From positions 1-34,164 of the forward strand of contig CAMATX010000020.1 of NCBI GenBank assembly GCA_945861345.1: a stretch of 34,164 nt of DNA, read 5' to 3'. Origin of the DNA: Comamonas sp. lk. Its GTDB lineage: Bacteria > Pseudomonadota > Gammaproteobacteria > Burkholderiales > Burkholderiaceae_C. Position numbers and translations under genes: made by a program. Shown here piece after piece: positions 1-34,164 of the stretch; position 1 is the first letter of the stretch; each line of letters opens with the position of its first letter. Below the pieces are notes generated by a model that ran no database searches, had not been told where the DNA came from, and saw nothing but the letters and a program-made list of their open reading frames with translations.

Positions 1-154
1 CGGTGGCCAGCGTCATGGCATTGGGCTCGGGTACTTGGGCGGCGATGGCCTCGTTCAGCCACTGTTCAAACTGGGATAAAGGGTTGGACTGCGAAGCGCT
101 TTCGTCCAGTTCGGCGCGTTCGTAGCTTTTGCGTAAATCGGCGATAGAGATCAT
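1..154 (-). CDS. pdxH: Pyridoxamine 5'-phosphate oxidase (PdxH), N-terminal part
   Basis: Only the first 51 codons are in the window; the gene runs off the left edge. The minus strand from the ATG at 154-152 begins [16 protein letters not shown] and continues with [10 protein letters not shown], a short gap, then EPNAMTLAT. This is the characteristic start of PdxH, with the LRKxY helix followed by the EPNAMxLAT strand of the flavin-binding fold. The family oxidises pyridoxine or pyridoxamine 5'-phosphate to pyridoxal 5'-phosphate with FMN and oxygen in the cytosol. It is transcribed divergently from edd. The catalytic C-terminal half is not visible, so intactness cannot be judged. Confidence 0.9.
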
Positions 155-341
155 GGCGGCAGTATACGGAGGGGCTGCTGCGCTGGTGCCCCCGCCGCGC
201 GCGCTGCTGCGCCCACGCCAAGCCCCCATCCCTTGACTACGAATGCCCCGTTCACCAACCTAAGCGCCCAAACGCGCATCGCAAACGCCCGAGCCAAAAC
301 CCGTATCGAAATCCAAAAAAACCAAATTGGCTGTTAAGGCT

Positions 342-369
342 CCCCTTCACCCCGGCGGGGGTGAAGGGG
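342..369. repeat. Perfect 12-bp inverted repeat (hairpin) between pdxH and edd
   Basis: The arm CCCCTTCACCCC (342-353) is exactly complementary to GGGGTGAAGGGG (358-369), with a 4-base loop GGCG. A G-rich run follows (to about 387), not a T-run, so it does not look like a standard intrinsic terminator. It sits between divergent genes, where a terminator is not expected. It could be a REP-like dispersed element or a structured leader. Confidence 0.7.
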
Positions 370-469
370 CGGGGGGGGAAGCGGGGGATAAACCGATATC
401 CCGGTAATTCAGTAACTAGACCGTAATAAATCACCAATGAGAAGAGGGAAACTGCGTTACCATCAATCG

Positions 470-484
470 TGTAATTTTGTTACC
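470..484. promoter_or_regulatory. Possible HexR operator upstream of edd
   Basis: TGTAATTTTGTTACC resembles the HexR consensus as I recall it (TGTAATTAAATTACA), with 11 of 15 positions matching and the two half-sites TGTAA and TTAC present. HexR is the KDPG-responsive repressor of edd/eda and other central-carbon genes in many proteobacteria. The site lies 22 bases before the edd ATG and overlaps TGTAAT (470-475), which could serve as a -10 box. No hexR gene is in the window, so the assignment depends on similarity and position. Confidence 0.4.
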
Positions 485-506
485 TTTATCCCTTGCACAG
501 TCCATC

Positions 507-2363
507 ATGCCAATCCATCCCCATATCCAATCCGTCACCGACAGCATCATCGCCCGCAGCGCCCCCACCCGCAGCGCCTACCTGGCCCAGGTCGATGCCA
601 TGGCCCGGCGTCCTCCCGGCGCGCAGCGCATGGGCTGCGCCAATGTGGCGCATGCCTTTGCCGCCATGGAAGCTGCCGACAAGCGCCGCGCCAGTGCCTT
701 GGATCAAGTGCAAGTAGTCGGGCAGCGCGCACCCAACATCGCCATCATCAACGCCTACAACGACATGCTCTCGGCCCATGCGCCCTTGCAGCATTACCCC
801 GACATCATCAAACACGAAGCCCGCCAGTGGGGCGCTACTGCGCAGGTCGCCGGTGGCGTGCCCGCGATGTGCGACGGCGTGACCCAGGGCACCGCAGGCA
901 TGGAGCTCAGCCTGTTTTCGCGCGACGCGATTGCCATGGCCACTGCCGTGTCGCTCAGCCACGATATGTTTGATTGCGCGCTGCTGCTGGGCGTGTGCGA
1001 CAAGATTGTTCCCGGCCTCTTGATCGGCGCTTTGCACTTCGGGCATTTGCCTACCGTGTTTGTGCCGGCCGGGCCTATGACTTCTGGCTTGTCCAATAAA
1101 GAAAAAGCCAAGGTGCGCGAACAGGCCGCGCTGGGCCTGGTGGGCCGCGCCGAGTTGCTGCAAGCCGAGTCTGCCGCCTACCATGGCGAAGGCACGTGCA
1201 CTTTTTACGGCACTGCCAATAGCAACCAAATGCTGCTCGAAGCCATGGGCTTGCATGTGCCGGGTACCGCGTTTGTCAACCCCAGCGCAAACCTACGTGA
1301 GCAATTGACCCGGGAGGCTGCGCGCACGGTGCTTGGCCACAGCGCGGGCGCAAAAATTGCCACAGCCTGTCCGCCGATTGGCCGCGTGGTGGACGAGCGC
1401 TGTATCGTCAACGCCATGGTCGCTTTGCTGGCCACCGGCGGCTCGACCAACCATTTAATTCACTGGGTGGCCGTGGCCCGTGCGGCAGGTATTGTGATCG
1501 ACTGGGACGATTTTTCCGCCCTGTCGGACATCGTGCCCACGCTCACCCGCGTGTATCCCAATGGCAGCGCCGACGTCAACCAATTCCAGGCAGCCGGTGG
1601 CCCCGGTTATGTGATCCGCGAACTGCTAGATGTCGGCTTGCTACATGCCGATGTGCTCACGGTGCGCCCCGGTGGGCTGCGCGAATTTACCCATATTCCG
1701 CATGCCGATGCACAAGGGGCACTGGTCTGGCGCGAGGCCGGTGTTAGTGGTGACCTGTCAGTCGTGCGCCCAGCGGCCGAGCCCTTCAATGCCAGCGGTG
1801 GTTTAAAGCTTCTGCAAGGCAAGTTGGGGCGCAGTGTGATGAAAGTGTCTTCCGTGCCTGAAGAACGCCACATCGTGCAAGCGCCCTGTCGTGTATTTGC
1901 TTCGCAGGAGGAATTGCACGCAGCCTTCCAGGCCGGCGAATTAGACCGCGACGTGGTGTGCGTGGTGCGTTGGCAAGGTCCGCAGGCCAATGGCATGCCC
2001 GAGCTGCACAAACTCACGCCCCCCTTGGCGATCTTGCAAAACAAAGGCTTTGCAGTAGCGCTGGTGACCGACGGGCGCATGAGTGGCGCATCGGGCAATG
2101 TGCCTGCCGCCATCCACGTGTCGCCCGAGGCTGCCGCCGGTGGCCCCCTTGCCAAGCTGCAAGACGGCGACATCATTCGCGTGGATGCCGTGAGCGGCAG
2201 CTTGGACGTGCTGGTGGACGCAGCACAATGGGCCGCCCGGCCCACCGCTACCATCCCCGCCGCGCTGCAAGCAGCCAATGGCCTGGGCATGGGGCGCGAA
2301 CTGTTTGCCGGCATGCGGCGCAATGCGCTGGCGGCCGAGCAGGGCGCTTGCAGTTGGCTTTAA
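507..2363 (+). CDS. edd: 6-phosphogluconate dehydratase (Edd)
   Basis: Converts 6-phosphogluconate to 2-keto-3-deoxy-6-phosphogluconate (KDPG), the first committed step of the Entner-Doudoroff pathway. The 618-aa protein is close to the usual length (about 603 in E. coli) and matches along its whole length. Landmarks are [23 protein letters not shown] with a cluster cysteine, [24 protein letters not shown] with a second cysteine, [10 protein letters not shown], and near the C terminus [11 protein letters not shown]. These are typical of the ILVD/Edd family, whose members bind an iron-sulfur cluster through conserved cysteines. The ATG at 507 gives [18 protein letters not shown], which aligns with the family start; an upstream in-frame ATG at 477 would add ten unrelated residues. 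eda follows 18 bases downstream, so the two genes form an operon. Confidence 0.96.
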
Positions 2364-2381
2364 TTTTTACGGGATACGACC

Positions 2382-3026
2382 ATGACGCACAGTGCTTTAA
2401 CTTCCTTGCAAGTGATGCAAGACGCGCCGGTGATTCCGGTCATTGTGCTCAACGATGTGGCCCACGCCGTGCCGATGGCGCGCGCATTGGTCCAAGGCGG
2501 CATCCGCATGCTGGAAGTGACGCTGCGCACCCCGCAAGCCCTGGCCTGCATCGAAGCCATTGCCAAGGCCGTACCCGAAGCGGTAGTGGGCGCAGGCACT
2601 CTGCGCTCCAAAGCCGATGCGCAGTCGGCATCGAATGCGGGCGCGCGCTTTGCGGTCAGCCCCGGCTACACCAGCGCGCTAGGCGCAGCCTGTCGCGACC
2701 TGGGCCTGCCCCTGCTGCCCGGCGTGGCCACCGGCGGCGAAATCATGGCCGCGCAGGAAGATGGTTTTAACGCCCTGAAGTTTTTCCCCGCCCTGCAAGC
2801 CGGTGGCAGCGCCATGCTCAAGGCCTGGAGCGGGCCGTTCTTTGACGTGAAGTTTTGCCCCACCGGCGGCATCAGCCTGCAAAACGCCCCCGAATTCCTG
2901 GCCCTGCCCAATGTACTCTGCGTCGGCGGTTCCTGGTTGGTGCCCGCCGACGCCTTGGCGCAGGGCGACTGGGCACGCATTACCTATCTGGCGCGCGAGG
3001 CTGTGGCCTTGCGGCGCGGCAACTAG
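2382..3026 (+). CDS. eda: KDPG aldolase (Eda)
   Basis: Splits KDPG into pyruvate and glyceraldehyde 3-phosphate, completing the Entner-Doudoroff pathway started by edd just upstream. The 214-aa length is normal for the class I aldolase trimer. Glu45 lies in MLEVTLRT and the Schiff-base Lys133 in ALKFFPA, the same numbers as in E. coli Eda. The phosphate-binding parts PTGGIS and GGSW are present. A weak 3-bp stem with a run of six T follows the stop (3026-3043), but I do not count it as a clear terminator. No sugar transporter or glucose-6-phosphate dehydrogenase gene is adjacent, so the upstream steps must be encoded elsewhere. Confidence 0.97.
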   Translation: MTHSALTSLQVMQDAPVIPVIVLNDVAHAVPMARALVQGGIRMLEVTLRTPQALACIEAIAKAVPEAVVGAGTLRSKADAQSASNAGARFAVSPGYTSALGAACRDLGLPLLPGVATGGEIMAAQEDGFNALKFFPALQAGGSAMLKAWSGPFFDVKFCPTGGISLQNAPEFLALPNVLCVGGSWLVPADALAQGDWARITYLAREAVALRRGN

Positions 3027-3094
3027 CGCATTTGCGTTTTTTCGTGTCGTCCATAGGGCTAGCTTGAGCCTCGGTAGCGCCTAACTTGAATCGC

Positions 3095-3121
3095 TTGATG
3101 GTGCAATGATTGCACTATACT
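3095..3121 (+). promoter_or_regulatory. Promoter with embedded palindromic operator for the DUF4160/DUF2442 pair
   Basis: TTGATG (3095-3100) and TATACT (3116-3121) make a -35/-10 pair with a 15-base spacer. That spacer is exactly the perfect palindrome GTGCAAT-G-ATTGCAC (3101-3115). A repressor bound there would block RNA polymerase, as in autoregulated toxin-antitoxin operons. The first gene starts at 3129, eight bases after the -10 box, with no Shine-Dalgarno sequence, so the transcript is probably leaderless. The 15-base spacer is shorter than the ideal 17. Confidence 0.6.
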
Positions 3122-3128
3122 CGTACCC

Positions 3129-3356
3129 ATGCCGACCTTGCAGCGTTTTCCCGATTGCCGTGTCTTGATCTACTTTGGCGACCATCCGCCCCCGTATGTG
3201 CATGTTGTCAAGGGCGATGGTCGGGACGCCATAGTGGAGATTGAAACCCTGCGCGTAATCGGTAAATTAGCAAGTAGGGAGATGCGCGAAGCGCTGCAGT
3301 GGATGGCGACGCAGCAGGCCTTTCTATTGAAAGAGTGGACGATGTACAACCCATGA
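3129..3356 (+). CDS. DUF4160 family protein, candidate toxin-like partner
   Basis: A 75-aa protein with the DUF4160 signature: a short N-terminal strand, then YFGDHPPPYVHV (residues 15-26) with His19 and His25, then a charged strand and an RE-rich helix. DUF4160 proteins are often encoded directly before a DUF2442 protein and the pair is commonly listed as toxin-antitoxin-like, but I know of no firmly established biochemical activity. Here the stop overlaps the next start in ATGA (3353-3356), showing translational coupling. The ATG lies immediately behind a -10 box, suggesting leaderless translation. Base composition is more AT-rich than in edd/eda, consistent with acquisition by transfer. 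Confidence 0.75.
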   Translation: MPTLQRFPDCRVLIYFGDHPPPYVHVVKGDGRDAIVEIETLRVIGKLASREMREALQWMATQQAFLLKEWTMYNP

Positions 3357-3838
3357 CCGACTTTTTTTCTCCCAAAATTCAATCGGTAAGCGCATTGGCA
3401 CCTCATCGCTTGCGAACCAGATGGAGCACGGGCGAAATTTTAGAAGTGGACATCACCCATGTGATGGACAGGCCAGCCTTTGCAGAAATTAAAAAGCCTG
3501 ATGTCTTTGCAAAGGTACACACCGACGGCTTGAGCATCGAATGGTTTGACACCGAGCTTGGAGCTGACAATGTGTATGCCTGGGCCAAAGAGCAGGCCGA
3601 TGAAGTCAGCCATGAAATGTTTGGCGCTTGGATGCTGCGTAATAAGTTGTCACTCTCTGGCGCAGCCGACGCCTTGGGAATCAGCCGCCGGATGGTCAGC
3701 TACTACCGAACCGCGAGCAAGGCGATTCCCAGAGCCATTTGGCTTGCCTGCCTGGGATGGGAAGTTACCCGACCAAGCTTAAAAACTTTGCCACACCGAC
3801 TCCCTTCCGCAAAGGATTACGCGCGGGCGCATGCCTAG
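3353..3838 (+). CDS. DUF2442 domain protein with C-terminal helix-turn-helix, candidate antitoxin/repressor
   Basis: A 161-aa protein. Residues about 9-80 resemble DUF2442, including a strand reading W-S-T-G-E-I-L-E-V-D and the segment HTDGLSIEW. Residues about 94-120 form a helix-turn-helix of the Cro/XRE kind (SGAADALGISRRMVSYYRT), followed by a C-terminal extension. DUF2442 proteins are often only 80-100 aa, so the fused DNA-binding domain makes this a natural autorepressor. The ATG at 3353 overlaps the DUF4160 stop by four bases; an in-frame ATG at 3299 would lie inside the preceding gene and is less likely. I infer that it binds the palindrome at 3101-3115. Alternatively it may regulate other genes and have no antitoxin role. 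Confidence 0.75.
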   Translation: MTDFFSPKIQSVSALAPHRLRTRWSTGEILEVDITHVMDRPAFAEIKKPDVFAKVHTDGLSIEWFDTELGADNVYAWAKEQADEVSHEMFGAWMLRNKLSLSGAADALGISRRMVSYYRTASKAIPRAIWLACLGWEVTRPSLKTLPHRLPSAKDYARAHA

Positions 3839-3881
3839 CTAAATTTCGCAAATCTCCTTTCCACAAAAAGACAATGCTCCT

Positions 3882-4412
3882 ATGCAATTAGAGTCTGAAC
3901 GGTTGCGGTTCCGTGAATTGCAGGCTTCAGATGCCGATAGCATGTTCGCGCTCTATTCCGATCCGCAGGTGCTCAGGTATGTGGGCGAAAAACCGCTTCA
4001 GCATGTGGACCAGGTGCGTGAAGTCATCGAAGACATTAGGCGCCAATACCAGGATTTCGGCGTTGGGCGCTTGGCAACAATTCTGAAAAGTACCAACGAG
4101 TTCATCGGCTGGGCAGGATTGAAGTACATCGCAGAACTCAAGGGACGCAAAGATAATTACGACCTGGGTTATCGCTTCTTGCGGCGGCATTGGGGTAAGG
4201 GCTATGGCACGGAGTCAGCTAAAGCATTCGTAGCGTTTGGCTTTAATGAAATGCAGCTTGCCCGCATGAGTGGATATGCCGATGTTGCGCATCTCGCGTC
4301 AATAAACGTCCTTGAAAAGTGCGGACTGCAATTTACCAATACATTCATGGATGATGGTGATTTGTGTGCATGGTATGAAATCGAGAACCCAGGCTTGCAG
4401 GTCAAGGGATAG
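3882..4412 (+). CDS. GNAT family N-acetyltransferase (RimJ/RimL type)
   Basis: A 176-aa protein with a GNAT fold. It starts MQLESERLRFRELQASDAD, the RimJ/RimL-like N-terminal strand and helix, and carries the acetyl-CoA pyrophosphate-binding loop RRHWGKGYGTESAKAF followed by NVLEKCGL, the usual strand-helix near the C terminus. Members transfer acetyl from acetyl-CoA to protein N termini, antibiotics or small amines; the substrate cannot be read from sequence. The gene begins 43 bases after the DUF2442-HTH gene and shares its more AT-rich composition, so it may belong to the same acquired patch. Its stop lies only six bases from the end of the convergent flavoprotein gene. Confidence 0.85.
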   Translation: MQLESERLRFRELQASDADSMFALYSDPQVLRYVGEKPLQHVDQVREVIEDIRRQYQDFGVGRLATILKSTNEFIGWAGLKYIAELKGRKDNYDLGYRFLRRHWGKGYGTESAKAFVAFGFNEMQLARMSGYADVAHLASINVLEKCGLQFTNTFMDDGDLCAWYEIENPGLQVKG

Positions 4413-4418
4413 CTCAAT

Positions 4419-6467
4419 TCACAGCACCCGTGCCAGCCGCAAACCGTCCAACACCGCCGCATGCGTATTGCGCGCCGCCACCGCGTCGCCGACGCGAAAT
4501 AGCTGAAACGTTCCTGCAGGGTTGGGCCGCAAGGTTTGTGCTTGCAACGCCGTTAGCGCCGCGTAATCCGCCGCGCCCAGGTTACTGGAATGCGGTTTGA
4601 GTGCAAAGTACAAATCGTCTAGCGGTAGCGTACCGTGATTCACGATCACCTGGTCCACGATACTTTCTTTGCGCACACCGCCATAGTCGCTGCCCACGAC
4701 AGCCTTCAGGCCCTCAGCGTAGCGCTCCACCGATAGCAGCCGGAAAGTCACGGTAAATGTCACGTCGAGTTTTTGCAGGCTGCGCATATAGGGCACCAGG
4801 TTCATCGCCATGACCTCGGGCGCGAAGCTGCGGTCGGGCGTCATGATCTCCAGCCGCGCGCCGCTTTTGGCGATGATTTCGGCAGCTTGCAGTGCAGGGT
4901 GGTCGCCAGCGTCGTCAAACAGCAACACGTTTTTTCCCGGCGCCACTTCGCCACTCAGGATGTCCCAGGTGGAGACCACCAATTCGTTACCGCCTTGGAG
5001 CACCTCGGTGTGCGGCATGCCGCCGGTGGCGATGATGACGACGTCAGCTTTTTCGGCCAGGACCGTGGCTTCGTCGGCCAGGGTGTTAAAGCGGAAAATC
5101 ACGCCCCGTTCTTCGCAGCGCGCCATGCGCCAGTCGATGATGCTTAGCATTTCCCGCCGGCGTGGGCTTACCGCTGTGAGGCGGATTTGTCCGCCGGGCT
5201 TGGGCGCGGCTTCGAGTACCGTCACCGCATGCCCGCGCTCTGCGCTCACGCGCGCTGCCTCCAGACCCGCAGGCCCTGCGCCAACAATCAGCACTTTGCG
5301 TTTTGCAGGCGCGGGCTCAATCGCGTGTGGCAGCGTGAGTTCGCGCCCGGTGGACGGGTTGTGGATGCAATAGGCTTCGCCACCGGCATAAATGCGGTCC
5401 AGACAAAAGTTGCCGCCCACGCAAGGGCGGATGGTGTCTTCACGGCCTTCCATGATTTTGCGCATGATGTGCGGATCTGCCATGTGCGCGCGCGTCATGC
5501 CCACCATGTCGAGCTTGCCGCTGGCAATGGCGTGGCGCGCCGTGTTCACGTCTTGAATCTTGGCGGCGTGGAATATGGGCACGCTCACGTGATCGCGCAA
5601 GCTGCCGGCAAAGTCCAGGTGCGGCGCGCTGGCCATGCCTTGCACGGGTATCACATCGGTAAGGCCCGCATCGGTGTCGATATGGCCGCGGATGATGTTC
5701 AAAAAATCCACCATGCCCGAGTTGGCCAGGTAGCGCGCAATGCCTATGCCATCTTCCGCGCTGATGCCGCCGGGCCGCACTTCGTCGGCCACGCCGCGCA
5801 CGCCCAAAATGAACTCTGGCCCCACGCGCTTGCGTATCGCGCGCACCACTTCCATGGCAAAGCGCACTCGGTTTTCTAAAACGCCGCCAAAAGGCGCGTC
5901 TAGCGTGTTGGTGGAGGGCGACCAAAACTGGTCGATCAAATGCCCGTAGGCTTCCAGCTCCAGGCCATCGACTCCGGCAGCGTGCATGCGTTCGGCGGCG
6001 TCGGCATAGTCGCGGATGATGCGGTCGATGTCCCAGTCCTCCATCTTTTTGGGGAAGGCGCGGTGCGAGGCCTCGCGCTCGTGCGAGGGCGACACCACTG
6101 GCAGCCAGTCGGCCTTGGACCAGCTGGTGCGCCGACCCAGATGGGTAATCTGGATCATCACCGCCGCGCCATGTTCGTGGCAGGCGTCGGTCAAGTCCCG
6201 CATCCAGGGCACGACTTCGTCTTTGTAGGCCAATATGTTGTTGAACACCGGCGGGCTGTCGCGCGACACGGCTGCCGAACCGGCGGTCATGGTCAGCGCG
6301 ATACCGGCCTTGGCGCGCTCCACATGGTAGGCGCGGTACTTGGCCTTGGGCATGCCGTCTTCGGGGTAGGCCGGCTCGTGCGAGGTAATCATGAGCCGGT
6401 TTTTCAGGCGCAGATGCTTGAGCTGAAAAGGCTGAAGCAAGGGGTCTTTGGAGGCGGTGCTGTTCAT
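4419..6467 (-). CDS. NADH:flavin oxidoreductase, DgcA/StcD-like (methylamine or N-methyl amino acid demethylase family)
   Basis: A 682-aa two-part flavoprotein. Residues 1-375 form an Old Yellow Enzyme-type TIM barrel (KNRLMITSHE near the N terminus, QITHLGRR at about 106-113, VGMTRAHMADP at about 322-332). From about residue 390 there is a Rossmann FAD/NAD domain with VLIVGAGPAGLEAA. Relatives are trimethylamine and dimethylamine dehydrogenases, 2,4-dienoyl-CoA reductase, the dimethylglycine catabolism protein DgcA and the stachydrine catabolism protein StcD; length and RPCVGGNFCLDRIY fit the DgcA/StcD branch best. The iron-sulfur region has only Cys349, Cys355 and Cys367, with Gly at the expected second cysteine (352). 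It begins 22 bases after the MttB-like gene and is probably co-transcribed with it. Likely role: oxidative N-demethylation. The substrate is uncertain. Confidence 0.85.
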   Translation of the reverse strand: MNSTASKDPLLQPFQLKHLRLKNRLMITSHEPAYPEDGMPKAKYRAYHVERAKAGIALTMTAGSAAVSRDSPPVFNNILAYKDEVVPWMRDLTDACHEHGAAVMIQITHLGRRTSWSKADWLPVVSPSHEREASHRAFPKKMEDWDIDRIIRDYADAAERMHAAGVDGLELEAYGHLIDQFWSPSTNTLDAPFGGVLENRVRFAMEVVRAIRKRVGPEFILGVRGVADEVRPGGISAEDGIGIARYLANSGMVDFLNIIRGHIDTDAGLTDVIPVQGMASAPHLDFAGSLRDHVSVPIFHAAKIQDVNTARHAIASGKLDMVGMTRAHMADPHIMRKIMEGREDTIRPCVGGNFCLDRIYAGGEAYCIHNPSTGRELTLPHAIEPAPAKRKVLIVGAGPAGLEAARVSAERGHAVTVLEAAPKPGGQIRLTAVSPRRREMLSIIDWRMARCEERGVIFRFNTLADEATVLAEKADVVIIATGGMPHTEVLQGGNELVVSTWDILSGEVAPGKNVLLFDDAGDHPALQAAEIIAKSGARLEIMTPDRSFAPEVMAMNLVPYMRSLQKLDVTFTVTFRLLSVERYAEGLKAVVGSDYGGVRKESIVDQVIVNHGTLPLDDLYFALKPHSSNLGAADYAALTALQAQTLRPNPAGTFQLFRVGDAVAARNTHAAVLDGLRLARVL

Positions 6468-6489
6468 AGCGAGCTCGGTAAAAAAAGCA

Positions 6490-8061
6490 TCAATACCACT
6501 GGTCCGGCATGGACGCTTTGGTGCGGTCTATGAAGTCGCGCAGCGCTTCGTCCACCGATACATCCATGGGTGGCGCCACATATTCGGCCAGCGACTGCTT
6601 CCAGCGTTTGTTGGCGCGGGTGGCCGCATCGCTTTGGCCCGCTTCGGTCCAGGTCTCAAACGGCGTGTCGTCCGAAATGCTGGAGTCAAAAAACGCGGTG
6701 GTGTAGTTGGCCATGGTGTGCGCGCTGCCCAGGTAGTGGCCACCGGGCGTGACCCCCTGAAAAGCGCTCATGGCCAGAGAGTTTTCGTCCACGGTAACGC
6801 CGTTGACATAGCTGTGCAGCGCGCCGCAAAAATCGGCGTCCATCATGAATTTTTCATAGCTCATGGACAGGAGCCCGTCCAAAAATCCGGCCGCATGCAA
6901 GATGAAATTCGCGCCGCAATGGATGGCCGAGAGCATAGACATCACGCTCTCTTGCATGGCCTGGCCATCGGGCAGTTTGGAGGTAGTAAAAGACCCGGCG
7001 CAGCGCAGCGGCAAATTTAAGCGGCGCGCCAACTGGCCCACCACCATCGAGCCTATGGCCGGTTCGGGCGTGCCAAAGGTGGGCGAGCCCGAGCGCAGCG
7101 ACATGCTAGATAAAAAGTTGCCGTAAATCACCGGCGCGCCGGGCCGCTCCAGCTGTGTGAGCGCGCAGCCGACGATGGTCTCAGCATGCGCTTGCGCAAT
7201 CGCACCCGCATTGGTCACTGGCCCCATGGCGCCGCCCAAGATAAAGGGCACGATCACCGCCGCCTGGTTGGCGCGCGCATAGGCGCGGGCCGACTTGGTC
7301 ATGGTGCCGTCCCAGAGCAGGGGCGAATTGACGTTCACATTGCCCAAGACGACGCAGTTTTCGTCGACAAACTTTTCGCCAAACAAAATGCGGCTCATGG
7401 CAATCGAATCTTCGGCGCGCTGCTCGGAGGTGATGGAGCCCATATAGGCTTTGTCGGAATAGCGCATGTGCGAATACACCATGTCCAAGTGCCGCTTGTT
7501 CACTGGCACATCAGTGGGCTCGCACACCGTGCCGCCGCTGTGGTGCAGCCAGGGGCTGCTGTAGGCCAGCTTGATAAAGTTTTGAAAGTCCTCGATGGTG
7601 CCGTAGCGCCGCCCGCGGTCCAGGTCCATCACAAACGGCGAGCCATAGGCCGGCGAAAAAACGATGTTTTTGCCGCCAATGGGCACACTGTGCGCCGGGT
7701 TGCGCGCATGCTGGGTGAACTGGGCTGGCGCGGTTTTCAGCACCTCTTGCAAATGCCCCGGCTCAAAGCGCACCCGCATGCCGTCGACCTTGGCGCCAGA
7801 TTTTTTGAACAGCGCCAGCGCTTCATCGTCATCGCGAATGTCCAGCCCGATTTCGGCCAGGATGCGATCCGCCGTCGCTTCGATTTGGAGCAGGCTTTCT
7901 TCGCCCAGTACCTCGTAGGTGGGGATGACGCGCTTGATGTAGGCCGGGCCGGTGGGCCGGGCGTTCGGGTCGCGCCGTTCGCGCCCGCCGACGCGGCGGT
8001 TCGCTCGGGCAGGTGCCACCGCGATGGTGTCAGGCCGGTCTTGGGTATCAGATTCACTCAT
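6490..8061 (-). CDS. MttB superfamily (trimethylamine methyltransferase-like) protein without pyrrolysine
   Basis: A 523-aa protein of the trimethylamine:corrinoid methyltransferase superfamily (MttB/MtgB), a TIM barrel that moves a methyl group from a quaternary or tertiary amine to a corrinoid protein. It has an Arg-rich N terminus (RRVGGRERR) often seen in proteobacterial members, then GGTVCEPTDVP, ILGGAMGPVTNAGA and VYGNFLSSMSLRSGSP. It is open throughout with no internal TAG, so it belongs to the non-pyrrolysine branch, which includes glycine betaine, proline betaine and carnitine methyltransferases. GGAG (complement of 8071-8074) lies ten bases before the ATG. No corrinoid protein, activase or methyltetrahydrofolate partner is adjacent. 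It heads an operon with the DgcA-like gene and faces a divergent LysR gene. Confidence 0.88.
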   Translation of the reverse strand: MSESDTQDRPDTIAVAPARANRRVGGRERRDPNARPTGPAYIKRVIPTYEVLGEESLLQIEATADRILAEIGLDIRDDDEALALFKKSGAKVDGMRVRFEPGHLQEVLKTAPAQFTQHARNPAHSVPIGGKNIVFSPAYGSPFVMDLDRGRRYGTIEDFQNFIKLAYSSPWLHHSGGTVCEPTDVPVNKRHLDMVYSHMRYSDKAYMGSITSEQRAEDSIAMSRILFGEKFVDENCVVLGNVNVNSPLLWDGTMTKSARAYARANQAAVIVPFILGGAMGPVTNAGAIAQAHAETIVGCALTQLERPGAPVIYGNFLSSMSLRSGSPTFGTPEPAIGSMVVGQLARRLNLPLRCAGSFTTSKLPDGQAMQESVMSMLSAIHCGANFILHAAGFLDGLLSMSYEKFMMDADFCGALHSYVNGVTVDENSLAMSAFQGVTPGGHYLGSAHTMANYTTAFFDSSISDDTPFETWTEAGQSDAATRANKRWKQSLAEYVAPPMDVSVDEALRDFIDRTKASMPDQWY

Positions 8062-8103
8062 GCGATGGATCTCCGAAAATGCCGCTTGCCGTACAAGCTT
8101 TTG

Positions 8104-8138
8104 CTAATAATAGGGTGAAAATGCCTTTTTGTGACCCT
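8104..8138. promoter_or_regulatory. Candidate LysR operator between the MttB-like and LysR genes
   Basis: The 110-base divergent spacer contains an imperfect inverted repeat, AGGGTGA (8112-8118) and TGACCCT (8132-8138), six of seven pairs matching, with centres 20 bases apart. CTAAT (8104-8108), the short core reported for GcvA binding in E. coli, sits beside it. This is the natural place for the regulator to control both genes, but the site is inferred from symmetry only. Confidence 0.35.
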
Positions 8139-8171
8139 TTGAGCCGTTCATCCAATCCATTCATTTAATCG

Positions 8172-9095
8172 ATGCTAAAGCGCTTTGACCAGCCCGCCAT
8201 GGGCAACCTGATCACCTTCGAGGCGGCAGCCCGGACGGGTAGCTTCACCAAGGCGGCGCAGGAGCTTGCGGTCGGGCAACCCGCCGTGAGTCACGCGATT
8301 CGCTTGCTGGAGGAGGACTTGGGCGTGGTGCTGTTTGCCCGTCGTCACAAGGGTGTGGAACTCACCAATGCGGGACGCTACCTGCTTGAGCAGGTGGCTT
8401 TGGGCCTGACTTTGATTGACCAGGCCCTGCGCGAGGTGCGCAGCTTGACGCCAGGGCACCAGGTCACCTTGGCGGTTTCCACGGCGACGGCGACCTGGTG
8501 GCTGATGCCGCGCATTGCCCGCTTTAAGCAGCAGCACCCGGACATCGAGCTGCGCTGCATTACCACCGATGTCGACCTGGACCTGGAACGCGAGCGCATC
8601 GACCTGGCCATTACCTTGGGAAGTGGCGAGTTTGCGCAGCATGCACGCTGGCGTTTTGTGGACGAAGAGGTATTTGCGGTGTGCAGCCCGGCATTTTTGG
8701 CCTTGAATCACCATTTGCAAACCCCGCAAGACCTGGCTAACAGCACCTTGCTGCACTTGGAGGAGCGCTACCGCCCCCGTGTGGATTGGACTACTTGGCT
8801 GGCCCGCTTCGGTGTGAGCGCGGCACGTGCCGGGAAAGCGCTGACATTCAACGACTACTCCATTGTTCTGCAAGCGGCCCTGGAGGGGCAGGGTCTGGCG
8901 TTGGGATGGCACCATATCGTGGAGCCCTTGATCGCGCAAGGTCGTTTGGTCCGCCCGGTGCCCCAAAGCGTTAGTACCGACCAGCCCATGTATATCGTCG
9001 CTTCGCGCGCAGGCCGCGTCCGTAGTGATGTGATGGCTTTAAAAGATTGGTTGGTGCAAGAGGCCAGCGCAGCTGCTTCGCCGATTGCGCGTTAG
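8172..9095 (+). CDS. LysR-family transcriptional regulator, GcvA type
   Basis: A 307-aa regulator. Residues about 14-65 form the winged helix-turn-helix (FEAAARTGSFTKAAQELAV, then QPAVSHAIRLLEEDLGVVLF). The rest is the periplasmic-binding-protein-like effector domain with TATATWWLMPRIARF, typical of the GcvA subgroup, and DLAITLGSGEF. GcvA-type regulators control glycine cleavage, beta-lactamase and many amino acid or amine catabolic genes. It is divergent from the MttB-like/DgcA-like pair, the classic LysR arrangement, so it most likely activates that pair in response to the amine substrate or a product. The ATG at 8172 is used; a second in-frame ATG at 8199 would remove nine residues without harming the domain. 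Confidence 0.88.
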   Translation: MLKRFDQPAMGNLITFEAAARTGSFTKAAQELAVGQPAVSHAIRLLEEDLGVVLFARRHKGVELTNAGRYLLEQVALGLTLIDQALREVRSLTPGHQVTLAVSTATATWWLMPRIARFKQQHPDIELRCITTDVDLDLERERIDLAITLGSGEFAQHARWRFVDEEVFAVCSPAFLALNHHLQTPQDLANSTLLHLEERYRPRVDWTTWLARFGVSAARAGKALTFNDYSIVLQAALEGQGLALGWHHIVEPLIAQGRLVRPVPQSVSTDQPMYIVASRAGRVRSDVMALKDWLVQEASAAASPIAR

Positions 9096-9154
9096 GGCGT
9101 TTTGGTGCGTCAATTGCGTATATATTTCGAGTGAAAAATAGTGTTGCGATTGAG

Positions 9155-9517
9155 ATGAAAAAAGTATTTGCTTTAAAGTTAATTTCTGTCGGTTTTTTCG
9201 CAGCGGTTTTCGTATTGCTGTGGAGGTCGGGAGAGCCTGTGCCGGCAGGCGCCGAAGACTCGCCGTCGGCGCGTTTTGAGGCGGACGCAGCGGTAGCGCC
9301 CAGAGGAACTCAAGCCCAAATTCCCCATACCTCCAACCCATTTGAGGCGCAACTGGCTAAACAAAAGCTGGGAAATAGCAAGGATATGCCCGCAGCAACG
9401 GTTATCGCTGGCACGGAAGATAAGGTCCCGCTGGGGCGCGACCCCTTTGCTGATTTTTTGCAGCAACAGCGTACCGTGCAGGTGTCGCCATTTGCCGAGC
9501 CTGTAGCCAAGCCTTAG
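9155..9517 (+). CDS. Small membrane-anchored protein of unknown function with three xPF motifs
   Basis: A 120-aa protein. Residues 5-23 form one hydrophobic segment preceded by two Lys, a signal anchor or uncleaved signal peptide; the remainder is polar, low in predicted structure and presumably periplasmic. The tail repeats a short motif: NPFEAQLAKQ (61-70), DPFADFLQQQ (96-105) and SPFAEPVAKP (111-120). I recognise no family. The ATG at 9155 places the hydrophobic segment at the N terminus; an in-frame GTG at 9131 is possible. It follows the LysR gene by 59 bases on the same strand and ends three bases from the convergent 9521-10078 gene. Function unknown. Confidence 0.6.
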   Translation: MKKVFALKLISVGFFAAVFVLLWRSGEPVPAGAEDSPSARFEADAAVAPRGTQAQIPHTSNPFEAQLAKQKLGNSKDMPAATVIAGTEDKVPLGRDPFADFLQQQRTVQVSPFAEPVAKP

Positions 9518-9520
9518 CTA

Positions 9521-10078
9521 TCAAAAGTCTAAAACTGCTGTACTGATTTGTTCTGTCAGCCAAAACTGATCGGCCCCATAGCGCACCATGAGGGGGTACA
9601 GAAGAGCCGGCATCGAAATTTGGGCTCTTTGTAGCGGGTTGGCGCTACTGACAATGGCGTTTACCTCGATGGCCGGCAGGTGCGGACGCATGGCTAGCGG
9701 GAATTGCTGGAGCAAACAATTTTGTTGCAGTGTTTCTCTTGCGCGAAAATAATTCGCTGCGGAGATATTGCGCAGCTTTAGTTTTTGAAGTCCTGGAATC
9801 TCAAAATAGGCATCTGCGCCTAGTTTTTTTAAACCTGTAGCCAATAAGCGATCAAAGCTCGTCTGCGACGTTTTGGAGAGAGTTTCACAAAAATCGGTGT
9901 TTGGTGCCTGACCAGTTAATAGTGTTTTGAAAACGTCTAACGAGCTGATTTGAATTTCAAGTATCAGTTCGGTGTTAGATTTTTTCTTGATTTCAAGTTT
10001 ATTGAAGTGAAGCTCATCAGCTCGGGCCCCCACCGAAACGGCAAGGAACCAGGCTAAAACTAGAAATTTCAATCGCAT
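9521..10078 (-). CDS. Secreted/periplasmic protein of unknown function
   Basis: A 185-aa protein with a clear Sec signal peptide: MRLKFLVLAWFLAVSVGARA, likely cleaved before DEL. The mature part is about 165 aa with two cysteines (in FCETL and QNCLLQQ) that could form a disulfide, and no recognisable domain. The ATG at 10078 is chosen because it places the signal peptide at the N terminus; an in-frame ATG at 10114 would add 12 residues in front. It is the last gene of a minus-strand group after the RTX/DUF4214 and YHYH genes, 38 bases behind the latter, so it may be exported together with the YHYH protein. Function not known. Confidence 0.65.
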   Translation of the reverse strand: MRLKFLVLAWFLAVSVGARADELHFNKLEIKKKSNTELILEIQISSLDVFKTLLTGQAPNTDFCETLSKTSQTSFDRLLATGLKKLGADAYFEIPGLQKLKLRNISAANYFRARETLQQNCLLQQFPLAMRPHLPAIEVNAIVSSANPLQRAQISMPALLYPLMVRYGADQFWLTEQISTAVLDF

Positions 10079-10116
10079 GGCACATGCTTTGCGTTTGAAT
10101 TTCGAAGGCCACATAT

Positions 10117-12279
10117 TTAGGGTACGGTTCCACCAAGGTATTTGTTGTTGCTGAAGTTGGAGTTGGCGCCAAAGTAGGGAATGCTGCCGATTTTTCCTAT
10201 GTAGGCGCCCTTCATTAATACGGGCATGGAATAGGTGCCTGCACTGGACGTGTAATTCTCCACCCAGTGGGCATGGTAATGGTAGCCAATGGCGTCATGG
10301 TTGTGCGCACCAAAGCTATCAAGCGCGGTGGAATACCCGAGTAAGGAACTGTCTGTCGTAATCCGATAGCGCCCGAACAAAGCAATACCATCGTATCCAA
10401 AGCCAATTAATGGAGGGTGGGTTTTCCCAACATAATCTGCATCGTTATATAGCGAGAGCCCCATGCCCGACTGGTAGCTGTCCATATGGCAGTGCGGTCC
10501 GCCGCCGCCTTGCCCTACATGGCAACCACTGGGTGAAAGTTCGCCAAATAAATGCGATGGGACCAAGGTGTTGTTGAAAGCGGGAAACATCACCGCGCCA
10601 TTGAACAATATGCCGTTGTCCGCAGTGGATGCATACGTGTACACATCCTTCGATAAGCTTGTGTTCGCAACATCGGACCATAAAGATTTAGAGAGAACGT
10701 TCTCTGTCACCACGGATACTTGGCCATAGTCCTTCATCGGTATGGCAATGACGTAGTTTTCCAAGTTAGAAAACCGCGTCACCTTGGAGCTTGCATAGCC
10801 GCCTGAGCCGTCGCCGGGTGGGTGGGGAACGTCAATTAAGCCATTGGGTGAGGCTTGATTGCCATAACTCACGATGATCATGAACGGATGGTATTTGCCT
10901 GTCGTCGTGTCTTTTTCATTGGTGAAGTAGACATAAGGCACCAAGTTTTGTCCGGGCGTGCCGTCGGAAATGGAGTCACTTACGAGTTTGGTTGCAAGCA
11001 GTGAATTACGGAAGGTTTTGTAGACCGTGATGGAATATCGCAATGTTTCACCAGAACTTTCGACGGTGGTCTTGATGGTCTCCAGCATGCTTTCGGCATT
11101 CGTCTTGGTCGTCGCGTCTGCGCCGGCCGTCAATACCTGGGGGCGATACGTGGAATTAACTTGTCTATAAATGGATCCTGAGGTCCCTTCGGTGGCTGCG
11201 ACAGTGGTTTTCGAGACGAAGGGCGCCGCGCCATTGCTGACGTAGCTAATGGCCTTGGGATTCATAAAACTGGGCACACCCAAATCCAAAGGGGAATCGA
11301 AAAGGTAGAACTTGGTCGCGCTGGCGGAGGATGCAACCAGTTTGTAAATGCCGCCTGTGTAGGCGACGTAATAGTTTTGCGCTGTGGTCGAGAAACTGCT
11401 GTCCTCGGTCCAAGTTCCAGTGTAGGTCGTGGTGTTGTTGGATGTCGCGCTCGTTGTATTGTAGGAATAACGTTTTTTGGCTTGCAGCAATTTGGTGCTG
11501 CTGTCGTAGGCAAAAGTCAGATAGCCGTAGTACTTCGATACTTTGCCGAAACTATTCCTGAATTTGAGGGCGTTGGAGTCCGTGGCATCAAAATCGATTG
11601 CATTATTCGGATGAAGGTGGGATTCGAGTCGATAGTAACCATAACTATCCGGCACAACATGCACCAATTTATTGAGGTAAGTACTGTAGGTGCTTGCGCT
11701 TGGAATGGTGCTCGACTCCACCGCATAGCCAGTGGTCGCGCTATAGGTGCTTCCGATAGATAGATAATTGGATGAAGACGTTGCAGTTTGTGCGTCGGAA
11801 ATGAGGTATCGGTTGCGACTGACAAATGTCGTGGCGCTTGTTAAGCCGCTGGGCTGATAACTCGTTTTTACGATAGATTCAAAGGTGGCGGGGGCAGAGT
11901 AAAGCGTGCTGCTAGTGGTCGTGCCTGAGTCACTGAGGCAAGCGGTCAGACCCGCACAGGTCGAGCCCACACTCAAGACATTCGTTAAGCTGACCACGAC
12001 GGTGTAGTACGTGGTGGTGCCAATGGTCACGCTGGGAATGGTCAGTCGGTTGGTGGCCGCGACATATTTGCTGTAGGTATCGCTTGATGCGGTTCCTACG
12101 CTGATAACCTGCCCTATGGTCGCTCTCACATTGGAATATAAGGTATCTCCAACGGCAATTTGTGCGACGGTTAGTACGCCATTTCCCGTGTTATAGGTGT
12201 CCGCCGCCACTGATTGACCTGCAATAGTCACAATAAGGGCGGTTAGCAGTATTTGTGGCGTTGCTAGAGCTTTTTTCAT
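10117..12279 (-). CDS. Secreted YHYH-domain protein
   Basis: A 720-aa protein. It begins with a signal peptide (MKKALATPQILLTALIVTIA, then GQSVAA, likely cut before DTY). Residues 29-62 and 72-105 are two copies of a 34-residue repeat of pattern Y-x-L-T-(I/V)-x-(I/V)-G-x-T-Y-x-V-x-S-V-G. A long Ser/Thr/Tyr-rich part follows, then the C-terminal YHYH domain with HVGQGGGGPHCHMDSYQ, IGFGYDGIALFGRY and GAHNHDAIGYHYHAHW, with YHYH itself at 666-669. The histidine clusters suggest metal binding, but the biochemical role of YHYH proteins is not established. An upstream in-frame GTG at 12312 is possible; 12279 is preferred because of the signal peptide. It lies 62 bases behind the RTX gene, probably in one operon. 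Confidence 0.8.
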   Translation of the reverse strand: MKKALATPQILLTALIVTIAGQSVAADTYNTGNGVLTVAQIAVGDTLYSNVRATIGQVISVGTASSDTYSKYVAATNRLTIPSVTIGTTTYYTVVVSLTNVLSVGSTCAGLTACLSDSGTTTSSTLYSAPATFESIVKTSYQPSGLTSATTFVSRNRYLISDAQTATSSSNYLSIGSTYSATTGYAVESSTIPSASTYSTYLNKLVHVVPDSYGYYRLESHLHPNNAIDFDATDSNALKFRNSFGKVSKYYGYLTFAYDSSTKLLQAKKRYSYNTTSATSNNTTTYTGTWTEDSSFSTTAQNYYVAYTGGIYKLVASSASATKFYLFDSPLDLGVPSFMNPKAISYVSNGAAPFVSKTTVAATEGTSGSIYRQVNSTYRPQVLTAGADATTKTNAESMLETIKTTVESSGETLRYSITVYKTFRNSLLATKLVSDSISDGTPGQNLVPYVYFTNEKDTTTGKYHPFMIIVSYGNQASPNGLIDVPHPPGDGSGGYASSKVTRFSNLENYVIAIPMKDYGQVSVVTENVLSKSLWSDVANTSLSKDVYTYASTADNGILFNGAVMFPAFNNTLVPSHLFGELSPSGCHVGQGGGGPHCHMDSYQSGMGLSLYNDADYVGKTHPPLIGFGYDGIALFGRYRITTDSSLLGYSTALDSFGAHNHDAIGYHYHAHWVENYTSSAGTYSMPVLMKGAYIGKIGSIPYFGANSNFSNNKYLGGTVP

Positions 12280-12341
12280 GTCGTGTTTCAAATTACGAGG
12301 TAAATTTCTCACTGGTTAACCAGGAAAAACGGATTTCTTTC

Positions 12342-13823
12342 TTAGCCAAAAAGAATAGCCCCATCAGGGACCCCGATCAAAGCGATTGCAGCGGTGGTAT
12401 CCGTCGCGGTAACCGCCTTGGCAATAGCCATACCGTTGGTGACTGACGCATCAGCGGTCAAATAATTCAAACCCCAGTCAATGGCTACCTTGGTGGCTAC
12501 GGTGATTTTGTTGTCCAGCAAATTGGCGACCCAGCCGTAGGTGGCGTCACCCTTATAAGTGTGTGCTGCATCCAAGATGGTTGAAACTAAGCTGCCTCGG
12601 GTTTCTTTGCCACTGCTCAGTTCGTTAGTCCAGTACTGAAGGCCGCTAGCATCCGCTCCATCTACGCGACCGAGGACATTGCGATAAACCACATTGATAA
12701 AATCTGCTGTAGTCATGTTGGATGAGAATCCAGTGAGCGAGGTGTATTGGATTCCAACGTTGTAAAAAGACTCGGCGATCTGTATTGTGCTGGCGCCCGA
12801 TTTAGATTGGCCGAGCCAATAGGCCAAGCCATCGGCATCCGGAGTGCGGTTGAAAAACGCTACGTAAAGCTCCATCACCCTTTGTACCGTAGCCGTATTC
12901 ATAGAGGACGCCATGGCTTTAATGCCGGTGGTGACATCAAAATCTGAAAAACGCAGATGCTCTATGTTTTTGACAATATCCGTTCCATCACGCCCTGTGA
13001 TGCTGTCGGTAATCGTACCGGCAGCGCCGATCATATTTACCAGGTAGCCACTCAATTTGCCTTGAAACTGCACGGTGTCGGTGCCGGCGCCACCATCAAT
13101 GGTATCGTTACCTGCGCCTCCCGCGAGCGTGTCGTTACCACTGGTGCCAGTGTAGGACCGGCCGCTAATTGTGTTTACCGTTATCGTAACGGTATTGTTG
13201 GTGTCTGCGCCGTCCGCATTGGCATTACCCGCAGCGTCGCTGAAAACACCGCTGGAAATGTTGACCACCCCGCTGGTGGTGCTGTTCACGTTCGGGGTGA
13301 AGGTGGCGGTATAGGACGTGCCGCTGCCGCCGAAGTTGGACAACGTTCCCCCGGTGACGGTCACATCAGAGGTTACAAAGTTTGTAGACACCTCACTCAA
13401 AGTGAATGTCAAGCTTGCCGTCTCTCCTGATGCCAGGCTGGACTTGCTGCTTGCGACTGCAATCGTCGGCGCTATGGTGTCGACCAATGTCACGCTTCCA
13501 CTGGAAAGCAAGTACTTCGAGTTTTCGCCTAAAAAGTAAAGGTACTCGACGTCGGAGGACACCATCGCGGTTCCGTCGGTGCCCACGAGCTGATAGCCCG
13601 TGAGCTGGCCAGTAAGAAAAAACTGGGTCTCATACAGCGCAGTGATCTTGTAATCGCTGAACTTCCCTGAAAACTGCGCGATATCAGTGCCCCGCCCGCC
13701 ATAAATGCTGTCGTTACCTCCGGCCCCGAAGATGGTGTCGTCCCCATCGCCTCCAAAAATCGACTCGGCTGCTGATGTGCCCGTCAAAAGATCATTGTTT
13801 TCGGTTCCGTTGATTTCGGCCAT
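12342..13823 (-). CDS. Secreted RTX / Ig-like / DUF4214 protein
   Basis: A 493-aa acidic protein without a Sec signal, as expected for type I secretion. Order of parts: RTX calcium-binding nonapeptides at 22-48 (GGDGDDTIF, GAGGNDSIY, GGRGTDIA); a strand unit at 50-100; a bacterial Ig-like domain at about 117-218 (APTIAVASSKSSLASG to VTITVNT); a second RTX set at 228-252; a strand unit with RDGTDIVKNIEHLRFSD; then DUF4214 at about 313-425 (MELYVAFFNRTPDADGLAYW, VYRNVLGRVDGADASGLQYW). The C terminus is uncharged and hydrophobic, typical of type I export signals. The two strand units look like divergent duplicates. No type I transporter gene is nearby. DUF4214 proteins are frequent in Comamonadaceae and are thought to be surface or extracellular; the exact role is unknown. 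Confidence 0.85.
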   Translation of the reverse strand: MAEINGTENNDLLTGTSAAESIFGGDGDDTIFGAGGNDSIYGGRGTDIAQFSGKFSDYKITALYETQFFLTGQLTGYQLVGTDGTAMVSSDVEYLYFLGENSKYLLSSGSVTLVDTIAPTIAVASSKSSLASGETASLTFTLSEVSTNFVTSDVTVTGGTLSNFGGSGTSYTATFTPNVNSTTSGVVNISSGVFSDAAGNANADGADTNNTVTITVNTISGRSYTGTSGNDTLAGGAGNDTIDGGAGTDTVQFQGKLSGYLVNMIGAAGTITDSITGRDGTDIVKNIEHLRFSDFDVTTGIKAMASSMNTATVQRVMELYVAFFNRTPDADGLAYWLGQSKSGASTIQIAESFYNVGIQYTSLTGFSSNMTTADFINVVYRNVLGRVDGADASGLQYWTNELSSGKETRGSLVSTILDAAHTYKGDATYGWVANLLDNKITVATKVAIDWGLNYLTADASVTNGMAIAKAVTATDTTAAIALIGVPDGAILFG

Positions 13824-13984
13824 ATCGTTAATCTAGTAAATGTGGATTTGTCCCATTATGGCAAGAGAAAAATATTTCACATATTTAATCATCACAAAAT
13901 TATTAAATAAGTTAATTTAGTGTTTTAAATGAAATACGTCGCCTCTGCTTTACCCGGCATTTACAAATTTACCCAACATGGCAT
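13824..13984 (-). promoter_or_regulatory. AT-rich spacer, probable promoter region of the RTX/YHYH group
   Basis: These 161 bases are far more AT-rich than their surroundings. On the minus strand CATAAT (complement of 13855-13860) is a fair -10 box about 30 bases before the RTX ATG, but I find no good -35 box at 16-18 bases. No clear Shine-Dalgarno sequence precedes the RTX start. The region could also bind a nucleoid protein such as H-NS/MvaT-type silencers, an inference from composition only. Confidence 0.3.
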
Positions 13985-15520
13985 CTACCGCCGCCCGCCA
14001 CCCAAAATACTCCCCAATACGCCCCGAATGATTTGCCGCCCCACCTCGCGTCCGATTGAGCTGGCAGCGCTTTTCATAAGTTGCTCCCCCAAACTTGCCC
14101 GGCGCCGCCCTTGACCGCCGCCCAGTAAATCCCCGATTTCATCCAACATCCCCCGCTCTGTAGGCGCCTGTGCGGCGGGCTCTGAGCGGGGCGGCCCGCT
14201 TGCGTGCTCCTGCGGTGCAGCCGACCGCCCTTTGAGCTCTTCGTAAGCCGACGCCCGATCCACCGTTTTTTCATAAACCCCAGCGACGATGGACTGGGCC
14301 ATCAAATCGTTGCGCTGGGTCGCTGTCAGCGGCCCTATCTGGCTGGCCGGCGGCAGCACAAAAACCCGCTCGGTCGGGCAGGGTCGGCCTTGGTCGTCCA
14401 GCATGCTGACCAAGGCTTCACCCACGCCCAGGTCGGTAATGGCGGCGGCCACGTCCAAGCCGGCATTGCCGCGCATGGTGTCGGCGGCCGCTTTGACTGC
14501 TTTTTGGTCACGCGGTGTGAAGGCGCGCAGCGCGTGCTGCACGCGGTTGCCCAGCTGGGCCAACACGCTGTCGGGAATATCCAGAGGGTTTTGGGTAACG
14601 AAAAACACGCCCACACCCTTGCTGCGCACCAGGCGCACCACCAATTCGATACGCTCGACCAGCACTTTGGGCGCGTCGGCAAACAGCAGGTGCGCCTCGT
14701 CAAAAAAGAATACCAGTTTGGGCTTATCCAGATCGCCCACTTCGGGCAGGGTTTCGAACAACTCGCTCAGCATCCACAGCAAAAAAGTGGCGTACAGGCG
14801 CGGTGCGGCCATCAGTTTGTCGGCTGCCAAGATGTTGACAAAGCCTTTGCCGTTGGCGTCTGTCTGCATGAAGTCCGCAATATTCAGCATCGGTTCGCCG
14901 AAAAATCGGCTACCGCCCTGGGCCTCGATTTGCATCAGACCGCGCTGGATAGCGCCAATGCTGGCGGCGCTGATGTTGCCGTATTCGGTAGTGAAATCCG
15001 ACGCGTTATCGCCCACGTGCTGGCACATGGCGCGCAGGTCTTTCATGTCCAGCAGCATCAGGCCGTCGTCGTCGGCGATCTTGAACACCAGTTGCAGCAC
15101 GCCGGCCTGCGTGTCATTGAGGTTGAGCATGCGCGCCAGCAGCAAGGGGCCCAGGTCGCTGATGGTGGCGCGCACCGGGTGGCCTTGTTCGCCAAATACA
15201 TCCCACAGCGTGGTGGGGAAGGCGGCGGGCTCGCTGGGCTCCAGGCCGCGTTCGGCCAGTACCTTGGTCAGTTTCTCGCCGACTTTGCCCGCTTGGGCAA
15301 CGCCGCTCAGATCGCCTTTAACGTCCGCCATGAATACCGGTACACCCAGACGCGAGAAGCCCTCGGCCAGGGTTTGCAGGCTGATGGTTTTGCCCGTTCC
15401 GGTGGCGCCGGTGATCAAGCCGTGGCGGTTGGCCTTGTCGGGCCGCAAAAAGCATTGGGCGGGGGCTTTGCCGCGCGGACCTTGCGCAATCAGGATGCCG
15501 GCTTCGTTCGGTGGGGCCAT
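13985..15520 (-). CDS. HerA-like ATPase, DUF853 (YjgR) family
   Basis: A 511-aa P-loop ATPase of the HerA/FtsK superfamily, DUF853 or YjgR branch. Walker A is GATGTGKT (38-45) and Walker B is [30 protein letters not shown] and [16 protein letters not shown] are family hallmarks. The C-terminal 90 residues are a low-complexity linker and a Gly/Arg-rich end ([20 protein letters not shown]). YjgR homologues are widespread but their physiological function is not firmly known; a DNA-translocating or helicase activity is inferred from the fold. It stands alone on the minus strand, divergent from yebC with a 58-base gap. Long open frames on the opposite strand (14204-15551) are by-products of GC-rich codons. 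Confidence 0.88.
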
Positions 15521-15535
15521 GGATACCTCAAAAAG

Positions 15536-15572
15536 TACAATTGACGCCTGAGGTTAACGAATTTTCAAAGGA
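15536..15572 (+). promoter_or_regulatory. Possible yebC -10 box and Shine-Dalgarno sequence
   Basis: TACAAT (15536-15541) resembles a -10 box and AAAGGA (15567-15572) lies six bases before the GTG at 15579. The Shine-Dalgarno supports the GTG start. The promoter is weakly supported because no good -35 box lies 16-18 bases upstream. Confidence 0.35.
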
Positions 15573-15578
15573 TTTCGC

Positions 15579-16298
15579 GTGGCAGGACACAGCAAATGGG
15601 CCAATATTCAGCACCGTAAAGGTCGTCAGGACGAAAAGCGGGGCAAGGTCTGGACCCGCATCATCCGCGAAATTACGGTCGCTGCCCGCGCTGGCGGCGG
15701 CGATTTGGGCATGAACCCGCGCCTGCGCCTGGCCGTGGAGCGCGCCAAGGCGGCCAATATGCCGGCCGACCGCATCAAATACAACATCGACAAAGCCACC
15801 GGCAACCAAGAGGGCGTTACCTACGAGGAAATCCGCTACGAGGGCTACGGCATCGGCGGGGCGGCCATCGTGATCGACACCATGACCGACAACCGCGTGC
15901 GCACCGTGGCCGAAGTGCGCCACGCCCTGAACAAACACGGCGGCAATATGGGCGCCGAGGGCTCGGTAGTGTTCCAGTTCAAGCATGTCGGCCAACTCAT
16001 TTACGCTCCCGGTACCAGTGAAGATAAAGTCATGGAAGCGGCGCTGGAGGCCGGCGCGCAGGACGTGCTCGCCCACGAAGATGGCGTGATCGAGGTGCTG
16101 ACCACGCCCGCGGACTTCGAAGCCGTCAGGGCAGCCCTGGACGCGGCCGGTCTGGTCTGCGCCGAAGCGGTGGTCACCATGCGCGCCGAAAACCCCGTCG
16201 AGTTGGGCGCCGACGATGCCGCCCGCATGCAAAAACTGCTGGACGTCCTCGAAGACCTGGACGACGTGCAGGAAATCTTTCACAACGCGGATTTATGA
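15579..16298 (+). CDS. yebC: YebC/PmpR family protein (TACO1-like)
   Basis: A 239-aa protein of the YebC/PmpR/TACO1 family, with the invariant start [17 protein letters not shown], then [30 protein letters not shown] and [17 protein letters not shown]. The family was annotated as transcriptional regulators (PmpR in Pseudomonas); more recent work on homologues points to assistance of ribosome translation at difficult sequences. The start codon is GTG with a well-placed AAAGGA, and the next residues match the family start exactly. Its stop overlaps the purD start in ATGA (16295-16298). It heads a dense run of same-strand housekeeping genes. Confidence 0.96.
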
Positions 16299-17581
16299 AT
16301 ATTCTGGTCATCGGCGGCGGTGGCCGCGAACATGCACTGGCCTGGAAACTGGCCCAGTCGCCCAAGGTGCAAATGGTCTATGTGGCGCCGGGCAATGGCG
16401 GCACGGCCAGCGATGTGCGGCTGAAGAATCTGCCGATCACCGACACCGTGCAGCTGCGCCAATGGGCGCAGGAGCACAAAATCGAGCTCACCGTCGTCGG
16501 CCCCGAAGGCCCTTTGGCCGCGGGCGTGGTCGACGAGTTTCGCGCGCACGGGCTGCGCATCTTTGGCCCCACGCAGGCGGCGGCGCAGTTGGAAAGTTCC
16601 AAGGCGTTTTCCAAGTCGTTTATGGCCCGCCATGGCATCCCGACGGCGCGCTTTGAGGTGTTTTCTGAGCCCGCATTGGCCCACGCCTATATAGATTCCA
16701 TGGGCGCACCTATTGTGGTCAAGGCGGACGGCCTGGCTGCCGGCAAAGGCGTGGTGGTGGCCAGCACCCTAGAGCAAGCGCATGCGGCCGTGGACTTCAT
16801 GCTCAGCGATAACGCATTTGGCAACAGCGCCCAAGGTGGCGCGCGCGTGGTGATCGAAGATTTTTTGCAGGGCGAGGAGGCCAGCTTTATCGTCCTGTGC
16901 GACGGGCGCAACGTGGTGGCCCTGGCCAGCAGCCAAGACCATAAGCGTCTGCAAGACGGCGACCAGGGCCCCAACACCGGCGGCATGGGCGCTTACTCGC
17001 CCGCGCCGGTGGTTACGCCCAAAGTCCATGCCCGGGCGATGAACGAGGTCATTTGGCCCACCATCCGGGGCATGGAAAAAGACGGCATCCCCTTCACCGG
17101 CTTTTTGTACGCCGGCCTGATGGTCAGCCCGGACGGCGCGGTCAAAACCCTGGAGTTCAACTGCCGCATGGGCGACCCCGAGACCCAGCCCATCCTTGTC
17201 CGCCTCAAAACGGATCTGGTGGACGTGCTGTGGGCGGCCACAGATACCGGAAAAGGCCTGGCTGACTTGGAGTTGCAGTGGGATAGGCGCATCGCCCTGG
17301 GCGTGGTGCTGGCCGCCGCCGGTTACCCGGTCCAAGCGCGCGCCGGCGACGCCATTACTGGCTTGCCGGCCGAGGCGCCGGACCTGGTGGTGTTCCACGC
17401 CGGCACCCGCTTGGACGAGGGCGTGCTTTGCACCTCGGGCGGGCGGGTTCTGTGCGTCACGGCGCTGGCCGATTCGGTGCGCGCGACCCAAAGCCGGGCT
17501 TACGAGGCCCTGCGGGGTATTCATTTCGATGGCATGCAATGGCGCAGCGACATCGGATTTCGCGCGGTCAAGCGCCAGTGA
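16295..17581 (+). CDS. purD: Phosphoribosylamine-glycine ligase (PurD)
   Basis: Joins glycine to 5-phosphoribosylamine with ATP to give GAR, the second step of de novo purine synthesis. The 428-aa length is standard. Residues 1-20 ([20 protein letters not shown]) form the N-terminal domain, and the ATP-grasp domain carries [35 protein letters not shown] and [12 protein letters not shown] with the metal ligands Glu and Asn. The C-terminal domain is intact ([22 protein letters not shown]). Translational coupling to yebC is suggested by the four-base overlap. The downstream acyltransferase begins five bases after the stop. Confidence 0.97.
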
Positions 17582-17586
17582 CCGCA

Positions 17587-18216
17587 ATGGCTCCGTCCCA
17601 AGCCGTCCAGCTGCAAGGCGACAGCGCCCTGGCGCGTTGGCTTTTGCGGTCGCTGGGTTGGCAATTGCATTTTGCGGGTCTGCCCGGCCTGCAAGGTATG
17701 TTTGTGGTCTACCCGCACACCAGTAATTGGGACTTTGTGCTGGCCGTGCTTACCAAGTGGTCATTGGGCGTGCAAGTCAATTTCTGGGGTAAGGGCAGTT
17801 TGTTCAAGGTGCCGCTGCTGGGCGCTTGGCTGCGCTGGATGGGCGGCATCCCGGTGCTGCGCGATGCCCCCCATGGTTTGGTCGGGCAGGCGGTGCGCCA
17901 ACTGCAAGACGCACGCGCCGCCGGGCGCTACTGCTGGTTTGGCCTGGCGCCCGAGGGCACACGCAAATACACCGCAGGCTGGCGCAGCGGTTTTTACCGC
18001 ACCGCTGTGCAGGCCGATATCCCCTTGTGTCTGGTGCGCCTGGACTACAGCCGAAAAACCATTGTCGCCACCGAGTTCATGCGCCTGAGCGGCGATACGC
18101 GGGCCGATATGGCGCACATTGCCGCTTACTTTGACGGAGCGCATGGCCTGCGCCCCGCCCAAGAATCGCCTGTGCGCCTTTTGCCTGTCGATGATTCCCC
18201 CCAACAAGGAAAATAA
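17587..18216 (+). CDS. 1-acylglycerol-3-phosphate acyltransferase-like protein (PlsC family)
   Basis: A 209-aa acyltransferase. The catalytic block is HTSNWD (44-49, an HX4D motif) and a second substrate-binding block is APEGTRK. This is the LPLAT fold of PlsC-like enzymes, which transfer an acyl chain to lysophosphatidic acid or a related lysolipid at the inner membrane. It is shorter than typical PlsC (about 240 aa) and lacks a long N-terminal membrane segment, so the acceptor may differ. The ATG at 17587 lies five bases after the purD stop; upstream in-frame starts fall inside purD. It sits between purD and hemF, a common place for this gene in Comamonadaceae. Confidence 0.85.
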   Translation: MAPSQAVQLQGDSALARWLLRSLGWQLHFAGLPGLQGMFVVYPHTSNWDFVLAVLTKWSLGVQVNFWGKGSLFKVPLLGAWLRWMGGIPVLRDAPHGLVGQAVRQLQDARAAGRYCWFGLAPEGTRKYTAGWRSGFYRTAVQADIPLCLVRLDYSRKTIVATEFMRLSGDTRADMAHIAAYFDGAHGLRPAQESPVRLLPVDDSPQQGK

Positions 18217-18219
18217 ACC

Positions 18220-19137
18220 ATGCTTGCCGCCACTACCGCCAATGTGCGCGATTACCTGCTCGATTTGCAAAAGCGCCTGACCGGCGCCGTCGCCGCGCTG
18301 GACGGTGGCAGCTTTGTGGTCGACCCCTGGTCCAAACCGGCCGGACAGACTCTGCAGGGCGACGGCATCACCCAAATTTTGGAAGGCGGGCCGGTGTTTG
18401 AGCGTGCGGGCGTAGGCTTTTCGCATGTGCGCGGCCCGCGCTTGCCGCCTAGCGCGACGCAGCACCGCCCCGAGCTAGCCGGATCTGGTTTTGAGGCGCT
18501 GGGCGTGTCTTTGGTGTTTCACCCGCGCAATCCTTTTGCGCCTACGGCCCACATGAATGTGCGCATGCTCGCCGCCAAGGCACCCGATGGCACACCGGTC
18601 TGCTGGTTTGGCGGCGGCATGGACCTCACGCCGATGTATGGGTTTGAGGACGATGTGGTGCATTTCCACCAAACTTGTAAAACCGCACTGGCGCCTTTTG
18701 GTGAGGACAAATACCCGCGCTTTAAGACCTGGTGCGACGACTATTTCTACCTCAAGCACCGCGAGGAGCCGCGCGGGGTGGGCGGCGTGTTCTTTGACGA
18801 TTTTTCCGAGCTAGGCCAGGACGGCAGCTTTGCCATGCTGCGCGCCGTCGGCGACGCTTTTGTCGCCGCCTACATTCCCCTGGTGCAGCGGCGCATGGAC
18901 ACGCCCTATGGCGAGCGTGAGCGCGCTTTTCAGCTTTACCGGCGCGGTCGCTATGTGGAGTTCAACCTGGTCTGGGACCGGGGCACGCACTTTGGATTGC
19001 AGTCGGGCGGGCGCACCGAGTCGATCTTGCTCTCCATGCCGCCGCAGGTGAGCTGGTCTTACCAGCACCAGCCCGAGCCGGGCAGCGCCGAGGCCGCGCT
19101 GTATGACAAGTTTCTGGTGCGGCGGGACTGGGTTTGA
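18220..19137 (+). CDS. hemF: Oxygen-dependent coproporphyrinogen III oxidase (HemF)
   Basis: Converts coproporphyrinogen III to protoporphyrinogen IX with oxygen, a late step of haem synthesis. The 305-aa length agrees with the family. Signatures include [48 protein letters not shown] and [19 protein letters not shown] with a conserved C-terminal [16 protein letters not shown] at 18206-18210 lies nine bases before the ATG. The stop overlaps the nadD start by four bases (TTGA). Presence of the aerobic enzyme indicates that the organism grows with oxygen. Confidence 0.97.
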
Positions 19138-19739
19138 GCCAGCGCGAGCGCATCGGCGTCTTTGGCGGGGCTTTTGACCCGCCGCATCGGGGCCATGTGG
19201 CGCTGGCGCATGCCGCCATTGCGCAGCTCGATTTGAGCGAGCTGCGCATCATTCCCACCGGCCAGGCCTGGCACAAAAGCCGCCCGCTCAGCCCGGCACC
19301 GCACCGCCTGGCCATGTGTCAAGCCGCCTTTGGCGATGGGCCCGGCATCCGCGTGGACGAGGTCGAAATCCAGCGCGATGGGCCCAGTTACACGGTAGAC
19401 ACTTTGGAGGCCTTGCGCCGCCAGCGCCCCGATGCCCAGATCCTCTTGCTGATCGGCCAGGACCAGGCCCAGGGGCTGCCCGCCTGGCACCGGGCGGCTG
19501 ATTTGGCCCGGCTGGCTATAATTTGGGTCGCTGTCCGCCCTAATGAGGCGGGCCAAGTGACTGCCTTGGATGCCACTTTGCGCTCCACGTTTTCCTTGCA
19601 GGCGCTTCCCATGTCGGCCCAGGCCGTCAGTTCCACCGACATTCGCCACCGCGTGGCCCACCGCCAACCTGTGCAGGCGATGCTGCCCGACTCCGTTGCC
19701 CGCTATATTGCAGATCACCACCTCTACCAAACGCCCTGA
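19134..19739 (+). CDS. nadD: Nicotinate-nucleotide adenylyltransferase (NadD)
   Basis: Adenylates nicotinic acid mononucleotide to deamido-NAD, an essential step of NAD synthesis. The 201-aa protein has the nucleotidyltransferase motif [30 protein letters not shown] and the C-terminal motif SSTDIRHR. The start is TTG at 19134, overlapping the hemF stop; the next residues [11 protein letters not shown] place the motif at the usual distance from the N terminus, so translational coupling is likely. No ATG upstream of the motif is in frame. rsfS follows in the arrangement TGATG. The nadD-rsfS-rlmH order is widely conserved in proteobacteria. Confidence 0.95.
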
Positions 19740-20482
19740 TGACCACTTCCAACAAAAAAAACGACATCCAAAAACTGCAGCGCGCCATCGTCGATGGGCT
19801 GGAGGACGTGAAGGCCCAGGACATCCGCGTGTTTGATACCGAAGCGCTGTCGGCCCTTTTTGAGCGTGTCATCGTCGCCTCGGGCACGTCCAACCGCCAG
19901 ACCAAAGCGCTCGCCGCCAGCGTGCGCGACGCCGTGCGCGAGGCCGGTTTTTCCAAACCGCGTATCGAAGGCGAAGGCAATGGTGAGTGGATTATTGTGG
20001 ACTGCGGCCAGGCGGTGGTGCACATCATGCAGCCGAGTTTTCGCCAGTACTACAACCTAGAAGAACTCTGGGGCGAAAAGCCGGTTCGCCTCAAACTAGG
20101 TTCTGCCAAGCCTGCCGCCCCTGCGCCAGCGCCCGCCGAAACGGCCAAAGCCAAGCCGGCGCCCACCTTGCGTCGCTCCAACGCGGCAAAAATCGGTGTC
20201 GCCCAGGCCTTCCCCTCTAAAGCCCAGGTGCGCAAAGACGCCGAGGCCGCACAAAAGAAAAGCGCCAAAGCGGCAGCGGCCAAATCACCCGCGCGCAAAA
20301 GCGCTGCATCGGGCGCAGTCGTAGCCAAACCAGCTGCCGTGCGCACGGTGAGCAAAGTGGTGGTGCCCGCGACCAGCACCCGCCCCAAAGCGCCGGCCAA
20401 GAAGGCCGCTGCCAAAAAAGTAGCGGCTAAGAAAGTAGCGGCCAAGCGCCCCGCAGCCAAGGCGCCGCGCAAGAGCGCTTGA
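19739..20482 (+). CDS. rsfS: Ribosomal silencing factor RsfS with a long Lys/Ala-rich C-terminal tail
   Basis: Residues 1-124 are a standard RsfS (YbeB/Iojap) domain: [63 protein letters not shown]. RsfS binds ribosomal protein uL14 and blocks subunit joining in starvation or stationary phase. E. coli RsfS is about 105 aa; here roughly 120 more residues follow, rich in Lys, Ala and Pro and ending in [20 protein letters not shown]-like repeats, similar to histone H1-type tails. The tail is strongly basic and presumably disordered, and could bind rRNA or nucleic acid. Start overlaps the nadD stop (TGATG) and rlmH begins four bases after the stop. Confidence 0.93.
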
Positions 20483-20486
20483 CGCG

Positions 20487-20954
20487 GTGCGGCTGTACAT
20501 CGTCGCGGTCGGCCAGCGCGTCCCCGATTGGGCCCAAACCGCCTGGGATGATTACGCCAAGCGCTTTCCGCCCGAAATCCGTATCGAGCTGAAGGCCGTC
20601 AAAACCGAGCCGCGCGGCTCCAAAACCCTGGAAACCTTGTACGCCGCTGAGCAGGCGCGCATTGAGGCGGCCATTCCCAAAGGCACGCGTACCGTGGTGC
20701 TGGACGAGCGCGGCAGCAAGCTCAGTACCCTAGCGCTAGCCCAGCGCCTGCAAAGTTGGCAAGGCGAGGGCGGTGACGTGGCCCTGGTCATCGGTGGCCC
20801 CGACGGCCTGGCGCCTGCCTTTCGGGCCGCCGCGCACGAGCGCATCGCCTTGTCGGACCTGACGCTGCCCCATGCGATGGCGCGGGTGCTGCTGATTGAG
20901 CAGCTGTACCGCGCTTGGTCGGTCAACGCCAAGCATCCGTACCACCGCGAATAA
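20487..20954 (+). CDS. rlmH: 23S rRNA pseudouridine-1915 N3-methyltransferase (RlmH)
   Basis: A SPOUT-fold methyltransferase that methylates pseudouridine 1915 in helix 69 of 23S rRNA using S-adenosylmethionine. The 155-aa length is the same as in E. coli. It begins with [14 protein letters not shown], has [17 protein letters not shown] and VIGGPDGL, and ends with the trefoil knot and [26 protein letters not shown]-type C terminus finishing HPYHRE. The start codon is GTG at 20487, four bases after the rsfS stop. Pairing with rsfS is almost universal and reflects late large-subunit maturation. Confidence 0.96.
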
Positions 20955-20978
20955 GCGAACAACTCAGTGAGCCTGCGC

Positions 20979-21593
20979 ATGCCCCCCGCATTTATCTACC
21001 TTGCCTCGCAAAGCCCCCGGCGCAGCCAGCTGCTCGATCAGCTCGGCCTGGCCCACCAATTGCTGCTGGCCGGCCCCGAGGAAGACGCGGAGGCGCTGGA
21101 GCAGACCGTCGCGGGCGAGGCGCCCCCAGCCTATGTGCAGCGCGTCAGCGCCCTCAAACTGGAAGCCGCGTGCCTGCGGCAGGCGGCGCGCGCGCTGCCC
21201 GAGGCGCCCATTTTGTGCGCCGACACGACGGTAGCGCTTGACGGTCATATTTTGGGCAAACCGGCCGATGCCCAGGACGCGGCGCGCATGCTGCGCTTGC
21301 TGGCCGGGCGCAGCCACCAGGTGTTTACCGCCATCGCACTGGCCTGGGGGACGCAGCGCCAGTACGCCTGTAGTGCGTCCGAGGTGCAGTTTGCGCCACT
21401 GCAAGATGCAGAAATTGCTGCCTACGTCGCCACCGGTGAGCCTATGGGCAAGGCCGGCGCGTATGGGGTGCAGGGGCGGGCGGCGGCGTTTATTGCGCGC
21501 ATAGAGGGCAGTTACTCTGGCATCATGGGGCTGCCCTTGTTTGAGACGGCTCAGGCGCTGCGGGCTCTGGGGGCCGGAACCACCACCGGGTAA
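20979..21593 (+). CDS. maf: Maf family nucleoside triphosphate pyrophosphatase (YhdE type)
   Basis: A 204-aa Maf protein, hydrolysing dTTP/UTP or modified pyrimidine nucleotides to monophosphates. Signatures are [18 protein letters not shown] at the N terminus, [16 protein letters not shown] in the middle and [16 protein letters not shown] followed by [13 protein letters not shown]. The GKAGAYGxQG form is typical of the YhdE subgroup. The ATG at 20979 fits the family start; an in-frame GTG at 20967 would add four residues and cannot be excluded. It is followed at once by rng, an order also found in E. coli (yhdE-rng). Confidence 0.94.
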
Positions 21594-21597
21594 TGCG

Positions 21598-23073
21598 ATG
21601 CAACAAGACATTTTGATCAACTGGTCGCCGCAAGAGACGCGCGTGGCCGTCATCGAGCACGGCGCGGTGCAGGAGCTGCACGTAGAGCGCACCCTCGAGC
21701 GCGGCCTGGTGGGCAATGTCTATGTGGGCAAGGTCTCGCGGGTGCTGCCCGGCATGCAGTCGGCTTTTATTGATATCGGGCTGGAGCGCGCAGCCTTTTT
21801 GCATGTGGCTGACGTCTGGCACAAACCTGCCGAGGGCGAGACGCTGAGCGCGGCGCGCGCCGCCCAGGCGCAAATTCCGATCGAGCGCCAGGTTTTTGAA
21901 GGCCAGGCGCTGATGGTGCAGGTGATTAAAGACCCGATGGGCACCAAGGGCGCGCGCTTGTCCACGCAAATCAGCGTGGCCGGGCGCTTGCTGGTGTTTT
22001 TGCCGCAGGATGACCACATTGGCGTATCGCAAAAAATACCGCTAGAACAGCGCGAAGACTTGCGCAAGCGCGTGCTGGCCCTGGCCGGTGGCGCCGGCGG
22101 CGGCTTTATTTTGCGCACCAACGCCGAAGACGCACAAGACAGCGAAATCGCCGACGACATCGCCTATTTGCGCAAGGCCTGGGCGCGCATTAAAGACGCC
22201 AGCCTGCGCTTGCCGCCGCCCAGCTTGCTGCACCAGGACCTCAATTTGCTGCAGCGCGTGTTGCGCGACTTGGTGGGCGAGAGTACCCAGACTATCCGCG
22301 TGGACTCGCGCGAGCAGTTCGACGCGCTGCACGCTTTTGGCGCCGAGTTCATGCCCCAGGCGGCCAAAAAGTTGCAGCACTACAAGGGCGAGCGCCCAAT
22401 TTTTGACCTGTTTTCGGTGGACGAAGAAATCGCCAAGGCGCTGGGGCGGCGGGTGGAGCTCAAATCGGGCGGGTACTTGATCGTGGACCAAACCGAGGCG
22501 CTGACCACGGTGGATGTCAACACCGGCGGCTACGTAGGCGCGCGCAATTTTGACGACACGATTTTTAAAACCAATTTAGAAGCCGCCCAAGCCCTGGCGC
22601 GCCAACTGCGCTTGCGCAACTTGGGCGGCATCATCGTGGCCGACTTTATTGATATGGGCCCCGACGAACACCGCGAGGCGGTGCTGGCCGAGTTCAAAAA
22701 GCAGCTCGGACGCGACCGGGTCAAGACCATGATGGGCGGTTTTTCGGCGCTGGGCCTGGTCGAGCTCACGCGCAAGCGCACCCGCGAATCGCTGGCGCAT
22801 ATGCTGTGCGAGCCTTGCCCGTCCTGCCAGGGCAAGGGCATTGTCAAGACGGCGCGCAGCGTGGCCTATGACATCTTCCGCGAAATTTTGCGCGAGGCGC
22901 GCCAGTTCAACCCCCGGGAGTTCCGCGTGGTGGCCGCGCCCCAGGTGATCGATCTGCTGCTGGACGAAGAGAGCCAGCACCTGGCCGGCCTGAGCGAATT
23001 CATCGGCAAACCTGTCTCCCTGCAAAGCGAGGGCGCCATGGGGCAGGAACAATACGACATCGTTTTGCTCTAA
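21598..23073 (+). CDS. rng: Ribonuclease G
   Basis: An endoribonuclease of the RNase E/G family that matures the 5' end of 16S rRNA and cuts some mRNAs. The 491-aa length matches RNase G and lacks the long C-terminal scaffold of RNase E. The S1 domain is near residues 35-120 (GNVYVGKVSRVLPGMQSAFID). The catalytic aspartates lie in TTVDVNTGGYVG and ADFIDM. CEPCPSCQGKG is the zinc-link with CPxC. The ATG at 21598 gives MQQDILINWSPQETRVA, the usual RNase G start; an upstream in-frame ATG at 21541 lies inside maf. It is the last gene of the housekeeping block. Confidence 0.96.
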   Translation: MQQDILINWSPQETRVAVIEHGAVQELHVERTLERGLVGNVYVGKVSRVLPGMQSAFIDIGLERAAFLHVADVWHKPAEGETLSAARAAQAQIPIERQVFEGQALMVQVIKDPMGTKGARLSTQISVAGRLLVFLPQDDHIGVSQKIPLEQREDLRKRVLALAGGAGGGFILRTNAEDAQDSEIADDIAYLRKAWARIKDASLRLPPPSLLHQDLNLLQRVLRDLVGESTQTIRVDSREQFDALHAFGAEFMPQAAKKLQHYKGERPIFDLFSVDEEIAKALGRRVELKSGGYLIVDQTEALTTVDVNTGGYVGARNFDDTIFKTNLEAAQALARQLRLRNLGGIIVADFIDMGPDEHREAVLAEFKKQLGRDRVKTMMGGFSALGLVELTRKRTRESLAHMLCEPCPSCQGKGIVKTARSVAYDIFREILREARQFNPREFRVVAAPQVIDLLLDEESQHLAGLSEFIGKPVSLQSEGAMGQEQYDIVLL

Positions 23074-23100
23074 CGCCGCACCTGCCTGGTACCCGCGCCC

Positions 23101-23826
23101 ATGTCTCAGTACGCCATTCTCACCTACCACCAGATAGCGCAGGCACCGCCGCCGCCGGCCGGTTTTCGCAGCCTGTATGTGCCGCCGGCGCGCTTTGCGT
23201 CACAAATGCGTTTGCTCAAAAGTCTGGGCTACCGTGGCCTGTCGATGCCCGATCTGATGCCGTATTTACGCGGCGAGCGCCAGGGCAAGGTGGTGGGTAT
23301 TACCCTGGACGATGGCTATTGCAACAACCTGGAACACGCCCTGCCGGTCTTGCAGGCTTGCGGTTTTACTGCCACCTGCTACGTGATGAGCGGCTTGCTA
23401 GGCCAAAGCAACCACTGGGACCTGGCCCACGGCGTGCTGCCCGCCGACCTGATGAGCGCCGACCAAATCCGCCAATGGGTGCGAGCGGGCATGGACATTG
23501 GCGCGCACACCCACAAGCATGTGCAACTGCCCACGCTGCCCGACGCACAGGCACAGCAGGAAATCACCGGCTGCAAAAGCGCTTTAGAGGACATCGTCGG
23601 GCAGGAGGTAGCGCATTTTTGCTACCCCTTTGGCATGTACGCGCCTGAGCATGTGGCCATGGCACGCGCCGCTGGCTATGCCAGCGCCACCACCACGCTG
23701 CGCGGCAAGGTGCAGCCCGGCGATGATTTGTTCACGCTGGTGCGCGTGCCCGTGGTGCGCTCGACCTACTTGCCACAGTTTCTGCTGAAAGTTTTCACCT
23801 CCTACGAAAACCAGCGGCCGTCCTGA
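23101..23826 (+). CDS. Polysaccharide deacetylase family protein (NodB-type)
   Basis: A 241-aa carbohydrate esterase 4-like protein. Motif 1 is TLDDGY (68-73, catalytic and metal Asp pair) and motif 2 is HTHKHVQL (136-143, the HTxxHxxL metal ligands); CYPFGMY supplies the third motif. The family removes N-acetyl groups from sugars of cell-surface polysaccharides, with a divalent metal. No signal peptide is seen, so it likely acts on a cytoplasmic or membrane-linked glycan intermediate. It starts 27 bases after rng and three bases before the GT4 gene, so it opens the envelope glycan cluster. The exact substrate is not known. Confidence 0.88.
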   Translation: MSQYAILTYHQIAQAPPPPAGFRSLYVPPARFASQMRLLKSLGYRGLSMPDLMPYLRGERQGKVVGITLDDGYCNNLEHALPVLQACGFTATCYVMSGLLGQSNHWDLAHGVLPADLMSADQIRQWVRAGMDIGAHTHKHVQLPTLPDAQAQQEITGCKSALEDIVGQEVAHFCYPFGMYAPEHVAMARAAGYASATTTLRGKVQPGDDLFTLVRVPVVRSTYLPQFLLKVFTSYENQRPS

Positions 23827-23829
23827 ACC

Positions 23830-25038
23830 ATGCCTGCGCCCATAACCGCCACCCACCCCGTTCGCCTTGCCATCTTGACGCGGCACTTCAGCAAAAGTGC
23901 CGGCGGTGCGGAAAACTACGCCGTCCAACTGGCGCTGCACCTGGCTGCACAGTTCCCGGCAGACTATGACATCCATGTGTTTTGCGAGCGTTCGGATGTG
24001 GTGGACGAGCGCATCACCCTGCACCGCATGGGGCGTAACCTGCGCCGCCCGCGCTGGATTGCGCAGTGGATTTTTGCGCTATGGTCCTGGTGGCAAAGCC
24101 GCAGCGGCTTTGCGCTGGTGCACTCGCACGAGAACACCTGGCACGGCCATGTGCAAACCGCCCATGTGCGGCCCATGCGCTACAGCATTTTTGGCACCCC
24201 GCGCAGCGCTGGGCGCCAGGCGCTGCAGTACCTCAAGGTGTGGACCAGCCCGCGCCTGTTGGCCCACCTGGCTCTGGAAGGCCTGCGCTTTGCTGGCGGG
24301 CCGGGCAAGCGCATAGTGGCCGTGGCGCCCGCGCTGGCGGACATCATCGCGCGCACCTACGGCATGGCGCGCACCCGCTTGAGCGTGGTGACGCCCGGCA
24401 TGGCCGCGCAAGTGGCCGGCCAGGCGCCCCTATCGCCAACCGAGGCGCGCCAGACTTTGGGCTTGCCTGCGCAAGCCTGGGTGCTTTTGGTCATTGGCCA
24501 CAACTTTGAGAAAAAAGGCTTGCCTGCCGTGCTGCGCAGCCTGCCGCTCTTGCCGGCCGACGTGTGCGTGCTGGTGGTCGGCGGTGCACCGGCCCAGGTA
24601 GCGCAGTGGCGCGCGCGCTGTGCGCAGGGCGCGCTCGGTGGCAGGGTGGTATTTACCGGCTTGCTGGCCGACGCCTCCATCGCCTTTGCCGCCGCCGACT
24701 GCCATGTGCATGCCACTTTGGACGATATTTTCCCGCTGGTGGTGCTCGAGGCCTTTGCCGCCCACGTGCCAGTGCTCCTGAGCGTTTCGCCCTACTGCTT
24801 GGCCTCGGACCTGGTGCAAGCGGCCGGCGCCGCCTGGATACTGGACAATCCGCAGGACGAGGCGGCCATTGCATCGGCTGTGGGCCGCCTTCGCCACGAC
24901 GGCGCTTTGCGCGTGGCCATGGTCGGGCGCGCAGCGCAGTTTGCCGCGCAGCATGTCTGGCCCGAAATCGCCAAACAGCAGCACCAGATTTACCAGCAAG
25001 TACTGGCCCAGGCCGCCGCCGGGCCGCAGCAAACCTAG
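23830..25038 (+). CDS. Glycosyltransferase family 4, probable LPS core enzyme
   Basis: A 402-aa GT-B glycosyltransferase. The N-terminal domain begins LAILTRHFSKSAGGAENYAVQLA, with the acceptor-binding Gly-rich loop. The C-terminal nucleotide-sugar domain starts near VLLVIGHNFEKKGL and carries DDIFPLVVLEAFA, the E-x7-E-like motif of family GT4. Such enzymes add hexoses or heptoses to lipopolysaccharide core or O-antigen. Neighbours (deacetylase, galE, GT9, and the msbA and ligase genes) support an LPS role. The donor sugar cannot be assigned from sequence. galE follows after five bases. Confidence 0.88.
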   Translation: MPAPITATHPVRLAILTRHFSKSAGGAENYAVQLALHLAAQFPADYDIHVFCERSDVVDERITLHRMGRNLRRPRWIAQWIFALWSWWQSRSGFALVHSHENTWHGHVQTAHVRPMRYSIFGTPRSAGRQALQYLKVWTSPRLLAHLALEGLRFAGGPGKRIVAVAPALADIIARTYGMARTRLSVVTPGMAAQVAGQAPLSPTEARQTLGLPAQAWVLLVIGHNFEKKGLPAVLRSLPLLPADVCVLVVGGAPAQVAQWRARCAQGALGGRVVFTGLLADASIAFAAADCHVHATLDDIFPLVVLEAFAAHVPVLLSVSPYCLASDLVQAAGAAWILDNPQDEAAIASAVGRLRHDGALRVAMVGRAAQFAAQHVWPEIAKQQHQIYQQVLAQAAAGPQQT

Positions 25039-25043
25039 GACCT

Positions 25044-26060
25044 ATGGCCACTATTTTGATCACCGGCGGTACCGGCTACATTGGCGCCCATGCGGCCGCC
25101 GAGCTCATGGCTGCTGGCTGGGACGTGGTGCTGCTAGACAATCTGCGCAATAGCACGCCGGGTGTGCTGGACCGGCTGGCCGCTTTAACGGGCAAACGCG
25201 CCCCTTTTGTGCAGGCGGATGTGCGCGATGCGGCGGCCTTGGACCAGGTGTTTGCCGCCCACCGCATCGAGGCGGTGATGCACTTTGCCGGCCTCAAATC
25301 GGTCGGGCAGTCTTGGCAGCAGGCGGCGCTGTACCTGGACAACAACGTGGGCGGCACCGCGTGCCTGGTGGCTGCCATGGAGCGCGCCAGCGTACGCCGC
25401 CTGGTCTTTAGCTCCTCGGCCACGGTGTACGGCGAGCCTGACGGCGTGCCCATCCCCGAATCGGCGCCTTTGCGCAGCACCAATCCCTACGGGCGCAGCA
25501 AATTGCTTTGTGAGGACATGCTGCGCGAGCTGCAAGGCGCCGACAGCCGCTGGCAGGTCGCCTTGTTGCGCTACTTCACCCCGGTGGGCGCGCATCCCAG
25601 CGCGCTGCTGGGCGAGAGCCCGCAAGGGGTGCCCAACAACCTGATGCCCTATATCGCCCAGGTGGCCGCCGGCCTGCGGCCCGAGTTGCAGGTATTCGGG
25701 CAGGACTATCCCACCTTGGACGGCACGGGCGTGCGTGATTACATCCATGTGGTCGATCTGGCGCAGGGCCATGTCGCGGCGCTGCGGTATGTGCAGCAGT
25801 CGGGCAAAGGCATTACCGTCAATCTGGGCACCGGGCAGGGCATCAGCGTGCTGCAAATGGTGCGGGCTTTTGAGGCGGCCAGTGGCCGGCCCGTTGCGCT
25901 GCGCTTTGTGGACCGCCGCCCGGGCGATGTGGCCGCTTGTTATGCCGCCACCGACCTGGCGCACAGCGCTTTGGGCTGGCGTGCCCAATTGCCGCTGTCG
26001 GCCATGTGCGCCGACGCCTGGCGCTGGCAGCAGGCACTGGCGGCGGATCGCGCGGAATGA
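25044..26060 (+). CDS. galE: UDP-glucose 4-epimerase (GalE), probably also active on N-acetylated sugars
   Basis: A 338-aa short-chain dehydrogenase-type epimerase that interconverts UDP-glucose and UDP-galactose. The NAD loop is TGGTGYIG (7-14); catalytic residues are Ser124, Tyr149 and Lys153, at the same numbers as E. coli GalE. Substrate contacts Asn199, Arg231, Arg292 and Asp295 are kept. Two contacts differ: position 179 is Thr (in RYFTPVGAH; usually Asn) and position 299 is Cys (in DVAACYA; Tyr in E. coli, Cys in human GALE). A small residue at 299 is known to allow UDP-GlcNAc/UDP-GalNAc, so a broader substrate range is likely. The effect of Thr179 is not predictable from sequence. It is coupled to GT9 by an ATGA overlap. 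Confidence 0.93.
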   Translation: MATILITGGTGYIGAHAAAELMAAGWDVVLLDNLRNSTPGVLDRLAALTGKRAPFVQADVRDAAALDQVFAAHRIEAVMHFAGLKSVGQSWQQAALYLDNNVGGTACLVAAMERASVRRLVFSSSATVYGEPDGVPIPESAPLRSTNPYGRSKLLCEDMLRELQGADSRWQVALLRYFTPVGAHPSALLGESPQGVPNNLMPYIAQVAAGLRPELQVFGQDYPTLDGTGVRDYIHVVDLAQGHVAALRYVQQSGKGITVNLGTGQGISVLQMVRAFEAASGRPVALRFVDRRPGDVAACYAATDLAHSALGWRAQLPLSAMCADAWRWQQALAADRAE

Positions 26061-27157
26061 GTCCGGAAGTCCAGGCGCGGTTGCAGGCGCCGCGCCATGT
26101 TTTGCTCATCAAGTCCCACAGTATGGGCGTGGGCGACTTGCTGCGCAGTTCGGCAGCGTGGGCGGCGCTCAAGGCGCGCTGGCCGCAAGTGCAGCTGCAT
26201 TTGTGCATGCTGAGCAACCATGCCGGCTATGTGGTGCAGGAGCTGATAAGCAGCCACTATCTGCTGGCCAGCGCGCACTTTGTGACCGTGAAAGAGGGCC
26301 GCCCGGGCAGCGCCAAGCAGCGCCGCCAGCCGATGGACGCCATTTACGGGCAGATGCAGACCGCGCTGCAGGGCCAGCCGCTCGATCTGGTGATTGATTG
26401 CGAAGTTGGCGGTATCCGCACCGCCCTGCTGACGCGGCGCATGGCGCGGGCCAAGTCGGCGCTGGCAGTCGGTATTGCCCAGTTCCCGCTGCGGCGCTTT
26501 ATTTATGATTTGAGCGCGCCGTCCAGCCGCTCCTACCAGCGCCTGCATGGCTTGCCCAAGCCGATGGACTACACCGAGCGCGATTTTGTGGCTTTGGCCG
26601 CGCTAGGCATTGTTCGTGCTGGCACGCCTATTACGCTGCGCCTGTCGGCCAAAGGCCTGGCCTGGAAAGCGCGCAATCCGCTGCAGACGGTTGCCGTGCG
26701 GCGCTTGGTGGTGCTCAATATCGGCTGCGGCACCGAGGATGCCTTGCCCAAGCGGCCCGCGCTGGCGGCTTTGGTGCGGGCGCTGGCGGCCTTATTCGCG
26801 CGGGCCCCATTTGATTTGCATTTGTCAGGCGCTGGTTTTGAGACCGAGGTAAATAGCCAGTTTGTGCAGCTGTTCCAGGCCACCTTGGGTGCCGCATGCG
26901 TGGTGCAGGATTGGGCGGGGCAGCTTTCTATTGAGGAGTCGGCCGCTTTGCTGGCCCAGGCCGATTTGGTCGTCTCCAGCGACTCTGGCCCCTACCACAT
27001 GGCCGTGGCGCTGGGGGTGCCGACGCTGTGCTGGTTTAATTTTGCAACGCCGCCGTCCTACCACCACCAAGCCGGTGTGCGCTGTCTGGTGCAGCCCGAC
27101 GCGGCGCAGTTTGCCAGCGCCGCCTTGGACCTGATTAGCTCTGGCTCAGGCGAATAA
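26057..27157 (+). CDS. Glycosyltransferase family 9 (heptosyltransferase-like)
   Basis: A 366-aa GT-B enzyme of the heptosyltransferase family, which adds heptose or related sugars to the LPS inner core. The N terminus has HVLLIKSHSMGVGDLLRSSAA, the usual start. The C-terminal domain contains IEESAALLAQADLVVSSDSGP followed by YHMAVALGVPTLCWF, the GT9 donor-binding signature in which D-S/T-G-P precedes a His. Start ATG at 26057 overlaps the galE stop by four bases. The last 23 bases overlap the 3' end of the oppositely oriented msbA. Its sugar could be heptose or a hexose; it cannot be assigned further. Confidence 0.88.
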   Translation: MSPEVQARLQAPRHVLLIKSHSMGVGDLLRSSAAWAALKARWPQVQLHLCMLSNHAGYVVQELISSHYLLASAHFVTVKEGRPGSAKQRRQPMDAIYGQMQTALQGQPLDLVIDCEVGGIRTALLTRRMARAKSALAVGIAQFPLRRFIYDLSAPSSRSYQRLHGLPKPMDYTERDFVALAALGIVRAGTPITLRLSAKGLAWKARNPLQTVAVRRLVVLNIGCGTEDALPKRPALAALVRALAALFARAPFDLHLSGAGFETEVNSQFVQLFQATLGAACVVQDWAGQLSIEESAALLAQADLVVSSDSGPYHMAVALGVPTLCWFNFATPPSYHHQAGVRCLVQPDAAQFASAALDLISSGSGE

Positions 27158-28883
27158 AGTCCAGATAGGCGCCGCCTTGCGCCATCAGCGCATCGTGGTT
27201 GCCGTGCTGCAAGATGCGGCCGTGGCCCAGTACATATATGCAATCGGCGTCGCGGATGGTCGTGAGCCGATGCGCAATGGCAATCGTGGTGCGTCCGGCC
27301 ATGGCGTTGCGCAAAGACGCTTGTACCAGGCTGTCGGTATCGGTGTCCAGCGCCGAGGTGGCCTCGTCCAGAATCAGTACCGGCGCATCCTTGTAAATCG
27401 CCCGGGCAATGGCGAGGCGCTGGCGCTCGCCGCCTGAGAGCAAGCTGGCGTTGTGGCCGACAATGGTGTCCAGGCCCTGGGGCAGGTCGCGCACGCGCTG
27501 GGCCAGGTTGGCCGCCTCTAAGGCCCGCCAGGCCTTTTCTGGGTCGGCGGTGTGACCCAGTGCGATGTTGTTGAGCACCGTGTCATTGAACATGATGACG
27601 TTCTGCCCAACCAGCGCAAACTGGCTGCGCAGGCAAGGCAAATCCCATTCCGGCAGAGGCACGCCGTCCAAGCTGACACTGCCCTGGGTGCATTCCACAA
27701 AGCGCGGCAACAAACTGGCCAGCGTGGTTTTGCCCGAACCGGACAAACCCACCAGCGCGATGAATTGGCCCGGTGCGATGTGCAGATCAATCTGGTGCAG
27801 TGCATCCTCGGTGGCGCCGGGGTAGCGCACGCACACCTGCTGCAGCGCCACCTCGCCCCGGGCGCGCGCCACCTGAAAGTTGCCACCTTGCTCGACGTCG
27901 ACGTTCTCCACCAGATCGATGGCCCGCTCAGCAGCCACCATGCCCCGGGTGATGGTGCTGGAGACGTCCGAAAGGTGCTTGATGGGCGCAATCATCATCA
28001 GCATGGCGGTGACAAACGCCACAAAACCGCCGGCCGACATATGGTTGGCTTGGCTTTGCATGATGGCTACCGAAATGACCGCTGAGAGGGCAATCGAGGC
28101 GAAAAAGTTGGTCACCGGCGCCACCGCCGAGCCGACGATGGCCGATTTCATGGCCAAGCGCCGCAGGCCGGTGTTGACGACGTGAAAGCGTTCTTGCTGG
28201 TGCTGCTCCGCGTTTTGGATGCGAATTTCTTTGTGTGCGAGCACGCTTTCTTCGACCACATAGGCCAGCTGGTCGACGGCCTGCTGCGATGCCTTGGTCA
28301 GCGCATACACGCGCTTGGAGATGGCGCGCATTACGATGGCCACCAGCGGAAACACCAGCACCACAATCGTGGACAGTTGCCAGTTCAGGTAGAGCAGATA
28401 GCCTGCCAAGGCAAGCAAAGTGAGGCTGTCTTTGACGACCGTGGTCACCGATTGGAGCAGCAGCACCGCGCCGTTGGTGGCCTCGTAGACCACGGTGTTG
28501 GCCAACGCGGTGGCCGGATGTTTGCGAAACAGGCGCAAATCGGCCACGCTAATGCTGGCAAACATCTGGGTGCGCAAGGATTGCAGGCTGGTTTGGGCGA
28601 TTTTGGCCAGCGCAATATCGCCCAGGTAGGAGGCCAGCGAGCGCAGCATGAACAGCGAAACCACCGCCACCGGGATCAGCCAGACGGGAATGGTGTTGGT
28701 GGAGTTAAAGCCCTGGTCCAGCAGCGGCTTGAGCAGCGCCGGAATGGCCGGCTCCATCGCCGCACCCACCAGTACCGAGACGGCCAAACCGACCCACGCG
28801 AACAGGGGCTGCGAAAAATAGGCAAACACCCGTAGCAGACGCTGGCGTAGAGTGCGTTCGGAGGGCGTGCTGTTGTCGTTCAT
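27135..28883 (-). CDS. msbA: Lipid A/LPS flippase MsbA (ABC transporter)
   Basis: A 582-aa half-transporter, the same length as E. coli MsbA. Residues about 20-320 form six membrane helices, and the nucleotide-binding domain carries GLSGSGKTT (Walker A), LSGGERQRLAIARA (signature), VLILDEATSALD (Walker B) and the switch His in IAIAHRLTTI. MsbA flips lipid A-core across the inner membrane with ATP. It is encoded on the minus strand directly behind the O-antigen ligase-like gene, with an ATGA overlap at 28880-28883, so the pair is co-translated. The 3' end overlaps the GT9 gene tail to tail. The pairing supports an LPS, rather than a lipid-drug, role. Confidence 0.93.
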   Translation of the reverse strand: MNDNSTPSERTLRQRLLRVFAYFSQPLFAWVGLAVSVLVGAAMEPAIPALLKPLLDQGFNSTNTIPVWLIPVAVVSLFMLRSLASYLGDIALAKIAQTSLQSLRTQMFASISVADLRLFRKHPATALANTVVYEATNGAVLLLQSVTTVVKDSLTLLALAGYLLYLNWQLSTIVVLVFPLVAIVMRAISKRVYALTKASQQAVDQLAYVVEESVLAHKEIRIQNAEQHQQERFHVVNTGLRRLAMKSAIVGSAVAPVTNFFASIALSAVISVAIMQSQANHMSAGGFVAFVTAMLMMIAPIKHLSDVSSTITRGMVAAERAIDLVENVDVEQGGNFQVARARGEVALQQVCVRYPGATEDALHQIDLHIAPGQFIALVGLSGSGKTTLASLLPRFVECTQGSVSLDGVPLPEWDLPCLRSQFALVGQNVIMFNDTVLNNIALGHTADPEKAWRALEAANLAQRVRDLPQGLDTIVGHNASLLSGGERQRLAIARAIYKDAPVLILDEATSALDTDTDSLVQASLRNAMAGRTTIAIAHRLTTIRDADCIYVLGHGRILQHGNHDALMAQGGAYLDFIRLSQS

Positions 28884-30154
28884 AGAGGTCGGTGCGTATC
28901 AGGGCTTGGCCCAGTATCGTGCGGCACCAAACTGAGCAATATACCCAGCCCGACGCAAAAGAAGTCGCCCATGCCGATGCCGTAAATCATGGAATTGAAG
29001 AGCCCCGAGACCGCCAGCGCGCACACCATGGTACGCAGGGCCCAGGCGTCGGCACTGGCCAGGTGGCGCGCCTGGCGCAGTGGCCAAGCGAGCGCGGCCA
29101 ACAGGCAGGCTAAGCCCACCAGGCCGCCTTCGACCGTCCAGAGCAGGTACAGCTGGTGCGGGTTGTCTACATCCATGGACGTTTGCACCGTGGTGCTGCC
29201 CACAATGCGGCGAAATTCATGGTTCCAACTGCCCGCGCCGTAGCCCAGGAGTGGGCGCTCGGCAATGGCTTGCAGCGAGGTTTGCCAGTACAAAAGGCGT
29301 TCGCCCGAAGAGGAATTGACGTTGCCTTGCTGGCGATAAACCGAGGACTCCTGGACCACCTGGTTCACCCGGTCGCGGAAATTGGGCGCGCCAAACCACA
29401 ACAGCGCGGCCGCCACAAAGGGCAGCAGCAACGCCAGCCAGCGCCGCCCCGGCGGCAGGGCTTGCATGGCCACCAGCGCGCTAATGGCCAACAGCACCAC
29501 ATGCCCGCTGCGCCCGCGCAGAAAAAACAAGGCCAGCACCGCGGTGCTGAGCGCCAGTGCGATCGCCAGCAGACGTCCACGCGGACCAAAAATCCGATCG
29601 CGCTCAAACCACAAAAGGCCTGCCGTAGTGGCCTGCGCAATGGTTTCCTCCAGGTAGCTTCCGTACGAGGCAAAAGTGGTGTCGGGGTCGACTGCCGAAA
29701 TCCAAGGCGGATGGATGCCGGCCACCAGCAGCCAGGAGCTCAGGCCGACAAACACTTGCGTCAGGATAAACACGTGCAGCAAAGTACGCCCCTGGCCGGC
29801 GTCGCGCACCAGGTAATACAGCAAGGGGATCGCCAAAATCCGGGCGTGGCGCGACCAGGCCCACAGAGCGCTGGGGCCGTCCACGCTGGACCAGGCCGTG
29901 CTCAGGGCCAGAAATGCGCAAACGCCTACCAGTACATAAGTCAGGCTGGTATGCGCTCGCCATGCGGGCCCGTAGGCGCGGGCGCGCCGCGCAGCCGCAA
30001 GCATGACGCCCAAGGCCAGCACATAAAGCGCCAGGCGGCCCACGGCCGCCAGGGCCGTGCCCAGGCTGGGCGAGAGCGCCACGAAACAGAGTAGCCACAA
30101 CTGCCAGGGTGGCAGCCGCAGGGGCTCGGTGGTGGCGGGCATGGTGGGGCTCAT
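28880..30154 (-). CDS. O-antigen ligase family membrane protein (WaaL/Wzy-like)
   Basis: A 424-aa protein with about ten hydrophobic segments, beginning LRLPPWQLWLLCFVALSPSL and ending near GIGMGDFFCVGLGILLSLVP. A large periplasmic loop precedes ERPLLGYGAGSWNHEF, the ligase-type motif found in the O-antigen ligase/Wzy superfamily. Such proteins join O-antigen to lipid A-core, or polymerise O units. Coupling to msbA favours the ligase or an LPS-linked role. The start is uncertain: ATG at 30154 is used, while 30142 and 30208 are also in frame, and none has a convincing Shine-Dalgarno sequence. Confidence 0.82.
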   Translation of the reverse strand: MSPTMPATTEPLRLPPWQLWLLCFVALSPSLGTALAAVGRLALYVLALGVMLAAARRARAYGPAWRAHTSLTYVLVGVCAFLALSTAWSSVDGPSALWAWSRHARILAIPLLYYLVRDAGQGRTLLHVFILTQVFVGLSSWLLVAGIHPPWISAVDPDTTFASYGSYLEETIAQATTAGLLWFERDRIFGPRGRLLAIALALSTAVLALFFLRGRSGHVVLLAISALVAMQALPPGRRWLALLLPFVAAALLWFGAPNFRDRVNQVVQESSVYRQQGNVNSSSGERLLYWQTSLQAIAERPLLGYGAGSWNHEFRRIVGSTTVQTSMDVDNPHQLYLLWTVEGGLVGLACLLAALAWPLRQARHLASADAWALRTMVCALAVSGLFNSMIYGIGMGDFFCVGLGILLSLVPHDTGPSPDTHRPL

Positions 30155-30312
30155 GGGTGGTAAATCGGACCGTAGGGCGGCAACGTAGAGGGTAGGGGGG
30201 TGCCGCACTGCCAGTAAACCAAGGCGACCGCGACAGTCTATTACAGAGCTTGCGAAGGCCGCCTGGGGCGGTGTTCACCGACGAGACATATCGATTAGCG
30301 ATAATAGGGGCT

Positions 30313-31581
30313 ATGAACAAGCTTTTTCTCGGCTGTATCGCCTGGCTTCTGGCCTGCACGGCGCAAGCCCAATTCAGGGTAGAAGTCTCTGGCACCGGCT
30401 TGACTCAGTTCCCTATCGCCATCGCTGCTTTCAAGGGCAACGAGGGCATGACCCAGCGTATTGCAGCGATTGTGCAGGCCGATTTGGAGCGCAGCGGGCA
30501 GTTCCGCAATGTCGAGGGCAACTTGGCGGGCCTGGACGAAAACAGCCGCCCTGACTTGGCCGCCTTGCGCAAGCAGGGTGCCGACGCCTTGCTCACGGGC
30601 AGCGTCACCCGGGTGGCCGATGACCGCTACGAAGTGCGCTTCCGTCTGTGGGACACGGTCCGCAGCCAAGACCTGGGCGGCCAAAGCCATGCCGTAGGCG
30701 CTGGCGAGATGCGCCGCGTAGCGCACAAAATTGCCGACGCGGTCTACGAAAAGCTCACCGGTGAAAAAGGTGTTTTTGCAACCCGTATTGCCTACGTCAC
30801 CAAGAGTGCGGCGGTTTACAACCTGTGGGTAGCCGATGCCGATGGCGAAGGCGCACAGTCGGCGCTGCGCAGCACCGAGCCCATCATTTCCCCGTCCTGG
30901 GCGCCTAATGGCAACCAATTGGCCTATGTGTCCTTCGAGTCGCGCAAGCCGGTGGTCTATGTCCATGATGTCGATTCCGGCAAGCGCCGCTTGGTGGCCA
31001 ACTTCAAGGGCTCCAACAGCGCCCCTAGTTGGTCTCCCGATGGCAAGACCTTGGCGTTGACGCTCAGCCGCGATGGCGGATCGCAGATTTACCTCATGGA
31101 CGCTTTGCAGCCCGGTGCCGAGGCGCGTCGCTTAGCCGCCTCCAGTGGCATTGACACCGAGCCGACCTTTTCTCCCGACGGCCAAACCGTTTTCTTTGTC
31201 AGCGACCGGGGCGGATCGCCGCAAATCTACAAAGTGGCCGTGGCTGGCGGTAATCCCGAGCGGGTTACCTTTGGTGGCAGTTACAACATTTCACCTGCGG
31301 TGAGCCCGGACGGGCGCTCGCTGGCCTACATCTCTAGGGTGGCCGGTGCCTTCAAGCTGCACGTGATGGACTTGGCCAGCGGCCAGGCGCAAGCGATTAC
31401 TGACACCAGCGCCGATGAAAACCCCAGTTTTGCGCCCAACAGCCGCATGATTATTTACGCCACCCAGCAGCAAGGCCGCGAGGCGCTGATGACCAGCACG
31501 CTAGACGGCCGCGTCAAAGCCCGCCTGGCCGGCCAAAGCGGGGATTTGCGGGAGCCCGATTGGGGCCCCATGGGCAAGTGA
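30313..31581 (+). CDS. tolB: Tol-Pal system beta-propeller protein TolB
   Basis: A periplasmic 422-aa protein. Signal peptide is MNKLFLGCIAWLLACTAQA, cut before QFRVEVSGTG. The N-terminal domain (to about 160) has a TolB fold and the six-bladed beta-propeller carries repeats such as SPSWAPNG, APSWSPDGKTLAL, EPTFSPDGQTVFFVSDRGG and SPAVSPDGRSLAYIS. TolB links TolA to Pal in outer-membrane constriction during division. Start ATG 30313 is chosen because it puts the signal peptide first; AGGGG (30306-30310) lies very close to it. tolQ, tolR and tolA are not upstream: the neighbour is the divergent O-antigen ligase gene. Confidence 0.96.
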   Translation: MNKLFLGCIAWLLACTAQAQFRVEVSGTGLTQFPIAIAAFKGNEGMTQRIAAIVQADLERSGQFRNVEGNLAGLDENSRPDLAALRKQGADALLTGSVTRVADDRYEVRFRLWDTVRSQDLGGQSHAVGAGEMRRVAHKIADAVYEKLTGEKGVFATRIAYVTKSAAVYNLWVADADGEGAQSALRSTEPIISPSWAPNGNQLAYVSFESRKPVVYVHDVDSGKRRLVANFKGSNSAPSWSPDGKTLALTLSRDGGSQIYLMDALQPGAEARRLAASSGIDTEPTFSPDGQTVFFVSDRGGSPQIYKVAVAGGNPERVTFGGSYNISPAVSPDGRSLAYISRVAGAFKLHVMDLASGQAQAITDTSADENPSFAPNSRMIIYATQQQGREALMTSTLDGRVKARLAGQSGDLREPDWGPMGK

Positions 31582-31609
31582 TTTTTTCGTTTATCAATTG
31601 GAGAATACT

Positions 31610-32149
31610 ATGAGTAAGTGGATTTTGATGGCCCTTGTAGCGGCCTTGGCGGCGTGTAGTACCCCTGTAAAACTCGATGAGACCAGTGTGGAAGACAAAT
31701 CGTCCCAGGGTTCGGGTGCGGTGATGAAGGCTTTGACGCCGGCAACGACTGGTGCGGCATCTTCGAACGCGGGCAGCGTGGCCAGCTTGGACGCATCGCC
31801 TACGGCTAAAAGCGCGGTTGGTGCCGAGCGCATTGTTTATTTCGACTTCGACAGCTTTGCGATCCGCCCTGAGTTTCAGGGAATTATTGAGTCCAATGCC
31901 CGCACCTTAAAAGGCAACAAGGCGGCCAAAATCAGCATCGAAGGCCATACCGACGAGCGCGGTGGTCGCGAATACAACCTGGCGCTGGGTCAAAAACGTT
32001 CCGAAGCCGTGCGTAAGGCCTTGGGGCTCTTGGGTGTGTCCGAGGCGCAAATGGAAGCGGTGAGCTTTGGCAAAGAAAAGCCAGCCGTTGCGGGCAATAG
32101 CGAAGCGGCCATGGAGAAAAACCGCCGCGCTGAAATCAGCGTCCGATGA
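31610..32149 (+). CDS. pal: Peptidoglycan-associated lipoprotein Pal
   Basis: A 179-aa outer-membrane lipoprotein. The lipobox is LAAC with Cys16 (MSKWILMALVAALAAC), and the residue after Cys is Ser, which favours outer-membrane sorting. The OmpA-like domain (about 75-179) has IVYFDFDSFAIRPEFQ, IEGHTDERGGREYNLALGQKRS and NRRAEI, the peptidoglycan-binding motifs. Pal anchors the outer membrane to the wall and works with TolB. GGAG (31600-31603) precedes the ATG at 31610. The cpoB start overlaps the stop (ATGA), so translation is coupled. An ATG at 31598 in frame is less likely because it would put four residues in front of the lipobox signal. Confidence 0.96.
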   Translation: MSKWILMALVAALAACSTPVKLDETSVEDKSSQGSGAVMKALTPATTGAASSNAGSVASLDASPTAKSAVGAERIVYFDFDSFAIRPEFQGIIESNARTLKGNKAAKISIEGHTDERGGREYNLALGQKRSEAVRKALGLLGVSEAQMEAVSFGKEKPAVAGNSEAAMEKNRRAEISVR

Positions 32150-32946
32150 GCACAAGACTGGGTCGTATTCGGCCTTGGCTGCGCCAGTCGCTGGTCCTGG
32201 CGGTTTTAGGCTTGGCTGGCGCTGGTGCCCATGCCGGAATATTTGACGACGACGAGGCGCGCCGTGCGATTTTGGATTTGCGCCAAAAAATTGAAGCCCT
32301 GCGACGAGACGGGGATCAACGCCAAGTCGACGAGTCCAAACGCCAAGCCGAAGAGATTGCCAATCTGCGCCGAAGCCTCATTGATTTGCAAAACCAGCTG
32401 GAGGCCAACCGCGCCGAATTGTCCAAACTGCGTGGACAGGGCGAGCAACTGAGCCGCGATATCGCTGACGGCGCTCGCCGCCAGTCCGACGCCCTCAAGC
32501 CCCTAGATGAGCGCATCAAGCGCTTGGAGCCGATCATGGTGAGCTTTGAAGGCAATGAATTTGCGGTTGAAGTGGCCGAAAAGCGTATGTTTGAGGCTGC
32601 GTTGGCGAGTTTTCGCAAAGGTGATTTTGAGCCTGCCCAAGGGGTTTTTGCAGACTTTTTGGCCCGTTATCCGCAAAGCGGTTATGCCAATTCGGCGATT
32701 TTTTGGCTGGGTAATGCGCAGTTTGTGCTCAAAGACTTCCGCAGCGCGCTGGTAAGCTTCAAAAAGCTGGGCGGCCGCAACCCGACGAGCGCCCGCGCAG
32801 CCGAGGCCTTGTTGGCTATAGCCAATTGCCACTTGGAGCTCAAAGACACTGCCAACGCACGCAAGGCCTTGGAAGAGTTACTTAGTAGCTATCCGCAGTC
32901 CGAAGTGGCTGAGGTCGCCAAAGAGCGGCTGACGCGTATCAAATAG
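32146..32946 (+). CDS. cpoB: Tol-Pal accessory protein CpoB (YbgF)
   Basis: A 266-aa periplasmic protein. The signal peptide runs to residue 30 (LGLAGAGAHA) and the mature protein starts GIFDDDEARR. Residues about 35-130 form a coiled coil (heptads in LRQKIEALRRDG and LRRSLIDLQNQLEANRAEL); residues about 140-266 are tetratricopeptide repeats with YPQSGYANSAIFWLGNAQF and YPQSEVAEVAKERL. CpoB coordinates Tol-Pal with peptidoglycan synthesis at the septum. The four-base overlap with pal confirms the operon. Length agrees with E. coli CpoB (about 263). Confidence 0.95.
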   Translation: MSTRLGRIRPWLRQSLVLAVLGLAGAGAHAGIFDDDEARRAILDLRQKIEALRRDGDQRQVDESKRQAEEIANLRRSLIDLQNQLEANRAELSKLRGQGEQLSRDIADGARRQSDALKPLDERIKRLEPIMVSFEGNEFAVEVAEKRMFEAALASFRKGDFEPAQGVFADFLARYPQSGYANSAIFWLGNAQFVLKDFRSALVSFKKLGGRNPTSARAAEALLAIANCHLELKDTANARKALEELLSSYPQSEVAEVAKERLTRIK

Positions 32947-32975
32947 TTGGCCCTTAGGCTGGTGTGCGCTCCCCC

Positions 32976-33770
32976 ATGGCAGATTCTGATGACCAGGCCT
33001 GCCTGCCCCAAGCACAGCAGGACCGCCGGTTTGGTGGTTTAGGCCGGCTGTACGGCAAAGACCCCGCGGCGCGCATTCGGGCATCTCATGTCGTGGTGGT
33101 AGGTATCGGCGGCGTCGGTTCCTGGGCTGCCGAGGCCCTTGCGCGCAGCGGCGTCGGCCGATTGACGCTGATTGATATGGACCATGTGTCCGAGTCCAAT
33201 GTGAACCGACAAATTCAAGCGCTCAGTAGCACCCTGGGCATGGCAAAAATAGGTGCCATGCAAGAGCGCATTTCCCAAATCAACCCGGATTGCCAGGTGC
33301 ATTGCATTGATGATTTTGTGACGCCGGACAACTGGCCGCAATTGCTGCCCACAGGCGTGCATGCAGTGATCGATGCCTGCGACCAGGTGCAAGCCAAACT
33401 CGCCATGGCACAGTGGGCACGCAGCACAGACGCAATCTTTATTAGCGTGGGTGCAGCAGGCGGGAAAAAGTCGGCAGAAAAAGTGTGCGTGGGCGATTTA
33501 AGTAGTGCAACATATGACCCCTTGCTGGCGCAACTGCGCTACCGCTTGCGTAAATTTCATAGTGCCCCCCGCGAGGGAAAACGCATCGGCCTGACGGTGG
33601 TGTACAGCGCAGAACCTGTGCTGGGCGCGCAAGCAGGCGATGACGTGCAAAGTGACAACAGCCTCAATTGCCATGGCTACGGCTCGTCGGTCGCAGTCAC
33701 TGCTAGCTTCGGAATGTGCGCCGCAGGGTGGGTCATGAACATGCTTTCTACATGCGATTTAGCTGCCTAA
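32976..33770 (+). CDS. tcdA: tRNA threonylcarbamoyladenosine dehydratase (TcdA)
   Basis: A 264-aa E1-like enzyme that uses ATP to dehydrate t6A at position 37 of tRNAs to the cyclic form ct6A. It begins with RRFGGLGRLYG and has the adenylation loop VVVGIGGVGSWAAEALARSG, then DMDHVSESNVNRQIQAL with the Asn and Arg that bind ATP, and VIDACDQVQAKLAM. The C-terminal part has GSSVAVTASFGM. Alternate GTG starts at 32962/32964 exist, and ATG 32976 is preferred. The gap after cpoB is 29 bases, so it may be read with the tol genes. It lies next to tRNA-Lys(UUU), a tRNA expected to carry t6A, though this is probably coincidence. Confidence 0.93.
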   Translation: MADSDDQACLPQAQQDRRFGGLGRLYGKDPAARIRASHVVVVGIGGVGSWAAEALARSGVGRLTLIDMDHVSESNVNRQIQALSSTLGMAKIGAMQERISQINPDCQVHCIDDFVTPDNWPQLLPTGVHAVIDACDQVQAKLAMAQWARSTDAIFISVGAAGGKKSAEKVCVGDLSSATYDPLLAQLRYRLRKFHSAPREGKRIGLTVVYSAEPVLGAQAGDDVQSDNSLNCHGYGSSVAVTASFGMCAAGWVMNMLSTCDLAA

Positions 33771-33786
33771 AAAACAACGCTATAAT
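33758..33786 (+). promoter_or_regulatory. Promoter of tRNA-Lys
   Basis: A perfect TATAAT (33781-33786) lies 36 bases before the mature tRNA 5' end, with a weak -35-like TTTAGC (33758-33763) at a 17-base spacing, inside the tcdA stop region. A purine-rich start at about 33793 would leave a short 5' leader to be removed by RNase P. Confidence 0.5.
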
Positions 33787-33821
33787 TTAGGGCTTGGCAG
33801 TGAAGTTTAGGCTTCATTGAC

Positions 33822-33897
33822 GGGACGTTAGCTCAGTTGGTAGAGCAGCGGACTTTTAATCCGTTTGTCGTGGGTTCGACCCCCGCACGTCCCACCA
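33822..33897 (+). tRNA. tRNA-Lys (anticodon UUU)
   Basis: A complete 76-base tRNA with the encoded CCA. The acceptor stem GGGACGT pairs fully with ACGTCCC; the D arm is GCTC-AGTTGGTA-GAGC; the anticodon stem GCGGA/TCCGT closes the loop CTTTTAA, with anticodon TTT at 33855-33857; the T arm is GTGGG-TTCGACC-CCCGC. A tRNA-Lys after tolB-pal-cpoB is also found in E. coli (lysT next to ybgF). Its 3' part, ending in CCACCAG, is a plausible integration site for the element whose integrase starts just downstream. Confidence 0.98.
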
Positions 33898-33914
33898 GAT
33901 TACTTATATAGAAT

Positions 33915-33945
33915 AAGCACTTACAGCGATGTAGGTGCTTTTTTT
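33915..33945 (+). terminator. Intrinsic terminator of tRNA-Lys
   Basis: AAGCACTTAC (33915-33924) pairs with GTAGGTGCTT (33931-33940) through nine Watson-Crick pairs and one G-T wobble, loop AGCGAT, followed directly by five T (33941-33945). Confidence 0.85.
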
Positions 33946-33960
33946 ATGCCCGAAAATCGG

Positions 33961-34019
33961 CTACGCACCGACTACGCACTTTTGCTCTGTTTTTCTTGTC
34001 CAAAACGTGCTGTTCACGT
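33961..34019. repeat. Short repeats between tRNA-Lys terminator and integrase start
   Basis: CTACGCAC occurs at 33961-33968 and again at 33972-33979 (period 11, about one helical turn). ACGTG-CTGTT-CACGT (34005-34019) is a perfect 5-bp inverted repeat with a 5-base loop. Phased short repeats and dyads are common in integrase arm-binding or regulatory regions, but these are short and could arise by chance. Confidence 0.35.
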
Positions 34020-34057
34020 AAGCTACGAGCATCTAAATCCTCAGCTGAAAACGCTGT

Positions 34058-34164
34058 ATGGCAGAGAAAAAAGAAACCACTTTCGTGCTCGTGCCCCATG
34101 CGCTTGTCGTTTTCAAGCGACCACGAAGCATGGTGTGGCAATGTCGCTACAAAGTTGATGCTCG
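34058..34164 (+). CDS. Probable site-specific integrase (tyrosine recombinase), N-terminal fragment
   Basis: The reading frame opens at ATG 34058 and is still open at the window end, giving 35 complete codons. The visible sequence begins MAEKKETTFVLVPHALVVFK and continues with RPRSMVWQCRYKVDA. The stretch VWQCRYKVD (26-34) resembles the arm-binding start of phage and ICE tyrosine integrases, in which a strand of this kind is followed by the core-binding domain. An in-frame TGA at 34046-34048 leaves this ATG as the only sensible start. Position right after tRNA-Lys is the standard place for such an integrase. The catalytic R-H-R-Y residues lie outside the window, so the call rests on 35 residues plus context; an unrelated small protein is possible. 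Confidence 0.62.
   Translation, partial: MAEKKETTFVLVPHALVVFKRPRSMVWQCRYKVDA

Follow-up and report, generated by a model that had tools for sequence, protein, structure and literature searches.

Catabolism of stachydrine (proline betaine) in Sinorhizobium and Paracoccus starts with the Rieske oxygenase Stc2/HpbB, followed by StcD/HpbA. Glycine betaine and dimethylglycine are demethylated via the gbcAB-dgcAB cluster, which is known by these gene names and this gene order. Corrinoid-dependent systems have been described as well. MtpB-MtqC-MtqA-RamQ of Eubacterium limosum is a proline betaine:THF methyltransferase system (PMC8604678, PMC12155760), and MtgBCD(E) of Ruegeria pomeroyi conducts an aerobic, B12-dependent demethylation of glycine betaine (PMC12478193), both according to the sections of these papers at hand. 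The section at hand of the latter, published in 2025, also mentions further PF06253 paralogues of marine bacteria without assigned roles. The N-methylproline demethylase gene of stachydrine catabolism, stcD, is placed in a pSymB region in the available part of PMC12239276. Among the titles and abstract openings of the matches listed, no report was found of an aerobe that demethylates proline betaine by a corrinoid-dependent route. Literature joining N-methylproline, cobalamin and betaine was likewise not found, nor any joining HpbA and proline betaine.

The window, i.e. the whole stretch of DNA that was analysed, comprises 34,164 nucleotides of Comamonas sp. lk, a bacterium related to lake-dwelling Comamonadaceae. 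The locus consists of the following features.

4419 to 6467, minus strand: stcD/hpbA-type gene for an OYE-family flavoprotein of 682 aa, candidate N-methylproline demethylase (ORF, Pfam, identities)
6468 to 6489, minus strand: gap of 22 bases separating mttB from the flavoprotein gene in a probable operon (ORF ends)
6490 to 8061, minus strand: mttB-type gene, 523 aa, candidate betaine:corrinoid protein methyltransferase (ORF, Pfam, NCBIfam, alignment to structures)
8062 to 8171, no strand: divergent promoter region of 110 bases between mttB and the LysR gene (alignment of 16 such regions)
8172 to 9095, plus strand: divergent gene for a LysR-family regulator of GcvA type, 307 aa (ORF, Pfam, NCBIfam)

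The layout described in the earlier note, a minus-strand pair separated by 22 bases and facing a LysR gene, is borne out by ORF and Pfam analysis, including gene order, domains and the lack of an internal amber codon. The two genes are probably co-transcribed as an operon. Both are under purifying selection, with dN/dS of ~0.04-0.14 in seven pairwise comparisons, three of which are rough owing to dS >1. An OYE match (at least 55% identity, same strand, within 3.5 kb) lies beside MttB in 44/47 betaproteobacterial-type loci and within 350 bases in 43/47, distances being those between tblastn matches. The dataset holds 48 such loci (L031 and L032 stem from one assembly), 47 of them with at least 150 nt downstream; neighbouring genes were called by a codon-position rule and tblastn. 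The remaining three loci carry a different OYE (33-34%) in place of the StcD type. Since dN/dS is ~0.04-0.14 and the pairing is kept across related loci, the arrangement is not due to chance.

The MttB protein matches PF06253 with 749.6 bits (cut-off 25) from position 4 to 500 of the 500-position profile and hence belongs to the MttB superfamily, its homology to the solved MttB structures being evident from sequence. With TIGR02369, the NCBIfam model for pyrrolysine MttB, the score is 254.2 against a cut-off of 525. Moreover the frame is free of internal stops, so that the protein falls outside the pyrrolysine MttB group as defined by an in-frame amber codon and an equivalog score. Phe358 aligns to residue X of 7xcl, which we take to be pyrrolysine.

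The flavoprotein contains PF00724 (174.1 bits) together with FAD/NAD-binding domains. It is 72.5% identical to a Paracoccus protein annotated as HpbA, 72.3% to R. etli StcD and 70.6% to an S. meliloti pSymB homologue, in each case over the full length (674-677 aa). In contrast, identity to the OYE of a cluster ordered gbcB-gbcA-dgcB-dgcA (locus L120, genome G038) is 43%, whereby the DgcA label of this OYE itself derives from gene order. Moreover no DgcB-like gene was recognised in the window ORF lists. DgcA was rejected on these grounds, and the flavoprotein is by its sequence StcD/HpbA-like rather than DgcA-like; of the label DgcA/StcD-like given earlier only the second half is retained. With an enzyme of the N-methylproline rather than the dimethylglycine type, the likelihood shifts away from glycine betaine as substrate and towards proline betaine or a near ring analogue. 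The backbone of the OYE tree does not resolve a grouping of the window OYE with StcD/HpbA versus the rhizobial 60% type.

The neighbourhoods of Paracoccus HpbA (L102) and R. etli StcD (L103) contain betaine/proline ABC transporters, P5C-reductase-like proteins and ETF. The window pair does not show such a StcD-like neighbourhood: neither a transporter nor ETF nor P5C reductase was recognised beside it in the window ORF lists and among 11 Pfam-scanned window proteins. Alloyangia has a 67.5%-identical OYE whose neighbourhood is also free of transporter, ETF and P5C reductase. A second OYE copy in the bin (95%) is located on contig C50. The DNA of its edd neighbour is 96% identical to L022 versus 82% to the window edd, so that the bin seems to hold sister-species sequence, and the copy was not relied on as a gene duplication. 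The OYE DNA itself is nearest to L018 (92%).

The genome search for a corrinoid protein and an activase suggested in the earlier note was run and detected both, so that the methyl acceptor, formerly without a candidate, now has one. Genes of MtgC-like, MtgD-like, MetF-like, DUF1638 and RamA-like type all lie on contig C49 of this bin; an absence of corrinoid machinery was hence rejected. The Pfam domains of the corrinoid protein, the pterin-binding methyltransferase and the RamA-like activase exceed their cut-offs, in line with a gene set of the MtgBCD type. NCBIfam models stay below cut-off, both for the corrinoid protein (MtgC models, 202.8 vs 370 and 172.4 vs 310) and for the activase (RamA, 98.8 vs 500; AcsV, 393.4 vs 800). 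A GbdR-like AraC regulator adjoins the MtgC gene (413 bits, cut-off 480). The C49 core lies on a different contig from the pair, in a bin seemingly with sister-species sequence (C50). A RamA piece on C127 may likewise be sister-species sequence. Besides the window, MttB paralogues are found on C17, on C55 and as a fragment on C83. MtgC was detected in 45/49 genomes with a window-type MttB and not in the other four, genome completeness not being given. Among 120 genomes of the family, MttB, OYE (at least 77%) and MtgC each occur in two, which are the same two genomes. None of the three was found in G117, a complete bin from the same genus.

The regulator exhibits HTH_1 and LysR_substrate domains. 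NCBIfam scores are 279.4 bits for the choline-sulfate regulator and 266.2 bits for GcvA, which fits the former designation as GcvA-type, though both are below cut-off. An opposed LysR match (at least 60% identity, within 3.6 kb) is present in 26/42 and lacking in 16/42 betaproteobacterial-type loci having at least 1,100 nt upstream; alphaproteobacterial loci show a match in 26/31, with 36-42% identity. Alignment of 16 promoter regions, window included and selected by LysR identity (65% or above), displays the conserved blocks ggATGAA, AcaAa and CTA.tATc in mttB sense. This LysR protein is the probable regulator of the pair. Its identity to the LysR proteins of L100, L101 and L102 is 34-43% and that of L099 gave no match; as evidence for the substrate this is weak and was set aside.

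A Stc2/GbcA-type Rieske oxygenase was not found in the bin of the window, the Rieske query in G000 resulting only in a 98-residue match of 30.7 bits. Among 36 betaproteobacterial-type MttB carriers, likewise, the query gave no match reaching 54%, and both results count in favour of the proline betaine reading. Genome G140, which contains locus L040 of the cultured carrier Rhodoferax lacus IMCC26218, has Rieske homologues of 49% and 41%. Among the alphaproteobacterial carriers tested, a Stc2-type Rieske oxygenase is present in 9/13. Beside MttB, seven of these nine have an OYE of 59-61% and two have none, while the four without Rieske oxygenase comprise two with the 71% OYE (Hoeflea) and two with the 61% type (G158, G167). 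Because of the latter two, lack of the Rieske oxygenase does not go hand in hand with the 71% OYE. Moreover, as 9/13 keep the Rieske oxygenase along with a 59-61% OYE or none, a different betaine may be the MttB substrate in these nine, and the same may hold for the betaproteobacterial MttB. Distinguishing the Rieske families is difficult, since the NCBIfam GbcA model (cut-off 670) scores L100, L102 and L120 alike (486, 489 and 471). Of three annotated plasmid neighbourhoods of window-type MttB, one (L099) is uninformative on the substrate. In favour of proline betaine, a 70%-identical MttB in Rhodobacter CZR27 adjoins a Rieske oxygenase, a reductase and ProX/W/V. This oxygenase reaches 540 bits to 3vca, presumably Stc2, and 579 bits to its best PDB match, 3n0q.

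The genes themselves, their conserved pairing and a core which is present in the bin and co-occurs with MttB are established. We hold it for somewhat more probable than not that the pair forms a module which demethylates a cyclic-amino-acid betaine in two steps, with proline betaine as the likeliest substrate. In step 1 the MttB protein would methylate the Co(I) corrinoid carried by the C49 MtgC-like protein, with proline betaine as donor of one N-methyl group and N-methylproline as the product. The MtgD-like methyltransferase would then transfer the methyl group to tetrahydrofolate and the MetF-like protein would direct it to C1 oxidation, with the RamA-like protein (and DUF1638) holding the corrinoid in the reduced state. 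In step 2 the flavoprotein, judging by 71-73% identity to StcD/HpbA, would oxidatively strip the second methyl group to give proline. The several MttB paralogues would draw on the single C49 core, which is probably controlled by the GbdR-like AraC protein. The idea put forward in the earlier note, in which a betaine is first demethylated by corrinoid-dependent transfer and then by a flavin enzyme, gains from the pairing, the C49 genes and the co-occurrence of MtgC, while glycine betaine as substrate has become less likely.

The same mechanism might serve a related ring betaine, either pipecolate betaine (homostachydrine) or hydroxyproline betaine, with N-methylpipecolate or N-methylhydroxyproline as substrate of the flavoprotein. 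A same-strand reductase-family gene, which also counts in favour of proline betaine, lies downstream of MttB in four related loci (L030, L048, L053, L058). The L030 copy scores 323.5 (cut-off 322) with a model bifunctional for Delta1-pyrroline-2-carboxylate and piperideine-2-carboxylate, and the other copies are 59-63% identical to it. A 62%-identical MttB of Mesorhizobium 113-3-3 adjoins a mandelate-racemase-family gene, with a proline-racemase-family gene a few kb off, and the nine alphaproteobacterial carriers keep MttB in addition to a Rieske oxygenase as if for another compound. However, among named proteins the closest homologues of the flavoprotein are N-methylproline demethylases, and no gene for hydroxyproline or pipecolate is among the Pfam-scanned window neighbours of the pair (edd, eda, DUF2442, GNAT). 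We regard a ring analogue as unlikely.

The roles of glycine betaine methyltransferase (MtgB) for MttB and of dimethylglycine demethylase for the flavoprotein are quite improbable, the latter being at odds with 43% versus 71-73% identity. MttB is 41% identical to MtgB (2qne) and 54% to 4yyc, and the regulator beside the core is GbdR-like. Yet the C17 paralogue is nearer to both (45% and 67%) and adjoins a serine ammonia-lyase, and hence is the better glycine betaine candidate. Moreover Phe occupies the pyrrolysine column in 82/82 window-type MttB proteins, where MtgB, 4yyc and the C17 paralogue have Leu. Close pairing in 43/47 loci and the joint occurrence in the same two of 120 genomes argue against mere co-regulation, with MttB serving one quaternary amine and the flavoprotein scavenging N-methylproline or similar amines from elsewhere. 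MttB is without OYE within 3.5 kb in 13/32 alphaproteobacterial loci and the R. etli stcD neighbourhood shown (L103) has no MttB, as such independence would predict, but we consider it very unlikely.

For the proline betaine module a wider reading is conceivable, to which we give slightly less than an even chance. In freshwater Comamonadaceae and, separately, in Hoeflea, the O2-dependent Rieske step of stachydrine catabolism may have been replaced by a B12-dependent methyltransferase of a distinct subfamily with Phe at the pyrrolysine position. If so, half of the methyl carbon would enter methyl-THF directly and the pathway could begin without oxygen. Proline betaine demethylation would then have a second solution of different chemistry, and the fate of this plant osmolyte in lakes would be linked to vitamin B12. 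The pairing moreover provides one easily recognised PF06253 subfamily with a specific, testable substrate.

Compared to the stachydrine pathway of Sinorhizobium and Paracoccus, the second step is alike, whereas the first is a Rieske reaction there and a predicted corrinoid methyltransferase in the window, whose pair moreover has no recognised ETF, P5C reductase or ABC transporter alongside. Like gbcAB-dgcAB, the proposed route would demethylate a betaine in two steps, an OYE-family flavoprotein acting last, but that cluster employs a Rieske first step and a DgcB partner. The E. limosum system, as far as described in the sources at hand, resembles ours by an MttB-superfamily protein, a corrinoid protein, a THF methyltransferase, an activase and several MttB proteins per core. 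It belongs to an acetogen, however, the available text mentions no pairing with an N-methylproline demethylase, and MtpB was compared by description rather than by sequence. MtgBCD(E) of R. pomeroyi, in the part of the publication at hand, is likewise proteobacterial and B12-dependent, with PF06253 genes apart from common MtgC/MtgD genes and with MetF2, RamA and DUF1638. Its substrate is glycine betaine, while the partner enzyme in the window points to proline betaine. The wider notion of the earlier note, that aerobes may have a substitute for GbcAB or BHMT, is already published for glycine betaine (PMC12478193, part at hand). As aerobic B12-dependent betaine demethylation is thus known from MtgBCD, the novelty lies in the substrate assignment and the combination of genes rather than in the principle.

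The MttB-type methyltransferase gene and the OYE-type flavoprotein gene form a compact minus-strand pair facing a divergent LysR gene, and the gene order and 22-base gap read by the earlier note are present in the sequence.

6490-8061, minus strand: mttB-type gene (PF06253), 523 aa
4419-6467, minus strand: OYE-family flavoprotein gene, 682 aa, 22 bases after the mttB-type gene
8172-9095, plus strand: LysR gene, divergent from the pair

The underlying draft genome (G000) comprises 2.63 Mb on 129 contigs and is 94.05% complete and 0.11% contaminated. Both genes of the pair show a purifying pattern with synonymous far exceeding non-synonymous changes (dN/dS ~0.04-0.14 in 7 comparisons, dS being saturated in three). 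Conservation was evaluated on the best 80 of 258 loci retrieved with the window MttB protein, sorted into 48 betaproteobacterial-type and 32 alphaproteobacterial loci (L031 and L032 share one assembly). Within this set the closest relatives of the window MttB are Comamonadaceae and Comamonas MAGs, the L015 and L016 copies being 98-99% identical at the protein level; names like Rhodoferax lacus, Limnohabitans and Baikal suggest a fresh-water habitat.

With at least 150 nt of downstream sequence, 47 of the 48 betaproteobacterial-type loci are countable for the OYE gene. Among these best 80 of 258 loci, 44/47 have a same-strand OYE of at least 55% identity within 3.5 kb of MttB, 43/47 within 350 bases, and the remaining three (L048, L053, L057) harbour another OYE that is 33-34% identical. 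An OYE within 3.5 kb is found in 19/32 alphaproteobacterial loci of the same set and is missing in 13/32; its identity is 59-61% in 17 and 71% in two, both from Hoeflea (L067, L069). An opposed LysR gene lies within 3.6 kb in 26/42 betaproteobacterial-type and 26/31 alphaproteobacterial loci with enough upstream sequence. The pair is a real, conserved and coherent module.

A region of lower G+C (~50%) a few kb away holds a minus-strand gene (12342-13823) whose product combines RTX repeat/DUF4214 features and a Big_12 domain. On the plus strand a DUF4160 gene (3129-3356, 51 bits) overlaps a DUF2442 gene (3299-3838) whose product is HTH-like at its C-terminus; the two look like a small toxin-antitoxin pair, with a weak match to the DhiA model (19.6 against a cut-off of 200).

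The window flavoprotein shares 72.5% identity with a Paracoccus protein annotated as 'N-methyl-L-proline N-demethylase HpbA', 72.3% with R. etli StcD and 70.6% with a pSymB homologue of S. meliloti 1021. The latter record is without annotation, and we infer that it represents stcD, the N-methylproline demethylase gene of stachydrine catabolism, which PMC12239276 places in a pSymB region. Identity to the OYE of genome G038, taken as DgcA, is 43%. This OYE gene follows GbcB-like, Rieske and DgcB-like (DUF3483, CCG) genes in what we take to be the gbcAB-dgcAB order, the cluster scoring under both model cut-offs (GbcA 471 against 670, GbcB 389 against 500). Identity thus favours StcD/HpbA over DgcA; the StcD half of the former label 'DgcA/StcD-like' holds (70.6-72.5%), and a DgcA identity was rejected (43%). 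A tree built from 64 OYE proteins places the window flavoprotein, with support, among close relatives from the Comamonadaceae. It does not resolve how StcD, HpbA, the rhizobial 60% type and the Comamonadaceae clades branch relative to one another and so is no proof of one-to-one orthology.

The StcD, HpbA and DgcA-type OYE proteins (window 4419-6467, L102, L103, L104, L120) keep C-x5-C-x11-C; compared with the CxxCxxxC motif of L030's second OYE, their second Cys is absent. Among the genes next to the pair in the window, neither a transporter nor an electron acceptor for the flavoprotein was recognised.

The window MttB is 54% identical to 4yyc, presumably from S. meliloti, and 41% to MtgB (2qne); a paralogue on contig C17 reaches 67% and 45%, respectively. 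According to PMC9842639, 2qne is the glycine betaine methyltransferase MtgB. The C17 paralogue is the better glycine betaine candidate of G000. All 82 window-type proteins from the best 80 of 258 loci plus plasmid copies (48 betaproteobacterial-type including the window, 34 alphaproteobacterial including two plasmid copies) carry Phe at the column of residue X of 7xcl, which we take to be pyrrolysine; this uniformity is partly due to shared ancestry, as the 82 are the nearest relatives found. MtgB, 4yyc and C17 have Leu at this position, the C55 paralogue Val. Phe marks a subfamily, and any role of this residue in setting the substrate is conjectural.

The C17 paralogue (L005, 8586-11790) is divergent from an L-serine ammonia-lyase gene (694 bits, cut-off 345), with an oligopeptide-type ABC transporter nearby by reading. 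A third paralogue (C55, L006, 793-9925) is divergent from a PF12831 FAD oxidoreductase; its surroundings also include an arginase-family gene and, by reading, a spermidine/putrescine-like ABC transporter. Contig C83 (L007) starts with the C-terminal piece of a fourth, distant MttB (1-381, 27% to the window's) and also carries a molybdopterin oxidoreductase gene (7623-9764).

The earlier note saw no corrinoid protein or activase beside the pair and left the methyl acceptor open. The genome search it proposed finds both, as B12-binding, RACo/RamA and pterin-binding proteins are encoded on one contig, C49, which provides a candidate acceptor system. The minus-strand order is GbdR-like AraC (413, under the GbdR cut-off of 480), MtgC-like, DUF1638, MTHFR C-terminal, MTHFR, methyl-THF:corrinoid methyltransferase (PRK07535, 364.7 against 259) and RamA-like, the last being cut off by the contig end. 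The corrinoid and RamA-like proteins score under the NCBIfam MtgC and RamA cut-offs. A second RamA piece, 82% identical, adjoins a gene over the betA cut-off on C127. By PF02607 and Pterin_bind matches no classical MetH is seen in the 94% complete bin, because the other PF02607 matches are only two ~305-aa proteins (C1, C90) and the only other Pterin_bind match (243 bits) is a 327-aa frame on C8. The matches on C49, C8, C1 and C90 fit MtgC and MtgD, alongside a FolP-like protein and a pair of small B12-domain proteins. By analogy with R. pomeroyi, the C49 core may double for methionine synthesis.

Co-occurrence was evaluated in 120 family genomes from 119 genera, each at least 85% complete (window-type MttB E <=1e-195, OYE >=77%, MtgC E <=1e-50). 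Each of the three occurs in 2/120, namely the query genome G000 and G078, the sole independent case; the OYE search yields three further proteins at 42-45%. G117, from the genus of G000, lacks all three. MtgC is present in 45 of 49 MttB-carrying genomes (a contig-edge fragment in G155) and was not found in G125, G130, G146 and G151, whose completeness is not given. Contig C50 (L117, 1-3693) bears the 3' part of a second StcD-type OYE gene plus edd, whose DNA is 96% identical to L022 versus 82% to the window's edd. This suggests sister-species sequence inside the bin, so the placement of C49 and the window in one cell rests on co-occurrence across genomes.

Regarding the substrate, we searched for Stc2-like Rieske oxygenases with a Rhodobacter CZR27 protein, 57% identical to the Paracoccus hpb-cluster Rieske; against 3vca, presumably Stc2, the latter scores 797 bits, the CZR27 protein 540 and the Rieske of the G038 cluster 379. 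In G000 the query gives no more than one 98-residue, 30.7-bit match. Among the 49 MttB carriers a Rieske at 54-58% occurs in 9/13 alphaproteobacterial and 0/36 betaproteobacterial-type genomes. Two of the 36 (G140, G146) reach 49%, similar to the Rieske genes in the vicinity of DgcA-type OYEs (48% in G038, 46% in G119), and six others 34-37%. The four alphaproteobacterial carriers below 54% are two Hoeflea (no Rieske, OYE 71%), G158 (34%) and G167 (none), the neighbouring OYE being of the 61% type in the last two. This fits a replacement of Stc2 by MttB where it is paired with a StcD-type OYE, a pattern that is confounded with phylogeny and that the Hoeflea case by itself does not settle.

The MttB homologue of Rhodobacter CZR27 has such a Rieske gene, the reductase gene that goes with it and ProX/W/V as neighbours. 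Among further annotated plasmid neighbourhoods, that of L101 contains racemase-family genes, and that of L099 gives no hint. Four Comamonadaceae-type loci carry a second OYE type and an ornithine-cyclodeaminase-family gene after MttB:

L030, 11570-14495, MttB strand: second OYE and reductase-family gene
L058, 13669-16601, MttB strand: second OYE and reductase-family gene
L053, 11566-14483, MttB strand: second OYE and reductase-family gene, in the usual place of the StcD-type OYE
L048, 9879-12753, MttB strand: second OYE and reductase-family gene, in the usual place of the StcD-type OYE

The L030 copy scores 323.5 (cut-off 322) with the model for bifunctional pyrroline-2-carboxylate/piperideine-2-carboxylate reductase, which belongs to proline or pipecolate metabolism, and the other three are 59-63% identical to it. 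The second OYE of L030 has a CxxCxxxC motif. At L030 a Rieske homologue (5855-7030, 35%), possibly another betaine or aromatic oxygenase, lies ~3 kb upstream of MttB.

Taken together, the Rieske pattern, the plasmid neighbourhoods and the reductase-family gene point to a ring betaine as likely substrate. Proline betaine is the most parsimonious option, N-methylproline being the substrate named for StcD/HpbA. The rhizobial MttB carriers in which Stc2 is retained increase the probability that this subfamily handles a different betaine.

The proposed outline of corrinoid methyl transfer plus flavin demethylation stands, with the dimethylglycine partner given up in favour of N-methylproline chemistry. 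No combination of a corrinoid first step with a second step of the StcD type turned up in the searched parts of the open-licence literature. A corrinoid proline betaine methyltransferase is already published for an acetogen (PMC8604678, PMC12155760), as is aerobic corrinoid demethylation of glycine betaine (PMC12478193). The C49 set resembles an R. pomeroyi set with higher abundance on N-osmolytes (PMC12478193).
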